A stretch of DNA of 64,000 bases from an uncultured Flavobacteriaceae bacterium (GTDB lineage: Bacteria > Bacteroidota > Bacteroidia > Flavobacteriales > Flavobacteriaceae): NCBI GenBank assembly GCA_947487895.1, contig CANKYF010000008.1:62001-126000 (forward strand). The letters run 5' to 3'. Below are positions 1-64,000 of the stretch, piece after piece. A program made the translations under genes and the position numbers. Position 1 is the first letter of the stretch; every line of letters begins with the position of its first letter. Below the pieces are notes generated by a model. The model searched no databases and was not told the DNA's origin. It saw nothing but the letters and a program-made list of their open reading frames with translations.

Positions 1-582
1 TTATTTGAAATAAATCCAGTTTTAAAAACAAGTGATGATAAAATTTTAGCAGTTGATGCTAAGGTTACTATTGATGATAACGCGCTTTACAGACATAAAG
101 ATTACGAAGCATTAAGAGATATACGTGAAGAAAACCCTATTGAGGTTGAAGCTAAAGAAGTAGGTTTAAACTATGTAGATTTAGATGGTAATGTAGGATG
201 TATGGTAAACGGTGCAGGTTTAGCAATGGGAACCATGGATTTAATTAAACAAGCTGGTGGTGAGCCTGCAAACTTTTTAGATGTTGGAGGTACTGCTGAT
301 GCTGCTCGTGTTGAAGCTGCTTTTAAAATAATTTTAAAAGATCCTGCTGTAAAAGCTATATTAATTAACATTTTTGGAGGTATTGTACGTTGTGATCGTG
401 TAGCTCAGGGTGTTATCGATGCATATAAAAACATGGGTAATATAGAAGTACCAATTATTGTTCGTTTACAAGGTACAAATGCAGATATAGCTAAAGAATT
501 AATAGATAATTCTGGATTAGCTGTATTAAGTGCTACAGAGTTCCAAGAGGCTGCAGATAAAGTTCAAGAGGTTTTATCTTAG
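1..582 (+). CDS. sucC: Succinyl-CoA synthetase (ADP-forming) beta subunit, C-terminal part
   Basis: This is the 3' end of sucC, open from the first base of the window in frame 1; the true start lies upstream. The enzyme interconverts succinyl-CoA and succinate with ATP formation in the TCA cycle, as a complex with SucD. The fragment of about 193 residues contains LFEINPV, the glycine-rich [15 protein letters not shown] segment, FLDVGGTAD and [11 protein letters not shown], all typical of the beta-subunit ligase domain that contacts the alpha subunit. The ORF-track start at 202 is an internal methionine. The gene ends in VQEVLS and is followed by a hairpin terminator; sucD is not adjacent downstream. 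The family assignment is secure. Confidence 0.96.
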
Positions 583-613
583 AATCTTACTTATAATATT
601 TAAAATACTGAAA

Positions 614-643
614 AGTCATGTTTTTATAAACATGGCTTTTTTT
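614..643 (+). terminator. Rho-independent terminator after sucC
   Basis: A 7-bp stem (AGTCATG/CATGGCT, one G-T pair) with a 10-nt loop is followed by a run of seven T residues, starting about 30 bases after the sucC stop codon. Confidence 0.8.
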
Positions 644-741
644 GTGCGATTTTATTAGTAAAATGCTATAATTGTAGGATTTAATGTAACAAATGGTCGT
701 TTTAAAAGTCTTTATTGTATAAATCAATTAAAACGAACATC

Positions 742-1089
742 ATGAGAACATTTAAAATTTTGCTTTTAGTATTAGCTATCAACTTTACTAATTTCGCTTT
801 AGCAGAAATACCCAATCCATTACCCATTGATCACCAGCAAGAATTAATTCAAAAAGAGGTAAAGAAACTTTTGAAAAAACCAAATTTTGGAATTGAAAAA
901 GAAGAAACGGTTATTGTTAAAATCATTCTTAGTGAAAAAAATGAAATAGTAGTATTATCTGTTAATTCTAAAAATGAAAATCTTAATAGGTTCATTAAGC
1001 ATAAACTTAATTATAAAAAAGTACCAATTGGTATTTCTGGAAAGTACAAAAAGTATATTTTGCCAGTAAAATTCAAGGCAAAGAAATAA
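742..1089 (+). CDS. Small secreted protein of unknown function
   Basis: An exported protein of 115 residues. I chose the ATG at 742 (MRTFKILLLVLAINFTNFALA) over the track start at 715, which is a TTG, because the ATG gives a clean signal peptide with an ALA-type cleavage site. The mature part (about 95 residues) is lysine-rich and alternates predicted strands, with a run like ETVIVKIILSEKNEIVVLSV. Such small flavobacterial proteins can resemble the TonB C-terminal fold (an upper-strand pattern ending in a basic tail), but no diagnostic motif is present. It stands alone between two terminators, so it is probably monocistronic and periplasmic or surface-exposed. The function is not recognised. 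Confidence 0.7.
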   Translation: MRTFKILLLVLAINFTNFALAEIPNPLPIDHQQELIQKEVKKLLKKPNFGIEKEETVIVKIILSEKNEIVVLSVNSKNENLNRFIKHKLNYKKVPIGISGKYKKYILPVKFKAKK

Positions 1090-1093
1090 CTTG

Positions 1094-1125
1094 AAAAAAA
1101 GCAGTTTTAAGAACTGCTTTTTTTT
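1094..1125. terminator. Bidirectional-type terminator
   Basis: A hairpin (GCAGTT/AACTGC) flanked by an A-run on the left and eight T residues on the right lies directly after the small secreted protein gene. Confidence 0.82.
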
Positions 1126-1477
1126 GTGAATAATAATGCATTTCATCGATTTTGAAATAGGCATTAATGATTTCTAGCGTTTTTTAACATTGTAGATTGT
1201 CTGCTTTTTTATTTTTTGTAAAATTTAGTTGTTTATATGATTTATTCAGGTGTAATTTATTGGTATATAAGGGTTTGGGGTTATTTTGTTTTGTGGTTAA
1301 ATTAATGGAATGATTGATAAAACTCATGTTTTTTAGGTGAAATAACTTCATGGTAAGTTGAAATTATTGAAAACCACGACAAACTGTATTTCAATTTTCG
1401 ATGAGAGGGTTCATATCTACGATTATTTATTTATTCTTATTCTTAATTTTATGATATAATTAATTAATCCCTGAATA
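1126..1477. other. Intergenic stretch without a recognisable gene
   Basis: About 350 very AT-rich bases between the terminator and the TerB-like gene. No ORF with coding character, tRNA or strong hairpin was seen. It presumably contains the promoter of the downstream gene, but no clear TTTG-N19-TAnnTTTG pair was found. Confidence 0.5.
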
Positions 1478-1888
1478 ATGGTTAATAGAGTAGAAAAATT
1501 AAGTCTTTTATCAGAAATGATAGCATTTGCTTCTTATGACAAGGACATAAAGGAAATTGAATATAATTTTTTATTAGGTGTTGCAAAACAGCTGGATATT
1601 TCACGTGAAGATTTTGAATATTTAATAGAACACCCTGTAAACTATACACACTTAAAATCACATAGTGAACGTATTGTACAGTTTCATAGATTAGTTTTAT
1701 TAATGAATATAGAACAAGAAGAAGGAGAAACTAATTCTAAAGGAGCTATTAAGCTTTATAATTTTGGTTTAAGAATGGGGTTAAGTCATGAGTCAATTAC
1801 TAAAGTATTGTTCTTAATGGAAAGTTTTCCAAACAAAATTGTACCACCAGATGTACTAATAGATATATTCAAAACACAGTATAATTAA
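1478..1888 (+). CDS. TerB-like small helical protein
   Basis: A cytoplasmic protein of 136 residues with no signal peptide. It is predicted to be almost entirely alpha-helical and carries the layout of the tellurite-resistance TerB fold: an N-terminal helix with acidic residues (SLLSEMIAFASYDKDIKEIEY), a VAKQLDISREDFEYLIEHP turn, and a later helix LHRL/IVQFHRLVLLMN. The acidic residues could bind a metal, as in TerB. There are no other ter genes nearby, so a tellurite role is not supported; stand-alone TerB-like proteins of this size are common in flavobacteria and uncharacterised. It is convergent with uvrB and shares a terminator with it. Confidence 0.6.
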   Translation: MVNRVEKLSLLSEMIAFASYDKDIKEIEYNFLLGVAKQLDISREDFEYLIEHPVNYTHLKSHSERIVQFHRLVLLMNIEQEEGETNSKGAIKLYNFGLRMGLSHESITKVLFLMESFPNKIVPPDVLIDIFKTQYN

Positions 1889-1933
1889 AATAATCTGTTT
1901 AAGTTAATATTTAACATAGTGTTTTTTATAAAA

Positions 1934-1959
1934 GCTAAAAGCTTATACTTTTAGCTTTT
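1934..1959. terminator. Shared terminator between convergent TerB-like gene and uvrB
   Basis: Perfect 8-bp arms GCTAAAAG/CTTTTAGC with a 6-nt loop; the right arm and loop lie inside the last codons of uvrB, including its stop codon. T-runs follow on both strands. Confidence 0.75.
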
Positions 1960-3946
1960 CTAGTTTTTCTTGGTAAGCCTTTATATCATCTCTCAGTTTA
2001 GCCGCTTGCATAAAGTCTAGAGCCTTAGCAGCCTCTTCCATAAGTTTTCGTTTTTCTTTTATTTTTTTCTCTAGTTCAGGTTTGCTTAAATAGTCACTTT
2101 CAGGCTCTGCAGCTTTTAAAGCATCTAATTCATATTTATAAGTACTTACAGAATTTTTTGATAAAGCATTGTCTAGACTTTTGTTTAACGCTTTGGGTTT
2201 AAGGTTATTTTTAGTGTTGTATGCTATTTGCTTTTCGCGCCTGTAGTTAGTCTCGTCAATGGTTCTTTGCATGCTTTTGGTAATTTTATCTGCATACATT
2301 ATAGCTTTACCATTAATATTTCTAGCTGCTCTACCTACAGTTTGAGTTAACGAACGTGTAGAACGTAGAAACCCTTCTTTATCAGCATCTAAAATAGCTA
2401 CTAAAGATACTTCAGGTAAATCTAAACCTTCTCTTAATAAATTAACACCAACTAAAACATCAAATAAGCCTTTTCTAAGATCTTGCATAATTTCAACACG
2501 CTCAAGTGTATCAACATCACTATGAATATATCTACATCTAATTTGAATTCTATCTAGGTATTTGGTGAGTTCTTCAGCCATACGTTTAGTAAGTGTAGTT
2601 ACCAGTGTACGTTCATCTTTTTCAACACGTTGTTGTATTTCTTCAATTAAATCATCAATTTGATTTAAACTTGGACGAACTTCAATAATAGGATCTAATA
2701 ATCCTGTTGGACGAATAACCTGTTCTACATAAATACCATCTGTTTTTTGTAATTCATAGTCCGCAGGTGTAGCGCTTACATATATCACCTGATTTTGCAA
2801 AGCCTCAAACTCTTCAAATTTTAAGGGTCTATTATCCATAGCAGCTGGTAACCTAAAACCGTATTCCACCAAATTTTCTTTTCGGCTTCTATCTCCACCA
2901 TACATGGCATGAACTTGTGAAATGGTTACATGACTTTCGTCAACAACCATTAAATAATCATCAGGAAAATAGTCTAATAAGCAGAATGGACGCGTTCCAG
3001 CTTGTCTACCATCTAAATATCTTGAGTAGTTTTCAATACCTGAGCAATACCCTAATTCTCGTATCATTTCAAGATCAAATTCTGTGCGTTCTTTTAAACG
3101 TTTAGCTTCTAAGTGTTTTCCAATTTCTTTGAAATAGTCGTGTTGTTTTACTAAATCATCTTGTATGTCTTTAATAGCATTCTGCAATACTTCAGGTGAG
3201 GTTACAAACATATTAGCAGGATATATATTCAACCTTTCGTATTTTTCAATAACTTGATTTGTTTGAATGTCAAAGGATTCTATGTCTTCAATTTCATCAC
3301 CAAAAAAATGAACCCTGAAAGCATTATCTGCATAACTTGGAAATATATCTACCGTATCTCCTTTTATTCTGAAGTTCCCATGGTTGAATTCTGCTTCAGT
3401 TCTGGAATATAAACTTTGAACAAGTTGATGGAGTAGCTGCGTTCTTGAAATTTCTTGATCTCTTTCAATAGAAATTACATTCTTTTGAAATTCAATAGGG
3501 TTACCAATACCATACAAACATGAAACTGATGCTACCACTAATACATCTCTTCTCCCTGAAAGTAAAGAAGAGGTAGTACTTAAGCGCATTTTTTCAATTT
3601 CTTCATTTATAGAAAGATCTTTTTCTATATAAACCCCGGAAACAGGAATATATGCTTCAGGTTGGTAATAATCATAATAAGATACGAAATATTCAACAGC
3701 GTTATCAGGAAAAAATTGTTTGAATTCAGAATATAGTTGAGCCGCTAAAGTTTTATTATGTGCTAAAACTAATGTGGGTCTTTGCACTTCTTTTATAACA
3801 TTAGCCACGGTAAATGTTTTACCTGAACCAGTTACACCTAAAAGTGTCTGATACTTCTCATTAGTTGATATGCCTTCAACTAATTGTTTTATGGCTTCTG
3901 GTTGGTCTCCAGTAGGGTTAAAGTCTGATTCAATTTTAAATTTCAT
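1943..3946 (-). CDS. uvrB: Excinuclease ABC subunit UvrB
   Basis: UvrB is the damage-verifying helicase-like subunit of nucleotide excision repair; it is loaded by UvrA and positions UvrC for incision. The 667-residue length is normal. Visible features are Walker A GVTGSGKTFT (about residues 37-46), the damage-probing beta-hairpin YYDYYQPEAYIP (about 91-102), a DESH Walker B, the motif VI segment QTVGRAARN, and a C-terminal UVR coiled-coil for UvrC binding (EAAKALDFMQAAKLRDDI). The gene is transcribed alone on the minus strand, 77 bases from the start of the upstream adhesin stop codon, so read-through from the adhesin genes is possible. Confidence 0.98.
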   Translation of the reverse strand: MKFKIESDFNPTGDQPEAIKQLVEGISTNEKYQTLLGVTGSGKTFTVANVIKEVQRPTLVLAHNKTLAAQLYSEFKQFFPDNAVEYFVSYYDYYQPEAYIPVSGVYIEKDLSINEEIEKMRLSTTSSLLSGRRDVLVVASVSCLYGIGNPIEFQKNVISIERDQEISRTQLLHQLVQSLYSRTEAEFNHGNFRIKGDTVDIFPSYADNAFRVHFFGDEIEDIESFDIQTNQVIEKYERLNIYPANMFVTSPEVLQNAIKDIQDDLVKQHDYFKEIGKHLEAKRLKERTEFDLEMIRELGYCSGIENYSRYLDGRQAGTRPFCLLDYFPDDYLMVVDESHVTISQVHAMYGGDRSRKENLVEYGFRLPAAMDNRPLKFEEFEALQNQVIYVSATPADYELQKTDGIYVEQVIRPTGLLDPIIEVRPSLNQIDDLIEEIQQRVEKDERTLVTTLTKRMAEELTKYLDRIQIRCRYIHSDVDTLERVEIMQDLRKGLFDVLVGVNLLREGLDLPEVSLVAILDADKEGFLRSTRSLTQTVGRAARNINGKAIMYADKITKSMQRTIDETNYRREKQIAYNTKNNLKPKALNKSLDNALSKNSVSTYKYELDALKAAEPESDYLSKPELEKKIKEKRKLMEEAAKALDFMQAAKLRDDIKAYQEKLEKLKV

Positions 3947-4023
3947 ACGTCTTGTATTACCTAAAAATAGTAACGATTAAAATTACTTAAACATGATGAA
4001 CTTTAAGGTATGAAATATAAAAT

Positions 4024-7000
4024 TTATCGTTTTAAAGTGAAGTGGCCTGTATGTATTCTACCATCATCTCTAATAAATTTAAACCAGTAATCATCTGTTG
4101 GCATTGGACTTCCTTTAAATGTACCATCCCAACCGTCTTCAGAAGTATTTATTTGTTTTATTAATTTACCATATCTATCGAAAATTAATATTCGGCTTCC
4201 TCTTTCAAAAAAATCGTTTACACCAGTAATTTTCCATACGGGATTGTACATGTCTCCATTAGGCGTAAAGAATTTTGGATAACCAAGCACTGTAAATGGT
4301 ATAGAAACGACAGGGCAAACTTCTTCAATATCTTGTACTAATAATGTATAAATTCCAGGGGGCACATCTCTAAAAATAGTTTCTGGTTGATAAGGAAACT
4401 CTATGTTCCCATCTTCATCTATAAGAGAAAATTCATAGATGCTATTACCAATAATAGCAGGATCTTTTATACTTACTGTATTACTAGTTTGAAAATCATT
4501 TATGTCTAGATCATCAATTGTTATACTAGGTGGATCTGCTGCTTTTATATCAATAGTCCTTGATCTAGTGCATCCAGTACGTGTGTTAGTAATTGTTAAA
4601 GTATATTCACCGGATCCGTGTGTAAGTATGGTAGTTCTTGGTAAAATAAGGGTGTTGTCTACAGAAGTATTAGATTCAAATGTCCATTCATATGCGTAGG
4701 GATCAGGTGAGCTAGTTTCTACTGGTACTATATCATAAGGATCAAAAGGATTACCGCACAGAAGAATTTCTTCTTCTAAAGTAAATTCAGGAAGGGGATT
4801 TACAGTTAGATTTATCGTTGAAATGTCAGAACAAAATGAGTTAAGTGGATTTTCAACTTCTACAATAATTGTTTGATTTGAAGAAAATAAGGGGTTAGGT
4901 AAATCATTACTGCCAAAGACCAATTGACCATCAGAATCAGTATAAATAAAATTAATTATCATGTTAGGCTGATTTCCTAAGATTGTTGAGGAAAAATTAG
5001 TAGTATCGAAAGAAAATAAACCATCATCATCAATATCTCCAGCATCTCCATCACAAACTATTTGATCTGGAATAGTATTGTTGATAAAAGGCTGTATATC
5101 AACAATAAAGGTGATTGTTGTTTCGTTAGAGCAAGGGCCATTAGAGGCTTGGGTGTTATTGTTGGTAACAATTACAACGATCTCTTTAGTATAAGTTAAA
5201 AATACTGATTCAATAGGACTAACAACTGGTCTACCATCTGTATATTGTAAAGGTATATCGTCATTTCTGTCTGTGGTACCCACCGTATCAAAATAAGTAA
5301 TAGTTACAGTATTAGGGTCCTGTCCATTAAGAACATCAGCTTCTAGTGAAGATGTATCAAAGATAGATAAATGTTCTCCATTAATTGTTTGAGTTGAGCA
5401 TCTTCTATTAAAAAAGACTTGATTAGCAATTGGTAAAGCCTCAACATTTAAAAGATTAGTTAATTCTTCTAAACCTAGGCAGTCATTACCTAAGTTACTT
5501 TTTACACGTACCCAAATACTTTGTTGTCCTGTGGCATCTGTATTTCTGAAAATAGAATTAGAGATATCTGCGATTTCACTGATCTCTAATTCAGCATTTA
5601 ATCTGGATTCATAAAAATGTACAGTTACGGGTATAGTAGTAAAGACAGAGGTTTCGATTTCTGTTCTAATTCCTGATAAATCAAAGGAAGCAAAAAGACC
5701 TGTGTCAGCACTATCATCATCACATAAGAATAATGGTGTAGGGCTGTACGTGTTTAATGCTGCACTTGAAGGTGTTATTTCTAAATTTAAAGGCACTACA
5801 CTAAAACAATCATTAGTATCTGTTGCTCGTATCCAAATAGTTTCAAAAGGAGCAGACGTTAGGTCTACAAGATGATTACTTGCATCTGCTAACTCAGTAC
5901 CACCTGGGGTTTCTGCTTGAGTTTGGTCTGCGTAATAAGTAAAGACATAGCCATCTGCAGTCCAATTTGGGTAGATGACATCTTTAATCCAATCAAGTTC
6001 TAAATTGAATGAAGTTATACGATCATTAGTGTCATCATCACATTGCGTGTAGGGGTTTGAAGGTGTATTTAAAATAGGTAAAGGATTTACAGTTAATGTA
6101 GTTGAGTTAGAATATAAACCACAACTATTTCCTATTCTGTCTAATTTAGCCCTGTATTGATAATTATTAAAAGAGTTAGGAACATTACTAATTGTTAAAA
6201 TTGACGTTGTGTCATCTGAATAATTAGTAGGGTCATTAGCTAAAGTCCAATTAATTCCTCCATCTGTAGAAACTTCCCACTGATAAGTCTCAGCCTCTGG
6301 TGAAATAACACTTATCATTCCAGAATCGTTCAAACAAATAGATATATTATTTGAAGGTTGTGTTGTTATACTTATTGGTGAAAAATTTAAATAATCTGCA
6401 TCAGGTAAGGTATATCCATCTGGAGCATTTGTAACTAGCCCGTTAGCATCAATTCCAACAGCTATATTACCTAATCTACCATCTTCATCATCATCTGAAA
6501 AACCAGCTTCGATTACATCACTACAAGTATCTTCATCACTATCAGAATCTATGTATGAAAAGAAAGTATCTCCATCAAAATCATTCAAGGTATATCCAAT
6601 AATGTTGCTATCTGGCATAGTTTCAGCGGCATCTACCCACCCATTAACACCAAAATTAGGTCCATCTTCAACACCATCAAGATTGGTGTCAGATAAAGTT
6701 CCTAACTGGCCAGTTTCAATTAAATCATAGATACCATCATTATCACTGTCTAAATCATAAAAATCTAGAACACCATCACCATCAGTATCAATAGGAGGGA
6801 AGTTTATATCAAAAGCATCATCTAAGCCATCGTTATTTAGATCACCAATCAGAGATATAATAGCTCCAGAACGTTCTATAAGATCAGGTATGCCGTCATT
6901 ATCACTATCTAAATCTAATTCATCTTTTACACCATCATTGTCGTTATCTTTTTTAAAGCAAGTAAGAGATAAGTTTGCATTAAATGTAGATGTTTCTGTT

Positions 7001-9222
7001 GCATTATTTGTAAATATATGCTCAAAAGTAAAACCATCAACTGAGTTTGCAAAAAATTGAAAAGCAGTGTTACCATTTGGTGTTGGGTTAATGGTAAAAT
7101 GAATTTCAGAGCCTGATATTTGGGTTACTCCGCTTTCAAAAAGTCCATCAAAATTAGAATCCACTAATAACCTATTATCCGGATCTACAAGTGTAATGTT
7201 TTTAGTTGAAGGTAGTATTCTAACAACAAATATTTCTCCAGTTGTAGATGTGTTAATTAAACTTTCATGCTCTGTTAGTTTTATATTTACCACTTCATTA
7301 AAAGTGAAGTTATAATTTTCTTGGGTAGAAGAAGAACTGTTTATGACACTAGTGAAATTCCCATTAGCATCTCCATCTATATTCGCATTTGGACTAGTTG
7401 TTACATTGTCAACTATAGTATTAGGATTAGCAGGAGGATCTATAAAGTTAAGAATAGGATTAGTTTCATTGGAAATATCAATTCTTACATCACCTCTAGA
7501 TTCTGTACAATTTAATATGCCATCATTATCGTTATCTATATCTATATTGTCTATAATGCCATCATTATCAATATCATCAGGGCAAATACTTACGGGTATT
7601 TCTATAGATTCTAATGGACCACCATTACATGGTAATTCTCCAATAATTTTGTATTTCCCTGGTAAGTTGGGTTGTAAAGTTGCATTTGTTTCTCCAGATA
7701 ATACAGAGAAACCAGAACCATCATCAAATAGCCATTCAAAACTCTCAAAGTTTTGGGCATTTGAAACTTCTAATATTAAATTATTCCCAATACAGTTTCC
7801 TAAAGCAGTAAATTGTGTATCAAAAATAACTTCGGGTTTAGATTGAAACCCAGAATAAAAGCTACCAGAAGTAGCAGCGCCATTTACATTGAAGTAGGCT
7901 ACATATAATTCATCATCTCCTTGAACAGAAACATTGCCTGTTAAACTAGTAATTCTATATGTAACATAATCTGAATTTCCAGTAACGAAACTAGGTCCTA
8001 CAGAAGAAAAATTAGAAAGCGCTTGGTTATTAATAGTAACATTAGCTCCTTGTCTCGTTACAATTGTTACACCACCACTATATACTAAATTACCTATTCT
8101 ATCAATATTAGCAATGTTATCTATGTTTCCTCTAGTTTCACAACTTAAAGGAGGAACAAAGAACATACCTTGGTTAGCTTCAGAAGAGGATCCAACCCCT
8201 TGGTACATAAAAACATCGTCGCTAGTTTCTACATACATATTATTATTAGCACTATAATTATTACCTTCAATTACGTAATAATCTCCAGAATTAATAGTAG
8301 CTATTGGAGCATTTCCATTAATACTAATAGATGTATTGTCTGTGTGGGCAATAACTAATACATTTTCCCAATCATTATTTCCATCACCTTTCACAAATAT
8401 GTATTCATTACCTATTTTAGAAATACCTGCAATTTGGTCAATACCGTAATCTCTAGCTCCTCCATTATGAAAGCTTCCGTTTGCAGATCCACAATTAATG
8501 GCAATGGGTTTATCTGAAGTAACTAAAGCTCCTATTAGACCATCAGTTAGGTTTGGCAAATTCTGATCACTTTTAAGAGCTATTGTATAACTTTCTCCTT
8601 CATTTAGAGTTATAGTTATGGGAATGGAGCCCGTATAATTTTCTATGGTTAATCCCGAAGGTAAATCATTAAAGTTAACTGTTGTAGCATCTTCAGTAGC
8701 CATAACCGATACAAAACTTAAATAATTATCAAAGCCTGAAGGGTTTCCTATATCTTCATTTGTATAAGTTCCTATTCTAAAGGTGGTATCAAGAGCTGAA
8801 ATTCCTTTACTCACCAATGCTCCTGCTTGTGCGCCACCAGCGTTCATTCTAACTGATACATAAATAGGTGCTTCGGCTTCAATAATGTAGCCTTTATTGT
8901 TTTTGATCAAACTGCTTTCATCTGAATTTACAAATAATTGGGTGTCATAGCCATTACCAATGCTCTCTACTTGAGGCGTAGTATTTGAAACGGTACCATT
9001 TATTTCATTTGCAGGGTTTCCTACAGGTGTAACAGTGTATGGTACTTGAGAATTATTGGAAGTTGATATGTAAATCCATTGATCTTGCGGATTTGCATTG
9101 TTAGGTCCACTTGTTAAAGGTGGAATATAATGCTTTGTACTAAGCTGTGCGTGAATGTTATTTGAAAAAGAGAGTATAGCAAAAACTATTAGCAGGTTTC
9201 TAATGAAGGAGCTAGTTTGCAT
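4024..9222 (-). CDS. Giant T9SS type-B sorting domain protein with IgGFc-binding-like N-terminus and TSP3 repeats
   Basis: A secreted or cell-surface protein of 1732 residues. The signal peptide covers residues 1-26 (ending NNIHAQ). Residues about 40-460 resemble the N-terminal domain of IgGFc-binding proteins (QDQWIYISTSNN, VYVSVRMN, then GGARDYGIDQIAGISKIGNEYI). Several thrombospondin type-3 calcium-binding stretches follow (DNDNDGVKDELDLDSDNDG). After an Ig-like segment there are about four modules beginning QCDDD/LCDDD...FDL, also found in the three neighbouring proteins. The last 80 residues form the gliding-motility/type-B C-terminal signal (KFFTPNGD, FDRYGKLI, GWDGTF, DDYWFKF, GHFTLKR). 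It is probably an adhesin; the ligand is unknown. Confidence 0.9.
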   Translation of the reverse strand: MQTSSFIRNLLIVFAILSFSNNIHAQLSTKHYIPPLTSGPNNANPQDQWIYISTSNNSQVPYTVTPVGNPANEINGTVSNTTPQVESIGNGYDTQLFVNSDESSLIKNNKGYIIEAEAPIYVSVRMNAGGAQAGALVSKGISALDTTFRIGTYTNEDIGNPSGFDNYLSFVSVMATEDATTVNFNDLPSGLTIENYTGSIPITITLNEGESYTIALKSDQNLPNLTDGLIGALVTSDKPIAINCGSANGSFHNGGARDYGIDQIAGISKIGNEYIFVKGDGNNDWENVLVIAHTDNTSISINGNAPIATINSGDYYVIEGNNYSANNNMYVETSDDVFMYQGVGSSSEANQGMFFVPPLSCETRGNIDNIANIDRIGNLVYSGGVTIVTRQGANVTINNQALSNFSSVGPSFVTGNSDYVTYRITSLTGNVSVQGDDELYVAYFNVNGAATSGSFYSGFQSKPEVIFDTQFTALGNCIGNNLILEVSNAQNFESFEWLFDDGSGFSVLSGETNATLQPNLPGKYKIIGELPCNGGPLESIEIPVSICPDDIDNDGIIDNIDIDNDNDGILNCTESRGDVRIDISNETNPILNFIDPPANPNTIVDNVTTSPNANIDGDANGNFTSVINSSSSTQENYNFTFNEVVNIKLTEHESLINTSTTGEIFVVRILPSTKNITLVDPDNRLLVDSNFDGLFESGVTQISGSEIHFTINPTPNGNTAFQFFANSVDGFTFEHIFTNNATETSTFNANLSLTCFKKDNDNDGVKDELDLDSDNDGIPDLIERSGAIISLIGDLNNDGLDDAFDINFPPIDTDGDGVLDFYDLDSDNDGIYDLIETGQLGTLSDTNLDGVEDGPNFGVNGWVDAAETMPDSNIIGYTLNDFDGDTFFSYIDSDSDEDTCSDVIEAGFSDDDEDGRLGNIAVGIDANGLVTNAPDGYTLPDADYLNFSPISITTQPSNNISICLNDSGMISVISPEAETYQWEVSTDGGINWTLANDPTNYSDDTTSILTISNVPNSFNNYQYRAKLDRIGNSCGLYSNSTTLTVNPLPILNTPSNPYTQCDDDTNDRITSFNLELDWIKDVIYPNWTADGYVFTYYADQTQAETPGGTELADASNHLVDLTSAPFETIWIRATDTNDCFSVVPLNLEITPSSAALNTYSPTPLFLCDDDSADTGLFASFDLSGIRTEIETSVFTTIPVTVHFYESRLNAELEISEIADISNSIFRNTDATGQQSIWVRVKSNLGNDCLGLEELTNLLNVEALPIANQVFFNRRCSTQTINGEHLSIFDTSSLEADVLNGQDPNTVTITYFDTVGTTDRNDDIPLQYTDGRPVVSPIESVFLTYTKEIVVIVTNNNTQASNGPCSNETTITFIVDIQPFINNTIPDQIVCDGDAGDIDDDGLFSFDTTNFSSTILGNQPNMIINFIYTDSDGQLVFGSNDLPNPLFSSNQTIIVEVENPLNSFCSDISTINLTVNPLPEFTLEEEILLCGNPFDPYDIVPVETSSPDPYAYEWTFESNTSVDNTLILPRTTILTHGSGEYTLTITNTRTGCTRSRTIDIKAADPPSITIDDLDINDFQTSNTVSIKDPAIIGNSIYEFSLIDEDGNIEFPYQPETIFRDVPPGIYTLLVQDIEEVCPVVSIPFTVLGYPKFFTPNGDMYNPVWKITGVNDFFERGSRILIFDRYGKLIKQINTSEDGWDGTFKGSPMPTDDYWFKFIRDDGRIHTGHFTLKR

Positions 9223-9377
9223 TTTTATGTTTTTATTTGTTGTATAGTAAGGTTCTAAAAAGAACTAATCATCTAAAATAACTATTTAATTTTTTCTTAG
9301 ACACTTATCAGTATTAAAAGGTTTAAATTTTTAGAAAAATTGCGAAAAACGTATAGTTAATATTCTAAAATAGTAAG

Positions 9378-12300
9378 TTAACGCTTTAGAGTAAAATGGC
9401 CTTTAACATCAAAAATATTACCCAATTGGACCACTTTGGCTACATACCAATAGTCATCTGAAGGCATTGGCGTACCGTTAAAAGTACCATCCCAACCTTC
9501 TGAATTATCAGTGAGCGTTTTTATTAATTTTCCGTACCTGTTGTACACATAAACAGTGGTTCCTGTAAGTTCTGGTCTTTCAATACCTACTATATGCCAA
9601 GTGTCGTGTATTTCGTCATTATTTGGAGTGAAAAATTTAGGGACATCAAATACAAATACGTTTTTGGAAACATCATTACAACCATTTATATCTCTAACAG
9701 TTACCCTATGCTGACCATAAGTAACATTTTCAAAAATGTTAGACGTATTAGGTGTATTTTCTACCCCATCTAAAAGGAAAATATAGTCTCCAATTCTTAA
9801 AGGGTCTATCTCAACTATGATTCTATTGGGGTCTGCAAAATCTAACTTGGGAGTAAAAACAATGTCTGCTTCATCTGAAGCTATAACAGTAAAGTTATGA
9901 GTAGCAGTACAATCACCAGTTAAATAAGGTCTTGTAACTTCTACTGTAAGATTTAATGTACCACCTACTAAATCTGAAGGTTCTATTAAAATTTCTGCGC
10001 TGGTTTCTCCTGTTGACCACAAATAGGTGTCTCCATCAAACCCAGTTTCAGCGCTTACTACAATAGGGACATCATTACATAAAGGGACTGTAGTTTCTAT
10101 TGGAATAATAGGTTTTGGGTTTAAACGTGTTTGAAATTCTGTAACATCAAAACATCCAGTTGTTAAATTTTCAAGTCTTGCATAAATGATTTCTTCGTCT
10201 TCAGCTTCATAATTATTACTAATGGCATCAACATCATCTTCAGCATTTTGTAAATCATTATAGAAAGTTAAAGAGAATTGGCTTGCTGGTTGTGAAGCAC
10301 CACGAATTAAGGATTCATTATCTAATAAGTTAAATATCTCAATATTATCATTATCCTCGTCACAATAATACAAATCAGGAGTATTATTGGCTATTGGATT
10401 TGGATTTATTTGTAGTGTAAAAGATGTTGTAACTGAACAAGATGTATTTATGTCTGTTATTTCAGCATTTATAACATAATCACCAGTTGAATTAACCGTA
10501 AATATGTTACCTACTAGTACATTGTTACTGTTGTCAGAATAAACAATGGTAACCAAGCTAGTATCTTCAATAAATAAGTTATCTATAAATGATAAATCAT
10601 AAGTACCTGATTCACTGTAACAAACGGGGATCGTATTTTGATTATTAAAACTAGGTGGTGATATAACATTTAGCTCTACAGGAAAAACGGTAAAACATTC
10701 TGTTATGGTACTAGATACTTTTACATATATAGTTCCATTATCTTGCGAAATAAAATTAGATGATAACTCAGGTTCTACAATCGCATTAGAATTATCAAAA
10801 ACATCATCAAAGTTAATATCTGTTTCTTCTCTAAAATAATGTATTTGAATAAAATTTAAATCTGGAGCTCGTTCTCCACCAATTCTAAATAAGTTGTTAG
10901 GGTCTTCATTATCAGTATTGTTAAAAATATTATTTAGATTAAAACTTGCTTCACCATTATATGGATTTCCATGATTATCACATTGTTCAAAAGGTATTAT
11001 ATTTTCTATTATAGGATTTTGTTTTGCAGTAATATTAATAGTTCTAGGCTCGTAACAACCAGAATCTGTATTTTCAATTCTAACAAATATGGTCGTAGAT
11101 TCACTAGGTATTGCATAGGTAATTTGATCATCAATATCTTGAATGTTATCTTCAAGGTTATTTATATCTTCAAAGAAAGTAACACTTAATGGTTGCAAAG
11201 AACTTTGTTGAATGTCTTCCCTAATTTTCTCTAAGCTAAACATATATAGGCCAGTGTCATCAATATCAACACATTGTGCAATGGTATTTGAAAGTATAAA
11301 ATTTGGTTCTCCACCACTAATAATAGTGATGTCTCTTTGAGTGTAACAATCAGAATCTGTTATATTTTGAATACGTACTGTAATTGTACCAGAATAACTA
11401 TTTATTGTATCGGGTAGCTCATCACCATTAATATCTAAATATAGTACCTCTTTGCCTGTTTGTCCGTTTAAGAGGTATTCATCAAATTCATGGAGATCAA
11501 TTGTGGTTTCTCCACATGCCGCTATTCTTGCATTGGGATCAATGATAGGTTCAGTATTTATGTTAATCATAAACGATTCTATAGCAGCGGGTTGACAGTC
11601 TGTACCTATATTTGGATTTTCTACACGTATAAAAATTTCATGAGTACCTTCATCCAGAGTTAAGTTAACTCTATCTGTATGAGATATCCAGTCTGAACTC
11701 GGGTTATTAGGATCCCAGGTAGTAGCGGCTACTTGAGTTCTAAAATATTCTATTTCTAGACCTGTTGGGTCAACAACTACGCTAGGTGTTATATCTGTTT
11801 CAAGATTAATAGTTGCTGAGTCAGTAGGAAGACATCGTAAAATATTATCTGGAGTATTGGTAGCTGGAGCAGCTATAACTTCTACCTGAAATTCATTGAC
11901 AGTATAACAAATTCTACCACTAAGTTCACTTTCAATTCTTGCATAAACGGTTGTAATTGGATCTGTATTAGTAAATACAGTTACTTCATCATTTGGATTT
12001 GGATTTTCTGTATCGGCAGCACTTTCATCTAAAAAATAAGTAACTGTGAAATTATCATCTGCATCAACTAAGATATCTTCATCATAGTTATTTAAATTTA
12101 CTTCTGTTATGCCATCATCATCAGTATCACAGGCTGTTTTAGGTAAGATAGGATCAAAGATTATTATAGGGTTTACCCTTAATGTTATTTCAGAATCCCT
12201 TGTACAATTGCCATCATTTAATCTTAAATATAAAACATCAAAACCACTTACAGGATAATTGTCCTCTGTTATTGGGGTATTATTTGTTCTATCTTCTTGA

Positions 12301-14378
12301 CTTAGATAAAAAGTTACATTTACTCTATTTGGTAAAGGATTTCTTGGATTATTTATAAAATCTTCTAATGTAGTTAATCTAAATGGTATGTGGTTAGTAC
12401 TATCGGTATCATCATCACAAAGGGCAAAATCGCCTAAATCTGTTCCTGTTAACAATAAGCTAGTATGTATTTCAAATTCAACTACCGTTGCACATCCAGT
12501 ATTTTTGTCTTCAACTCTCAAGTAAATTGATTGTTGTCCATTACCATCATTAGAGTCTGTATTTTCAAAATTACTTGGGTTATTGATAAAATTATTATTG
12601 CCTTCTCTTGCATCATTTCGGTCTTCATAAAATGAAATACTATAATCATCTTCAGGTAAAGAAACTAAAACATCATCTATTACTTCAGTAAGATCAAACT
12701 CTGCACGACCAGGAGTACCATCATTATCACAGGCATCTAAAAATTGTTTGTCTGTTTCTGGTAAACTAGGTGGCAAAATAATATCTATTACCACAGGAAT
12801 AGCTTCACTTCTACAATTTGTTAGTGGGTTAGTAACTCTAGCAAATACAGTTTCACCTCCAGTAGCAACAAAGAGTAAACCATTATCGATAATTGGTGAG
12901 TTTTCGTCAGTAGTACGGTGATAGGTGACAATGTAACTTGGGTCATTTGTTATATCTGTATCCCAATCTGTTAGATCCAATAATATTCTGCCATCAGGTA
13001 TATCTTCATCATCATTATCACATTCTTCTATAGGAGGTATTGTATTGGCAATAGGTAATGGGTTCGCAATGACTTCAAAACTTGTGGTAGATTTACAATC
13101 ACTATTTCCATCTTCAATCCTTACATAAATAGTTGTTCCTGAAGTTGTAATATTTGAAATACCAGGGTTGTTAGGGTCGTTTGCAGCTGCCAAATCTGTG
13201 TGGTAAGTTATACTACTTGTGTTTGTTGTAAAAGGGCTACCAGCTAATATTTCTGCTGTTTTGGTAGTTAAATCAAATGTTTCTCCAGAGCCGTTGCTAG
13301 GATCGTCACATAAATGAAAGTCGTCTATAGTTCCTGTAAAAGGTTCATTAACATTAAGTGTCACTTCAACTTCATCTTCTTCTGTACAAGGAGAACCATT
13401 TAAAGATACTGATACTTCTACTCTATAAATACCATTTTGTTGAGCAAGGTAAGAGTTGTTAGTAGCACCAGATATTGGAGAGCCATTAAGATACCATTGG
13501 TATGTAGCAATAGGGTTGTCATTTTCAAAAGCTCTAAGTGGAGCTTCATTAAAACATGTTGTAATTGGTTCCCCTAATTCTAAGTTGTTTATACTATTGC
13601 CTTCTATAAAAACAGCAGAATCAAATAAGCTATCTCTATAATCTGCAATAATTAGTTTTATATGGTATCTGGTATTAGGCGTTATAGTGGTTGAAGCAGA
13701 AAGTATGGTAGTTCTTCCTTGGAAATTTGTGTCTCCAAAATCGAAACCTCCAAAATATTGTTCATTTTGAGCAGGACAAAGAGTTGAAAATTGTCCATGT
13801 ATGTTAGAAATGCTTATAGGTATAGTTGTAGCCGGAATTACAGCTATATTTTGGTAAGGTCCAGTGCTGGAGGCTTCTCTTATAAGAAATACGAAACTAT
13901 CATTTGATGTGCAAGCATTAGCATCTAGGTATTCTTCTGATGCTATTAAATAATTAAATTGTAATTGGTTGGACGCCGAAATAAAATCAAATTCTACAGA
14001 CGTAGCGTTTTGCGTGCTTGAAATGCCTAAAGCAGTTTCAATATCTGGGTCTGTGCCCCAAGCGGAGGTACCATCATCTAAATTATCTGAAATGGGGCTA
14101 TTACCAGCAGAATTAGCATTTCCCGTAGATAGAACAATACCATTTTCAAAAGGGAAATTAGAACTGCCTCTTTCAAAATGGGCATAACTAGGAAAGCCGG
14201 TGGCATTACCATTTACAGATGAGGTGATATTGGATATCTCGACACAGCTGTTTCCATCAACTAAATTATCTTGAAATAAAGATTGTAAACCTACAGAATT
14301 GTCTACCGAAATTTGTTGCGCATACACCGTACTGCCAAAGCAGAAAAAGGCAATTAAACAAGAATAAACAAATCTCAT
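9378..14378 (-). CDS. T9SS type-B sorting domain protein with choice-of-anchor L domain and about eleven CDxD modules
   Basis: A 1666-residue exported protein with signal peptide MRFVYSCLIAFFCFGSTVYAQ. The N-terminal 240 residues match the choice-of-anchor L layout (LQSLFQDNLV, NGIVLSTGNANSAG, FEFDFI-type and FNYLIASEEYLD segments). An Ig-like segment follows (YQWYLNGSPISGA). The rest is a tandem array of modules of roughly 90-100 residues, each starting with a Cys-Asp acidic motif (LCDDPSNGSG, ECDNDDEDIPDG, ACDNDGTPG, LCDDDTDST, ACDTDDDG and others), then F-x-L, and ending in IYVRVE-x-GC. The C-terminus has the type-B signal (FFTPNNDEIHDTW, YNRYGKLI, GWDGTFNG, GHFTLKR). This is a likely surface adhesin; calcium binding by the acidic motifs is an inference. 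Confidence 0.9.
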   Translation of the reverse strand: MRFVYSCLIAFFCFGSTVYAQQISVDNSVGLQSLFQDNLVDGNSCVEISNITSSVNGNATGFPSYAHFERGSSNFPFENGIVLSTGNANSAGNSPISDNLDDGTSAWGTDPDIETALGISSTQNATSVEFDFISASNQLQFNYLIASEEYLDANACTSNDSFVFLIREASSTGPYQNIAVIPATTIPISISNIHGQFSTLCPAQNEQYFGGFDFGDTNFQGRTTILSASTTITPNTRYHIKLIIADYRDSLFDSAVFIEGNSINNLELGEPITTCFNEAPLRAFENDNPIATYQWYLNGSPISGATNNSYLAQQNGIYRVEVSVSLNGSPCTEEDEVEVTLNVNEPFTGTIDDFHLCDDPSNGSGETFDLTTKTAEILAGSPFTTNTSSITYHTDLAAANDPNNPGISNITTSGTTIYVRIEDGNSDCKSTTSFEVIANPLPIANTIPPIEECDNDDEDIPDGRILLDLTDWDTDITNDPSYIVTYHRTTDENSPIIDNGLLFVATGGETVFARVTNPLTNCRSEAIPVVIDIILPPSLPETDKQFLDACDNDGTPGRAEFDLTEVIDDVLVSLPEDDYSISFYEDRNDAREGNNNFINNPSNFENTDSNDGNGQQSIYLRVEDKNTGCATVVEFEIHTSLLLTGTDLGDFALCDDDTDSTNHIPFRLTTLEDFINNPRNPLPNRVNVTFYLSQEDRTNNTPITEDNYPVSGFDVLYLRLNDGNCTRDSEITLRVNPIIIFDPILPKTACDTDDDGITEVNLNNYDEDILVDADDNFTVTYFLDESAADTENPNPNDEVTVFTNTDPITTVYARIESELSGRICYTVNEFQVEVIAAPATNTPDNILRCLPTDSATINLETDITPSVVVDPTGLEIEYFRTQVAATTWDPNNPSSDWISHTDRVNLTLDEGTHEIFIRVENPNIGTDCQPAAIESFMININTEPIIDPNARIAACGETTIDLHEFDEYLLNGQTGKEVLYLDINGDELPDTINSYSGTITVRIQNITDSDCYTQRDITIISGGEPNFILSNTIAQCVDIDDTGLYMFSLEKIREDIQQSSLQPLSVTFFEDINNLEDNIQDIDDQITYAIPSESTTIFVRIENTDSGCYEPRTINITAKQNPIIENIIPFEQCDNHGNPYNGEASFNLNNIFNNTDNEDPNNLFRIGGERAPDLNFIQIHYFREETDINFDDVFDNSNAIVEPELSSNFISQDNGTIYVKVSSTITECFTVFPVELNVISPPSFNNQNTIPVCYSESGTYDLSFIDNLFIEDTSLVTIVYSDNSNNVLVGNIFTVNSTGDYVINAEITDINTSCSVTTSFTLQINPNPIANNTPDLYYCDEDNDNIEIFNLLDNESLIRGASQPASQFSLTFYNDLQNAEDDVDAISNNYEAEDEEIIYARLENLTTGCFDVTEFQTRLNPKPIIPIETTVPLCNDVPIVVSAETGFDGDTYLWSTGETSAEILIEPSDLVGGTLNLTVEVTRPYLTGDCTATHNFTVIASDEADIVFTPKLDFADPNRIIVEIDPLRIGDYIFLLDGVENTPNTSNIFENVTYGQHRVTVRDINGCNDVSKNVFVFDVPKFFTPNNDEIHDTWHIVGIERPELTGTTVYVYNRYGKLIKTLTDNSEGWDGTFNGTPMPSDDYWYVAKVVQLGNIFDVKGHFTLKR

Positions 14379-14519
14379 AGCGGTAGGTCTTTTTTATTTG
14401 ATTTTAGGCAAAATTACGCTATTTATGATTAGCATAATTTCATGAAAAGTATGTTTTTTATAAATTTTATAAAAAAAATACCGATGAACCGTAATGATAT
14501 TTGTTAATAGCTATGAAAA

Positions 14520-16961
14520 CTAGTATTTTAAGGTAAAATGGTCTCTGAAAATTCTTCCATCTTGCAGTGTTACCTTAAACCAATAATCATCTGTTGGTAA
14601 GCGAGCGCCGTTTATCAAGCCATCCCAACCTTTTCCTAATGGAGAGATTTCTTTTATAAGTTTGCCGTACCTATCAAAAATTTGAATTTTGGTATTGGGT
14701 TGGAACATTCTGGAAACACCTTTTATTTGCCAAGTGTCATTATTACCATCATTATTTGGTGTAAAAAATTTAGGAAACCCAATTACTGAAATAAGTTCAT
14801 CTACAATACCACAATCATTTTTGATATCCTTTATGGTAATTGTATATATGCCGGGAAATACATTTTCAAATGTATTACTATCTTGATATGGAGCATAAAC
14901 CTGATTGTTTTCATCTAATAATTGGTATTGGTAAGTACCTTCACCAGATGTGATTGCACTAATCGTGTTATTTTGAGAAGCATCACTAACTTTAATATCA
15001 TTCACCGTGGCTATATTTGAAGCTTCTACAGTAATAATTCTATTTTTAGAGCATCCATTGCTGTTGGTAACAATGACCTCATAGCTACCTAATTCATTTA
15101 CATTGATTTGATACGTATCTTCACCTGATAGCCAGTTATAACTGTAATTATTAGGCGAATCATTTATTAAACCAGCATTTAAGGTTATAGTAGCAGGAAA
15201 GGTATTTAAGCAATAGTATTCTAAAATCTGGGGTTCAATATCAGGAAGAACGTTTACTGCTAATTCAATTTCACTGATACCATAACAATTATTAGTATTT
15301 TCTACTCTTGCATAAATAGTTTGTAAATAGGGTATGTTATTTGTGAATGAGTCTCCTAAGTTATTTATTTCTAAAAGAGCATCTTGATATGTTTGATAAT
15401 AAGCAATATCTAGCCCTGCGGGTAAACCATTTGTTATCTCATTATCAGCATTTCTTAAGTTAAACGAGAAAAAACCATCTTCTGTACCATCATCATCACA
15501 TTCAATGAGGGTTGTGTTATTAGAATTTGTTAGGCTAACTTGAAGCGTTAATTCAGACAAACTAAGACAACCAGTGATAGTATTAAAAACTTCTACATAT
15601 ATAGTTTGAGAATTAGATGTATTTGAAAATGAATCACCATTCACTTGGTTAGTTCTTAATAAATCGGTATAAAATCTTGTAGATAAATCACGTTCCCCAC
15701 CCGTTAAATTTTCGTTGGCTTGGTTTAAATTAAAGAGTGTGAGACCATCTTCAATACCATCTTCATCACATTGTAATATAATGTGATCGAAGACTATTGG
15801 AGTAGGATTTACAACTAGATTAAGAGGTACAATACTTCTACAATTTGTATTTGATATATTTTCTACTCTAACATAGATTTGTTGATTGAATGCTACAGCA
15901 TTATAGTATACATTTGGTAACGATGAGATGCTGTTTTCAGCATCCATTTCAGACACATGATAAGAAATATTATAATCAGTTTCGTTTAAGCCATTTAAAA
16001 TTTCTGTGTTTTTTTGAGACAGAGTGAAATTTGTTTGGCCATTTCTATCATTACCGTCTAATGCAGTGTCACACTCCATTAAATCAGTTGGAGGGATAAT
16101 ATTAGGTCCTAAATTAGTATTTAAATCAAAATCTGTTATTTCGAAACAACCAGTAACCACATTAGTTATTCTGGCATATATAGTTTGAGGGTTACTAATA
16201 TTAGTATATGGACTTGATAATTCATTAATACCTATATTCGCATCACTTTCAGATAGATGGTATGTGATATTTACGTCAGTTTGGCTACCTGTAATTAAAG
16301 GCGTATTATCTGCAATGTTAAAAGCGGTTAAGCCATCATCAAAAGGGGTTGTAACATCACAGCGTTCTAGGTTTATAGGATTATTTGCGTTATTAGATGC
16401 ATCTGAAGGAGGGTCAGCAAATCGAGCGGTTCCAGTCCATTCCAGGTTGAATGCGCTATTTCCAATTGGTCTATCTATAACAATGAAATAGGTGTCTCCT
16501 GCATTAACATCTAGCCATCTTACAAAACTATCACCATTTGGTCCAGGGCCTTCAAAAGTATCATTAGAAGATACATTTAACCCCGTTAAGTTATTCATCT
16601 GATTAGCTGCTCTGGGATTAGTGGTAGAGCATCTAATAGTTGGACCCAAATTATCACATGGAACATTAGGACCAAATATAAAGAAATCATAATCTTCATC
16701 AATATTTGTGCTTTCTGGAGTTAAGGTAAATCCTAATGTTCCACCATCAATAACTGTAACATGTAACCAAACACTATTGGTCTCGTTGCTAGAACATGAA
16801 TTAGGAAACTCTCTATTACCAGAACCGCTAACATCTAGGTTTACATCTGAGTTACCGCAAGTAATTATAGCATCAATACAATCATTAGGGTTTTGTGAAA
16901 AAATATTTAAAGTGTTAAATAGAGCTATTATTACAAGGCCTATTTTTTTTAATGTATTCAA
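14520..16961 (-). CDS. T9SS type-B sorting domain protein (813 aa)
   Basis: A secreted protein with signal peptide MNTLKKIGLVIIALFNTLNIFSQ. Residues about 25-185 form a domain rich in NDNVWLHVTV- and YFIVIDRP-like strands, probably a carbohydrate- or anchor-type beta-sandwich. Four CDxD modules follow (RCDVTTPFDDG, ECDTALDGNDRNG, QCDEDGIEDG, ECDDDGTEDG). A cysteine-ended Ig-like segment (YSYNWLSGEDTYQ) and the type-B sorting signal (KFFTPNNDGNNDTWQIKG to DHFTLKY) close the protein. The gene lies 3 bases downstream of the 909-aa paralogue and the two must be co-transcribed. Their last several hundred bases are nearly identical in DNA. Confidence 0.9.
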   Translation of the reverse strand: MNTLKKIGLVIIALFNTLNIFSQNPNDCIDAIITCGNSDVNLDVSGSGNREFPNSCSSNETNSVWLHVTVIDGGTLGFTLTPESTNIDEDYDFFIFGPNVPCDNLGPTIRCSTTNPRAANQMNNLTGLNVSSNDTFEGPGPNGDSFVRWLDVNAGDTYFIVIDRPIGNSAFNLEWTGTARFADPPSDASNNANNPINLERCDVTTPFDDGLTAFNIADNTPLITGSQTDVNITYHLSESDANIGINELSSPYTNISNPQTIYARITNVVTGCFEITDFDLNTNLGPNIIPPTDLMECDTALDGNDRNGQTNFTLSQKNTEILNGLNETDYNISYHVSEMDAENSISSLPNVYYNAVAFNQQIYVRVENISNTNCRSIVPLNLVVNPTPIVFDHIILQCDEDGIEDGLTLFNLNQANENLTGGERDLSTRFYTDLLRTNQVNGDSFSNTSNSQTIYVEVFNTITGCLSLSELTLQVSLTNSNNTTLIECDDDGTEDGFFSFNLRNADNEITNGLPAGLDIAYYQTYQDALLEINNLGDSFTNNIPYLQTIYARVENTNNCYGISEIELAVNVLPDIEPQILEYYCLNTFPATITLNAGLINDSPNNYSYNWLSGEDTYQINVNELGSYEVIVTNSNGCSKNRIITVEASNIATVNDIKVSDASQNNTISAITSGEGTYQYQLLDENNQVYAPYQDSNTFENVFPGIYTITIKDIKNDCGIVDELISVIGFPKFFTPNNDGNNDTWQIKGVSRMFQPNTKIQIFDRYGKLIKEISPLGKGWDGLINGARLPTDDYWFKVTLQDGRIFRDHFTLKY

Positions 16962-16964
16962 AGG

Positions 16965-19694
16965 CTAATATTTTAAGGTGAAATGGTCTCTGAAAATTCT
17001 TCCATCTTGTAGTGTTACCTTAAACCAATAATCATCTGTTGGTAAGCGAACTCCATTTATCAAACCATCCCATCCCTTCCCTAAAGGAGAGAGTTCTTTT
17101 ACAAGTTTACCATATCTATCAAAAATTTGAATTTTGGTGTTGGGTTGAAACATTCTAGAAACTCCGCTTATTTGCCAAGTATCATAAAAACCATCATTGT
17201 TGGGAGTAAAATGTTTAGGAAAACCAATTACATAGACAGTTTCTAATGCTTCTCCACAGTTATTTTTAGTATCATTAACGTTTACAGAATATATACCTGG
17301 GTACACATTTTCAAATGTATTACTAGTTTGATAGGATCTATATATGTTGTTTTCTTCATCTAATAATTGATATTCGTATTCTCCTTCTCCAGAAACTAAT
17401 ACTGTAATTATATTGTTATTAGTTGGTGCGTTTGAAGAAAAAGGAGGGGTGTTAAAACTTGCTATATTAGATGGTTTAACTGTAATAATTTTGTCTTTAG
17501 AACATTGAGTTATTTTGTTTGTTATAGTAACTACATAATCTTTAGCTTCGTTTATTTCTATAACATAGGAACTCTCTCCTGTAGACCAAGCATAAGTATA
17601 GTTGTCAATATTACCACTTGATAAACCAGCATTGATTGTAATAGTTAAAGGGTAGGTGTTTAAACAGTAATATTCCGTAATAGCAGTGGTTTCTATGTCA
17701 GGTAGCTTATTAACAATTAATTCTACCTCACTAATTCCTACACAATTATTATTATTTTCTGCTCTAGCATATATAATTTGATAATCTTTCTCTTTATTGG
17801 TGAATGAATTACCTAGGCTATTTCTTTCTAAAGAAGCATCTTCATAAGAAGCATAATAAGTAATATTTAATCCTGTAGGTTGACCAGAATTTATATCATT
17901 ATTAGCTTCTGTTAAATTGAATAGAAAGTAACCATCTTCGTTACCATCATCATCACAGACTTCAATTTTAGTATTGGTAGTTTGAGTTTGACTTACTATT
18001 AATGTAAGTTCAGAAACTTCAAAACATTCAGTGTTTTCATCATATACTTCTACATGTACAATTTGGTTGTTTGAAGTATTGGAAAAATTATTGCTATCAG
18101 TAATAAGGTTTTGTCTATTATTATCAGTATAAAACCTAGTTTTTAAGTTGCTAATACCACCTGTTAAATGTATGTCGGCTTCATTTAGGTTAAAACTAGT
18201 AATACCATCTTGAGTTTCATCATCACATTGAATTAATGTATAATTAAGAGCTATTGGCTTAGGGTTATAACTAACTATAGCAAAACCTTCTAGATTATCT
18301 TCACAATCTCCAGTATTAGAGTTAACGATTACTTTATATTGACCAGAAGAAGAGATTTCTAAAATATTACTTGTTTCAGGTTCTAAATTTTCATCTTTAT
18401 ACCAAGTATAACTTGCGCCTTCTATTTTTGGCGCTTTAAGAATATATTTATCATTATCACAAAGTTCTAGACTTGTTGAGCTAGATCCGTTTTGTATAAT
18501 ATCTATTTGTTCATTAAAAAAGGAGGTGATAAAAGGAGGGAGTCCTTGAGACGAATTATTTATACCTAAATTTACAGCATTATGTTGGTAGTTGCTTGTT
18601 GTTCCTCTGTTATTTGGATTGTTTATAACGCCCAAATACGGTGAACCTTCATTGTAAGTAGCGCTTAAAGCGCGATAAATTTTGCCATTTGGTGCAAGTT
18701 GTAATGCTCCACGGAATAAGGATCTATTGTCTAAAATTACTTGTGAAGCTTCTATATCAGAAGATATTAAGTCATACTGTATTAAAACAGAGCTATGGTT
18801 AGATGGCAATGGATTAAAAAAATCAAAGAAGTCATTACTGGCATGTACATATAGTAATTCACTATTAGGTGAGAATTCTATGCCATAAGGAAAAGGGCTA
18901 TTGCCATTATTTATAGACAATTCATTATGATTAGTCACAGTCCCTGTAGAGGTATCAAGATCAAAAAGATGTAACCCATCTTGAACGTTAGCAACTGCTA
19001 ATTTTGTCCCATCAGGAGATGCTTTTATATAACCTCTTCTATCTAATGCATTGAGAGAAGAAATAGGTGATTTTATAGAAGTTGTATTAACTCCTGTACT
19101 ATTCACTTCAAAAGAGTGAAATGTATTGTAGATAGTTTCTGTACCTTCTTCTGAAGCAAAAGTAATAACCCATACAGATTTCGTTTGGCAGTCTTTTACA
19201 ACAGCAGTTAATTTTTCTGAACAAAACTCAAGTAGATTAATATTTTTTTGGCTAATATCTCCAAGACCACCATCAAGTGTCATGTCTACTACAGAATAAT
19301 TAAACCCCATATCACTAGGGTCATCTTCAAATTGAGAGGTGTCTACAGTAAAAATATAATAGATAGTATCATCATCTGGTTTAGGAACAATTATAGCAGA
19401 TTGCGTACTAGAGCTATTACCAAATAAACCTAGTCCGTTTGGCATAGGTTCATGATTTCTGTTCCAAACTGTTGTCCCATCTGTATAAAAGAGAAGGTTG
19501 CCTAATGGATCTGAAATTGTGGCACAACCTTCATTAGTGAATAGTTTGCCATCATTAGATGAAGAGATAGAATTATTTTCTAAATTAAATTTAATACCTC
19601 CACCATAACCAAAATACCAGTTAGACGCTTGATTTTGAGAAAAAGCATACATACTAAATAAGCAAACTATTATAATAGTGGTGATTTTATTCAT
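16965..19694 (-). CDS. T9SS type-B sorting domain protein with beta-propeller-like N-terminus (909 aa)
   Basis: A secreted protein with signal peptide MNKITTIIIVCLFSMYAFSQ. Residues about 24-400 have the repeats of a WD40/lactonase-like propeller: NWYFGYGGGIKFN, LLFYTDGTTVWNRNH, KASPDGTKLAVANVQDGLHLFDLD and SPNSELLYVH. An Ig-like segment (ASYTWYKDENLEPE) leads into two CDxD modules (QCDDETQDG, VCDDDGNEDG). The C-terminal region, including the type-B signal HFTPNNDGFYDTWQISG to DHFTLKY, is almost the same as in the 813-aa neighbour. It is preceded by the ABC exporter genes with a 30-base gap, so a five- or six-gene transcript is possible. It is probably exported by the T9SS to the surface; function is unknown. 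Confidence 0.9.
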   Translation of the reverse strand: MNKITTIIIVCLFSMYAFSQNQASNWYFGYGGGIKFNLENNSISSSNDGKLFTNEGCATISDPLGNLLFYTDGTTVWNRNHEPMPNGLGLFGNSSSTQSAIIVPKPDDDTIYYIFTVDTSQFEDDPSDMGFNYSVVDMTLDGGLGDISQKNINLLEFCSEKLTAVVKDCQTKSVWVITFASEEGTETIYNTFHSFEVNSTGVNTTSIKSPISSLNALDRRGYIKASPDGTKLAVANVQDGLHLFDLDTSTGTVTNHNELSINNGNSPFPYGIEFSPNSELLYVHASNDFFDFFNPLPSNHSSVLIQYDLISSDIEASQVILDNRSLFRGALQLAPNGKIYRALSATYNEGSPYLGVINNPNNRGTTSNYQHNAVNLGINNSSQGLPPFITSFFNEQIDIIQNGSSSTSLELCDNDKYILKAPKIEGASYTWYKDENLEPETSNILEISSSGQYKVIVNSNTGDCEDNLEGFAIVSYNPKPIALNYTLIQCDDETQDGITSFNLNEADIHLTGGISNLKTRFYTDNNRQNLITDSNNFSNTSNNQIVHVEVYDENTECFEVSELTLIVSQTQTTNTKIEVCDDDGNEDGYFLFNLTEANNDINSGQPTGLNITYYASYEDASLERNSLGNSFTNKEKDYQIIYARAENNNNCVGISEVELIVNKLPDIETTAITEYYCLNTYPLTITINAGLSSGNIDNYTYAWSTGESSYVIEINEAKDYVVTITNKITQCSKDKIITVKPSNIASFNTPPFSSNAPTNNNIITVLVSGEGEYEYQLLDEENNIYRSYQTSNTFENVYPGIYSVNVNDTKNNCGEALETVYVIGFPKHFTPNNDGFYDTWQISGVSRMFQPNTKIQIFDRYGKLVKELSPLGKGWDGLINGVRLPTDDYWFKVTLQDGRIFRDHFTLKY

Positions 19695-19724
19695 TCTTTG
19701 ATAGCCCCAAGTCTACCAAAGATA

Positions 19725-20549
19725 TCATAAATCTCTCTTTTTTAATAATCTATACGATAAAAAGATGAATAGAGCAGTCCAACCTAGAACGATTGCTATT
19801 TCATACCAATGCACAGAGTAGTCATACATTAATTGTGTATTATCTGGAAATTTTGTCATAGCAATTCTTTGAAAAGGTTGGTCAACTAATTTATACATTG
19901 ACTTTAAAGGAAAGAAATTTTGAATTTTCTCTGCTATTCCAGTGTCTAGTTTCCATGATAATAAACCAAATAGAATCCATTCAACAATAAACAGTATAAA
20001 CAAAAAAGCTAGGGCAAAAGCTGAGCGCCTTACTAGCATGCCAAAAAATAAACAAAGACTAAAGAAACCTATTAGTTTAACAAAGTAAGCAATTAAAAAT
20101 TCAGTTTCTCTTATAATTATCGAGAACTCATTGTAACTAGAATAGTAAAGACCTATACAAAGCGTTATAATAAAAATAAGAATTGTAGAAACTAATGAAA
20201 AGAATGCTATAGTATAAAATTTTGAAAGAATAAATTCTTTTTTACTTAAACCATCAATTAGGTTTTGTTTTATGGTTTTATTGCTGTACTCATTACCTAT
20301 CATACTAACCACAACAATAGCAAAAAAGAATTTGAATTGTGAAGCAAAGAATGTAGTTAAATGCCAGATAACAGGGAAGTTAAATATGCCTAATTCACCC
20401 AGTTCTAAAGTGAAAAAACCAAAAACATTAATTTTAAATGAGGATAATAATATCACAAAGAATGGTAAAATAAACGATACAAAAATGAGTATTTTACTAG
20501 TTTTATTTAAGAGAAGCTTTTGTAGCTCTAAATTTAATAATCTTAACAT
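19725..20549 (-). CDS. ABC-2 type transporter permease
   Basis: A 274-residue inner-membrane protein with about six hydrophobic segments (ILIFVSFILPFFVILL, FAIVVVSMIGNEYSN, FFSLVSTILIFIITLCIGLYY, IGFFSLCLFFGMLV, FALAFLFILFIVEWILFGLL, EIAIVLGWTALFIFL). The IGNEYSNKTIKQNLIDGLSKKEF loop after the second segment is the usual ABC-2 signature position. It lies 14 bases after the ATPase gene and forms an exporter with it. The substrate cannot be told; the family includes bacitracin-type and other peptide or lipid exporters. It does not look like GldF. Confidence 0.88.
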   Translation of the reverse strand: MLRLLNLELQKLLLNKTSKILIFVSFILPFFVILLSSFKINVFGFFTLELGELGIFNFPVIWHLTTFFASQFKFFFAIVVVSMIGNEYSNKTIKQNLIDGLSKKEFILSKFYTIAFFSLVSTILIFIITLCIGLYYSSYNEFSIIIRETEFLIAYFVKLIGFFSLCLFFGMLVRRSAFALAFLFILFIVEWILFGLLSWKLDTGIAEKIQNFFPLKSMYKLVDQPFQRIAMTKFPDNTQLMYDYSVHWYEIAIVLGWTALFIFLSYRLLKKRDL

Positions 20550-20563
20550 GTTCTTGGTTTTGG

Positions 20564-21463
20564 TTAGTTTTGGTTATCTGTTAATTGTAAAAACTGTTCT
20601 TCTAAACTTTCTTTACGTTGTACTAAATGAGTAAGTATAATTCCTTTACTGAAAAGAAATTTGTTGAAGTCTTCAGATTTCATGGGTTCAGTTAAAAATG
20701 CGGTGATTAAATCATCTTCAATTTTCACATTTCCAAATGAATTATGAGCTTCTAATAGTTTAACCAAATCTTCAGCATTATTACATTTCAGTTCAAAGAA
20801 TCCATGACTAGAAATCATTTCGTCTACTCTACCAGAATATAACTTTTCACCTTTTCTAAGCACAACTACATGAGAACATACTTTTTCAACTTCGTCTAAT
20901 AGGTGAGAGGCTAATAATATCGTAGTGCCTTTTGCTGCAATTTGTTTTATGATTTCTCTAATTTGATGAATACCTTGAGGATCTAGTCCGTTAGTAGGTT
21001 CGTCTAAAATTAAAATTTCAGGATCGTTTAAAAGGGCAGAAGCAATGGCTAAACGTTGTTTCATACCTAAAGAAAAGGTTTTAAACTTACTGTCTTTTCT
21101 TTCTAAAAGTCCCACAACTTCTAATTTTTCTTCAATCTTACTGTAATCAACACCTTTTATTTTGCATACTAGTTTTAAGTTATCATAACCAGACATATAA
21201 GGGTAAAAATTTGGGCGTTCAATAATGGCTCCTACTTTTTTAAGAGCATTATGCGTTGAGGTATTACCATCAAACCAATGAAAATCTCCAGCAGTTTTAT
21301 TTACTACATTAAGAACAATACCCAAGGTTGTAGATTTTCCACTTCCGTTAGGTCCTAAAATACCATATACATTTCCTTTGTTTATGGTAAATGATAAGTC
21401 TTTTACGGCTGTTAAGTAGCCAAATTTTTTTGTGAGGTTGTTAATTGTAAGAATGGATTCCAA
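20564..21463 (-). CDS. ABC transporter ATP-binding protein
   Basis: A 299-residue ATPase that powers the adjacent ABC-2 permease. It has Walker A GPNGSGKST (about residues 38-46), a signature segment FSLGMKQRLAIASALL (LSLGMKQR type, typical of ABC-2/BcrA-like ATPases), Walker B ILILDEPTNGLDP and the switch histidine in LLASHLLDEVE. The C-terminal 80 residues are the regulatory extension seen in exporters of this group. It is the first gene of the minus-strand run and faces the divergent gene at 21583, so its promoter must lie in the 119-base gap. Whether the exporter is linked functionally to the T9SS proteins downstream is unknown. Confidence 0.92.
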   Translation of the reverse strand: MESILTINNLTKKFGYLTAVKDLSFTINKGNVYGILGPNGSGKSTTLGIVLNVVNKTAGDFHWFDGNTSTHNALKKVGAIIERPNFYPYMSGYDNLKLVCKIKGVDYSKIEEKLEVVGLLERKDSKFKTFSLGMKQRLAIASALLNDPEILILDEPTNGLDPQGIHQIREIIKQIAAKGTTILLASHLLDEVEKVCSHVVVLRKGEKLYSGRVDEMISSHGFFELKCNNAEDLVKLLEAHNSFGNVKIEDDLITAFLTEPMKSEDFNKFLFSKGIILTHLVQRKESLEEQFLQLTDNQN

Positions 21464-21582
21464 GTTGTAACATTTTAATAGCCAAAATAATTGGCGTTGG
21501 TTAGTTATATGGGTAAGACGAGGCTATTCATATTTTGTTACATGATAGTATAAAAACCTTTAAAATTAACTAATTTTACCTT

Positions 21583-22644
21583 ATGGAGGATTTAAAAATA
21601 TCTAAGAAGAAACCATCGTATCCTATAAGTAAAAAGTTAAGTGATTATTTAGCTGAATACAATAGAAATATTGAAATACCGATTTTTTATGAGGATTTGT
21701 TGCGTTTTCAGGGATCTGTGGTTGTTTACGATGAAGATGATAATGATACCCTATGGATTAGGGTCTATTACAACGATTATGAAAGAGAAGAAATAGAAAT
21801 GTCTTTAAAAAAGGTATATACTATTTTACACTCTGATGGTAATGAGGAAGCGCACCCCTTTTTAAGTGTAGATGCTATAGATTATTGTACGTTTGGTAAT
21901 TCTAAACCTTTTAGAATAAAAATCAGAAATATTTTAAATGACAATTTCACGTATTTCTATGTTAAAAGGGCCGATGCTTCTAGAGCTTATGGACTAGAGT
22001 TAGAACATATGCTATCTCCGTACAATCTTAATTTTTTAGTACATAAAGATACTTTGATAGAAGAACATATTGCTGGAATACCAGGTGATGTTTTTATAAA
22101 GAATATGTTACCTAATTGTAGTAGGTCTGAAAAAGCTCAAATTGCTAAAGAGTTTGTTAAATTTAATGAGCGTTGTATGATAAGACTTTTGGGAGATATG
22201 CGTTCTTATAATTATGTAATTGTACCTACACATGATTTTGATCATGTAGTTTATAAAATAAGAGCGATTGATTTTGATCAGCAATCTTATGAAGGAAAAT
22301 TAAATATTTACAGACCTCAGTTTTTTAAGGAGAATTTAAATATGGTACAGATGGTTTCGGGTACTTTAAAGAAACTATCTATAAATCAATACAAAATAGA
22401 AGAACGTTCTATATTGGTTAAAAGAATGAAAAGTTTTAATGATAGAATAGATCTTTTAATGGCTTGTATGAAAGATGATATCATTTCAACAGAAAAACAT
22501 ATTGATATGCTCAAGAAGGAAATTTTCAAGTATTCTAAAGACGAAAATTTTCTTGGATGCCTAACCATGGGGCAAATACTAAAGTGCGGATTAGAATTTT
22601 TAACTACTAATTACGAAAACGTAAATCCTTTAAAAATAAGTTAG
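21583..22644 (+). CDS. Conserved hypothetical protein, possibly a divergent kinase fold
   Basis: A cytoplasmic 353-residue protein that I do not recognise as a named family. The middle contains segments arranged like the C-lobe of a protein-kinase-like fold: a hinge-like LIEEHIAGIPGD (about residue 158), a helix EFVKFNERCMIRLLGDM, a catalytic-loop-like GDMRSYN (Asp then Asn four positions later), strand VYKIRAIDFDQQ with a possible metal-binding DFD, and a helical C-terminus. No glycine-rich ATP loop is obvious in the first 150 residues, which are strand-rich. The kinase idea is an inference from spacing only. It converges on the pRiA4b-like gene, sharing the bases TTAG of both stop codons. 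Confidence 0.7.
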   Translation: MEDLKISKKKPSYPISKKLSDYLAEYNRNIEIPIFYEDLLRFQGSVVVYDEDDNDTLWIRVYYNDYEREEIEMSLKKVYTILHSDGNEEAHPFLSVDAIDYCTFGNSKPFRIKIRNILNDNFTYFYVKRADASRAYGLELEHMLSPYNLNFLVHKDTLIEEHIAGIPGDVFIKNMLPNCSRSEKAQIAKEFVKFNERCMIRLLGDMRSYNYVIVPTHDFDHVVYKIRAIDFDQQSYEGKLNIYRPQFFKENLNMVQMVSGTLKKLSINQYKIEERSILVKRMKSFNDRIDLLMACMKDDIISTEKHIDMLKKEIFKYSKDENFLGCLTMGQILKCGLEFLTTNYENVNPLKIS

Positions 22645-23153
22645 TTCCAGTTTTCGTTAAAGTCTAGGTTATCATAATCATCTACATCATAATCATCATC
22701 AAATTCATTGAATGTATCATCACCTTCAGCTTCAAATACACGATCTGGAGCTGTATCAGGAATTTGACCATGAACAAACATAAGGTTAGGGTAATCGGTG
22801 GTTTCGGCTTCATCAACAATTTCAGCAAGCTCAACGTAAAATGTCCACATGCTTAAAAAATCGTAGACATAAATTAGTTTAGGTTGCACTTCATGAACAA
22901 CATCATTTATAGCTGTTTCATTCATTAAACGAGCATTACCGCTATCACTTAAGTCAAATAGGGAAATCTCTTCACCTTGATCCCATTGATCGTTACTTAA
23001 ATAAAAAGAAGCCATTTCACTACCATCAAAACCAAAAGATTGTGTAATGATGTTATGTAAATCTTCAAGAGTATCAGTTTCTCTAATTTCTAAATCACGA
23101 AAAATATCCTCTTCAGTATCGTTGTCTAGTATAACTCTAAACCTGTAAATCAT
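22641..23153 (-). CDS. Plasmid pRiA4b ORF-3-like family protein
   Basis: A 170-residue cytoplasmic protein. The N-terminal 120 residues fit the PRiA4_ORF3 family: IYRFRVILDNDTEEDIFRDLEI, LEDLHNIITQSFGFDGSEMASFYL and a YVYDFLSMWTFYVELAEI strand pattern. Members occur as passengers of plasmids and IS1096-type elements, but chromosomal stand-alone copies are common in flavobacteria and no transposase is near. The last 40 residues are extremely acidic and low in complexity (DDDYDVDDYDNLDF), probably disordered. The molecular role is unknown. A promoter-like element lies just upstream, inside the end of ctaA. Confidence 0.82.
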   Translation of the reverse strand: MIYRFRVILDNDTEEDIFRDLEIRETDTLEDLHNIITQSFGFDGSEMASFYLSNDQWDQGEEISLFDLSDSGNARLMNETAINDVVHEVQPKLIYVYDFLSMWTFYVELAEIVDEAETTDYPNLMFVHGQIPDTAPDRVFEAEGDDTFNEFDDDYDVDDYDNLDFNENWN

Positions 23154-23170
23154 TATAATAAATTATGCTG

Positions 23171-23201
23171 CAAAGTTAAGCTTTTTTGGTTATTTGCTAA
23201 A
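23171..23201 (-). promoter_or_regulatory. Putative flavobacterial promoter of the pRiA4b-like gene
   Basis: On the minus strand a -7 box TAACTTTG (complement of CAAAGTTA) is preceded by TTTA at exactly 19 bases, close to the Bacteroidetes consensus TTTG-N19-TAnnTTTG. It overlaps the 3' end of ctaA and ends 18 bases before the start codon. Confidence 0.5.
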
Positions 23202-24203
23202 GCGATGTAAAGTAAAAGTCATTGCACTTAATAAGAAAAACGCACCTACTTGATGTGCAACACCTAACCAAACAGGAACTTGTAATAATATGGTTAAAAC
23301 ACCTAATAAAAATTGTATACCAACTATTATTAATAAAGTATGTATTCCTTTGGTTTGAAAATTTGTAAGACTTAGTTTTTTAGACTTTCTCCAAATTAGA
23401 AACACAAATAATACCACTATATATGCTAGTGACCTATGTACAAATTGCACTCCGCTTTTTCCCTCTATAAAATTTTTGTAAACTGGACTTTGTTCAATAT
23501 AAACCGTAGGATGCATAAACTTACCTTCGCTCATCATTGGCCAATGATTATGAATAAAACCAGCATCTAAACCAGCAACAAAAGCCCCATAAATAATTTG
23601 AATTAGTAAAATGGCTAACCCCCAACGTATTAAATTTCTAAATTTAATATTGATTTGTTTTTTGTTTGGAAACATTAAATCTAAAGCCACCCAAAAGGTA
23701 TAAGCAAAAGTTATAAACGCGGTGGTTAAATGAGCGGCTAACCTGTAGTGACTTACATCTGGGTTGTCTACTAAACCACTTTTTACCATATACCAACCTA
23801 AAAAACCTTGAAAACCACCTAAACAAAGCAAAATAACGGATTTTTTTATTGTAGATTTGGTAAGTTGTTTTCGTATTAAAAAGTATAAAAACGGAATAAA
23901 AAATACTACCCCAATAAATCTTCCAATAACGCGGTGTAGCCATTCCCAGAAGTAAATATCTTTAAAATCTTGAAGCGTAAAGTGAGTATTTAATTTTTGA
24001 TATTCAGGGTATTGTTTATATAAATTGAATGCTTCTTGCCATTCAGTTTCATTCATTGGGGGAATGGTTCCAGATATTAACTTATAATTTGATATAGACA
24101 ACCCTGAGTGAGTTAATCTTGTGATACCACCAACTATCACCATTATAAAAATTAAAACACAACCTGTTAGTAACCAATAAATGACTTTTTTATGATCCTT
24201 CAT
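23190..24203 (-). CDS. ctaA: Heme A synthase (COX15/CtaA)
   Basis: An integral membrane enzyme of 337 residues that oxidises the C8 methyl of heme O to a formyl group, giving heme A for aa3-type cytochrome oxidase. About eight transmembrane segments are visible. The family motifs are present: TRLTHSGLSISNYKLISGTIPP near residue 27, and four haem-ligand histidines in WEWLHRVIGRF, YRLAAHLTTAF, FVHRSLAY and GVAHQVGAFF. The gene starts one base after the GNAT stop codon and is the last member of a minus-strand run. The first track ORF at 23644-23943 is a shadow frame. Confidence 0.96.
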   Translation of the reverse strand: MKDHKKVIYWLLTGCVLIFIMVIVGGITRLTHSGLSISNYKLISGTIPPMNETEWQEAFNLYKQYPEYQKLNTHFTLQDFKDIYFWEWLHRVIGRFIGVVFFIPFLYFLIRKQLTKSTIKKSVILLCLGGFQGFLGWYMVKSGLVDNPDVSHYRLAAHLTTAFITFAYTFWVALDLMFPNKKQINIKFRNLIRWGLAILLIQIIYGAFVAGLDAGFIHNHWPMMSEGKFMHPTVYIEQSPVYKNFIEGKSGVQFVHRSLAYIVVLFVFLIWRKSKKLSLTNFQTKGIHTLLIIVGIQFLLGVLTILLQVPVWLGVAHQVGAFFLLSAMTFTLHRFSK

Positions 24204-24204
24204 T

Positions 24205-24657
24205 TTATGATAGATTTTTATTAAAACATAGACTGTTTTCTATGTCTTTATACTGCCCATAATTTGGTATTATAGTGTATTTCATTTTTTTATAAAAAGA
24301 CATGGCTTCTATTTGTCGTTTTCCAGTTTCTAAAACACAAGTACTATAGCCCTCTTCTTTAGCCCATTTCTCTAATTCAGTTAGAATTTTACCAGCAATT
24401 CCTTCACCACGTGCATCTACTCTAGTAAACATTCTTTTAATTTCTACGGAATTTTCATTGTACTTTTTAAAAGCACCGCAACCAACAGGTTTTTGGTTTT
24501 TATAAGCCACAACTACATGCTTTAAAATTTCAATTCCATTGTATTGATGATAGAAATCATGATCTTCTCCATCTACAATCTTTAAATAATCATTTAAGTG
24601 ATCTACTAGCGCAATAAAGTCTTTGTTTTTAGAGTCTGTTCTAACAATTTTAATCAT
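24205..24657 (-). CDS. GNAT family N-acetyltransferase
   Basis: A 150-residue acetyltransferase. The acetyl-CoA-binding motif A is RMFTRVDARGEGIAGKILTE (arginine-x-x-glycine-x-alanine type), followed by the motif B helix TCVLETGKRQIEAMSFYKKM and a C-terminal strand IIPNYGQYKDIENSLCF. The substrate is not predictable; nearest relatives are often annotated as general amine or antibiotic acetyltransferases. It overlaps the end of the CCA-adding enzyme gene by 8 bases, which indicates translational coupling. Confidence 0.9.
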   Translation of the reverse strand: MIKIVRTDSKNKDFIALVDHLNDYLKIVDGEDHDFYHQYNGIEILKHVVVAYKNQKPVGCGAFKKYNENSVEIKRMFTRVDARGEGIAGKILTELEKWAKEEGYSTCVLETGKRQIEAMSFYKKMKYTIIPNYGQYKDIENSLCFNKNLS

Positions 24658-26074
24658 TAGTATTTGCTTTTAAACCAAGTTTTTGTCCTCTTTTGAGCAT
24701 TAAATTGTAAGCCGCTTCATATTCATTTGGAATATCTCCTTCAAGAATGGCTTCCTTTATAAATTCCTTAATGATGCCTATTTCTTTTGAAGGTTTAATA
24801 TTGAAAGTTTTCATTATTTCTTCTCCAGAAATTGGTGGTTGAAAGTTTCTAACATGATCGCGTTCTTCAACTTCAATAATTTTTTCTCTAACAATTTTAA
24901 AGTTGTTATGGTATTTTTTGAATTTTTTAGGATTTTTGGTGGTAATGTCTGCTTCGCAAAGTGTCATTAAATCATCAACATAATCTCCAGCATCAAACAC
25001 CAAGCGTCTTACCGCAGAATCTGTTACAATATCTTGCGCTAATACAATTGGGCGCGAGCTCATCAATACCATTTTTTGAACAAATTTCATTTTGTCATTC
25101 AATGGCATTTTCAATCTTTTGAATAAGCGAAACACCATTTTTGAACCTTCAAATTCATGACCATGGAACGTCCAACCAATTTTCTTATGGAATTTTTTAG
25201 TTGGCGCTTTACCAATATCGTGCAATAGAGCAGCCCAACGTAACCAAAGGTCATCAGTATGTTTTGAAATATTATCTACTACTTCTAAAGTATGGTAAAA
25301 GTTGTCTTTATGGCGTTGTCCTTCAACTTCTTCAACGCCTTTTAAAGCCATAAGCTCTGGTAATATATATTCTAGTAATCCGGTTTTTTCTAATAATAGA
25401 AAGCCTACAGATGGTTTAGGAGCTTCAAGAATTTTATTTAATTCTACAACAATACGTTCTTTTGTGATGATTTTTATTCTTGAAGCGTTTCTTGAAATAG
25501 CCTCTAAACTTTCAGCTTCAATAGTAAAATTAAGTTGCGTAGCAAATCTTATAGCTCGCAACATCCTTAATGGATCATCACTATAGGTAATGTCTGGATT
25601 TAAGGGTGTTTTAATGATTTTATTTTCTAAATCCTTAATTCCGTTAAATGGATCTAGTAAATCTCCAAAAGTGTTTTTATTTACACTTAAAGCTAGTGCA
25701 TTTATAGTAAAATCTCTACGGTTTTGATCATCTTCTAAAGAGCCGTTTTCTACCACAGGATTCCTGCTATTTTCGGAATAAGATTCTTTTCTTGCTCCTA
25801 CAAATTCAATTTCAATAGTATTGAATTTTATCATAGCAGTACCATAAGTCTTAAATATTTGAACTTTAGGTGTATTGGGAAGATTTTTAGCAACTTGTTT
25901 AGCTAGGTCTATACCACTGCCTATGGCAACAATATCTATATCTTTTGCATTGCCTCTTTGTAAAAGAAAATCACGTACAAAGCCACCAATTACAAAAGCT
26001 TCAAGCTTAAGTTCTTCAACAGATTGCGTTATAGTTTTAAAAACAGATTGTTGTAAAGCTTCTTTGTAATTCAT
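24650..26074 (-). CDS. cca: CCA tRNA nucleotidyltransferase / poly(A) polymerase family with HD domain
   Basis: Adds or repairs the CCA end of tRNAs. The start chosen is the second methionine (MNYKEALQQSVFKTI, 474 residues); the longer track form adds only MDQITSGKHI from a start at 26104. The nucleotidyltransferase head has FVIGGFVRDFLL (about residues 28-39) and the catalytic pair in DIDIVAIG, then RRDFTINALAL and the tRNA-binding region RAIRFATQLNF. An HD phosphohydrolase domain follows (ALLHDIGKAPTK, FHGHEFEGS). Class II, bacterial type; it cannot be excluded that it is a poly(A) polymerase, but with one such gene seen the CCA role is most likely. It lies 50 bases after the threonylcarbamoyl-AMP synthase gene. 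Confidence 0.88.
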   Translation of the reverse strand: MNYKEALQQSVFKTITQSVEELKLEAFVIGGFVRDFLLQRGNAKDIDIVAIGSGIDLAKQVAKNLPNTPKVQIFKTYGTAMIKFNTIEIEFVGARKESYSENSRNPVVENGSLEDDQNRRDFTINALALSVNKNTFGDLLDPFNGIKDLENKIIKTPLNPDITYSDDPLRMLRAIRFATQLNFTIEAESLEAISRNASRIKIITKERIVVELNKILEAPKPSVGFLLLEKTGLLEYILPELMALKGVEEVEGQRHKDNFYHTLEVVDNISKHTDDLWLRWAALLHDIGKAPTKKFHKKIGWTFHGHEFEGSKMVFRLFKRLKMPLNDKMKFVQKMVLMSSRPIVLAQDIVTDSAVRRLVFDAGDYVDDLMTLCEADITTKNPKKFKKYHNNFKIVREKIIEVEERDHVRNFQPPISGEEIMKTFNIKPSKEIGIIKEFIKEAILEGDIPNEYEAAYNLMLKRGQKLGLKANTND

Positions 26075-26127
26075 TATGTGTTTGCCACTTGTTATTTGAT
26101 CCAAGCACCACTATTTTGTTGGTAAAC

Positions 26128-26688
26128 TTAAGGTCTAATTATTTTAACAATACCAGAGTTACTTAACTTAATAATGGATGATGGTTTTGCACAAATTTTT
26201 TCGTGATGCAAATTTACAACATAGTCAACTCCTTTTATAACTTCGGGAGCTATTTCTTTATAAGATTTTGGTGTAGGTTGACCACTAATGTTAGCAGATG
26301 TTGAGACAATTGCTCCGTTAAATTTTCTTGACAACCAGTAGCAAAATTCATCGTCAGGTATTCTTATGGCAATAGTGTTGTCTTCAGCAATTAAATTAGA
26401 TGCTAAATTTTTAGCTTCATCATAAATAATTGTTGTTGGTTTGTCTGCAACATCAATAATATTTTTAGCAGCAAAAGGAATCTCATTTACATATTTTTTT
26501 AACATTCTATCGTCTGCAACCAAACAAATAAGTGCTTTACTATCTTCGCGTTGCTTTAAATTATATACTTTCTGTACTGCTTCAGGGTTAGAAGCATCGC
26601 AACCAATACCCCAAACAGTATCTGTAGGGTAGAGTATAAGACCACCTTCTTTAAGTATTTTTAAAGTGTTATTTATTTCATGGTTCAT
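26128..26688 (-). CDS. L-threonylcarbamoyladenylate synthase (Sua5/YciO/YrdC family)
   Basis: Makes threonylcarbamoyl-AMP from threonine, bicarbonate and ATP, the first step of the t6A37 tRNA modification. The protein has 186 residues, so only the YrdC domain, without the C-terminal Sua5 domain. The motifs are LILYPTDTVWGIGCDASN (about residues 17-34), the KxR-type VYNLKQREDSKALI, and IVSTSANISGQPTPKSYKEI. It is the first gene of a run with cca, GNAT and ctaA, so it may share a promoter with cca; both act on tRNA. A YciO paralogue with another role is the main alternative. Confidence 0.9.
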   Translation of the reverse strand: MNHEINNTLKILKEGGLILYPTDTVWGIGCDASNPEAVQKVYNLKQREDSKALICLVADDRMLKKYVNEIPFAAKNIIDVADKPTTIIYDEAKNLASNLIAEDNTIAIRIPDDEFCYWLSRKFNGAIVSTSANISGQPTPKSYKEIAPEVIKGVDYVVNLHHEKICAKPSSIIKLSNSGIVKIIRP

Positions 26689-26816
26689 AATTAGTTAAAA
26701 CTCTAGTTTTATTTATGAATATATGTTGATTAATTAAATGTAAAATTAAAACTATAATTTACAAATAGAAGTAAGCTTAACTTGTTTATTTTTGTTTCTA
26801 TCTAAAATATTAATGA

Positions 26817-27749
26817 ATGGGATTTTCAAATAGTGTATTAAATGCTTTATCAAGTGTAACAAGAAAGATGCCTCATCATCGCAAGTTAAACCAGCTTTAT
26901 AAAAATTTTAATAAACTATTATTGTTTTTAGGGGCAGAACCTATTGTAAAAGCCAAAATGAAAGATGGTACTACAATGCTCGTAGATTTAAGTACTAAAA
27001 CAGAGAGAACATCTTTTTATACTGGTCAATATGATCCCAATTTGGTACCTATTATTCATTCTTTATTCAATCCCAATTTATGCTTTTTAGATATTGGTGG
27101 TAATATTGGGTATTATTCTGTTTCTATAGGTAATTTAATTAGGTCTAAAACAGCTTCAGGCAAGGTAGTGGCTTTTGAACCTTTTGAGGGTAATTATTTA
27201 AGGCTTACAAATAATTTAAAGAAAAATGATTTAAATGATATATGTAAAGCTAACCAATTTGGGTTGTCTAATAAATCTGAAGCAACTGAAATCACATTGA
27301 GAGAAGATTTTAAGCATGGGTCAAATACCGGAAATGCAGCTATTAGAACTAGTGAAGCCATGGATGAAGGATTTAAACTATCACCAATTAGGCTTGAAAA
27401 ATTAGATGATATTTGGGATGAAAGTTATGATGACTATGGCCATATTGATATTATAAAAATGGATATTGAAGGACATGAAGATTTTTGCTTAGATGGAGGA
27501 AAGGAAACGATAGGAAAGCATCGTCCAACAATATTAATGGAAGTTAACAAACCATATTACGAAGCAAGAAATGTTAAGTTAGACGAATTGTTTCTTCCTC
27601 TTATTCCAGAAAATTATAGAATTTACAAGCAAAAAGGGAAAAAATGGTATCAAATAGAATCTTTTAATGATTGTTCTACTATGGATGACGTTTTTTTGGT
27701 CCCTATAGAGAAACTTAGTATGAGTGGATATACTATTTTTGAAGCCTAA
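26817..27749 (+). CDS. FkbM family methyltransferase
   Basis: A 310-residue SAM-dependent methyltransferase, probably O-methylating a sugar of a surface glycan. The SAM-binding loop is CFLDIGGNIGYYSVSIGN (about residue 85) followed by VVAFEPFEGNYLRL, and the FkbM-type end IDIIKMDIEGHEDFCLDGG. It is the first gene of the plus-strand glycan set, 15 bases before a GT2 gene. A -7 box TATTTTTG lies at 26787-26794, without a matching -33 box. Confidence 0.9.
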   Translation: MGFSNSVLNALSSVTRKMPHHRKLNQLYKNFNKLLLFLGAEPIVKAKMKDGTTMLVDLSTKTERTSFYTGQYDPNLVPIIHSLFNPNLCFLDIGGNIGYYSVSIGNLIRSKTASGKVVAFEPFEGNYLRLTNNLKKNDLNDICKANQFGLSNKSEATEITLREDFKHGSNTGNAAIRTSEAMDEGFKLSPIRLEKLDDIWDESYDDYGHIDIIKMDIEGHEDFCLDGGKETIGKHRPTILMEVNKPYYEARNVKLDELFLPLIPENYRIYKQKGKKWYQIESFNDCSTMDDVFLVPIEKLSMSGYTIFEA

Positions 27750-27764
27750 AAGAAAGAGATTTAG

Positions 27765-28574
27765 ATGAAAAGTAGTATCAAATCAGCTTTAATTATTACA
27801 ACTTATAATTGGACAGAAGCACTAGAATTGGTTTTAGAAAGTGTTAAAAGACAAGTGGAGTTTCCAACTGAAGTAATTGTTGCAGATGACGGGTCTAAAA
27901 ATGAAACGAAACATTTAATAGAAAGATTTCAACACGATTTTCCTGTTCCGTTAAAACATATTTGGCATGAAGATAATGGATTTAGGAGGTCTGCAATATT
28001 AAATTTGGCAATTTCTAAAACAAATGTCGATTATATAATTCAACTAGACGGTGATTGTATTATTCACAAAAATTTTGTGAGAGACCATATTAGGTCTTGT
28101 AATAAAAATGTGTATTTATTTGGTTCTCGAGTAAACATTCAAGAGCATTATTTAATTCATCTTTTTAAAAGAAAAATTATAGCTTTTTCATATTTATCAA
28201 AAGGTATAAAAAAACGTAATAGAAATATTCATTTGCCTTTTTTGGGCTCTATTTTATATAAAGAAAATAAAGCGTTATCTAAAAAAATAAGAGGTTGTAA
28301 CTTATCTTATTGGAAATCAGATTTTTTAAAAGTAAATGGATATAATGAGGATATGACAGGTTGGGGAAGAGAAGATTCTGAACTGATAGTTAGAATGATA
28401 AACAGTGGTGTTTTAGGAAAAAGATTAAAATATAAAGCCATAATATATCATATTTGGCATAAAGAAAGTTCAAAAGAGAAATTAAATATTAATCACACTA
28501 TTCAAGAAAGTGCCATGAAAAATAAATTGGTTTGGTGTGAAAACGGTATTGATAAATATTTAGGTGAAGCGTAA
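27765..28574 (+). CDS. Glycosyltransferase family 2 protein
   Basis: A 269-residue GT-A fold glycosyltransferase. The nucleotide-sugar site is shown by TYNWTEALELVLESV, VIVADDGSKNET (about residue 40) and the DxD motif QLDGDCIIH. The C-terminal half has GCNLSYWKSDFLKVNGYNE and GWGREDSELIVRM, as in galactosyl/N-acetylgalactosaminyl transferases of the chondroitin-synthase type (the acceptor-side ED motif). It transfers a sugar to a surface glycan or lipopolysaccharide; the sugar is unknown. The downstream kinase gene overlaps its end by 11 bases. Confidence 0.93.
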   Translation: MKSSIKSALIITTYNWTEALELVLESVKRQVEFPTEVIVADDGSKNETKHLIERFQHDFPVPLKHIWHEDNGFRRSAILNLAISKTNVDYIIQLDGDCIIHKNFVRDHIRSCNKNVYLFGSRVNIQEHYLIHLFKRKIIAFSYLSKGIKKRNRNIHLPFLGSILYKENKALSKKIRGCNLSYWKSDFLKVNGYNEDMTGWGREDSELIVRMINSGVLGKRLKYKAIIYHIWHKESSKEKLNINHTIQESAMKNKLVWCENGIDKYLGEA

Positions 28575-29334
28575 AAAAGAAATACATAATAGTTTTAAAG
28601 CGAGTGATGCTTTTTTTGATGACATAATAAATAATTTTGACACAAAAGGAGAAGACTTTGGTAATCAGGACAGGAATTCATTAAAGTTATTTCAACTAGA
28701 AGGGAAAACTATAAATGTAAAGTCTTTTAAGATTCCAAATATTGTAAATCAAATCGCGTATCGTTTTTTTAGAAAAAGTAAGGCACAACGTTCTTATGAA
28801 TATGCAAATAAGTTAACAGAACTAAATATAGGAACTCCAAGACCTATAGCTTATTACGAATTTAAAACTCTGTCTTTATTTAAAAAAAGCTATTATATAA
28901 GTGAACAGGTAGATGATGATTTAACTTATAGAGAGTTAACAACTAATTTTGATTATCCCGATCATGAAAGTATACTTAGAGCTTTTACTAGATTCACTTT
29001 TAATTTACATGAAAAAGGCATTCATTTTCTAGACCATTCACCAGGTAATACTTTGATAAAGAAGACGCATACTGGTTATGATTTCTTTTTGGTTGATTTA
29101 AATAGAATGGAGTTCAAATCACTTAATTTTGCAACCAGAGTTAAAAATTTCTCCAAATTAACGATTCATAAGTCTATGGTAGAGGTTATGAGTGATGAAT
29201 ATGCAAAATGTACGGGTGAAGATTATAGAAAAATATTCGATTTAATGTGGAAAGAGACTGAAGATTTTCAAGCTAAATTTTATCGTAAAAAACGCTTGAA
29301 AAGAAAATTAAAATTTTGGAAAAAATATGATTAA
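28564..29334 (+). CDS. Kdo/WaaP-type lipopolysaccharide kinase family protein
   Basis: A 256-residue protein of the lipopolysaccharide kinase fold. The start is a GTG inside the end of the GT2 gene; there is no early ATG. The N-lobe has INVKSFKIPN with the ATP-binding lysine and a helix RSYEYANKLTELNIGTPRPIAYYEF; the hinge is YYISEQVDDDL. The catalytic loop is IHFLDHSPGNTLIKK (HRD-like Asp, then Asn), and the metal-binding strand FFLVDLNRMEF has a DLN in place of DFG. The family phosphorylates Kdo or heptose of the LPS inner core. The stop codon shares TTAA with the convergent GT2 gene. Confidence 0.87.
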   Translation: MKRKKEIHNSFKASDAFFDDIINNFDTKGEDFGNQDRNSLKLFQLEGKTINVKSFKIPNIVNQIAYRFFRKSKAQRSYEYANKLTELNIGTPRPIAYYEFKTLSLFKKSYYISEQVDDDLTYRELTTNFDYPDHESILRAFTRFTFNLHEKGIHFLDHSPGNTLIKKTHTGYDFFLVDLNRMEFKSLNFATRVKNFSKLTIHKSMVEVMSDEYAKCTGEDYRKIFDLMWKETEDFQAKFYRKKRLKRKLKFWKKYD

Positions 29335-30086
29335 TGCTTTTTTTGAATCCTATATAACTTTATATACTTTAAAAAAGTCACATTGAAGGTTTGTACACAA
29401 ATAATAAAGCCGTTTAGTCCATCTAAAAAACCTAATCTTAAAAAATAAGCTTTAAAAAAAGCCCAGCTAGGATTAAAAAGTATTTTCCAAAGAGACGATT
29501 TCTTGCCAAAATCAAAATAAGCTTGAGCCGCAATACTTGAAAAGTTTTCAACCTTTTGGTTGTGTTCACTGTAATCTCTGTATATCCAGTGTAATAAATC
29601 GCCTTTAAGTTTACCCGCTTTATATCCTTCTTTAAGCGTGTATCTATCATGAGGGTTGATACCTTTCCATTCTCCACTTCCTTTTTTAAATAACCTTAAT
29701 TTTCTATCTGGATACCAATCAGAATGCTTAATCCATTGTCCACAGTAATTATTTAATCGGTTACAATAATACCCTTCAAAGTTCCAGTGTTGTTTGGCAT
29801 GTAAAATAGACTTTTTGAGTGTATCAGACAATGCTTCATCTCCGTCTAAAGACAAAATATAATCGTATTTAGCATGAGACAGTGCGTAATTTTTTTGTTC
29901 TATATATCCTTCAAATTTGTTTTGAATAAACCTAACATTATAAGCTGCACAAATTTCCGGGGTTTTATCTGTAGAAAAGGAGTCTACAACAACAATTTCA
30001 TCAACAACATCAACTAAAGATTTTAAACATTTATCTAAATGTTCTTCCTCATTAAAAGTAATTATAACTCCAGAAAGTTTAATCAT
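29331..30086 (-). CDS. Glycosyltransferase family 2 protein, WaaE/KdtX-like
   Basis: A 251-residue GT2 enzyme of the WaaE/LPS core biosynthesis group. Motifs are GVIITFNEEEHLDKCLKSL, EIVVVDSFSTDKT, the DxD-like LSLDGDEALS, and WYPDRKLRLFKKG followed by a C-terminal cluster of hydrophobic residues that may dock on the membrane. It is paralogous to the GT2 gene at 32117. It is convergent with the kinase gene, with four shared bases, and followed by GT9 upstream at a 64-base gap. A role in LPS outer-core or O-antigen assembly is inferred. Confidence 0.92.
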   Translation of the reverse strand: MIKLSGVIITFNEEEHLDKCLKSLVDVVDEIVVVDSFSTDKTPEICAAYNVRFIQNKFEGYIEQKNYALSHAKYDYILSLDGDEALSDTLKKSILHAKQHWNFEGYYCNRLNNYCGQWIKHSDWYPDRKLRLFKKGSGEWKGINPHDRYTLKEGYKAGKLKGDLLHWIYRDYSEHNQKVENFSSIAAQAYFDFGKKSSLWKILFNPSWAFFKAYFLRLGFLDGLNGFIICVQTFNVTFLKYIKLYRIQKKH

Positions 30087-30150
30087 GTAGGAAAGTCTAA
30101 TTTTTTAGTAAAAATAACTATTTTCAAATTTACTAATAAGTTTAAGAAAC

Positions 30151-31209
30151 CTAAATAGCACTCAAAAACGCCTCTAATTTATCTTTAATAGTATCTATAG
30201 GATAAGCTTCATAATATTCAAAAGTATGTTCCTTTATATATTTTTCATCGAATTCATTATAAATTTCAGGTTTTAAATCTTTTAAATGAATTGATACATT
30301 TTTTTCATTCTCAAAAATCTGCCAAGTTTCTTTATCTACACTAGGTGAGAATAATGAAAATGTGGGGATTTCTAGAGCTTTCGCCATATTTACTGAACCA
30401 CCTTCGTTACCAATTAATGCATTACATTGAGATAGTAACCCTAAAAAACCTCTAAGAGATGTTGCATAAACATCAAAGTAAATGTGACTTTGAGTTGTTG
30501 TGTTGCATAGTTTAAAAAGCTTTAAAGCGTCTTCTTTTTGATTTGGAACATAGTTAAATAATAGCGAGCCATTAGTTTTTTCTACAATAAAGTCTAAAAG
30601 TTTAGCCATATTCTCAAGTGGATAACTTTTGTACCACTCACTACCTAATACGCTTATCATAAACAATGGTTTTTCATTGTCTATATGGTTGTCAATTAAA
30701 AGTTGTTTGGCTGCGCTTGTTTCTGGATCAGATAAAAATATTTTGGGTTTAAAATCTGTGATCTCATGTTTTACAATTGGTTTTAATAAACGTAACCTGT
30801 TTTCAATAGCCAAACCATAATCACTTTCTACACCATTTTCAAGTCTTTTAATGTTATAATTATAAAAAATACTTGAATACCCTTTATGGTATGAAATTTT
30901 GTATTTAGCCCCAGAAAAAGCCGTGATTAAATTACTGCCTAGCTTACTATAAGCATCAACAATAGTAGTATATTTTTGTTTACGAATTTTATTAATAAAC
31001 TTAAAAAACAATGAATAGTTTTTTCTAGTTGATTTGTCTAAAATGATTATGTTATCAATTGATGGATTTCCTTTTAATACATCGGCACAGTAAGAATAAC
31101 ACATGTAATCAATACAAGCATTTGGATATTCTTTTTTTAAAATGTTAGCTAGCATAGAACTAGTTAAAACATCACCAATGCGTTTTTGTTGTATGATTAA
31201 AATTTTCAT
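30151..31209 (-). CDS. Glycosyltransferase family 9 (heptosyltransferase-like)
   Basis: A 352-residue GT-B enzyme resembling ADP-heptose:LPS heptosyltransferases. Motifs are ILIIQQKRIGDVLTSSMLANIL at the N-terminus, the substrate-binding segment VDAYSKLGSNLITAF, and the C-terminal GNEGGSVNMAKALEIPTFSLFSPSVDKETW (nucleotide-sugar loop, GGSV/DxxxxHxA-type position). The enzyme acts at the cytoplasmic face of the inner membrane in LPS core assembly. The sugar could be a heptose or another unit, because GT9 members vary. Confidence 0.9.
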   Translation of the reverse strand: MKILIIQQKRIGDVLTSSMLANILKKEYPNACIDYMCYSYCADVLKGNPSIDNIIILDKSTRKNYSLFFKFINKIRKQKYTTIVDAYSKLGSNLITAFSGAKYKISYHKGYSSIFYNYNIKRLENGVESDYGLAIENRLRLLKPIVKHEITDFKPKIFLSDPETSAAKQLLIDNHIDNEKPLFMISVLGSEWYKSYPLENMAKLLDFIVEKTNGSLLFNYVPNQKEDALKLFKLCNTTTQSHIYFDVYATSLRGFLGLLSQCNALIGNEGGSVNMAKALEIPTFSLFSPSVDKETWQIFENEKNVSIHLKDLKPEIYNEFDEKYIKEHTFEYYEAYPIDTIKDKLEAFLSAI

Positions 31210-31277
31210 TCAGTAAAATTTATGAATTTAATAAAGTAAGTCTAAAAATGTAAAACAGCTTCTTATTAAAAGAAGAT

Positions 31278-32042
31278 TTATATTTTGTTTATATAATAAA
31301 AAGACGCTTCATTTATTTTATATTTTAATTTATCTAAAATCAAAAAAGGAAGTTTTTTAAGTTTAATACTAAAGCTTTTAATATAGTGTTTAAGGCCTCT
31401 TTTTTTTACAGTCCAAGATTCTTGCCACCAGTGTATACAATATGAGTTTTCAGTAATGTATTTTTCTGCTTCATCGAAGTTTACTTTTGGAGGTAATGGG
31501 AAAAAATAATCTACAGGAAAAAGTTTTACATTATTTATTTCTTGAAGCCCATATTCTTTTAAATTATAACTCAAAAGAACTTTAGAGACTATTGGTGGTC
31601 CTCCCATGGCATTAAATTCCATACGTTGCTTTTTTTCGGTTTCTTTAATGCATTCCAGAATAAAAGGATTGCCTTTGGTAGCTGCAATTACGGCAGAGTT
31701 TAAAGGAGATTTTTGGAAAACATGTTCAGTTTGAAAACCAACAAAAGCATCATTTTGTAAAAGAAGATCAAAACTTTTTAAAACTTCTATATCGGTATCC
31801 AAATAAATACCCCCTTCTTTATATACTGAATACAAACGCATGTAATCTGAAATAAAGGAAAACTTTTTTTGTTTATAAAGCCGTTTTAAAAAAGGTAGTT
31901 TATTAAAAGGAGTAGTAGACTCATCCCATTTTATAATTTCATAATCTGGTAATTGTTGTTTCCAAGAAGCAATACATTTTTTTAATACCTCATTGTATGC
32001 CCCATTACCATACCAGCAATAATGAATTTTTTTTGGAATCAT
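31278..32042 (-). CDS. Capsular-type glycosyltransferase with DXD sugar-binding domain (GT32-like)
   Basis: A 254-residue protein of the Gly_transf_sug / GT32-like family. It has IPKKIHYCWYGNGAYNEVLKKCI at the N-terminus, the DYMRLYSVYKEGGIYLDTDIEVLKSFD segment with the DXD motif (about residues 75-90), GFQTE, and the C-terminal YCIHWWQESWTVK with conserved histidine and tryptophan. These enzymes add galactose or mannose-like sugars to surface glycans. It stands with the GT9 and GT2 genes. Confidence 0.9.
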   Translation of the reverse strand: MIPKKIHYCWYGNGAYNEVLKKCIASWKQQLPDYEIIKWDESTTPFNKLPFLKRLYKQKKFSFISDYMRLYSVYKEGGIYLDTDIEVLKSFDLLLQNDAFVGFQTEHVFQKSPLNSAVIAATKGNPFILECIKETEKKQRMEFNAMGGPPIVSKVLLSYNLKEYGLQEINNVKLFPVDYFFPLPPKVNFDEAEKYITENSYCIHWWQESWTVKKRGLKHYIKSFSIKLKKLPFLILDKLKYKINEASFYYINKI

Positions 32043-32116
32043 ACTTTATTTAATGTTATTTTGATACTTAATATTTTTAGCAATCAAAAGTACTTTAATT
32101 TTGTTAAATAACACTT

Positions 32117-32890
32117 ATGAATATTAGTGGACTAGTAATTACTTATAATGAAGAAAATAATATAGGAAAATGTGTTGAGGCATTATTTAAAGTATGTAAC
32201 GAGGTTATAGTTGTTGATTCACTAAGTCATGATAATACTGTTGAAATAGCTAAAAATAAAGGAGCTAAGGTGATATCTCAGGCTTTTTTAGGTGATGGTC
32301 CTCAGCGTAAGCACGGTTTACAGTTCTGCGAAAATGATTGGATTTTAAATCTTGATGCAGATGAATTTTTAGATAAAGATGCCACTAAATTTATAAGTGA
32401 AAAAAAATATTTAGATGGAGATTATGATGCATTTTCTTTTAGAGTAAAAAACTTTTTGGGAGATGAGTTAATAGATTTTTCTGGATGGTATCCAGACCAT
32501 AAAGTTCGTTTTTTTAATAAGCAAACAGCAAGCCCATCAACCTCTAAAGTGCACCAAAAAATAATAGCTACAAATGAGAAGAAAGTAGCAGTACACATTT
32601 TACATTACGGGTGGAATTCTTTTGAACAGATTGTATCTAAAAAGAATCAATATTCAACATGGCATGCCAATCAACTTTTTAATCAAGGAAAAAGAATTAA
32701 TAGCTTTAAGCCAATTTTAAATGGAACTATAGCCTTTTTAAGATGTTATTTTTTTAAAAGAGGCGTTTTTAACGGGTTAGATGGTATTACTATAGCTTTA
32801 ATTCAAGCTTTTTTTTCTTATATGAAATATGCCAAATTATTAAAACTACAACGTCTAGAAAAAATAAGGTTATCTAAAAAAACTTCATAA
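32117..32890 (+). CDS. Glycosyltransferase family 2 protein, WaaE-like (second copy)
   Basis: A 257-residue GT2 enzyme paralogous to the 251-aa protein at 29331: GLVITYNEENNIGKCVEAL, VIVVDSLSHDNTVEIA, LNLDADEFLD (DxD) and GWYPDHKVRFFNKQ. Its C-terminal segment has hydrophobic stretches and a basic tail. A -7 box TAATTTTG is at 32096-32103, just before the start codon. The last codons are half of a perfect 19-bp inverted repeat. Confidence 0.92.
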   Translation: MNISGLVITYNEENNIGKCVEALFKVCNEVIVVDSLSHDNTVEIAKNKGAKVISQAFLGDGPQRKHGLQFCENDWILNLDADEFLDKDATKFISEKKYLDGDYDAFSFRVKNFLGDELIDFSGWYPDHKVRFFNKQTASPSTSKVHQKIIATNEKKVAVHILHYGWNSFEQIVSKKNQYSTWHANQLFNQGKRINSFKPILNGTIAFLRCYFFKRGVFNGLDGITIALIQAFFSYMKYAKLLKLQRLEKIRLSKKTS

Positions 32891-32935
32891 TCCAATTTTA
32901 ACAAGAGGTTGAATAGTTTTTTTAGATAACCTTTT
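32866..32935. terminator. Perfect 19-bp inverted repeat, probable bidirectional terminator
   Basis: Arms 32866-32884 (AAGGTTATCTAAAAAAACT) and 32915-32933 are exact reverse complements separated by 30 bases; T residues follow the right arm. The left arm lies in the last codons of the GT2 gene. It sits between the convergent GT2 and dapD genes. Confidence 0.7.
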
Positions 32936-32960
32936 CAGAGTATCATAATTTTTATAACTG

Positions 32961-33776
32961 TTAAACAGCTACTTCGTTTTCACGTAGTGCGTCGTTTAAC
33001 GATGTTTTCTTATCTGTACTTTCCTTTCTTTTTCCAATTATTAAAGCACATGGTACATTATAACTTCCAGCTGCAAATTCTTTAGTATAACTTCCAGGAA
33101 TCACTACAGAACGAGCAGGTACTCTTCCTTTCATTTCAACAGGTTCATCTCCAGTTACATCAATAATTTTAGTACTCATAGTTAAAACAACACCAGCACC
33201 TAAAACAGCCTCTTTTTCAACGCGAACACCTTCAACAACAATACACCTAGAACCAACAAAAACATTATCTTCTATAATAACTGGAGCCGCTTGTAATGGT
33301 TCTAAAACACCACCAATACCAACACCACCAGATAAGTGTACATTTTTACCAATTTGAGCACAACTACCAACAGTAGCCCAAGTATCAACCATAGTGCCTT
33401 CATCAACATATGCTCCTAAGTTAACATAACTAGGCATTAATATAGTGCCAGGAGAAATATAAGCACCATGTCTTGCAACAGCGTGAGGTACAACACGAAT
33501 ACCTTTCTCAGCATATCCTTTCTTTAAAGGAATTTTATCATGAAATTCTAAAGGTCCAGCTTCTATAGTTTCCATTTTTTGAATAGGGAAATAAAGAACA
33601 ACACCTTTCTTTACCCATTCGTTAACTTGCCAACCACCTTCAACTGGTTCAGCAACTCTTAATTCACCTTTATCTAATAAATCTATTACAGTTCTAATCG
33701 CAGTTGTAGTTTTTTCTTCTTTTAAAAGATCTCTATTATCCCAAGCTGCTTCAATTATTTGTTGTAATTCAGTCAT
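32961..33776 (-). CDS. dapD: 2,3,4,5-tetrahydropyridine-2,6-dicarboxylate N-succinyltransferase
   Basis: Succinylates tetrahydrodipicolinate in the diaminopimelate/lysine pathway needed for peptidoglycan. The protein has 271 residues, the normal size. The N-terminal helical domain (IIEAAWDNRDLL) is followed by left-handed beta-helix hexapeptide repeats (ILMPSYVNLGAYVDEGTMVDTWATVGSCAQIGKNVHLSGG) and the C-terminal arm PARSVVIPGS. The motif VDTWATVGSCAQIG is diagnostic for DapD. The gene stands alone on the minus strand. Confidence 0.97.
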   Translation of the reverse strand: MTELQQIIEAAWDNRDLLKEEKTTTAIRTVIDLLDKGELRVAEPVEGGWQVNEWVKKGVVLYFPIQKMETIEAGPLEFHDKIPLKKGYAEKGIRVVPHAVARHGAYISPGTILMPSYVNLGAYVDEGTMVDTWATVGSCAQIGKNVHLSGGVGIGGVLEPLQAAPVIIEDNVFVGSRCIVVEGVRVEKEAVLGAGVVLTMSTKIIDVTGDEPVEMKGRVPARSVVIPGSYTKEFAAGSYNVPCALIIGKRKESTDKKTSLNDALRENEVAV

Positions 33777-33793
33777 TTCTATTTATTTTTTGG

Positions 33794-33824
33794 CAAAAGT
33801 ACACGATTTTTTTTCATTTAAAAA
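33794..33824 (-). promoter_or_regulatory. Putative dapD promoter
   Basis: On the minus strand a perfect -7 box TACTTTTG is preceded by TTTT at a 19-base distance (consensus TTTG). The box ends 17 bases before the ATG, giving a short leader. Confidence 0.55.
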
Positions 33825-34192
33825 TTAGCAAAAGCTAAATGAAAAAAAATAATAGTTAAGGCAGTAATTATGGAGAGAAAACAAGGTGTTATACACTTTA
33901 TTTATAATGAAATTTCAATATAACGTAACTTAATAATAATTTCACCTATAAACATTGAAAATAACCTAAAACTAAGCTGTTTTTCATCCAAGGCAAAATA
34001 CATTTTATGGACTGTTATTTTTAGTTTTTCCTACTAATGAAAAAAAACATCGATAAAATACATGTTTGATGTTCTTTAACCGAAAAAAAACAGCGTTTAA
34101 TCAGTTAATCTAGGCTTTTGCACATTTTCTCTAATAAACGAATATTCAATGTTTTACAACCATTTTTTTCCTCTCGAACCTTCCTCTCAATG
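33825..34192. other. Intergenic stretch between dapD and the small secreted protein
   Basis: About 370 AT-rich bases with no credible ORF or RNA gene. Short inverted pairs are present (TTAGC/GCTAA near 33830 and AACATC/GATGTT near 34050), but none has a clear terminator or riboswitch form. Confidence 0.4.
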
Positions 34193-34200
34193 TACCTTTG
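34193..34200 (+). promoter_or_regulatory. -7 box upstream of the small secreted protein gene
   Basis: TACCTTTG matches TAnnTTTG exactly and ends 24 bases before the ATG at 34225. No TTTG is found at the -33 distance, only a T-rich stretch. Confidence 0.45.
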
Positions 34201-34224
34201 AAGTGTAAAAAGAATCCAACGGTG

Positions 34225-34533
34225 ATGAAAAAAAGATTTTACATATTATTAGTTTTAGTTTTAAGCTTCTCTTACATGAATGCTCAAAACACTGCTGAAG
34301 TAAAAAATGAAGATGATAAAGTGGTTACTATCTCTCAAGAAAAAGATACTACTGTTAATACTAACGAGTCTTTAACTACTAACGAAGATAAAGTCTTATT
34401 AATTAGCGAAGAAGAATTAAGAGCATCTATAGCAGGAACTGCTAGCGATATAAGAACTTATTTCAACAAAGAACGAAATGTTGACAACATTAAACTTTTG
34501 TTCCCAAAAATGAATAAAGCAACAAAGGCTTAA
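34225..34533 (+). CDS. Small secreted protein, parent of the decayed tandem copies
   Basis: A 102-residue exported protein of unknown function. The ATG at 34225 (MKKRFYILLVLVLSFSYMNAQ) was chosen because it gives a clean signal peptide; the track start at 34198 is a TTG. The mature part is acidic and rich in threonine, aspartate and asparagine (EVKNEDDKVVTISQEKD, EDKVLLISEEEL), with a C-terminal end FPKMNKATKA. Two internal stretches with KVVTIS and KVLLIS suggest an old internal repeat. About 200 bases of its 3' half are repeated twice more downstream in decayed form. Confidence 0.65.
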   Translation: MKKRFYILLVLVLSFSYMNAQNTAEVKNEDDKVVTISQEKDTTVNTNESLTTNEDKVLLISEEELRASIAGTASDIRTYFNKERNVDNIKLLFPKMNKATKA

Positions 34534-35010
34534 TTCATATCTCTCAACTCTCAACTCTCTCATTAATTAATCCATTATCCCTCACTCAAATAAACTGTAA
34601 CTACTCCTAAAAGGGTGTTATTGTTTAACAAGAAATTAAAAACGTCTATAGCATCAACTGCTAGCGATATAAGAATTTATTTCAACAAAGGAAGACATGT
34701 TGACAACATTAGTTTCCAAAAATGAATAAGGCAACAAAGGCTTAATTCATATCTCTCAACTCTCAATTCTCTCAATTAATTAATCCATTTTCTCTCAAAT
34801 AAACCATAACTACTTCTAAAAAAGGGTGTTATTGTTTACCAAGAAATTAAAAGCGTCTATAGCATGAACTGCTAGCGATATAAGAATTTATTTCAACAAA
34901 GGAAGACATGTTGACAACATTAGTTTCCAAAAATGAATAAGGCAATAAAAGCTTAATTCATATCTCTCAACTCTCAACTCTCTCAATTAATTAATCCATT
35001 TTCTCTCAAA
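34374..35010 (+). repeat. Three tandem 209-225 bp units: gene 3' half and two decayed copies
   Basis: The block starting near AACTACT (34374), through GCTAGCGATATAAGAA (34441) and TAATTCATATCTCTCAAC (34531), recurs at 34599/34660/34743 and 34808/34871/34953. The second and third copies are nearly identical to each other over 150 bases and share changes against the first: AATTTA for AACTTA, GGAAGACATG for GAACGAAATG, and loss of several bases before CCAAAAATGAATAA, which shifts the frame. They therefore do not extend the protein. The units include the CT-rich stretch after the stop codon. A fainter fourth trace may lie near 35020-35060. No gene is present between 34534 and 35180. Confidence 0.85.
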
Positions 35011-35120
35011 AAAATTATTTCTAGAATTAAGACTTATTTTAATAAACTTAAATCTTTCAAATAATATTACAGCTACATGAACCTAAACTCTCAAAGTATA
35101 ATAATTAGGTTAAGCTGAAA

Positions 35121-35150
35121 AAGACTGTCAATTGTGACGGTCTTTTTTTT
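35121..35150 (+). terminator. Rho-independent terminator before ruvX
   Basis: A 10-bp stem AAGACTGTCA/TGACGGTCTT with one G-T pair and a 4-base loop is followed by a T-run. It closes the tandem-repeat region, 30 bases before the ruvX start. Confidence 0.85.
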
Positions 35151-35180
35151 ATATGACTTATTTTTGCGAAAACTTTATGG

Positions 35181-35591
35181 ATGGGAAGATTATTGGCAAT
35201 AGATTATGGAACTAAAAGAACGGGGCTAGCGGTAACAGATGAACTTCAAATTATAGCTTCTGGTCTTACCACTGTTAATACTAAAGAACTAATTAGCTTT
35301 TTAAAAGATTATACTAAAACTGAGGTTGTTGAGTTGTTTTTAATAGGTGAACCTAAGCAAATGGATAATACAGCTTCACAAAGTGAAATACACATTCAAA
35401 AGTTTATAGATCAATTAGTAAAGGAGCTACCTACTATACCAATTAAAAGAGTAGATGAGCGCTTTACTTCAAAAATGGCTTTTCAAACCATGATTGATAG
35501 TGGTTTAAAAAAGAAGCAACGTAAAAATAAAGCTTTAGTAGATGAAATAAGCGCAACTCTTATTCTTCAGAGTTATTTATATTCTAAATAA
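35181..35591 (+). CDS. ruvX: Holliday junction resolvase RuvX (YqgF)
   Basis: A 136-residue RNase H-fold nuclease of the YqgF family, implicated in 16S rRNA 5' end maturation and in junction resolution. Motifs are LLAIDYGTKRTGLAVTD (about residues 4-20, first metal Asp), LFLIGEPKQMDNTAS, the RVDERFTSKMA segment, and the final DEISATLILQSYL. Family length is about 135-150. A -7 box TATTTTTG lies at 35159-35166. The gene is followed by def after 44 bases, an arrangement common in Bacteroidetes. Confidence 0.95.
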   Translation: MGRLLAIDYGTKRTGLAVTDELQIIASGLTTVNTKELISFLKDYTKTEVVELFLIGEPKQMDNTASQSEIHIQKFIDQLVKELPTIPIKRVDERFTSKMAFQTMIDSGLKKKQRKNKALVDEISATLILQSYLYSK

Positions 35592-35603
35592 ATATAGTAT
35601 TTG

Positions 35604-35611
35604 TATTTTTG
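35604..35611 (+). promoter_or_regulatory. -7 box upstream of def
   Basis: TATTTTTG, an exact TAnnTTTG match, ends 24 bases before the def ATG at 35636. No clear -33 box was found, so def may also depend on read-through from ruvX. Confidence 0.4.
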
Positions 35612-35635
35612 CAACTTTAATAGCAAAATTAGCTC

Positions 35636-36226
35636 ATGATATTACCTATTGTAGCCTACGGCGATCCAGTTTTAAAAAAGAAAGCAAAAGAAATTACTAA
35701 AGAGTATCCAAAATTAGATACACTTTTAGAAAACATGTTTGAAACCATGTATGGTGCCTATGGCGTGGGTTTAGCAGCACCTCAAATAGGATTACCAATT
35801 AGACTTTTTTTGGTAGATACAGCACCATTTGCTGAAGATGAAGAGCTAAGTGAAGAAGAAAAAAATGAGCTTAAAGATTTTAAAAAAGTATTTATAAATG
35901 CTACTATTTTAGTAGAAGAAGGTGATGAATGGGTATTTACAGAAGGGTGTTTAAGCATACCAGATGTTAGGGAAGATGTATTTAGAAAACCTGAAATTAC
36001 CATAGAATATTTTGATGAAAACTTTAATAAGCATACCGAGACTTTTAACGGACTTATTGCAAGGGTTATTCAACATGAATATGACCATATAGAAGGTGTT
36101 TTATTTACAGATAAGTTATCTAGTTTTAAAAAACGTTTAATAAAAGGAAAGCTAAGTAATATATCAAAAGGAAAAATAAATATAGACTACAGAATGCGTT
36201 TCCCAGATCAAAAAAAGAAACGATAA
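35636..36226 (+). CDS. def: Peptide deformylase
   Basis: Removes the N-formyl group from new proteins, with an active-site iron or zinc. The 196-residue protein has all three motifs: GVGLAAPQIG (about residues 43-52), EGCLSIP with the metal-binding cysteine, and QHEYDHIEG with the two metal histidines and catalytic glutamate. An acidic insertion DEELSEEEKNELKDF between motifs 1 and 2 is typical of flavobacterial homologues. It is followed by the DUF5606 gene after 53 bases. Confidence 0.97.
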   Translation: MILPIVAYGDPVLKKKAKEITKEYPKLDTLLENMFETMYGAYGVGLAAPQIGLPIRLFLVDTAPFAEDEELSEEEKNELKDFKKVFINATILVEEGDEWVFTEGCLSIPDVREDVFRKPEITIEYFDENFNKHTETFNGLIARVIQHEYDHIEGVLFTDKLSSFKKRLIKGKLSNISKGKINIDYRMRFPDQKKKR

Positions 36227-36279
36227 TATTTGCAATATATCAATAAAGAAAAGATATTTACGTCTTTCAAAAAAATACT

Positions 36280-36705
36280 ATGAGTTTAGAAAAAGTACTT
36301 TCAATATCAGGAAAACCAGGGTTGTTTAAACTAATAACGCAAACACGTGGAGGTTTTGTGGCAGAGTCATTAATAGATAAAAAACGTTTGTCTATAGGGA
36401 TTCAAAATAACGTTAGTGTTTTAAGTGAGATAGCCATTTATACATTGACAGAAGAAGTACCTTTAAAAGAGGTTTTTAAAAAGATAAAAGAAAAAGAAAA
36501 TGGAGCGCAAACCTCTGTGAGACCTAAAGAAAGTAAAGATAAACTAGAAGAATATTTCTTTGGGGTACTACCAGATTATGATGAAGATAGAGTATATGCT
36601 AGCGATATAAAAAAGGTGTTGCAATGGTATAACTTACTACAAAAACATGATATGCTAGATTTATTAGAAGAACAAGAGAAAGAACACTTAAACGAAGAAG
36701 AATAA
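36280..36705 (+). CDS. DUF5606 domain-containing protein
   Basis: A 141-residue cytoplasmic protein conserved in Bacteroidetes and of unknown function. The N-terminal 70 residues form a small beta domain beginning SLEKVLSISGKPGLFKLITQTRGGFVAESL, and the C-terminal half is a charged helical region ending in an acidic tail. Conserved linkage to def and ruvX suggests a housekeeping role linked to translation. A strong terminator follows. Confidence 0.9.
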   Translation: MSLEKVLSISGKPGLFKLITQTRGGFVAESLIDKKRLSIGIQNNVSVLSEIAIYTLTEEVPLKEVFKKIKEKENGAQTSVRPKESKDKLEEYFFGVLPDYDEDRVYASDIKKVLQWYNLLQKHDMLDLLEEQEKEHLNEEE

Positions 36706-36734
36706 AAAAAACCTCCAAATTTGGAGGTTTTTTT
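36704..36734. terminator. Strong bidirectional terminator
   Basis: A palindromic stem ACCTCCAAA/TTTGGAGGT flanked by an A-run and a T-run, starting 2 bases before the stop of the DUF5606 gene. Confidence 0.88.
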
Positions 36735-36801
36735 ATGAATTGCTGTAAGGTTTATTGGGATTTAACGACACAAAAGTTGCTAACAAATAAAACTAAATCC
36801 A

Positions 36802-37473
36802 ATGAAATCCCTTTGGTTTTTTGATGATGTTAACCTTTTTAAGGTTTTATGCCCGCATAAATTTAAAGCATACAAAGCGCATCATGATTTTGATGCATAC
36901 AAAAAGAAAGACTACATATACTTTGAAGAAGACTCTGCAAACAAAGTATATCTTATAGAAAAAGGAAAAGTTAAGATTGGTTATTATAATGAAGATGGAG
37001 ATGAAGTTGTAAAAGCAATTTTATCTAGAGGAGAACTTTTTGGAGAAACAGCTATTTTAGGTGAAGCAAAAAGAGAAGAGTTTGCTCAATCTGTAGATAA
37101 TTCAACCAGTATATGTCCAGTAGGTGTAGATACAATGCATAACTTAATGCGAAATAATCAAACCTTCAGTTTAAAAATTTACAAACTCATTGGTTTCAAA
37201 TTAAAAAAATTAGAAAGGCGTTTACAAATATTACTTTTTAAAGATGCTAAAACGCGTTTAGTAGAGTTTTTAGAAGAATTGTGTACGGATTATGGATACG
37301 ATTGTGAAAAAACAGGAGACAAGGTAATTCATCATCCTTATACGCAAAGAGATATAGCATCATTAATAGGTACCTCAAGACCAACGTTAAATATTCTTTT
37401 AAACGAACTTAAAGAAGAAAACGTGATTGAATTTGGTCGAAAAGAGATAAGAATTCATAAAAAAACAGCCTAA
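36802..37473 (+). CDS. Crp/Fnr family transcriptional regulator
   Basis: A 223-residue regulator. The cyclic-nucleotide-binding beta-roll is visible as IYFEEDSANKVYLIEKGKVKIGYYNEDGDEV and LSRGELFGETAILGE (about residues 32-85). It is followed by the C-helix and a winged HTH, RDIASLIGTSRPTLNILLNELKEENVIEFG (about 190-217). Cysteines are few (LCPH, ICPVG, LCTDYGYDC), with no N-terminal Fe-S cluster, so a sensor type cannot be fixed. It lies in front of a symmetric site near its stop codon that overlaps the promoter of the downstream lipoprotein gene. Confidence 0.93.
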   Translation: MKSLWFFDDVNLFKVLCPHKFKAYKAHHDFDAYKKKDYIYFEEDSANKVYLIEKGKVKIGYYNEDGDEVVKAILSRGELFGETAILGEAKREEFAQSVDNSTSICPVGVDTMHNLMRNNQTFSLKIYKLIGFKLKKLERRLQILLFKDAKTRLVEFLEELCTDYGYDCEKTGDKVIHHPYTQRDIASLIGTSRPTLNILLNELKEENVIEFGRKEIRIHKKTA

Positions 37474-37518
37474 TGTTAGGTAGCTAACATTAAAAAAAAT
37501 CATTCTAATTTACCTTTG
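37471..37518 (+). promoter_or_regulatory. Crp-type palindrome with -7 box
   Basis: A perfect 9-bp inverted repeat (TAATGTTAG-GTAG-CTAACATTA, 37471-37492), starting in the stop codon of the regulator, fits TGTTA-N6-TAACA. Eighteen bases further lies a perfect -7 box TACCTTTG (37511-37518) with no TTTG at -33, so the palindrome takes the -33 place. It ends 28 bases before the lipoprotein ATG. Confidence 0.6.
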
Positions 37519-37546
37519 AAGTATTAATAACTTTAAAAAAATTGTA

Positions 37547-38416
37547 ATGATTAAAAAAATGTTTTTAGCTATTTTAGCTATAAGTGTATTAACGGTTTCA
37601 TGTAGTGATGATGATAACTCAGTAACAACTTCAAGCTTAACATTAAACCTTGAAGGATTAGAAGCTTTAGGTTCTGATTTTGTTTATGAAGGATGGATTA
37701 TTGTAGACGGGAACCCAGTATCTACTGGTACATTTTCTTCAGTAGATTTTCCCCAGTCTTTCAACATTGATTCAGAACAATTAAATAAAGCAACAACTTT
37801 TGTGCTTTCTATAGAGCCATCAGTAGACCCAGATCCCGCACCAGCTCCAACTAAAATTTTAGCAGGAGATTTTTCAGGTAGCTCAGCAAGCGTTAACTCA
37901 AACGGTATTGTTGGAGATTTCACTAATTCTTATGGTAAGTACATATTAGCTACACCAACAGATGCAGATGATATGAATGAAGAAAGTGGTGTTTGGTTTT
38001 TAGATAATTCAAGCGGATCTCCAGTTGCAGGTTTAAGCTTACCAACATTAGACAGTGGATGGAAATATGAAGGATGGGTAGTATTTGATGGTACGCCTAT
38101 TTCAACAGGTACTTTTTCTGCTGTTAATGCTGCCGATGATAATGCTGCTACTTCTTCATTTAAAGGAGATACTGGTAATGGACCAGGATATCCAGGAGAA
38201 GATTATTTACAAAATGCACCAGCTGGATTAACATTCCCAACAGATTTAAAAGGAAGAACTATAGTTGTCTCTGTAGAGCCATATCCAGATAATAGTCCTG
38301 CGCCTTTTACTTTAAAGCCATTAGCTCATATGGTTCCTACCGATGCAATGAATCATACAACAATTACAATGGGTGATGGACCAGTTGCAAGTTTATCAGG
38401 AACTGTTTCAAGATAA
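37547..38416 (+). CDS. Lipoprotein with two RskA-like domains
   Basis: A 289-residue lipoprotein: the signal MIKKMFLAILAISVLTVSC ends in a lipobox cysteine followed by SDDDNS. The mature part contains two copies of a domain resembling the extracytoplasmic C-terminal part of anti-sigma-K factor RskA: YEGWIIVDGNPVSTGTF with later FVLSIEPSVDPDPAPAPTK (about residues 45-105), and YEGWVVFDGTPISTGTF with later IVVSVEPYPDNSPAPF (about 182-262). There is no transmembrane or cytoplasmic zinc-binding anti-sigma domain, so it is not a classic anti-sigma factor. The location is probably the outer membrane. It is preceded by the Crp-type palindrome. Confidence 0.82.
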   Translation: MIKKMFLAILAISVLTVSCSDDDNSVTTSSLTLNLEGLEALGSDFVYEGWIIVDGNPVSTGTFSSVDFPQSFNIDSEQLNKATTFVLSIEPSVDPDPAPAPTKILAGDFSGSSASVNSNGIVGDFTNSYGKYILATPTDADDMNEESGVWFLDNSSGSPVAGLSLPTLDSGWKYEGWVVFDGTPISTGTFSAVNAADDNAATSSFKGDTGNGPGYPGEDYLQNAPAGLTFPTDLKGRTIVVSVEPYPDNSPAPFTLKPLAHMVPTDAMNHTTITMGDGPVASLSGTVSR

Positions 38417-38462
38417 TTTGTTTTGACTATATGATTAAGATGAATTGTTTTTTTTAGATTTG

Positions 38463-38491
38463 AAGCATGGTGTAAAAACCATGCTTTTTTT
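38463..38491 (+). terminator. Terminator hairpin immediately before the TlpA-like gene
   Basis: Nine-bp arms AAGCATGGT/ACCATGCTT with a short loop and a T-run; the start codon of the next gene is only 3 bases after the T-run. A -7-like TAGATTTG lies at 38455-38462, directly before the hairpin. Confidence 0.8.
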
Positions 38492-38494
38492 ATT

Positions 38495-39064
38495 ATGAAA
38501 TTTAAAAAACCAAAGTTTAAGGATATTTTATTTTTAGTTGTTGTGGCTTTATTGATCATACCACAAACAAGACGCCCAATTCAGATATTTTTAAATAAAG
38601 GATTAGCACTTTTTAGCCCTTCAGTTTCAAATGAAAATAATCGAGAAATATTACCTTCTTATAATTGGCAATTGAAAGATGCCAATGGTGCTATTTTAAA
38701 TTTTGAAAGTACTAAAGGAAAGGTAGTACTTATCAATTTTTGGGCTACTTGGTGTCCGCCATGTATTGCTGAAATGTCAAGCCTTCAAGATCTTTACAAT
38801 GATTATAATGATAAAATAGAATTTCTTTTTGTTACTGATGATTCGTTTAAAGTTGTAAATAGATTTTTAGAAAAGAATGACTATACTTTTAAGGTGTATC
38901 AGCCTATTTCTAGTACCAATGAAGTTTTTCAAGTTAAAAGTATTCCTAGAACATTTTTAATAGACCAAAGCGGAAAGGTAGTTATAGATAAAACAGGTGC
39001 GGCCAATTGGAATAGTGAGACAGTTAGAAATACCATAAATTTATTAATTCAACAAAACAAATAA
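38495..39064 (+). CDS. TlpA-like membrane-anchored thioredoxin
   Basis: A 189-residue protein with an N-terminal membrane anchor (DILFLVVVALLIIP) and a periplasmic thioredoxin domain. The redox motif is FWATWCPPCIAEM (about residues 88-100); a cis-proline strand SIPRTFLIDQSGKVV follows. The family reduces periplasmic disulfides, often for cytochrome c maturation or redox homeostasis. It is followed by the dehydrogenase gene after 3 bases. The start codon adjoins the terminator of the upstream gene. Confidence 0.93.
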   Translation: MKFKKPKFKDILFLVVVALLIIPQTRRPIQIFLNKGLALFSPSVSNENNREILPSYNWQLKDANGAILNFESTKGKVVLINFWATWCPPCIAEMSSLQDLYNDYNDKIEFLFVTDDSFKVVNRFLEKNDYTFKVYQPISSTNEVFQVKSIPRTFLIDQSGKVVIDKTGAANWNSETVRNTINLLIQQNK

Positions 39065-39067
39065 CGA

Positions 39068-40033
39068 ATGAAAATAGTAGTACTAGATGGTTACACTCTT
39101 AATCCAGGTGATTTAAATTGGAGCGTTATAGAAGCATATGGCGATTTAAAAGTTTATGATAGAACATCATATAATACTCAAGATATTATAAAAGCCATAG
39201 GTGATGCTCAAATAGTTTATACCAATAAAACACCATTAACTAAAGAGGTTTTAAAAGCGGTACCATTTGTTAAATTTATTGGTGTTTTAGCTACTGGTTA
39301 TAATGTTGTTGATGTTGAAGTTGCAAAAGATTTAGGGATAATTGTAACCAATGTTCCTGCGTATAGTACGCAATCTGTGGCTCAGTTTACAATGGCTTTA
39401 TTATTAGAAATGTGTCATAATGTTGGGGCTCATAATATAGCTGTCCAAAATGGCGATTGGGTAAGATCTCAAGATTTTTGTTTTTGGAATTCTCCGCTTA
39501 TTGAATTAGAAGGAAAGACGCTTGGTATTATTGGTTTTGGACAAATAGGGCAAGCCGTAGCTAAGGTTGCTCAAGCGTTTGGGCTACGTGTTTTAATAAA
39601 TAGTAGAACAAAAAGACCTGAGTTTGAATCTGAAACTTGTCAGTTTGTTGAATTAGATGAATTATTTACAGCATCTGATATTATTAGTTTGCACTGTCCG
39701 CTTTTTGAGAGCACAAAGGGTATTATAAATTCTCAAAACATTGAAAAAATGAAGGGGGGCGTAAAAATTATCAATACAGCTAGAGGAGGATTGATTGTTG
39801 AAAGTGATTTGGTAGAAGCACTTAATTCAGGAAAAGTTTCTAGCGCTGCTTTAGATGTAGTATCGGCAGAACCAATGAAAGCAGACAATCCGTTATTAAA
39901 AGCTAAGAATTGTATTATTACACCTCATATTGCTTGGGCTCCTAAAGAAGCACGAGCTAGATTAATGGATACTACAGTTAAAAACCTAGAGGCTTTTTTA
40001 AATGGAAAGCCTATAAATGTGGTTAATAAGTAG
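39068..40033 (+). CDS. D-2-hydroxyacid dehydrogenase (NAD-binding)
   Basis: A 321-residue enzyme of the D-isomer-specific 2-hydroxyacid dehydrogenase family; likely a glycerate/hydroxypyruvate or other 2-ketoacid reductase. The NAD-binding loop is LGIIGFGQIGQAVAKVAQAFG (about residues 147-167). The catalytic arginine is in INTARGGLIVE, the glutamate in VVSAEPMKADNP and the histidine in CIITPHIAWAPKEAR. Its substrate is not resolved by sequence. It probably shares an operon with the TlpA-like gene. Confidence 0.93.
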   Translation: MKIVVLDGYTLNPGDLNWSVIEAYGDLKVYDRTSYNTQDIIKAIGDAQIVYTNKTPLTKEVLKAVPFVKFIGVLATGYNVVDVEVAKDLGIIVTNVPAYSTQSVAQFTMALLLEMCHNVGAHNIAVQNGDWVRSQDFCFWNSPLIELEGKTLGIIGFGQIGQAVAKVAQAFGLRVLINSRTKRPEFESETCQFVELDELFTASDIISLHCPLFESTKGIINSQNIEKMKGGVKIINTARGGLIVESDLVEALNSGKVSSAALDVVSAEPMKADNPLLKAKNCIITPHIAWAPKEARARLMDTTVKNLEAFLNGKPINVVNK

Positions 40034-40085
40034 TATTCAAATAATCACAATGTAATTAGTATTAGAAAGTTTATTTTCAATAATC

Positions 40086-40127
40086 GTACAGAATGTTCTG
40101 TTTTTTTATTTTTTAATATTATATTTG
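40086..40127 (+). promoter_or_regulatory. tetR promoter with overlapping operator 1
   Basis: The operator is GTACAGAA-TG-TTCTGTTT (40086-40103), overlapping TCTG at the -33 position (40097-40100). Nineteen bases later is a perfect -7 box TATATTTG (40120-40127). The ATG at 40132 is so close that the mRNA may be leaderless. The 20-base string AATCGTACAGAATGTTCTGT also occurs before the next gene. Confidence 0.7.
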
Positions 40128-40131
40128 AAAT

Positions 40132-40698
40132 ATGAATTCCGAAAAACCGCGAGAGCGAATATTGATAACTGCCAAAAGGTTATTCTACCATCAGGGTTAC
40201 AGCCTAACAGGTATTAACCAGATTATAAAAGAATCTAAAGTTTCTAAAGACACGCTTTATAGATACTTTAATGGAAAGGAAGAATTGTTAATAGAATATA
40301 TAAAAGTGGCAAGAAATGAATGGTTTGAAAAATTCAATCAATATTTAAGTTTTTCAAAAGATAATGCATCTAAGATTTTATCTACTTTCGACTTTTTAAA
40401 AGAAAGTATGGTAAGTAATGAATTTAAAGGCTGTCGATTTTTAAATTTACTATCAGATATTGAGACTATAAATGAAAAGGCTCGTATTGAAATTGTTGCA
40501 CATAAGAATCAATTAAAAGAAATATTTATTTCGCTATTTATGGGGCTAAAAAATACAAATAAGTCAAATAAAGAGCTTAAGGAATTGGCTGAAGTTGTAT
40601 ATATCTTATTTGAGGGTACAATAGCAGAGTGTAAGGTGTTTAAAGATTTATGGCCCGTTGCTAAGTCTAAAAAGATGGTTAGTAAACTGATAAGCTAG
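40132..40698 (+). CDS. TetR/AcrR family transcriptional regulator
   Basis: A 188-residue repressor. The N-terminal HTH is ILITAKRLFYHQGYSLTGINQIIKESKVSKDTLYRYFNGKEELLIEYI (quoted in part: GYSLTGINQIIKESKVSKDT), about residues 10-55. The C-terminal ligand domain is divergent, of the YcdC/AcrR-type length. Identical palindromic operators lie at its own promoter and just before the downstream DinB gene, so it should repress itself and the dinB-cupin genes. The inducer is unknown. Confidence 0.93.
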   Translation: MNSEKPRERILITAKRLFYHQGYSLTGINQIIKESKVSKDTLYRYFNGKEELLIEYIKVARNEWFEKFNQYLSFSKDNASKILSTFDFLKESMVSNEFKGCRFLNLLSDIETINEKARIEIVAHKNQLKEIFISLFMGLKNTNKSNKELKELAEVVYILFEGTIAECKVFKDLWPVAKSKKMVSKLIS

Positions 40699-40720
40699 AA
40701 AAAAATTTTATTTATAAATC

Positions 40721-40738
40721 GTACAGAATGTTCTGTAC
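40721..40738 (+). promoter_or_regulatory. TetR operator 2 upstream of the DinB gene
   Basis: GTACAGAATGTTCTGTAC: perfect 8-bp arms around a 2-bp centre. It matches operator 1 over 20 bases (AATCGTACAGAATGTTCTGT) and lies 14 bases before the DinB ATG, where a bound repressor would block transcription. Confidence 0.8.
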
Positions 40739-40752
40739 TTAAATTAATTAAT

Positions 40753-41208
40753 ATGGATTATACATTTAAAACTTGGAAAAGAAGCAGAGAAATTATTACT
40801 AATATTCTAGAAAGTTATAGTGAGGAACAACTTATTAAAATACCAAAGGGTTTCAATAACAATTTAATATGGAATATTGGACATATAATAGCTGTTAATC
40901 AAAAATTGATTTATAAATCATCTAATTCTCCTATTATAATTCCTGAGGCATTGTTGAATCAATATAACACGGGTACATTTCCTAATCTAGATGAAGATCG
41001 AGAGAACATACCAAAAATTAAGAAATTATTAGCCTATACAGTAGAAAAAAGTATATACGATTACCATCATTCAAATTTTAATAAGTTTAATGAATTGATT
41101 ACAGGTACAGGTTTTCATATATCAAGTATTGAAGAGGCTTTCTCTTTTAACAATTACCATGAAGCGCTTCATATAGGTTTAATGCTAAACATAAAGAAAT
41201 TTATTTAA
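40753..41208 (+). CDS. DinB family protein
   Basis: A 151-residue four-helix-bundle protein of the DinB/YfiT superfamily. The three metal-binding histidines are probably those in WNIGHIIAVNQ (about residue 42) and the pair in NYHEALHIGLML (about 137-141). The family includes thiol S-transferases and detoxification enzymes using mycothiol or bacillithiol; the exact reaction is unknown. Operator 2 precedes it and the cupin gene follows after 17 bases, so TetR control and a stress or detoxification role are inferred. Confidence 0.88.
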   Translation: MDYTFKTWKRSREIITNILESYSEEQLIKIPKGFNNNLIWNIGHIIAVNQKLIYKSSNSPIIIPEALLNQYNTGTFPNLDEDRENIPKIKKLLAYTVEKSIYDYHHSNFNKFNELITGTGFHISSIEEAFSFNNYHEALHIGLMLNIKKFI

Positions 41209-41225
41209 GCGTTAGAATTAAGAAG

Positions 41226-41789
41226 ATGCTATCTATAAAACCAACGTTTTTTACTCATAAAACAGATAAAAAGCAATCATCACTGTTAGTGTTACCTCCT
41301 AATAATACTTTTATATCTAATTTTAATAAACAAAGTGATTTGTATATAATAGAAGGCTGTGTAATTATGTATGATAGTATTATTCTTGAAACGGGTACTT
41401 ACATTAGTATAAAAAACTTTGAGATTACCAATAATACTAATGAAAATGCCATGATTTTTATATATGAAGAACCAAAAAGGCATGATGGTTTAGAATTAAT
41501 CTTAAAAAAGTCAGATCAAAAATGGCATACAAATAGTATAAATGGATTAAAACAGACTATACTAAGGAATGTAGATCACTCTTTATATTTAGTTTCTTTT
41601 GCAAAAGGAACAAAGATTCCTTTTCATAGACATAAAAAAGGAGAAGAAATTTTTGTGCTTCAAGGTGAACTTTGGAATCAATCTAGTAGCCTAAAAGAAG
41701 GGGAATGGATTAGAATGTTACCCAATATTGGACATGCACCATACGCAAAGAGAGAAACATTAATTCTATTGAGAAATGGACATTTATAA
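41226..41789 (+). CDS. Cupin domain protein, ChrR-like
   Basis: A 187-residue protein with two cupin-like halves. The C-terminal half carries the metal-binding motif IPFHRHKKGEEIFVLQGELW (two histidines plus a glutamate) and a later histidine in MLPNIGHAPYAKR. This is the ChrR-like cupin pattern, although the protein has no N-terminal anti-sigma domain. The N-terminal half (LYIIEGCVIMYDS) resembles a second, degenerate cupin. It is co-directional with the DinB and TetR genes. A dioxygenase or metal-binding sensor role is possible. Confidence 0.86.
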   Translation: MLSIKPTFFTHKTDKKQSSLLVLPPNNTFISNFNKQSDLYIIEGCVIMYDSIILETGTYISIKNFEITNNTNENAMIFIYEEPKRHDGLELILKKSDQKWHTNSINGLKQTILRNVDHSLYLVSFAKGTKIPFHRHKKGEEIFVLQGELWNQSSSLKEGEWIRMLPNIGHAPYAKRETLILLRNGHL

Positions 41790-41897
41790 TTGTTTATTAA
41801 AAATCTACTCAAAAATTATCTAAAATATATTGAATAATTAGGTGAAAGAAAGTTGAAAAGGTTGAGCGGTAATATCCATTATCATAACTCATTTAAT

Positions 41898-42584
41898 TTA
41901 ACACTTTTTTGGTTTAAAATACTGCATTAAAACCAAGGGTAATAAAATCAAAGAAAAAGCATAAATACTATCTTCAATAGGTATAGTAAATAATCTGAAG
42001 TTCAAATTTTCGGTGTTATTATACCATACTATTTCGTTATCAATAAAACTACCAGTAAGTATACCATTCACAATAAAAAAAGGAATAAGCATTACCAAGA
42101 ATGTTATATAAAATTCACTAAGAAGCTTAAGATGTTTTTTAAGAGAAACAAACACTAATATTAGTGCTAGAGTAAAGTTGATTAAGGTATACCATTTGCT
42201 AAAATTATATATTAAAATGATTGCAAACAATAATATTAAAATATAACTAATCAATTTAGTAACTCGTTTTGATAATTTTAAATTCGGGAAATAATGTAAT
42301 AGTGCGTAGTGCATAAAAATACAAGCATATGGAATACAAATAAAGAATAACCATTCTTCTAATGGTAAATGAAAAATGGTTGTACCCAAAAGATAATTAT
42401 TGTTAAATCCCCAAAAACCATTAATAGTGAAAATAATATCCCATGGAATAAAAACAAGCATAGATAAAAAGATGCTTATAAAAAGAGGTTTCCAAAGTTG
42501 ATAAAATTTTAGTTTAGGATGAAAACTAAATAAAAGAGGAATACTTAAAGACCCTAAATTTAAAATAAGGTATAAGTAATTCAT
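41898..42584 (-). CDS. Lycopene cyclase domain protein (CrtYcd-type)
   Basis: A 228-residue integral membrane protein with about seven hydrophobic segments. Two heterodimer-type lycopene cyclase motifs are fused in one chain: IPWDIIFTINGFWGFNNNYLL with FHLPLEEWLFF (about residues 46-80), and RLFTIPIEDSIYAFSLILLP near the C-terminus. The family cyclises the ends of lycopene to beta rings. It directly abuts crtZ with no gap and is the last gene of the crt operon. It would supply beta-carotene for CrtZ. Confidence 0.9.
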   Translation of the reverse strand: MNYLYLILNLGSLSIPLLFSFHPKLKFYQLWKPLFISIFLSMLVFIPWDIIFTINGFWGFNNNYLLGTTIFHLPLEEWLFFICIPYACIFMHYALLHYFPNLKLSKRVTKLISYILILLFAIILIYNFSKWYTLINFTLALILVFVSLKKHLKLLSEFYITFLVMLIPFFIVNGILTGSFIDNEIVWYNNTENLNFRLFTIPIEDSIYAFSLILLPLVLMQYFKPKKC

Positions 42585-43037
42585 TTAACTTTTCTTGAAA
42601 TATTTAAAAGGAACCATAAGCATTCCAAAACATTCGCCATCTCCTTTGCCTAAATGTTTATGGTGCATTTTGTGCGCTCTTCTAACACCCTTTGCGTACC
42701 AATTGTTAGCATTTCTAAACAACTTGAAACGTTGATGAATAAAGATATCGTGAACAATAAAATAAGAAATACCATAAACGAGAATACCCAAGCCTATAGG
42801 TAAACCAATCCATAAACCATTATATTTCCAAAGTAAAAAGAAACCAATACTAATAATGGCGTAGAAAATGAAAAAGAAATCATTGCGTTCAAACCAACTG
42901 TCGTGATCTTTTTTATGGTGGTCTTTATGTAAATTCCATAAAAAACCATGCATTACGTATTTATGAGTAAACCAAGCCATAAATTCCATAAAGCAAAATG
43001 TGCTTAAAAAAACAAATATCCAAAGGAGTGTTTGCAT
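42585..43037 (-). CDS. crtZ: Beta-carotene hydroxylase
   Basis: A 150-residue di-iron membrane hydroxylase that converts beta-carotene to zeaxanthin through cryptoxanthin. The histidine boxes are visible: HKYVMHG, LHKDHHKKDHDSWFE, the HDIFIH segment, and RRAHKMHHKHLG. Four membrane-spanning stretches surround them. It lies between crtB (9-base gap) and the cyclase gene (0 bases). Confidence 0.95.
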   Translation of the reverse strand: MQTLLWIFVFLSTFCFMEFMAWFTHKYVMHGFLWNLHKDHHKKDHDSWFERNDFFFIFYAIISIGFFLLWKYNGLWIGLPIGLGILVYGISYFIVHDIFIHQRFKLFRNANNWYAKGVRRAHKMHHKHLGKGDGECFGMLMVPFKYFKKS

Positions 43038-43046
43038 AATTCTAAA

Positions 43047-43886
43047 TTACAGTAAATTTAGTTGATATTTCACATAGCTACGCATTAAGAGTTCAATTTT
43101 TTTAGGGTTTGATACTCTTATTCTGGTGCTTTTAATTTTTAGAGCAGGTGTCTTCTTTAATTTTTTGAGCAGTTGCCTGTAGTATCTGTATGCTGTAAAT
43201 ACACCAAATTGTGCATCTATTGGCAATTTTTTAATACCACTAAGACCTTTGTCAAAATCAGCTTCAATATCATCTATAATAGCTTGTTTAGAAGCTTCAT
43301 TTAAATTATCTAAATCAGCATTAGGAAAATAACTTCTGTTTAAGTCATCATAGTCAGCTTTTAAATCTCTTAAGAAGTTTACTTTTTGAAAAGCAGAACC
43401 TAAAGACATAGCTGTGTCTTTTAAATTTTCATATTTCTCTTCATCACCTTTTACAAATACTTTTAAGCACATTAAACCCACAACATCTGCAGATCCATAA
43501 ATATAATCTTTATATTCTTGGGTGGTTAAATAGTCGGTTTTATGCAAATCTAATCGCATACTTTTCATAAAAGCGTCTACTAGCGCTTTATCAATATTAT
43601 ATTTGTGATACGTGTACTGAAAAGCATTTATAATAGGATTTAAGCTTATTTTTTCTTGTAGTGCTTGTTCTAAATCTTCAGTAAGTTCGTTAAATAGAGC
43701 TTCTTTTTTATAATCATGAAATGAGTCAACAATTTCATCGGCTAATCTTACAAAGCCATAGATATTATAGATATCATTTCTTATAGAATTCGATAGCATT
43801 TTTGTTGCTAATGAAAACGATGTGCTGTACGTTTTAGTTACTGTTTTACTGCAGCTGTATGATACTGTATCAAATAATTGTTTCAT
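43047..43886 (-). CDS. crtB: Phytoene synthase
   Basis: Joins two geranylgeranyl diphosphates to phytoene. The 279-residue protein carries both Asp-rich motifs that bind the substrate diphosphates through magnesium: VRLADEIVDSFHD (about residues 45-58) and FLRDLKADYDDLNRSYFP (about 165-185), plus YIYGSADVVGLMCLKVF. It overlaps crtI by four bases (ATGA type), so translation is coupled. There is no crtE in the window. Confidence 0.95.
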   Translation of the reverse strand: MKQLFDTVSYSCSKTVTKTYSTSFSLATKMLSNSIRNDIYNIYGFVRLADEIVDSFHDYKKEALFNELTEDLEQALQEKISLNPIINAFQYTYHKYNIDKALVDAFMKSMRLDLHKTDYLTTQEYKDYIYGSADVVGLMCLKVFVKGDEEKYENLKDTAMSLGSAFQKVNFLRDLKADYDDLNRSYFPNADLDNLNEASKQAIIDDIEADFDKGLSGIKKLPIDAQFGVFTAYRYYRQLLKKLKKTPALKIKSTRIRVSNPKKIELLMRSYVKYQLNLL

Positions 43887-45349
43887 AATTGATGATGTTT
43901 TATTATTAACTCTGATACTAATTTTCCTGAAATTAATGAAGGAGGAACCCCAGGTCCAGGTACAGATAACTGTCCTGTAAAATACAAATTTTTTACCTTT
44001 TTACTTTTAAGTTTGGGTCGTAAAAAAGCTGTTTGGGTTAATGTATTTGCCATGCCATAGGCATTACCCTTATATGAATTGTAATCTTTTATAAAATCGT
44101 TCACACAAAAAGACTCTTTAAATAATATATTATTGATTACTGTTTGCGAGGTAACTTTCTCAAATCTGTTAATTATTTTATTAAAATAAGCTTCTCTAAG
44201 TTCTTTAGTATCTTCTAATCCAGGTGCTAACGGGATTAAGAATATACCAGCTTCCTTATTTTCTGGAGCTGTACTGCTATCTGTTTTACTTGGAAAACTT
44301 GCATAAAACAGAGGATCTTCTGGCCATTTAGGATTATCGTAAATAGCATTGGCATGTACATCGAAGTCTACATCAAAGAAGAGCGTATGATGCTCTACAT
44401 TTTCAATTTTCTTATCAAAACCAACATAGAATAATAGTGAAGATGGAGCAAAGGTTTTTTTCTCCCAGTAGGCTTCAGAATATTGCCTGTATGCTTTATC
44501 TAAAAGCGTTTCTGTATGGTGATAGTCTGCGCCACTTAACACAATATCAGCGTTATATGTAGTGTTATTACATATAACGCTTTGTGCTCTTCCTTTTTCA
44601 ATATTTATTTTGTCAACTGGCGAGTCTGTTATAATATTTACACCTAATTCTTTTGCTAAATGTTCCATAGCAAGAATAACCTGGTACATGCCTTTTTTAG
44701 GGTGAAAAGTGCCAAGACCAAAGTCGGCATAATTCATGAAGTTATAGAAAGAAGGTGTGTTACTAGGTTTAGCACCAAGAAATAATACAGGGAATTCTAG
44801 GATTTTAGCTAATTTATCATTTTTAAAAGCCTTTCTAACGTCTTTTTTTACACTACTAAAAAATTGGTTGAGCCTTTTCATGGTTGTTAGAGAAACTAAC
44901 TCTAAAGGAGAAACTCCTGGGTTATAAACCAAGTCTTTAATAGCAATATTATAGTTGTCTTTTGCTTTATTAATAAATTTCATTAATTGAATAGAACTGC
45001 CTTTCTCTTCAGCTTCAAATGCCTCACAAATTTTTTCAAGTGAGTCTTCAATAGTTATGTAATCATTTTTACCAAAGTAGACGCTATACGCAGGATTTAA
45101 CTTATCTAACTGGTAATAATCTGAAGGTTTTTTATTGAAGTCTGAAAAGAAGCGTTCAAAAACATCTGGCATCCAATACCATGTTGGTCCTATATCAAAA
45201 GTGAAGCCATCTCTTTTTAATTGTCTAGCTCTACCACCTATGGTTTTATTCTTCTCTATTAAAGTTATATCGTATCCAGCTTTAGCTAAATAGCAAGAAG
45301 CTGCTAATGATGAGAAACCAGAACCTATTATAATTATTGAGTGTTTCAT
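43883..45349 (-). CDS. crtI: Phytoene desaturase (CrtI-type)
   Basis: FAD-dependent desaturase that makes lycopene from phytoene. I chose the ATG at 45349 (MKHSIIIIGSGFSSLAASC, 488 residues); the longer track start adds a hydrophobic MFNIFLFLLNK not expected in the family. The FAD-binding dinucleotide fold is at the N-terminus (IIIGSGFSSLAA, TLIEKN, GGRARQLKRDGFTFDIGP), and the C-terminal signature is YFTGQLSVPGPGVPPSLISGKL. It lies 47 bases after the regulator gene. Confidence 0.95.
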   Translation of the reverse strand: MKHSIIIIGSGFSSLAASCYLAKAGYDITLIEKNKTIGGRARQLKRDGFTFDIGPTWYWMPDVFERFFSDFNKKPSDYYQLDKLNPAYSVYFGKNDYITIEDSLEKICEAFEAEEKGSSIQLMKFINKAKDNYNIAIKDLVYNPGVSPLELVSLTTMKRLNQFFSSVKKDVRKAFKNDKLAKILEFPVLFLGAKPSNTPSFYNFMNYADFGLGTFHPKKGMYQVILAMEHLAKELGVNIITDSPVDKINIEKGRAQSVICNNTTYNADIVLSGADYHHTETLLDKAYRQYSEAYWEKKTFAPSSLLFYVGFDKKIENVEHHTLFFDVDFDVHANAIYDNPKWPEDPLFYASFPSKTDSSTAPENKEAGIFLIPLAPGLEDTKELREAYFNKIINRFEKVTSQTVINNILFKESFCVNDFIKDYNSYKGNAYGMANTLTQTAFLRPKLKSKKVKNLYFTGQLSVPGPGVPPSLISGKLVSELIIKHHQL

Positions 45350-45396
45350 TTTGTTTAACAAAAATAAAAAAATATTAAACAAAAAGAAATTTGAAC

Positions 45397-46296
45397 TTAT
45401 AAATTATTTGTTAAATCTTCTATATTTCTATAAATGGTAATGTTTTCAGGGAGTTCGATATTTTCTATATCGAATAATTTAGGACCTAATAATACCAATT
45501 CGTTGGAAGTATTTTCGATAAGTAATTTACTAAAATTATTAATATAATCTGGAATTTTTTCAACTTCTGGATTTACAGTGAAATAGGAAACAAAAGTAAT
45601 TTCTTTAAAGAATTCTAATACACTTGTTAAACTTTCTAAAGGAACACTTTCACCCAGAAAAATAGTATGATAACCTTTACTTCTTAATTGGTAGTTAATA
45701 AACAACAATCCAATATCATGGATTTCATTTTCAGGAAGGTATAAAATATAGGTTTTAGAAACAGGTTTAGGCTCTAAACTTTGAAGTCTTTCTATATTTA
45801 ATAAAATCTTTTGCTTAATATGTACAGAAAGAAAATGCTCATGAGCAGGTGTAATAGTATTTGTTTGCCAAAGTATGCCAATTTCATTTAGCAAAGGACG
45901 AAATACAGTATGGAAAATATCACTAAACGTTTTATTTTCAATAAGGTTGTTATATGTGTTATAAAATAAAACCTGATCAAAATTAATCATGGAAATTTTA
46001 AACGCATTTATAGCATGATCTTCTACTTTAGAACGGGATGCAATCTCTCTTACTTTAATAGGAATTTCTTCTTCTGCTAAGTTGGCAATTTTTGAAATTT
46101 TATAGCCATTATTGTTAAGAAAAGAAATATTTAAAAGCTTTTGTAAGCTAATAACACTGTAATTTCTAATATTTGTATCAGTTCTATTTGGTTCCAATAA
46201 ATTATAGCGCTTCTCCCATATTCTAATAGTGTGCGCTTTAATTCCTGTAAGATTTTCTAGATCTTTTATGCTGAAATTTACCTGTATGTTGTTCAT
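45397..46296 (-). CDS. MerR family regulator with B12-binding domain (CarH/LitR-like)
   Basis: A 299-residue regulator: an N-terminal MerR winged HTH (IKDLENLTGIKAHTIRIWEKRY, about residues 10-31), a helical B12-binding cap, and a cobalamin-binding Rossmann domain. The key CarH features are present: WQTNTITPAHEH gives W-x9-EH in the cap (about residue 145), and NEIHDIGLLF gives E-x-H-x-x-G with the lower histidine ligand of cobalt. CarH proteins bind DNA as tetramers with adenosylcobalamin in the dark and release it in light. The gene is upstream of crtI in the same direction. Light control of the crt operon is a strong inference. Confidence 0.92.
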   Translation of the reverse strand: MNNIQVNFSIKDLENLTGIKAHTIRIWEKRYNLLEPNRTDTNIRNYSVISLQKLLNISFLNNNGYKISKIANLAEEEIPIKVREIASRSKVEDHAINAFKISMINFDQVLFYNTYNNLIENKTFSDIFHTVFRPLLNEIGILWQTNTITPAHEHFLSVHIKQKILLNIERLQSLEPKPVSKTYILYLPENEIHDIGLLFINYQLRSKGYHTIFLGESVPLESLTSVLEFFKEITFVSYFTVNPEVEKIPDYINNFSKLLIENTSNELVLLGPKLFDIENIELPENITIYRNIEDLTNNL

Positions 46297-46317
46297 TTAT
46301 TTTCAGTATAAGTTAAA

Positions 46318-46325
46318 CAAAACTA
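46318..46325 (-). promoter_or_regulatory. -7 box of the CarH-like gene
   Basis: The minus strand reads TAGTTTTG (complement CAAAACTA), an exact TAnnTTTG match ending 21 bases before the start codon. No TTTG lies 19 bases further up, so the promoter may be weak or activator-dependent. Confidence 0.4.
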
Positions 46326-46401
46326 CTAAAATTAACTGAGACTATCTAATTAAAAGCATTAAAAACAAAGTTTTCAAAGAGGGTTTTATTAAAATGTTTT
46401 C

Positions 46402-46432
46402 TTTGTAAACCCGTATGTAAAAACTACTTTTG
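46402..46432 (+). promoter_or_regulatory. Consensus flavobacterial promoter of the multihaem cytochrome gene
   Basis: TTTG (46402-46405), 19 bases, then TACTTTTG (46425-46432): a perfect TTTG-N19-TAnnTTTG. The ATG lies 31 bases downstream. Confidence 0.8.
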
Positions 46433-46463
46433 GAGGAATGCTTAATAGTCGCCTAACTAAACT

Positions 46464-48734
46464 ATGATTAAAAGTCTTAATGTCTCAATGTTAAAAACAA
46501 GTAATTTCTTGTTTTTTGTGTCGGTATTTTTGCTTATTTCTTGCAATAGTAAAAAAGAAAAATACGTTCAAGTTAAAAAGGAGAGTGTTTTTATAGCATC
46601 TAAATTAATTCCAGATAATCATTTTTTAGGAGACAAAGCCTGCGCAGAGTGTCATTTAGATGAGGTTGAGCAGTGGACAGGGTCTCATCATGACAAAGCA
46701 ATGCAAATTGCAACAGATACTACTATTTTGGGAAATTTTGATAACACCACTTTCAAAAGTCAGGGAGTAACATCACGTTTTTTTAAGAAAGAAGGTATTT
46801 ATTATGTAAATACGGAAGGACCAGATGGTAAAAACCATGATTATAAAATTGAATATACCTTTGGAATCACACCGCTTCAACAATACATAGTAATGTTCCC
46901 AAATGGGCATTATCAATGTTTAAGAACTGCCTGGGATATTAAAAAGAAGAAGTGGTTTGATTTATATCCAGATTTTAAAGTGGTGCATTCTGAGTGGTTA
47001 CATTGGTCAAGAGGTGGACTAAATTGGAATAACATGTGTGCCGATTGCCATTCTACCAATGTTAGAAAAAACTACAAGAAAGACAATCATAGCTATGATA
47101 CTAAATATGCTATAATAAATGTGAATTGCGAAGCATGTCATGGTCCAGGAAAAAATCATATTGAACAGGTAAAAACGCAAGGAGATAATTATGTAGCTAC
47201 AGATGGTATGTGGATGACTAAAGACACAAAACCTAAAGAACTGGTAGATCAATGTGCCAGATGCCACATGCGTAGAGAGCAATATTCTGGTCATTTTAAT
47301 TTTGAAGGTTCTATGCTAGATCATTATTATCCGCAATTATTAGGTAATAATTTATACCATCCAGATGGACAAATATTAGATGAGGTGTATGTATATGGTT
47401 CTTTTGTGCAGAGTAAAATGTATCAAAATAATGTAACTTGTACAGATTGTCATAATCCGCATACATTAAAATTAAAGTTTGAAGGTAATGCATTGTGTTT
47501 GCAGTGTCATGAGCAGCCTAAATATGATGCACCTTCTCATCATTTTCATGAAGCAGGTTCTGAAGGTGCCAAATGTATTAATTGCCATATGGATGGTAAA
47601 GTTTATATGGGTAATGATTACAGAAGAGATCATAGTTTTAGAATTCCCAGACCAGACCAGAGCTTAAAATATGGAACACCGAACGCCTGTACACAATGTC
47701 ATACAGATAAAGATGATACATGGGCTTGGGAACAGTTTAAAAAGAATTACGGTGAACCAGACTACACGCATTTTTCAGATTTGTTAGCTCCAGGTTTTTC
47801 TGGTGAAACAGATGGGTATCATAAACTGTTAACACTAGCAAAAGATACTATTTACCCTGAAATAGCAAGAGCCACGGCAGTTAGTGTTATGACTAATTAT
47901 TACACAGAAGATGTCATCAATAACATGATACGTTTTTTAAATGATGATTCTGCTATTGTAAGAGGTGCTACTATTGATGCTTTGGGTGATGCTGTTAATA
48001 AAGATTACGCTAATTATTTTATCCCATTATTAAAAGACCCAAAGCGAACGGTTAGAGTAAAGGCATTTTATGCGTTGGGAGCTTTAGATGAGTTACAAAT
48101 TCCTGAAGCGTACCAAGACGCCTACAAAAAAGTAAAAAAAGAGTTTGATATTCATTTAAATGTAACAGCAGATTTTGCAGGCGGACGTGCTAAGCGCGGT
48201 AGTTATTACTTAAAAAAAGGAGATGTAATAAATGCTATAAAATCTTTTGAAAGCGCCTTAGAAATTGATGGTTTAAATAATTTGATAAGAAGTAGTTTAG
48301 CTAATTTATACTACCAAAACGGACAAGCTAAAGAGGCTGAAGCCGCTTTTAAAACCATTATTAATCAAGAACCAGAATTTGCACAAACCTATTATTCTTA
48401 TGCGCTATTATTGGGAGAGCAAAATAGGGTAGAGGAGGCCATCACCCAAATGCAATTGGCGATTAAATACATGCCAGAGAATATTAGATTCTATTATAAT
48501 CTAAGTTTGTTATATGATAAAGTAAACAATCTAAAACAAGCGGAAAAAACGGCTGTTAAAGGATTGAAACTTGCACCACAAAATGGTGATTTATTGTATG
48601 TGTTGGCTTATTTGTATCAAAAAAATAATCAGATAGATAAAGCTGCTAATATTTCACAACAGTTGGTGCAATTGTATCCTAATAATCAACAGTATTTGGC
48701 TTTGTATAATAAGTTAAAGGGAGTCGTTCAGTAA
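46464..48734 (+). CDS. Multihaem c-type cytochrome lipoprotein with HEAT and TPR repeats
   Basis: A 756-residue exported lipoprotein; a second ATG at 46488 is also possible, and both give the lipobox LLISC. Eight CxxCH haem sites are visible: CAECH, CADCH, CEACH, CARCH, CTDCH, CLQCH, CINCH and CTQCH, all within about residues 60-415. The following region (IARATAVSVMTNYYTEDV to VRVKAFYALGALDEL) resembles HEAT repeats, and the C-terminal third is at least four TPR units (FAQTYYSYALLLGEQNRVEEA, NGDLLYVLAYLYQKNNQIDKA). Relatives are cytochrome c554-like electron carriers. The partner and electron acceptor are unknown; it stands alone. Confidence 0.92.
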   Translation: MIKSLNVSMLKTSNFLFFVSVFLLISCNSKKEKYVQVKKESVFIASKLIPDNHFLGDKACAECHLDEVEQWTGSHHDKAMQIATDTTILGNFDNTTFKSQGVTSRFFKKEGIYYVNTEGPDGKNHDYKIEYTFGITPLQQYIVMFPNGHYQCLRTAWDIKKKKWFDLYPDFKVVHSEWLHWSRGGLNWNNMCADCHSTNVRKNYKKDNHSYDTKYAIINVNCEACHGPGKNHIEQVKTQGDNYVATDGMWMTKDTKPKELVDQCARCHMRREQYSGHFNFEGSMLDHYYPQLLGNNLYHPDGQILDEVYVYGSFVQSKMYQNNVTCTDCHNPHTLKLKFEGNALCLQCHEQPKYDAPSHHFHEAGSEGAKCINCHMDGKVYMGNDYRRDHSFRIPRPDQSLKYGTPNACTQCHTDKDDTWAWEQFKKNYGEPDYTHFSDLLAPGFSGETDGYHKLLTLAKDTIYPEIARATAVSVMTNYYTEDVINNMIRFLNDDSAIVRGATIDALGDAVNKDYANYFIPLLKDPKRTVRVKAFYALGALDELQIPEAYQDAYKKVKKEFDIHLNVTADFAGGRAKRGSYYLKKGDVINAIKSFESALEIDGLNNLIRSSLANLYYQNGQAKEAEAAFKTIINQEPEFAQTYYSYALLLGEQNRVEEAITQMQLAIKYMPENIRFYYNLSLLYDKVNNLKQAEKTAVKGLKLAPQNGDLLYVLAYLYQKNNQIDKAANISQQLVQLYPNNQQYLALYNKLKGVVQ

Positions 48735-48833
48735 GATTAATTTTTAAGAAATTTATTAATTCGTTTACCAATTTTTTCATTGAAAAATTACCTTGATTAA
48801 GGTATAAATATTAAAAGTGAACCAACTAGAAGG

Positions 48834-49595
48834 TTAGTTATGATTTTTAGCCCTCGTTGTATGCTTTTCTTTTATTTTTACAAAAATTAATTTATGTCTA
48901 CTTTTTTGATTTTCACGTTGTTCAATCTCAAAATTATCAATAGATTTAATAAGTGGTGTGAGTTTTTCAAATCCGTAATTTCTTGAATCAAAGTTGGGGC
49001 GCTTTTTCTGTATTAAACTTCCAATATCACCTAGAAAAGCCCAGCCTTCATCGTCTGATAAATCTTTAATTGAAGATGATATGAGGTTAATTTCTTTCTT
49101 AGTTATTTTATCAATTTCGGGTTCGTTCAATTCTTTTGTCTCGGTTTTTTCCTCAGATTTTTGCTTTAAAATTTCTATATATACGAATTTGTTACAAGCA
49201 ACAATAAAGGGATTTGGAGTCTTTTTTTCTCCAATTCCTATTACGGTCATTCCAGCTTCTCTTAATCTAGTTGCTAAACGAGTAAAATCACTATCACTTG
49301 AAACCAAACAAAACCCTTCTACTTTTCCACTATAAAGAATGTCCATAGCATCAATAATCATTGCTGAGTCAGTTGCATTTTTCCCTGTAGTATATCCATA
49401 TTGTTGAATTGGAGTAATTGCATTTTCTAGAAGTAAATTTTTCCATTTAGTTAACCCAGGTCTAGTCCAATCACCATATATTCTTTTAATTGTTGGGCTA
49501 CCATATTTGGTAATCTCTTCCATCATTTCCTTTACGTTGGCTGATGGGATGTTGTCACCGTCTATTAAAACAGCAATATTTATATTTTCAGTCAT
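48834..49595 (-). CDS. NYN domain nuclease-like protein with OST-HTH domain
   Basis: A 253-residue cytoplasmic protein. The PIN-like NYN/LabA domain (residues about 1-140) shows AVLIDGDNIPSANV, NATDSAMIIDAMD and LVSSDSDFTRLATRLREAG, with the acidic residues for a metal-dependent RNase. The C-terminal OST-HTH/LOTUS domain is SSSIKDLSDDEGWAFLGDIGSLIQKKRPNFDSRNYGFEKLTPLI (quoted in part: DDEGWAFLGDIGSLI). The combination implies an RNA-binding, RNA-cleaving protein. It is monocistronic. Confidence 0.9.
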   Translation of the reverse strand: MTENINIAVLIDGDNIPSANVKEMMEEITKYGSPTIKRIYGDWTRPGLTKWKNLLLENAITPIQQYGYTTGKNATDSAMIIDAMDILYSGKVEGFCLVSSDSDFTRLATRLREAGMTVIGIGEKKTPNPFIVACNKFVYIEILKQKSEEKTETKELNEPEIDKITKKEINLISSSIKDLSDDEGWAFLGDIGSLIQKKRPNFDSRNYGFEKLTPLIKSIDNFEIEQRENQKSRHKLIFVKIKEKHTTRAKNHN

Positions 49596-49741
49596 TAATT
49601 TTTAGTTCTGTTATTGTATATAACGGTTAGATAAGAACAATTGTGTTTATCCTTATTGTAGTATTCTTTATAAAAATAACAAATATTCTTACGTGTTTAG
49701 TAGAAATACAAATTAGATAATAAAGCAAGGAGTAAATAATG

Positions 49742-49825
49742 TGCACACGAGAAGATTCGAACTTCCACGTCCTTACGGACACTGCCCCCTCAAGGCAGCG
49801 CGTCTACCAATTCCGCCACGTGTGC
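49742..49825 (-). tRNA. tRNA-Leu (anticodon GAG)
   Basis: The minus strand folds as an 84-nt tRNA: acceptor stem GCACACG/CGTGTGC with discriminator A, D-loop TTGGTAGACGC, anticodon stem CTGCC/GGCAG with loop TTGAGGG (anticodon GAG), a long variable arm TGTCCGTAAGGACG as in leucine tRNAs, and TTCGAAT T-loop. No CCA is encoded. Confidence 0.97.
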
Positions 49826-50008
49826 AATTAAGTGGTTTTATGTAGAGCGCAAATATATAAATAACTACATTAATCATGCTTTAAATCACGAATACAATTT
49901 TTAATATTATTTTTAATTATTTCGATGAAATACATGCTTTTGCGATGTGATCGAACATTTATTCTACCCAAAAGAACATTTGTACTGCTAAATTATTAGT
50001 GTAAATTC

Positions 50009-50016
50009 TAGTTTTG
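50009..50016 (+). promoter_or_regulatory. -7 box upstream of the beta-helix gene
   Basis: TAGTTTTG, an exact TAnnTTTG match, ends 34 bases before the first ATG. The best -33 candidate is an ACTG at 21 bases, so the match is partial. Confidence 0.45.
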
Positions 50017-50050
50017 GGCGTACAATTGTATTAAACTAAAACTAAAACTG

Positions 50051-52792
50051 ATGTTAATGAAAAAGAATTTCTTTTTAGCCATAGTATTTTTAATAAGCTT
50101 TAATGCTTTTGCAAAAGATATCTATGTTGCAAAAAATGGGGATGACAGTAATCCAGGAACTATGGAGAGTCCCTATTTAACAATTTCGATGGCGGCAAGT
50201 GTTGCAGAAGCCGGAGATGTTGTTTACATAAGGGAGGGTACTTATGAAGAAACCCTAACGCCCGCTAATTCAGGAACCGCTGGTAATCCAATTATCTTTC
50301 AATCGTATCCGGGAGAAAAAGTAATTATTTCTGCTATGGAAGCTTTATCTGGATGGACACAAGATAGCGGCTCCATTTATAAAACTACTATAACATTTAA
50401 TTCTTTAGGACAAGAGAATTTTGTGGTGAATGATCAAACACCTTTAAATCTAGCAAGGTGGCCTAATAAAACAACAGATGATCCTTTTATTCTTAATTCT
50501 ATAAGAAACACAGGAGGAAGTGGAGAAGACGTTATTAATGGAGCTTATTTAACAGAGTCTACCATTCCTGGAATAGATTGGACAGGTGGAGCTCTTTGGT
50601 TTTATGGAGACAGACCAGGATCTGGTTGGACAGCTTGGAAACGATCTATTACGAGCAGTTCATCTGGAAGAGTAAATTTTAATTTTACAACAGGAGGTTC
50701 AGAAGTATGGGTAAGAACAGCACACCCGCCTGCTGATTTAGGCGATTTCTTTCTAGAAGGTGTAAAAGCAGCTTTAGATTATGAAAATGAGTGGTATTAT
50801 GATAATCCTACAAAAACACTTTTTGTACAATTACCAGGTGGAGGCGCTCCTGAAGATGGTAAAGTACATATGAGAAGACGATTAGAAACCATTAATTTAA
50901 AGGACAAAAAATATATTGAGATTAGAAACCTTGCTGTTTATGGTGGAAATATTAACATGGAAGACAGCTCTACCTGGCAAGTAAATGGAAATAATAGAAC
51001 CACTAATAATATAATTTATGGTGTATCTGCTTTTTATGGTAACCATACCCAAGGGGTTGTTAACGGAGCAAGAACAGGAAAAGCAGCTATAAAGCTTCAA
51101 GGGTCTAATAACACCATAGAAAAGTGTGAAATAGCATTTAATTCTGGAGCCGGAATAGATGCTAGAGGAAATAACCAAATAATCACGAATAATTACATTC
51201 ATGATTTTGATTTTTTAGCATGTTATGACGGACCACTAGTAGTTAGAGGTATAAATAATAGTTTAGTAAGTAACAATACTATTTTTAACGGAGGTAGAGA
51301 TGCCATTCAATACTTTGGGGAGACTAATGATATATCGTTTAATGATGTGTCAAAAAGTAATAGATTAGCTGATGATTGTGGTTTATTCTACACAGTGGGA
51401 CCTAGAACTACTGTTACAGAAATTCATCATAACTGGTTTCATGATACAGATTCTCCAGGTACAAAATCTAAGGCAGCAGGTATTTATTTAGATAATGATG
51501 CGACAAATTATTTGGTACACCATAATGTGGTTTGGAACACAGAATGGTCTAATATTCAAATCAACTGGAATGGAGAAGATATCAATATTTATAATAATAC
51601 ACTTTGGAATGGATCTAAAGTGATGGATGCTTGGCATTTAGCAGGTACGCAATTTTCAAATGTGAATGTTTGGAATAACTTAGGTAGTGATGATAACTGG
51701 GAACCGCAATCAGATAAACAAAACAATTTAGTAGTAACATCTGATGTTTTTGCAAATGCTACAGATGGTAATTTTAATTTGGTGTCTGGTGCTTCTCCAA
51801 TAGATCAGGGTAGAGAAATAGCTGGTGTAACAGATGGTTTTATGGGTGCTAATCCAGATATAGGTGCCTATGAAAATGGCGGTGATAATTGGACCGCAGG
51901 TATAGATTGGATACCATTATACGGACCAACAGGCCAGGGATGTTATGGTTTGCCTGGTGAAAATTGTGTGGCTTTTGATCCAGATGATGATGATAATGAT
52001 GGTGTAGATAATGCTGATGATTTATGTCCAGATACACCTTTAGGGTCTACTGTAAACACAGATGGTTGTGAAATCTTTATAATATCTGCAGACAATTTTA
52101 GAGTTAAAGCTATAGGAGAGTCTTGTAAGGCTAGTGATGATGGTGCTATATCAATAATATCAAATGAAACATCACTTCAGTTTAAGGCAACGATTCAAGA
52201 AACTAGTGCTGAAATAGATTTTACTTCAGAAGCTACATTTACAGATTTATCAGCAGGAGATTATACAGTTTGTATCACCACAACAGAAGATGCAGATTAT
52301 GAACAATGTTTCTTTTTAACTGTTGTAGAACCAGAAGATTTATCAGTAATTTCTAAAGTTGATAATTCTAAAAGTCAAATTACTTTAAACTTAAATGGAG
52401 GAAGTAATTACAGTATAGAATTAAATGGAGATGTAATAACTACTAAAGAAAGTGAAGTAACACTTAATTTAACCAATGGCCTAAACAGTTTATCTGTAAA
52501 AGCAGATAAGGACTGTCAAGGAACATATGAAGAGATGATAACGGTTTTTGAAGATGTTACTATTTTTCCTAATTCAGTAAAAGATCAGTTTACAGTTGCT
52601 TTTCCTAATAAAGTAGAAGATGTCATCAATCTCCAAGTAGTTTCAGCTACAGGCAAAATAGTTATTAATACAAATCAAGAAACGAACAATCAAAGAATAT
52701 TAGTAAATACACAACACCTTAGCCCAGGTATGTATTTTGTTAGAATAAGTGGCTCAAATTTAAATTCACAAACTAAAATTATTAAAAAATGA
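50051..52792 (+). CDS. Secreted right-handed beta-helix protein with TSP3 motif and T9SS type-A signal
   Basis: A 913-residue exported protein; starts at 50051 and 50057 are equally possible. The signal peptide ends near NAFAKD. Residues about 22-120 (IYVAKNGDDSNPGTMESPYLTI) match the N-terminal part of DUF1565/NosD-type right-handed parallel beta-helices, continuing to about residue 580 with many I-x-N-N-x rungs (NSLVSNNTIFNGGRDAIQYF). A TSP3 stretch DPDDDDNDGVDNADDLCPD follows, then two Ig-like domains and a type-A sorting signal with VTIFPNSVKDQF and LSPGMYFVRI. Polysaccharide lyase or glycosidase activity is likely from context, but no catalytic triad could be assigned. Confidence 0.85.
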   Translation: MLMKKNFFLAIVFLISFNAFAKDIYVAKNGDDSNPGTMESPYLTISMAASVAEAGDVVYIREGTYEETLTPANSGTAGNPIIFQSYPGEKVIISAMEALSGWTQDSGSIYKTTITFNSLGQENFVVNDQTPLNLARWPNKTTDDPFILNSIRNTGGSGEDVINGAYLTESTIPGIDWTGGALWFYGDRPGSGWTAWKRSITSSSSGRVNFNFTTGGSEVWVRTAHPPADLGDFFLEGVKAALDYENEWYYDNPTKTLFVQLPGGGAPEDGKVHMRRRLETINLKDKKYIEIRNLAVYGGNINMEDSSTWQVNGNNRTTNNIIYGVSAFYGNHTQGVVNGARTGKAAIKLQGSNNTIEKCEIAFNSGAGIDARGNNQIITNNYIHDFDFLACYDGPLVVRGINNSLVSNNTIFNGGRDAIQYFGETNDISFNDVSKSNRLADDCGLFYTVGPRTTVTEIHHNWFHDTDSPGTKSKAAGIYLDNDATNYLVHHNVVWNTEWSNIQINWNGEDINIYNNTLWNGSKVMDAWHLAGTQFSNVNVWNNLGSDDNWEPQSDKQNNLVVTSDVFANATDGNFNLVSGASPIDQGREIAGVTDGFMGANPDIGAYENGGDNWTAGIDWIPLYGPTGQGCYGLPGENCVAFDPDDDDNDGVDNADDLCPDTPLGSTVNTDGCEIFIISADNFRVKAIGESCKASDDGAISIISNETSLQFKATIQETSAEIDFTSEATFTDLSAGDYTVCITTTEDADYEQCFFLTVVEPEDLSVISKVDNSKSQITLNLNGGSNYSIELNGDVITTKESEVTLNLTNGLNSLSVKADKDCQGTYEEMITVFEDVTIFPNSVKDQFTVAFPNKVEDVINLQVVSATGKIVINTNQETNNQRILVNTQHLSPGMYFVRISGSNLNSQTKIIKK

Positions 52793-53499
52793 TACTAAGT
52801 AAATATATTAAAGGAAGTCTTTTAGTGGTTGCATTTGCACTTTTTAGCTGTGGCGGAAGTGGAGGAGGAGGTGATGATGATGGTTCAGGAACTATTTTAC
52901 CTCCAGAAGCGGCAGTATTAACATTTCCAAATAAAGATGAAGAATGTAACCAAGGAACCATACTTTCTTCTTCTGAAAGTCGTGTAACGTTTGAATGGGA
53001 ATCTTCAGCAAATACTAATAGTTATACAGTTGTTTTAAAGAATTTAGATACTAATGAGGAGTCGGAAACAGGAGTAAATAGCAATTTGGCTTCTATAACT
53101 ATTAAAAGAAATACAGCGTATTCATGGCATGTTATTTCAAAATCTAATAAAACCACAACAATTGCAACTAGTGAAACTTGGAAGTTTTATAATGCAGGAG
53201 AAGGTGTAGAAAATTATGCGCCATTTCCAGCAGATTTAGTAGCTCCTAGTATGGGGGCTGAAGTAGCTTCACCAGTTACATTAAGTTGGAGTGGGAGTGA
53301 TGTTGATAATGATATTACTTCTTATGAAGTTTATTTAGACACTGCTAATCCGCCTACTAACGTTCAAGAAACCACATCCAATACAACTATAGAGAATATT
53401 GCTTTAGATGCAGATACGGTTTATTATTGGAGAGTTAAAACTACCGATGAAAGCGGTTCAAATTCATTATCACCTGTATTTGAATTTAGAACTGAATAA
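52789..53499 (+). CDS. Lipoprotein with two fibronectin-III-like domains
   Basis: A 236-residue lipoprotein whose lipobox is FALFSC, followed by a glycine/aspartate linker GGSGGGGDDDGSG. Two Fn3-like beta-sandwiches follow: the first with VTFEWESSANTNSYTVVLKN and TAYSWHVISKSN, the second with VTLSWSGSDVDNDITSYEVYL and TVYYWRVKTTDESGS. No catalytic site is visible, so it probably binds glycan or protein at the surface. The ATG overlaps the stop of the beta-helix gene by 4 bases, showing translational coupling. Confidence 0.85.
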   Translation: MILSKYIKGSLLVVAFALFSCGGSGGGGDDDGSGTILPPEAAVLTFPNKDEECNQGTILSSSESRVTFEWESSANTNSYTVVLKNLDTNEESETGVNSNLASITIKRNTAYSWHVISKSNKTTTIATSETWKFYNAGEGVENYAPFPADLVAPSMGAEVASPVTLSWSGSDVDNDITSYEVYLDTANPPTNVQETTSNTTIENIALDADTVYYWRVKTTDESGSNSLSPVFEFRTE

Positions 53500-53526
53500 G
53501 GTAGTCTTATTTAATTTTGTGTTGTC

Positions 53527-53557
53527 AAAAAACCAGAGTCAAAGACTCTGGTTTTTT
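53527..53557. terminator. Strong terminator after the beta-helix operon
   Basis: CCAGAGTC/GACTCTGG with a 3-base loop, flanked by A- and T-runs that extend the stem. Confidence 0.88.
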
Positions 53558-53596
53558 CAATTGTTGTCTGTATAATTTTATTTTAAAAACTTAAAA

Positions 53597-54454
53597 ATGA
53601 AGCATGTTGTAATTATTGTTATCATTATTTGTGTGCAAGGTGCCTTTGCTCAAGATTTAACCATTCCTCCTAAAAACTATGTAGATTCTGTAAAAATTGA
53701 AAACGCAGCAAAGCGAAAAACTATAAAATTTCCGTTATCAGATCAGAGTAATTCTAAAAATTGGAAATTGCTTAAGAAGTTTTCGGATGAATTTGATACT
53801 GAAAAATTAAATAAATCTAAATGGTACCCTAATAATCCAAAATGGAAAGGAAGGCAGCCAACATACTTTCATGGTTCTAATGTAAGTCTAGAAAATGATG
53901 AATTGGTGATAAGGGTAAATAAACATGGAAAAGAAACATTACCAGATGGTTATACACATTCAACTGGGTTTATAAAAAGTAAAAAGAAATTTTTATATGG
54001 CTATTTTGAAGCAGAAGTTAAATTAATGGATGCCCCTTGGGTCTCTGGGTTTTGGATGACCAATGTTTCAAAAGATTGGTGGACAGAGATTGATATATGT
54101 GAAAATGCCCCTGGATTGTACTACAACCGACATGATTTAAATTCTAATATTCATGTATTTAGAGCTCCTAAAGATAAAGGTGATGTGAAAAAACATTTTT
54201 CAAGAACAAAAAAATATTATTTCCCATTAGAGTTACAAGCCAATTATCATGTTTGGGGATTAGAATGGACGCCAGAATATATAAGATTTTATATTGATGG
54301 TATGTTATTTAGAGAAGCCAAAAATACACACTGGCACCAACCTTTAGAAGTTAATTTTAATTGCGAATCCAATAAGTGGTTTGGAGCTTTACCTGATGAT
54401 AATAGATTAGATGGCGAATATCATGTGAAATACTTTAGGGTATGGGAACAATAG
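53597..54454 (+). CDS. Glycoside hydrolase family 16 (agarase/porphyranase/carrageenase-type)
   Basis: A 285-residue secreted enzyme with signal peptide MKHVVIIVIIICVQGAFAQ. The catalytic domain starts at KKFSDEFDTEKLNKSKW and includes NVSLENDELVIRV, GFIKSKKKFLYGYFEAEVKL and the catalytic core WWTEIDICENAPG, which has the E-x-D-x-x-E triad of retaining GH16 enzymes. The fold pattern and lack of laminarinase features (WPAxWMLP) place it near the sulfated-galactan-active GH16 enzymes, but the substrate is unresolved. A terminator separates it from the beta-helix genes. Confidence 0.88.
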   Translation: MKHVVIIVIIICVQGAFAQDLTIPPKNYVDSVKIENAAKRKTIKFPLSDQSNSKNWKLLKKFSDEFDTEKLNKSKWYPNNPKWKGRQPTYFHGSNVSLENDELVIRVNKHGKETLPDGYTHSTGFIKSKKKFLYGYFEAEVKLMDAPWVSGFWMTNVSKDWWTEIDICENAPGLYYNRHDLNSNIHVFRAPKDKGDVKKHFSRTKKYYFPLELQANYHVWGLEWTPEYIRFYIDGMLFREAKNTHWHQPLEVNFNCESNKWFGALPDDNRLDGEYHVKYFRVWEQ

Positions 54455-54456
54455 TT

Positions 54457-54640
54457 TGTCATTCTGAGGGAGGAACGACCGTAAGAATCTGTTAAATCTT
54501 TAGAACTTTCTTGTTTAGTTCATACATATCCAAACAAATAGATTGTTACGTCACTGCGTTCCTCACAATGACGTATTTACTGTTGCGTCACTAATTAAGA
54601 TTTTTTGTGAAATTCTGAAATAAGTTCAGAATGATGACAA
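54457..54640. repeat. Dispersed REP-like inverted element between convergent genes
   Basis: The block starts TGTCATTCTGAGGGAGG directly after the GH16 stop codon, contains ACGTCA...TGACGT (54548-54574) around GCGTTCCTCACAA, and ends with an exact inverted pair ATTCTGAA/TTCAGAAT (54612-54632) plus GATGAC. The mix of GTCATTCTGAG and TTCCTCACAATGACG strings is typical of flavobacterial intergenic repeats. It fills the whole gap up to the end of GH105. Confidence 0.75.
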
Positions 54641-54648
54641 AACTTCAA

Positions 54649-55761
54649 TTAACTTTTCAACATTTTATAAATCTCTGCACCAGCTGCCAAAAATGCACCG
54701 GTACCATAAACTTCTGTTTTGTCTGACCAAGCTTTCCCTGGAGCAGCTCCAATAGGTTGTACATAACCTAACATGCCATCTTTTGTAATATGGCTACATA
54801 AGCTATTCCAAGCCCGTTCAACATGAGGTAGATAAGTAGCTTTGTCCAACAATCCATTATTAATACCCCAAGCTAATCCAAAAGTGAAGAAGGAAGTGCC
54901 ACTAGTTTCTGGAGTAGGATAAACATCCTGACTTAATAAACTCATAGACCAATGTCCAGCAGGAGTTTGAATTTTAATTAATTTTTCAGCCATTTTTAGA
55001 TAAATGTCTTTAAAGTATTTGTACTCCTTAGAATCTGATTTATACTCATCTAATAAAAGTGCTAAACCTCCAAAAACCCAACCATTTCCTCTAGACCAAA
55101 ATATTTTTCTACCATGTGCTAATTTGCCAATATAGCTATTGTCTCTATAAAATAGATTTTCATCAAAATCGTATAAATGTTGTTTGGTGGCTTCATATTC
55201 TTTCATCATCCAATCAGAATATTTTTTATCGCCTGTAACGTTTGAGAGTTTTGCAGCAACGGGAGGTGCCATAAATAGGGCGTCACACCAAGTCCAACGT
55301 TCCAAATGTTTATAATTATCTAGTGTAATGGGTTGTTTACTTGGGTTTTCTAATATGTAATCAAAACTATTTATGGTTTTTTGAATCATATTGGAGTCGT
55401 CATACTTCCTGTATAATTCAATATACATTTGCCCTACAGCATGATCATCAGCATGATAAGGTCTTCTATAAAGTTTCCAGTTTTGTTCTTCACCAATAGA
55501 TTTTAACCACTTCCAATATTTGCTACTTTTTACAGTTTCAGCATGTTTTACCATACCAACATATAAAGCAGCGTTGGTCCAATCTGCTATATGATGTGGT
55601 TTTTTTCTTCCGCTAAAAGTGTCTCTAAAATGTTCAATTTGCCAATCTGCAACACGCTTCATTTCTTTTTTTACATTAGAAGGTTTTAATGATTGTCCGA
55701 AGAAAATAGAAACTGCGAATAAAGTAAGTACAAATGATAAACAATACTTAATAGATTTCAT
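54649..55761 (-). CDS. Glycoside hydrolase family 105 (unsaturated uronyl hydrolase)
   Basis: A 370-residue exported (alpha/alpha)6-barrel enzyme with signal MKSIKYCLSFVLTLFAVSIFFGQ. It hydrolyses the 4,5-unsaturated uronic acid at the non-reducing end of oligosaccharides made by a polysaccharide lyase. Active-site features are ADDHAVGQMYIELY, ERWTWCDALFMAPP with the catalytic Asp, and FWSRGNGWVFGGL. The presence of GH105 implies a lyase acting on a uronic acid polymer such as ulvan or a rhamnogalacturonan-like glycan; no lyase is proven in the window. The gene is convergent with GH16 and divergent from the sulfatase gene. Confidence 0.92.
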   Translation of the reverse strand: MKSIKYCLSFVLTLFAVSIFFGQSLKPSNVKKEMKRVADWQIEHFRDTFSGRKKPHHIADWTNAALYVGMVKHAETVKSSKYWKWLKSIGEEQNWKLYRRPYHADDHAVGQMYIELYRKYDDSNMIQKTINSFDYILENPSKQPITLDNYKHLERWTWCDALFMAPPVAAKLSNVTGDKKYSDWMMKEYEATKQHLYDFDENLFYRDNSYIGKLAHGRKIFWSRGNGWVFGGLALLLDEYKSDSKEYKYFKDIYLKMAEKLIKIQTPAGHWSMSLLSQDVYPTPETSGTSFFTFGLAWGINNGLLDKATYLPHVERAWNSLCSHITKDGMLGYVQPIGAAPGKAWSDKTEVYGTGAFLAAGAEIYKMLKS

Positions 55762-56167
55762 GTGGAAATATTATGTTTTAATTTAGCTAATATATAAAAA
55801 AAAACAATCGATTGTATTTTATATTTATACTCATTAATAATGAAATTTTACTATTAGTTTTCACTCAAAATATTTGTGAAAATTAACTATTAATAAGAGG
55901 AAAATAATAGTCTTTTTATCAAATAGGTGTTTTTTAGTCAAAAGTAAGGACGTATAGATTTAAATTAGTTTGTTTATATATTGTTTTTTAACTCGTTATG
56001 TGTTTTTTTGTCTTTTATTTTATGAATGTATTAATTACAGCCTTAAAAAATTACCCTATGATTATAGAGTAATAAAATTGATTAATTGTATTAATAAAAA
56101 CATTTGTGATACTGTATTTTTTGAAATAAATTGATTTTTACAAACCAAAACTAACTATTAAGTAATT
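55762..56167. other. Divergent intergenic region with a 12-bp palindrome
   Basis: About 400 bases of AT-rich DNA between GH105 and the first sulfatase gene, presumably containing both promoters. A perfect palindrome ACAATCGATTGT lies at 55804-55815, with a central CG step as in LacI-family operators. No ORF or RNA was recognised. Confidence 0.45.
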
Positions 56168-57829
56168 ATGATGAAAAGGTCATTAGTTATAGTACTTCTA
56201 TTTGTACTTATTTGTTCCTGTGATAAGAGAGGTAATCAGGAAACGAAAACTCAAAAACCAAATATTATTTATGTGATGTCTGATGACCATACTTCGCAAG
56301 CATTTGGGATCTATAAAAGTAGATTAGCAAGCTTAAATCCAACACCTACTTTAGATAAAATTGCAAATGAAGGGATGATTTTTGATAACTGTTTCGTAAC
56401 AAATTCTATTTGTACGCCAAGTAGGGCAACTATTATAACAGGACAATACAGTCAAGCCAATGGTGTATTAGATTTAGAAGGACATATTGAGCCAGAAAGG
56501 CAATATTTACCTCAAGAAATGAAAAAACTGGGTTATGAAACTGCCATTATAGGTAAGTGGCACTTAGAAAGAGAACCTGCTTCTTTTGATCATTATACTG
56601 TTTTACCAGGACAAGGTAAATATCACAACCCATCTTTTATTACGCAAGGAGATAAGCCATGGCCAGAAAATACAATTGAAACTAAAGGTCACTCAAGTGA
56701 TATGATCACAGATATCTCCCTAGATTGGATAAAAAACAAAAGAGATGAAAACAAACCATTCTTTTTAATGCATCACTTTAAAGCGCCACATGACGATTTT
56801 GAATTTGCCCCGCGTTATAAAGATTATTTAGAAGATACTCATATCCCAGAACCAGCAAGTTTATATGATAATGGAAATAATGGTTCTGTGGCTACAAGAG
56901 GTATTAACGATTCATTAATTCATGATATAGGGTCTTCAGTATCTAAAAGAAATACTATAAGAGGCATGTGGATGCGCCTTTGGAGTGGTGAATATACAGA
57001 AATTTCAAATCCACAGTTCGATCCTTCAAAACGTATAAAAGAAGGAATGAGCGATAGAGAGTTTACCCATGAAACCTACCAAGAGTATTTAAAAAGATAT
57101 TTACGTTGTGTAAAAGGAGTAGATGATAATATGGCGCGTTTGGTACAATTTTTAAAAGACGAAGGGTTGTACGATAATACCATAATTGTATATACAGGAG
57201 ACCAAGGATTTATGTTAGGAGAACATGATTATATAGATAAACGTTGGATGTATGAAGAATCATTAAGAATGCCATTTTTTGTAAGGTATCCTAAATCAAT
57301 TAAGGCAGGTTCTAGAACAAATGCAATTATTAATAATAGTGATTTTGCACCAACTTTAATAGAGATGGCAGGAGGAAAAACACCAGAGTATATGCAAGGA
57401 AATAGTTTTAAAACTATTTTAGAAACAGGTGAAGAACCAGAAAATTGGCAGCAATCTTCTTACTACAGATATTGGATGCATATGGCACATGCGCATGCAA
57501 ATCCTGCACATTTTGGGATAAGAACTAAAAAGTATAAACTTATATTTTTCTACGGAAAGTATTGGGTAGATACAGATGATCCTAAAGCAGAATGGAATAC
57601 AAAAAGTTGGGGAAATAGATTTACCTATCACACTCCGGTGGCTTGGGAATTCTATGATTTGGAAAATGATCCTAAAGAAATGAATAACCTTTATACAGAC
57701 CCTGCCTACAAAGATATTATTGCTAATTTAAAAGATCAACTTGTAGAGAAACGTAAGGAATTAAATGAAGAAGACAATGAAAACTTCCCGCACATACAAG
57801 AAGTAATAAATAAACACTGGAACGATTAA
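56168..57829 (+). CDS. S1-type sulfatase lipoprotein
   Basis: A 553-residue sulfatase anchored by a lipoprotein signal (LLFVLICSC, followed by DKRGNQ). The formylglycine site is SICTPSRATIITGQ (C-T-P-S-R, about residues 77-81); PNIIYVMSDDHTSQAFG is the N-terminal metal site and TIIVYTGDQGFMLGEHD the C-terminal metal site. It removes sulfate from a glycan; the S1 subfamily is not determined. The GH3 gene follows after 19 bases and the pair is co-transcribed. Maturation needs a formylglycine-generating enzyme or anSME encoded elsewhere. Confidence 0.94.
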   Translation: MMKRSLVIVLLFVLICSCDKRGNQETKTQKPNIIYVMSDDHTSQAFGIYKSRLASLNPTPTLDKIANEGMIFDNCFVTNSICTPSRATIITGQYSQANGVLDLEGHIEPERQYLPQEMKKLGYETAIIGKWHLEREPASFDHYTVLPGQGKYHNPSFITQGDKPWPENTIETKGHSSDMITDISLDWIKNKRDENKPFFLMHHFKAPHDDFEFAPRYKDYLEDTHIPEPASLYDNGNNGSVATRGINDSLIHDIGSSVSKRNTIRGMWMRLWSGEYTEISNPQFDPSKRIKEGMSDREFTHETYQEYLKRYLRCVKGVDDNMARLVQFLKDEGLYDNTIIVYTGDQGFMLGEHDYIDKRWMYEESLRMPFFVRYPKSIKAGSRTNAIINNSDFAPTLIEMAGGKTPEYMQGNSFKTILETGEEPENWQQSSYYRYWMHMAHAHANPAHFGIRTKKYKLIFFYGKYWVDTDDPKAEWNTKSWGNRFTYHTPVAWEFYDLENDPKEMNNLYTDPAYKDIIANLKDQLVEKRKELNEEDNENFPHIQEVINKHWND

Positions 57830-57848
57830 TTCTTCAGGAAAAAATATA

Positions 57849-60062
57849 ATGAAAAAAGTAACGAACCTATTCGCATTAGTTTGCATATCAATTTTTTTAA
57901 CGTCATTTTTTAACTGCAAAGAAAATAAGCCGCAAGAAAAAGAAGTAATAGAAATTGTAGAAACAAAATTTCCTTGGCAGAATACAAAGTTTTCTATAAA
58001 TGAAAGAGTAGATACCTTAATAAAGGAAATGACTTTAGAAGAAAAGTGTTCTCAAATGCTAGACGTTTGCTCACCTATTGAACGTTTAGACATTCCCGAG
58101 TATAATTGGTGGAATGAAGCGTTGCATGGTGTAGCAAGAAACGGAAGAGCTACTGTTTTTCCGCAAGCTATTGGATTAGGAGCTACATTTGATGAAGAAT
58201 TAATTCAGCGCGTTGGAACTGTTATTTCTGATGAAGCCAGAGCTAAATACAACGAAGCTATTAAAATAGGCAACCGCAGTAGGTATGCAGGGTTAACATT
58301 TTGGTCACCAAACGTAAATATTTTTAGAGATGCACGTTGGGGACGCGGTCAAGAAACTTACGGAGAAGACCCTTATTTAACCAGTAGAATTGGAGTGTCT
58401 TTTGTTAAAGGCTTACAAGGCAATGACCCTAATTATATAAAAGCGGCAGCTTGTGCAAAACACTACGCAGTCCACAGTGGACCAGAAGAGTTCAGGCATG
58501 AATTTAATGCTGTGGTATCTCAAAAGGATTTATACGAAACCTATTTACCTGCTTTTAAAGCTTTAGTACAAGAGGCTAATGTAGAAGGTGTCATGGGTGC
58601 TTACAACAGAACGCAGGGACAGCCTTGTTGTGGTAGCCCTTTCTTATTACAAGATATTTTAAGAGATGATTGGGGGTTTGATGGGTATATTGTTTCAGAT
58701 TGTGGTGCTGTTTCAGATTTTCATCGTTTTCATAAAGTAACAAACACTCCTGAAGAATCTGCTGCCTTGGCATTAAAAGCGGGAACAAATATCAATTGTG
58801 GTAATGTTTACAGTGTTTTAAAAAGTGCTCTAAAGCAAGGATTAATTACAGAAGACTTGATAGATACTCGCTTAAAAGAAAATTTAATGACACGTTTCAA
58901 ACTAGGACTCTTTGATCCTGTTGGTTCGGGACCTTATGACAGTTTGGATGCAACTGTAGTAGATTCTGAAGCAAATAGAAAAATAGCCAGAGAAGCTGCT
59001 CAAAAGTCAATAGTATTATTAAAGAATGATAATGTACTTCCGTTAGATAAAAATATTAAAACTTTATATGTTGTGGGACCTAATGCTTCAAACGAAGAAG
59101 TTTTATTAGGGAATTATTACGGATTAACAAGTAATACCCAAACAATACTTGATGGTATAGTGGGCAAAGTGAGCCTAGGAACTAGTATTAACTATAAATC
59201 GGGAGTATTACCTTTTAGAAAGAATGTAAATCCAATAGATTGGTCTACTGGTGAAGCAGGAAAATCTGATGCTTGTATCGCAGTTATGGGGATTTCTGCA
59301 TTATTAGAAGGTGAAGAAGGTGAAGCGATTGCATCTAGTGAAAAAGGAGATAGAACACAACTTAAACTACCTCAAAATCAAATTGATTATATAAAGAAAA
59401 TTAAACGTCAAACTGATAAACCTTTAATTTTGGTTTTAACAGGTGGTAGCCCCATTGCTATTCCTGAATTGCATGATATTGTTGATGCTATTTTATTTGT
59501 TTGGTATCCAGGTGAAGAAGGAGGAAATGCTGTAGCTGATGTTATTTTTGGTGATGTTGCACCTTCGGGAAAACTACCAATTACATTTCCAAAATCTGTA
59601 GATCAATTACCACCTTACGAAGATTATAACATGAAAGGTAGAACCTATAAATATATGACAGAAGAACCTTTGTATCCTTTTGGTTTCGGATTGTCATATA
59701 CCTCATTTGAATACAAGAATTTGAAGATTGATGATAATTACAATGCAACAGTTGAGGTTTTAAATACAGGTAAATTACCTTCGGAAGAAGTTGTACAGTT
59801 ATACATTAGTTCTCCATTAGCAGGCTCTGAAGATCCTATTTACGATTTAAAATCTTTCAAAAGAATTTCAATAGAACCAGGTAAAAGCAAGACAATAAGT
59901 TTTAAATTGCGTAAATCAACATTCCATCAATTCAGTGAAAATGGAGAAGCAATTTTAAGAGATGGAACCTATACAGTTTATGCAGGAGGTGCTTTACCAT
60001 CCCAAAGAAGTTTAAACCTTGGGGCTTCACAAGCTGCAAGTGTGAAATTTAAAGTGAAATAA
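57849..60062 (+). CDS. Glycoside hydrolase family 3, beta-xylosidase-like
   Basis: A 737-residue exported enzyme; the start has a hydrophobic signal with a possible lipoprotein cysteine (TSFFNC). The catalytic nucleophile is in GFDGYIVSDCGAVSDFHRF (SDC) and the TIM-barrel begins EYNWWNEALHGVARNGRATVFP, which is the layout of xylan beta-xylosidase-type GH3. The C-terminal region carries the (alpha/beta)6 sandwich (GEEGEAIASSEKGDR) and a Fn3-like domain. It would cleave terminal xylose or glucose residues from the desulfated oligosaccharide. It sits between sulfatases in the same operon. Confidence 0.93.
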   Translation: MKKVTNLFALVCISIFLTSFFNCKENKPQEKEVIEIVETKFPWQNTKFSINERVDTLIKEMTLEEKCSQMLDVCSPIERLDIPEYNWWNEALHGVARNGRATVFPQAIGLGATFDEELIQRVGTVISDEARAKYNEAIKIGNRSRYAGLTFWSPNVNIFRDARWGRGQETYGEDPYLTSRIGVSFVKGLQGNDPNYIKAAACAKHYAVHSGPEEFRHEFNAVVSQKDLYETYLPAFKALVQEANVEGVMGAYNRTQGQPCCGSPFLLQDILRDDWGFDGYIVSDCGAVSDFHRFHKVTNTPEESAALALKAGTNINCGNVYSVLKSALKQGLITEDLIDTRLKENLMTRFKLGLFDPVGSGPYDSLDATVVDSEANRKIAREAAQKSIVLLKNDNVLPLDKNIKTLYVVGPNASNEEVLLGNYYGLTSNTQTILDGIVGKVSLGTSINYKSGVLPFRKNVNPIDWSTGEAGKSDACIAVMGISALLEGEEGEAIASSEKGDRTQLKLPQNQIDYIKKIKRQTDKPLILVLTGGSPIAIPELHDIVDAILFVWYPGEEGGNAVADVIFGDVAPSGKLPITFPKSVDQLPPYEDYNMKGRTYKYMTEEPLYPFGFGLSYTSFEYKNLKIDDNYNATVEVLNTGKLPSEEVVQLYISSPLAGSEDPIYDLKSFKRISIEPGKSKTISFKLRKSTFHQFSENGEAILRDGTYTVYAGGALPSQRSLNLGASQAASVKFKVK

Positions 60063-60157
60063 TTTACATCATTAAATGCTATAAATAATGCATTTGTAAT
60101 ACATTCTAAAACATATGTTGGCTTCAAAAGGTTTCATTACAATTAATTTTGAAAAAA

Positions 60158-61471
60158 ATGAAACTCATGAAGCCAATAGTTGTTTTAGTATTCTTTTTAA
60201 GATTATCTGTTTTTTCACAGGCTAATATTATTTTAATAGAATCTGACGATCAAAGTAACTTGGCGGTTGGTGCATATGGGTATGGTAACATCAAAACACC
60301 AAATATTGATTCTTTAGCTGAATCTGGTGTTTATTTTACCAATGCATATAATATGGGATGTTGGTCTCCCGCAGTGTGTATTCCTAGTAGAACTATGTTG
60401 TTCAACGGGGTACATTTATGGGAAGCTTCAAAAATAACAGCTAAAAAAGTGCCTGGTTTATCGTTAACTGAGCGTTTAAAGGAAAAAGGATACGATACTT
60501 ACTTTACAGGCAAATGGCATGCCTTAGGAAAATCTGCCAAAAAAACATTTGATCATTACGGCACAATTACTCCAGGGCAATTAAAAACCTATAATTCTCC
60601 CGAAGGCCACTATACTGATATTGTAGGGAATGAAGCGGTTTCGTTTATTAAAGATGCTGCTAAAAAAGAGAATCCATTCTTTTTATATGTTGCTTTTAAT
60701 GCACCTCATGTACCAAGACAAACAGAGCAAAGGTATTATGATATGTACCCAAAAAAGGACGTAAAACTACCACCGAGTGTAAAGAAGGGACCTTTACATC
60801 CGCATATTAAATATAATTATACATCATCTCCATTAAATCCTAATACCATGAGAGGGCGTTATCAACAAAATAATGCTATGGTAACCCATATGGATGATAG
60901 AATTGGTGGAATTTTAAATGAACTCAAGCAACAAGGACTTTATGAAAATTCTATTATCATTTTCATGTCAGATCATGGGATTAATTTTGGCGAAAATGGT
61001 GTAGCAGGAAAAGTGTGTTTATATGATGTTAGTGCAAAAGCACCATTAATTATTACTGGTCCTGGGATTCCTAAAAAAAAGAAACTAAATCAACGCTTGT
61101 ATTTGCAAGATATCTACCCAACTATTCTAGATTTAATAGGTGCAGAAATCCCTGAATATATAGATTTTAAATCTTTGAAAACGACCATAACCACAACCTC
61201 AAAAAAAGATGTATATAACTCAATTTATTTAGCCATGTTTGATGACCAGAGAAGCATTATACAAGGGGATTATAAATTGATAATGTATCCAAAAGCCAAA
61301 GTAGCAGAATTATATAATATTAAAAAAGATACATGGGAAACTAATGATTTAATGGCTAAACCTAGTTCAAGTTCTATTGTAAAAAAACTTTTAAAAGAAT
61401 TTGTACAATGGCAAAACAAAACAGGTGATAAGTTAGATATTAAGTTAACATATTCAGAATACTTTAATTAA
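60158..61471 (+). CDS. S1-type sulfatase
   Basis: A 437-residue exported sulfatase. I chose ATG 60158 (MKLMKPIVVLVFFLRLSVFSQ) over the track TTG at 60149. The formylglycine motif is VCIPSRTMLFNG (C-I-P-S-R), and the metal-binding residues are in LIESDDQSNLAVGAYG and IIIFMSDHGINFGENG. The N-terminal part YGNIKTPNIDSLAESG is typical of the family. It lacks the lipobox of the first sulfatase and is probably periplasmic. GH43 follows after 18 bases. Confidence 0.92.
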   Translation: MKLMKPIVVLVFFLRLSVFSQANIILIESDDQSNLAVGAYGYGNIKTPNIDSLAESGVYFTNAYNMGCWSPAVCIPSRTMLFNGVHLWEASKITAKKVPGLSLTERLKEKGYDTYFTGKWHALGKSAKKTFDHYGTITPGQLKTYNSPEGHYTDIVGNEAVSFIKDAAKKENPFFLYVAFNAPHVPRQTEQRYYDMYPKKDVKLPPSVKKGPLHPHIKYNYTSSPLNPNTMRGRYQQNNAMVTHMDDRIGGILNELKQQGLYENSIIIFMSDHGINFGENGVAGKVCLYDVSAKAPLIITGPGIPKKKKLNQRLYLQDIYPTILDLIGAEIPEYIDFKSLKTTITTTSKKDVYNSIYLAMFDDQRSIIQGDYKLIMYPKAKVAELYNIKKDTWETNDLMAKPSSSSIVKKLLKEFVQWQNKTGDKLDIKLTYSEYFN

Positions 61472-61489
61472 AAATATAAAACCATACTA

Positions 61490-62827
61490 GTGAAAAAAAT
61501 ACTATTGTTCCTCTTAATTTGCATATTTACTCAAGTAATAACTGCTCAAAACCCTTTAGTAACTCATATTTATACAGCAGACCCAACAGCAAGAGTATTT
61601 GATGATAAATTATATGTGTATCCATCACATGATGTAATTCCTCCACAGGGAATTAAAGCGCCAAGATTCTGCATGCCAGATTATCATTTATTTTCTTTAG
61701 AAGGGGGTAATACTTGGAAAGACTATGGCGTTATTTTAGATCAAAATGAAGTGCCTTGGGGAGAAAAGAATTCCTTTGGAATGTGGGCTCCAGATTGTAT
61801 AAAGAAAGGAGATACCTATTACTATTATTATCCTGCAAAACCTCTAGACGGTTCGTCATTTAGGCGCATTGGTGTCGGTACATCTAAAAGCCCAACAGGT
61901 CCTTTTAAATGGGAGAAATCATATGTAAAAGGAGTGAATGGTATAGATCCTGGTTTGCTGTTAGATGATAACAATAAGGCCTATTTATATTTTGGAGGAG
62001 GAAAAGAATTATTTGTGGCTCCTCTAAAAGATAATATGAAAGAAATAGCTGCAAAACCTATTAAAGTTGAAGGTTTACCTGCTGGTTATAAAGAAGGTTC
62101 TTTTTGCTTTAAAAAAGACGGGAAATACTATTTTACATTTGCGCATGTGTTTCCTAATGAGGGGTATACTATAGGTTATGCTACAAGTGATAATCCGTTA
62201 GGGCCTTTTGAGTATCAAGGTAAAATAATGGACAACATAAATAATGGCACCAATCATCATTCTATAGTAAATTATAAAGGAAAATGGATTTTATTTTACC
62301 ACCATTGGCAAATAAGTGGTTTTAATAAGTTGAGGTCAATGTGTGCTGATTATATGGAGTTTAAAAAAGATGGGACAATAAAAACAGTAACGCCTACAAT
62401 GCGTGGTATTAATTCTCCAACCATAGGAGAAGAGATTCAGGTAGATAGACACAATGGGATTAAAGGAGCAAATACAAGTTTTGTAAGTAGTGATGAACCT
62501 ATGGGATGGATGGTTTGTGATACCAAAATGAATAGTACTGTACAATTTAATAGAGTTGATTTTGCTGATGGTTCTGCAACAAAAATGGAAGCAAGGATAG
62601 CTTGCGGACAACGCGTAGGGCATTTTGAAGTTAGAATTGGTAATGAAAAAGGAAAACTTATCGCCAAGTTTCCAATAGAATATACGGGAGGGTGGAGTAC
62701 TTGGAAAACTATAGAAACTCCTTTACTAGAAAAAGTAACAGGCAATCAAAATATTGTTGTGGTATTTGTGTCAGATTGGGGATCAACAAAAGCAGTTAAT
62801 CTAAATTGGTTAAAATTGATAAAGTAA
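61490..62827 (+). CDS. Glycoside hydrolase family 43 with C-terminal CBM6-like domain
   Basis: A 445-residue secreted enzyme starting at a GTG (61490; signal MKKILLFLLICIFTQVITAQ). The five-bladed propeller carries the GH43 acidic trio: ADPTARVFDDKLYVYPSHD (general base Asp), NGIDPGLLLDDNNKAYLYFGG (pKa-modulating Asp) and KEGSFCFKKDGKYYF (general acid Glu). The C-terminal 130 residues (GSATKMEARIACGQRVG, TGGWSTWKTIETPL, NLNWLKLIK) look like a CBM6. Typical activities are beta-xylosidase or alpha-arabinofuranosidase. It precedes the third sulfatase by 1 base, so one operon. Confidence 0.9.
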   Translation: MKKILLFLLICIFTQVITAQNPLVTHIYTADPTARVFDDKLYVYPSHDVIPPQGIKAPRFCMPDYHLFSLEGGNTWKDYGVILDQNEVPWGEKNSFGMWAPDCIKKGDTYYYYYPAKPLDGSSFRRIGVGTSKSPTGPFKWEKSYVKGVNGIDPGLLLDDNNKAYLYFGGGKELFVAPLKDNMKEIAAKPIKVEGLPAGYKEGSFCFKKDGKYYFTFAHVFPNEGYTIGYATSDNPLGPFEYQGKIMDNINNGTNHHSIVNYKGKWILFYHHWQISGFNKLRSMCADYMEFKKDGTIKTVTPTMRGINSPTIGEEIQVDRHNGIKGANTSFVSSDEPMGWMVCDTKMNSTVQFNRVDFADGSATKMEARIACGQRVGHFEVRIGNEKGKLIAKFPIEYTGGWSTWKTIETPLLEKVTGNQNIVVVFVSDWGSTKAVNLNWLKLIK

Positions 62828-62828
62828 T

Positions 62829-64000
62829 ATGAAATTAAAGTTGTGTGTATTTATATTAAGTATTTTTAGCATTATAATTTATGCACAGCAACCTAATGTT
62901 ATTGTTGTTTTAGCTGATGATATTGGTATTGGAGATATTTCTTACTACAGACGCATGCACTCCAATAATATTGTAGTTGAAACCCCAGCATTAGATAAGC
63001 TTTCAGAAGAAGGTCTTGTTTTTACAGATGCACATTCACCCGCAGCCTTATGTGCTCCAACGAGATATGCTATCATGACTGGTAATCATTGTTATCGCAG
63101 TTATGCACCTTGGGGTGTTTGGGGATGCTATAGACCTTCACCTATTGAAAAAGACCAACTTACTTTAGGAAAGTTGATGAAGAATGCTGGTTACAAAACA
63201 TCGTTCTTTGGAAAGTGGGGATTCGGTATGGATTTTGGCAGAAAAGACAATCCTGATATAGTATATAGAAGTCCTAGAAAAGAACATGAATTAGATGTAG
63301 ATATTACTAAAGTTATAGATAGAGGGCCAGTTCAAAATGGTTTTGATTATAGTTTTATGTACCCAGCTGGAATTCAGGCAGAACCATATGCTGTGTATGA
63401 AAATGGTATTATGAAACCTCTAAAGGAAGATTCTGAAATCATTCTTATAACTAAAGAATATGGTGAAAAATTAGGCTTTAAGTTAGATAAAAAAGAAGGT
63501 TTAGGTGATAGTAATTGGAATCCGTTTAATGCTGGTGAATTATTGATAGATAAGGCGGTAACATTTATTGAAAAGAATGCTAAAACCAAAGAACCATTCT
63601 TTATGTATTACTGTTCGCAAGCGGTTCACAAACCACATACTCCTTCAAAAGTATTAAACAATATCAAAATATCAGGAACAACGCCTTCAAATCATTTAGA
63701 TATGGTTAAAGAATTAGATGTTCAAATGGAAATGTTAATTCAAACTTTGAAAGAACAAGGGGTTTATGATAATACATTAATCATTTTCACATCAGATAAT
63801 GGAGGATTACAAATTAAGCCAACTATTAATTCTGGACACAAATCTAACACTATATATAGAGGCGGTAAAAATCAGCCATATGAAGGAGGTACTCGAGTAC
63901 CATTTATTGCATGGTGGCCTAAGAAAATTAAAAGAAATCAGAAATCAGATACTCCAGTATTAGGGATTGATGTTATGGCAACTTTAGCAGCTATTACCAA
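62829..64000 (+). CDS. S1-type sulfatase (cut by the window end)
   Basis: Open from the ATG at 62829 to the last base, not listed in the ORF track because no stop is present. The 390 visible residues begin with signal peptide MKLKLCVFILSIFSIIIYAQ, then PNVIVVLADDIGIGDISYY, the formylglycine site ALCAPTRYAIMTG (C-A-P-T-R, a threonine variant of CxPSR), GYKTSFFGKWGFG, FIEKNAKTKEPFFMYY and the metal site IIFTSDNGG. It is an arylsulfatase-A-like member. The gene continues the GH43 operon. Confidence 0.93.
   Translation, partial: MKLKLCVFILSIFSIIIYAQQPNVIVVLADDIGIGDISYYRRMHSNNIVVETPALDKLSEEGLVFTDAHSPAALCAPTRYAIMTGNHCYRSYAPWGVWGCYRPSPIEKDQLTLGKLMKNAGYKTSFFGKWGFGMDFGRKDNPDIVYRSPRKEHELDVDITKVIDRGPVQNGFDYSFMYPAGIQAEPYAVYENGIMKPLKEDSEIILITKEYGEKLGFKLDKKEGLGDSNWNPFNAGELLIDKAVTFIEKNAKTKEPFFMYYCSQAVHKPHTPSKVLNNIKISGTTPSNHLDMVKELDVQMEMLIQTLKEQGVYDNTLIIFTSDNGGLQIKPTINSGHKSNTIYRGGKNQPYEGGTRVPFIAWWPKKIKRNQKSDTPVLGIDVMATLAAIT

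Follow-up and report, generated by a model that had tools for sequence, protein, structure and literature searches.

Autoregulated repressors that are translated from leaderless messages are an old theme, known from lambda cI and from tetR of Tn1721 (PMC3017554). The acuR gene of Rhodobacter sphaeroides, already described as a leaderless member of this theme next to these two, heads the operon acuR-acuI-dddL with its start codon at +1, and AcuR represses this operon, and thereby itself, via a single reported inverted repeat over the promoter with AGAC/GTCT arms, TAATAGAC-N6-GTCTATTA, as found by 5'RACE and operator mutants (PMC3017554). In Bacillus subtilis, QdoR/YxaF of the YxaF/QdoR-LmrA system controls qdoI as well as itself via operators at both promoters (PMC8481877). 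NemR, an electrophile- and bleach-sensing TetR of E. coli, possesses the sensor residues Cys106 and Lys175 (PMC7464077), and the bacillithiol transferase BstA of S. aureus a metal triad of H67, H160, and H164 (PMC5815605).

The locus studied here is situated in a window of 64 kb, which is the whole stretch of DNA analysed, and comprises, all on the forward strand, a tetR gene (40132..40698, 188 aa), a dinB-like gene (40753..41208, 151 aa), and a cupin gene (41226..41789, 187 aa); the latter two are separated by 17 nt and are presumably co-transcribed. It is similar to acuR-acuI-dddL in its TetR-first order, in an inverted repeat with arms of the AGAC/GTCT kind over the promoter and, as predicted for the window, in autoregulation and in a tetR message that is leaderless, its first base being the A of the start codon. 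There are, however, clear differences: the acuR operon contains neither DinB nor cupin, whereas the window has no adjacent acuI reductase, the next genes coding for the DinB-fold protein and the cupin, and it possesses two operators. The YxaF/QdoR-LmrA system resembles the window in the combination of a regulator with a dioxygenase and in operators at the regulator and enzyme promoters, but the window cupin is ChrR-like by family match, and the likeness stays below membership at the sequence level.

The three genes are carried by a 1.86-kb insertion (40034..41897) between the genes for a 2-hydroxyacid dehydrogenase and a lycopene cyclase. In six congeners, these flanking genes nearly abut and the trio is absent, such that the insertion is clean. 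It overlaps the stretch with the lowest GC content of the window (26.6% vs. 31.3%); flanking repeats were not seen at its ends, and a donor was not found. The simplest reading is a recent, lineage-specific horizontal gain. A conserved trio was rejected as a candidate, since none of 80 DinB loci has this cupin nearby and the two with TetR genes have other ones. The TetR-DinB-cupin unit of the initial annotation hence stands as one unit with two matching operators, but as a lineage-specific insertion and not as a conserved trio. Adjoining the insertion, a carotenoid-type cluster is found on the minus strand (41898-46296), with genes for the lycopene cyclase, a fatty-acid/carotene hydroxylase-like protein, phytoene synthase- and desaturase-like proteins, and a MerR-type regulator.

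The 20-base string AATCGTACAGAATGTTCTGT occurs exactly twice in the window, in the tetR promoter (40082-40101) and shortly 5' of dinB (40717-40736), and no further copy exists elsewhere in the 64 kb even at three mismatches. In 100 dinucleotide shuffles of the window, 0.03 matches were expected by chance and two matches were obtained in none, which together with the genome search rules out a chance origin of the repeat. The operator at the tetR promoter, O1 (GTACAGAATGTTCTGTTT, 40086..40103), spans -46 to -29 relative to the tetR ATG, covering the -33 region; it ends with CTGTTT, and its perfect arms, ACAGAA/TTCTGT, have a length of 6 bp. The second operator between tetR and dinB, O2 (GTACAGAATGTTCTGTAC, 40721..40738), constitutes a perfect 18-bp palindrome with arms of 8 bp; 14 bp separate it from the dinB ATG (40753), and the spacing between O1 and O2 is 635 bp. 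The pair is confirmed as observed in the initial annotation, which had given both places of the string, the overlap of O1 with the -33 position, and the arms and distance of O2. The regions around O1 and O2 (40066-40119 and 40701-40754) form a direct repeat of 54 nt with 76% identity, longer than the operator alone.

In the whole genome (4.39 Mb in 46 contigs), O1 and O2 are the only matches at up to two mismatches except for a single site (L003) that falls within a coding gene; a core-like site with three mismatches (L007) is also situated within a coding gene. The motif is thus not scattered over the genome, an outcome that the initial annotation had named as speaking against a specific operator. 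Since the search revealed no other convincing copy, O1 and O2 are predicted to constitute a local, not a global, regulon. As is characteristic of TetR-family regulators, palindromic sites are present at the sequence level in both the regulator's own and the target promoter region, and they are conserved in relatives.

Concerning these relatives, 400 Flavobacteriaceae genomes were searched with the TetR, of which 63 contained a homologue (E<=1e-20), and 69 homologous loci from Flavobacteriaceae and allies were examined, including the window and a few loci from other families. A site was defined as ACAGA-N4-TCTGT with at most one mismatch, within 130 bp 5' or 150 bp 3' of tetR. An equivalent of O1 is present in 49 of the 69 loci, one of O2 in 44, and both in 39; these loci are related by ancestry, such that the counts do not represent independent events, although their intergenic flanks are mostly diverged. 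By a rough estimate from base composition, a single 160-bp stretch holds such a site with a probability of about 0.005. The operator pair is also found in Hymenobacter, on a Nostoc plasmid, and in other Bacteroidia. Contrary to the earlier remark that few TetR regulons show their operators so plainly, plain paired operators are, judged by these sites, the rule in this TetR subfamily and not rare.

O2 is present where a co-directional next gene is set apart from tetR, whereas it is absent where this gene abuts tetR with gaps of 2-11 nt (L013, L143, L161, L166; also L197 and L198) and where a co-directional next gene is missing (L156, L168, L173, L174, L176, and L179, with O1 only). The organization of the window is shared by the flavobacterial TetR-DUF1348 and TetR-SDR units (L012, L014-L016, L018, L127-L171), which possess a homologous TetR, TAHHTTTG-N4-ATG, an O1 usually beginning at about -41 to -44, and an O2 before the next gene, usually 8-67 nt 5' of the DUF1348 or SDR gene. 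Their cargo is DUF1348/hydrolase or SDR, in contrast to DinB-cupin in the window. In DUF1348-type relatives, extra exact or near-exact copies of ACAGACTTGTCTGT occur further downstream (L014:2919-2932, L016:595-608, L138, L139, L141, L142, L146, L160); in L014 and L016 they are situated inside the coding sequence of an alpha/beta hydrolase, where they encode T-D-L-S-V. These copies may be either coincidental, arising from the codons used, or a third operator located within the gene.

Despite the shared layout, the operator itself differs. The consensus of the homologous loci is ACAGAC-NN-GTCTGT, with rare single changes, whereas the inner C is replaced by A at both sites of the window, the only one of the 69 loci with ACAGAA..TTCTGT at both. 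An exact canonical site ACAGAC-NN-GTCTGT does not exist in the window's genome, and another close pair of TACAGAANNTTCTGT sites was not found among the matches listed for the 400 family genomes. The window TetR carries substitutions at otherwise near-invariant helix-turn-helix positions (N24S, A35S, A38S, A40D, H45Y, K/R47N, and S48G). S38, D40, R44, and Y45 are insufficient as the sole cause of the shift, as L136 possesses all four, yet has ACAGAC sites; S24, N47, and G48 are left as unique candidate residues.

The start of tetR fits the layout of a leaderless gene: the -7 element TATATTTG (40120..40127, forward strand; consensus TAHHTTTG) is followed by 4 nt and by the ATG at 40132, whose A is the predicted transcription start. 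In 42 of the 69 members, 3-5 nt separate the end of TAHHTTTG from the tetR start, the distance being exactly 4 nt in 36; five of the 42 (L018, L134, L145, L167, L178) are softer cases, for which the called start had to be replaced by a later one in the same frame. The same arrangement is found in 8 of 598 ordinary ORFs in Bacteroidota loci, in one of 40 ORFs of the window, and in one of 22 other TetR genes. In F. johnsoniae, start sites lie 4-5 nt after a TAnnTTTG-type box and 87% of the leaders are longer than 10 nt (PMC6847099); in F. psychrophilum, 5.5% of the mRNAs are leaderless (PMC9723704). On the strength of TATATTTG-N4-ATG and of the family counts, the tetR mRNA probably starts at its first codon, in line with the initial suggestion that it may be leaderless. 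The window thereby shows the layout of the dual-operator leaderless subfamily of Flavobacteriaceae, i.e., O1 in the -40s, TAHHTTTG 3-5 nt before the start, and O2 after tetR, but not its operator core ACAGAC-NN-GTCTGT. While a leaderless start of this kind has precedents, a description of its spread over such a subfamily of Bacteroidota was not found in the searchable literature.

The tetR product is a member of the TetR family by its N-terminal helix-turn-helix (PF00440, 52 bits vs. a cut-off of 24). Among the curated families, AcuR and CurR are the closest to it, both far under the cut-off, with 56.3 vs. 247 bits for AcuR (NF051457), i.e., below equivalog level; the best PDB match is YxaF (1sgm, E 3e-12), and the solved relatives include YxaF and NemR, the latter with only 37 bits. 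By domain, curated-family, and PDB matches, it is a predicted repressor of the AcuR/NemR/YxaF-like subfamily. In the tree, it falls within the DUF1348-type clade, but its branch is long (1.32), because of which its exact position is unsure. As the regulator is so divergent and its operator unlike those of all homologues, a function conserved with its relatives would be assumed by analogy only.

Concerning the signal, Cys101 is retained in 62 of 68 homologues and aligned with the sensor Cys106 of NemR, which suggests an electrophile or an oxidant as inducer. Lys168 is aligned with Lys175 of NemR, and the NemR-type Cys-Lys switch would be speculative in the window TetR, since a lysine at this position occurs in only 2 of 68 subfamily members; Cys167 and Lys168 are nearly private to it. 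The other cysteines of NemR are absent, and the gene neighbours differ.

The name DinB denotes here the DinB/YfiT S-transferase-like fold and not, as it might be read from the initial annotation, a DNA polymerase. This fold covers several activities. The window protein possesses a DinB_2 domain (Pfam, 59 bits) and a three-histidine metal site, His44/His136/His140, which is invariant in 40 homologues and spaced by 92 and 4 residues, compared to 93 and 4 in BstA. The AF2 model (pLDDT 95) has BstA (5wk0) as its top PDB match, with a modest agreement (TM 0.6, 16% identity). Equally to the BstA/YfiT bacillithiol S-transferases, the protein combines a helical-bundle fold with a three-His site containing HxxxH, and bacillithiol synthesis genes are present in the window's genome (bshA, 568 bits; bshC, 465 bits). 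From fold, metal site, and these genes, it is predicted that the protein probably conjugates bacillithiol. A second DinB-like paralogue with 38% identity exists in the same genome (G000:C16:97417-97866).

The cupin is a bicupin according to an alignment with a Pseudomonas plasmid protein. Its N-terminal half is degenerate, whereas the C-terminal half (Cupin_7, 49 bits; ChrR, 3o14) retains an intact HxH-E-H metal motif. The ChrR match is limited to this half (residues 96-177, 29 vs. 124.5 bits); a zinc anti-sigma domain is lacking and the insertion contains no sigma gene, such that the protein is not a ChrR anti-sigma factor accompanying an ECF sigma gene. The structure prediction reached a pLDDT of 30, and a further metal-dependent step as the role of the protein is a guess. 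Almost no relatives were found in 301 and 395 genomes, and none in viral contigs. On two Pseudomonas plasmids (L192, L193), a ChrR-like bicupin gene overlaps an unrelated TetR gene and is followed by SDR, in L193 also by OsmC; by gene content, this is another, plasmid-borne TetR-cupin cassette, and its TetR was rejected as a close relative of the window's (22% over 65 aa).

The locus is a real and well-supported regulatory unit, legible in the DNA as two sites, their family-wide conservation, a leaderless layout, metal motifs, and an insertion, from which we infer binding, repression, inducer class, and enzyme activities. We consider it probable that it represents a self-contained, horizontally gained repressor cassette controlling tetR and dinB-cupin via O1 and O2, with induction by a reactive molecule. 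A TetR dimer would bind O1 over the -33 region and repress its own leaderless gene, a step that is well founded by analogy, in promoter anatomy and the AcuR precedent, and would bind O2 and repress the dinB-cupin pair. A reactive small molecule, i.e., an electrophile or an oxidant, would modify or bind TetR, plausibly at Cys101 with Lys168 nearby, whereupon TetR would leave both operators and dinB-cupin would be expressed. DinB would then probably transfer bacillithiol to the toxic compound, and the cupin would probably perform its metal-dependent step; detoxification, as initially proposed, is the likeliest theme. O2 may act either at a separate dinB promoter or by blocking read-through; no good TAnnTTTG match is found near it in the window (best 4/6), and an A-tract/ATTT element 5' of it (40702..40713, forward strand) is a weak candidate for the -7 element of a second promoter, taken from the profile of the relatives.

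TetR-family proteins are usually dimers, and dimers are poor at DNA looping. This argues against looping over 635 bp as one of the auxiliary roles, besides a roadblock or an increased local repressor concentration, that O2 would have if the three genes formed a single operon in which O1 alone sets initiation. Such an operon is a reasonable possibility, though somewhat short of probable: a promoter-like -7 box is lacking near O2, the genes are tightly spaced, and the AcuR operon of Rhodobacter has no promoter in the acuR-acuI gap (PMC3017554), but relatives whose next gene directly adjoins tetR lack O2, as expected if O2 marks a separate start, and the aligned AAAAATTT element, which the relatives' profile shows to be conserved some 13 bp 5' of O2, suggests a second promoter. 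That O2 is merely a non-functional copy of O1 from a duplication of the promoter region, for which the 54-nt direct repeat could be cited, is highly improbable, as the palindrome is more perfect in O2 than in O1 and 44 of 69 homologous loci have retained an O2 at this position although the flanks, except for the ATTT element, have diverged. Concerning the signal, TetR might instead sense a degradable aromatic compound or acid, with the cupin as main enzyme of a catabolic switch, as in YxaF/QdoR with quercetin dioxygenase or AcuR with acrylate. The best PDB and NCBIfam matches (YxaF and AcuR, respectively), the operators of qdoI and its regulator, and the bicupin architecture agree with this; we regard it as unlikely, however, since every family match falls far short of its cut-off (56 of 247 bits), the match of the cupin is to the ChrR domain and not to a quercetinase, and the insertion contains no transporter or other catabolic gene.

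To our knowledge, TetR operators are little mapped in Bacteroidota. The locus is partly known in kind, namely as an AcuR-like leaderless repressor; new are the family-wide dual-operator layout and the natural change of the operator code. A predicted leaderless start in 61% of the members, compared to about 1% of ordinary ORFs, carries the theme of leaderless repressors to another phylum and provides a clean model of how leaderless mRNAs are translated in this phylum, which lacks Shine-Dalgarno initiation. Some 50 loci provide an operator code that is directly testable, and the natural specificity change from inner C to A could be traced to a few helix residues. More tentatively, Bacteroidota may possess a family of portable TetR cassettes that travel as a whole, comprising a repressor gene with a conserved leaderless start, a constant arrangement of promoter and operator, and another operator before exchangeable cargo, the window being one with both cargo and operator code changed. 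If this is true, the changed operator code would insulate the window cassette from sister repressors. The TetR/operator pair may also serve as an orthogonal repressor-operator for biosensors in Bacteroidota.
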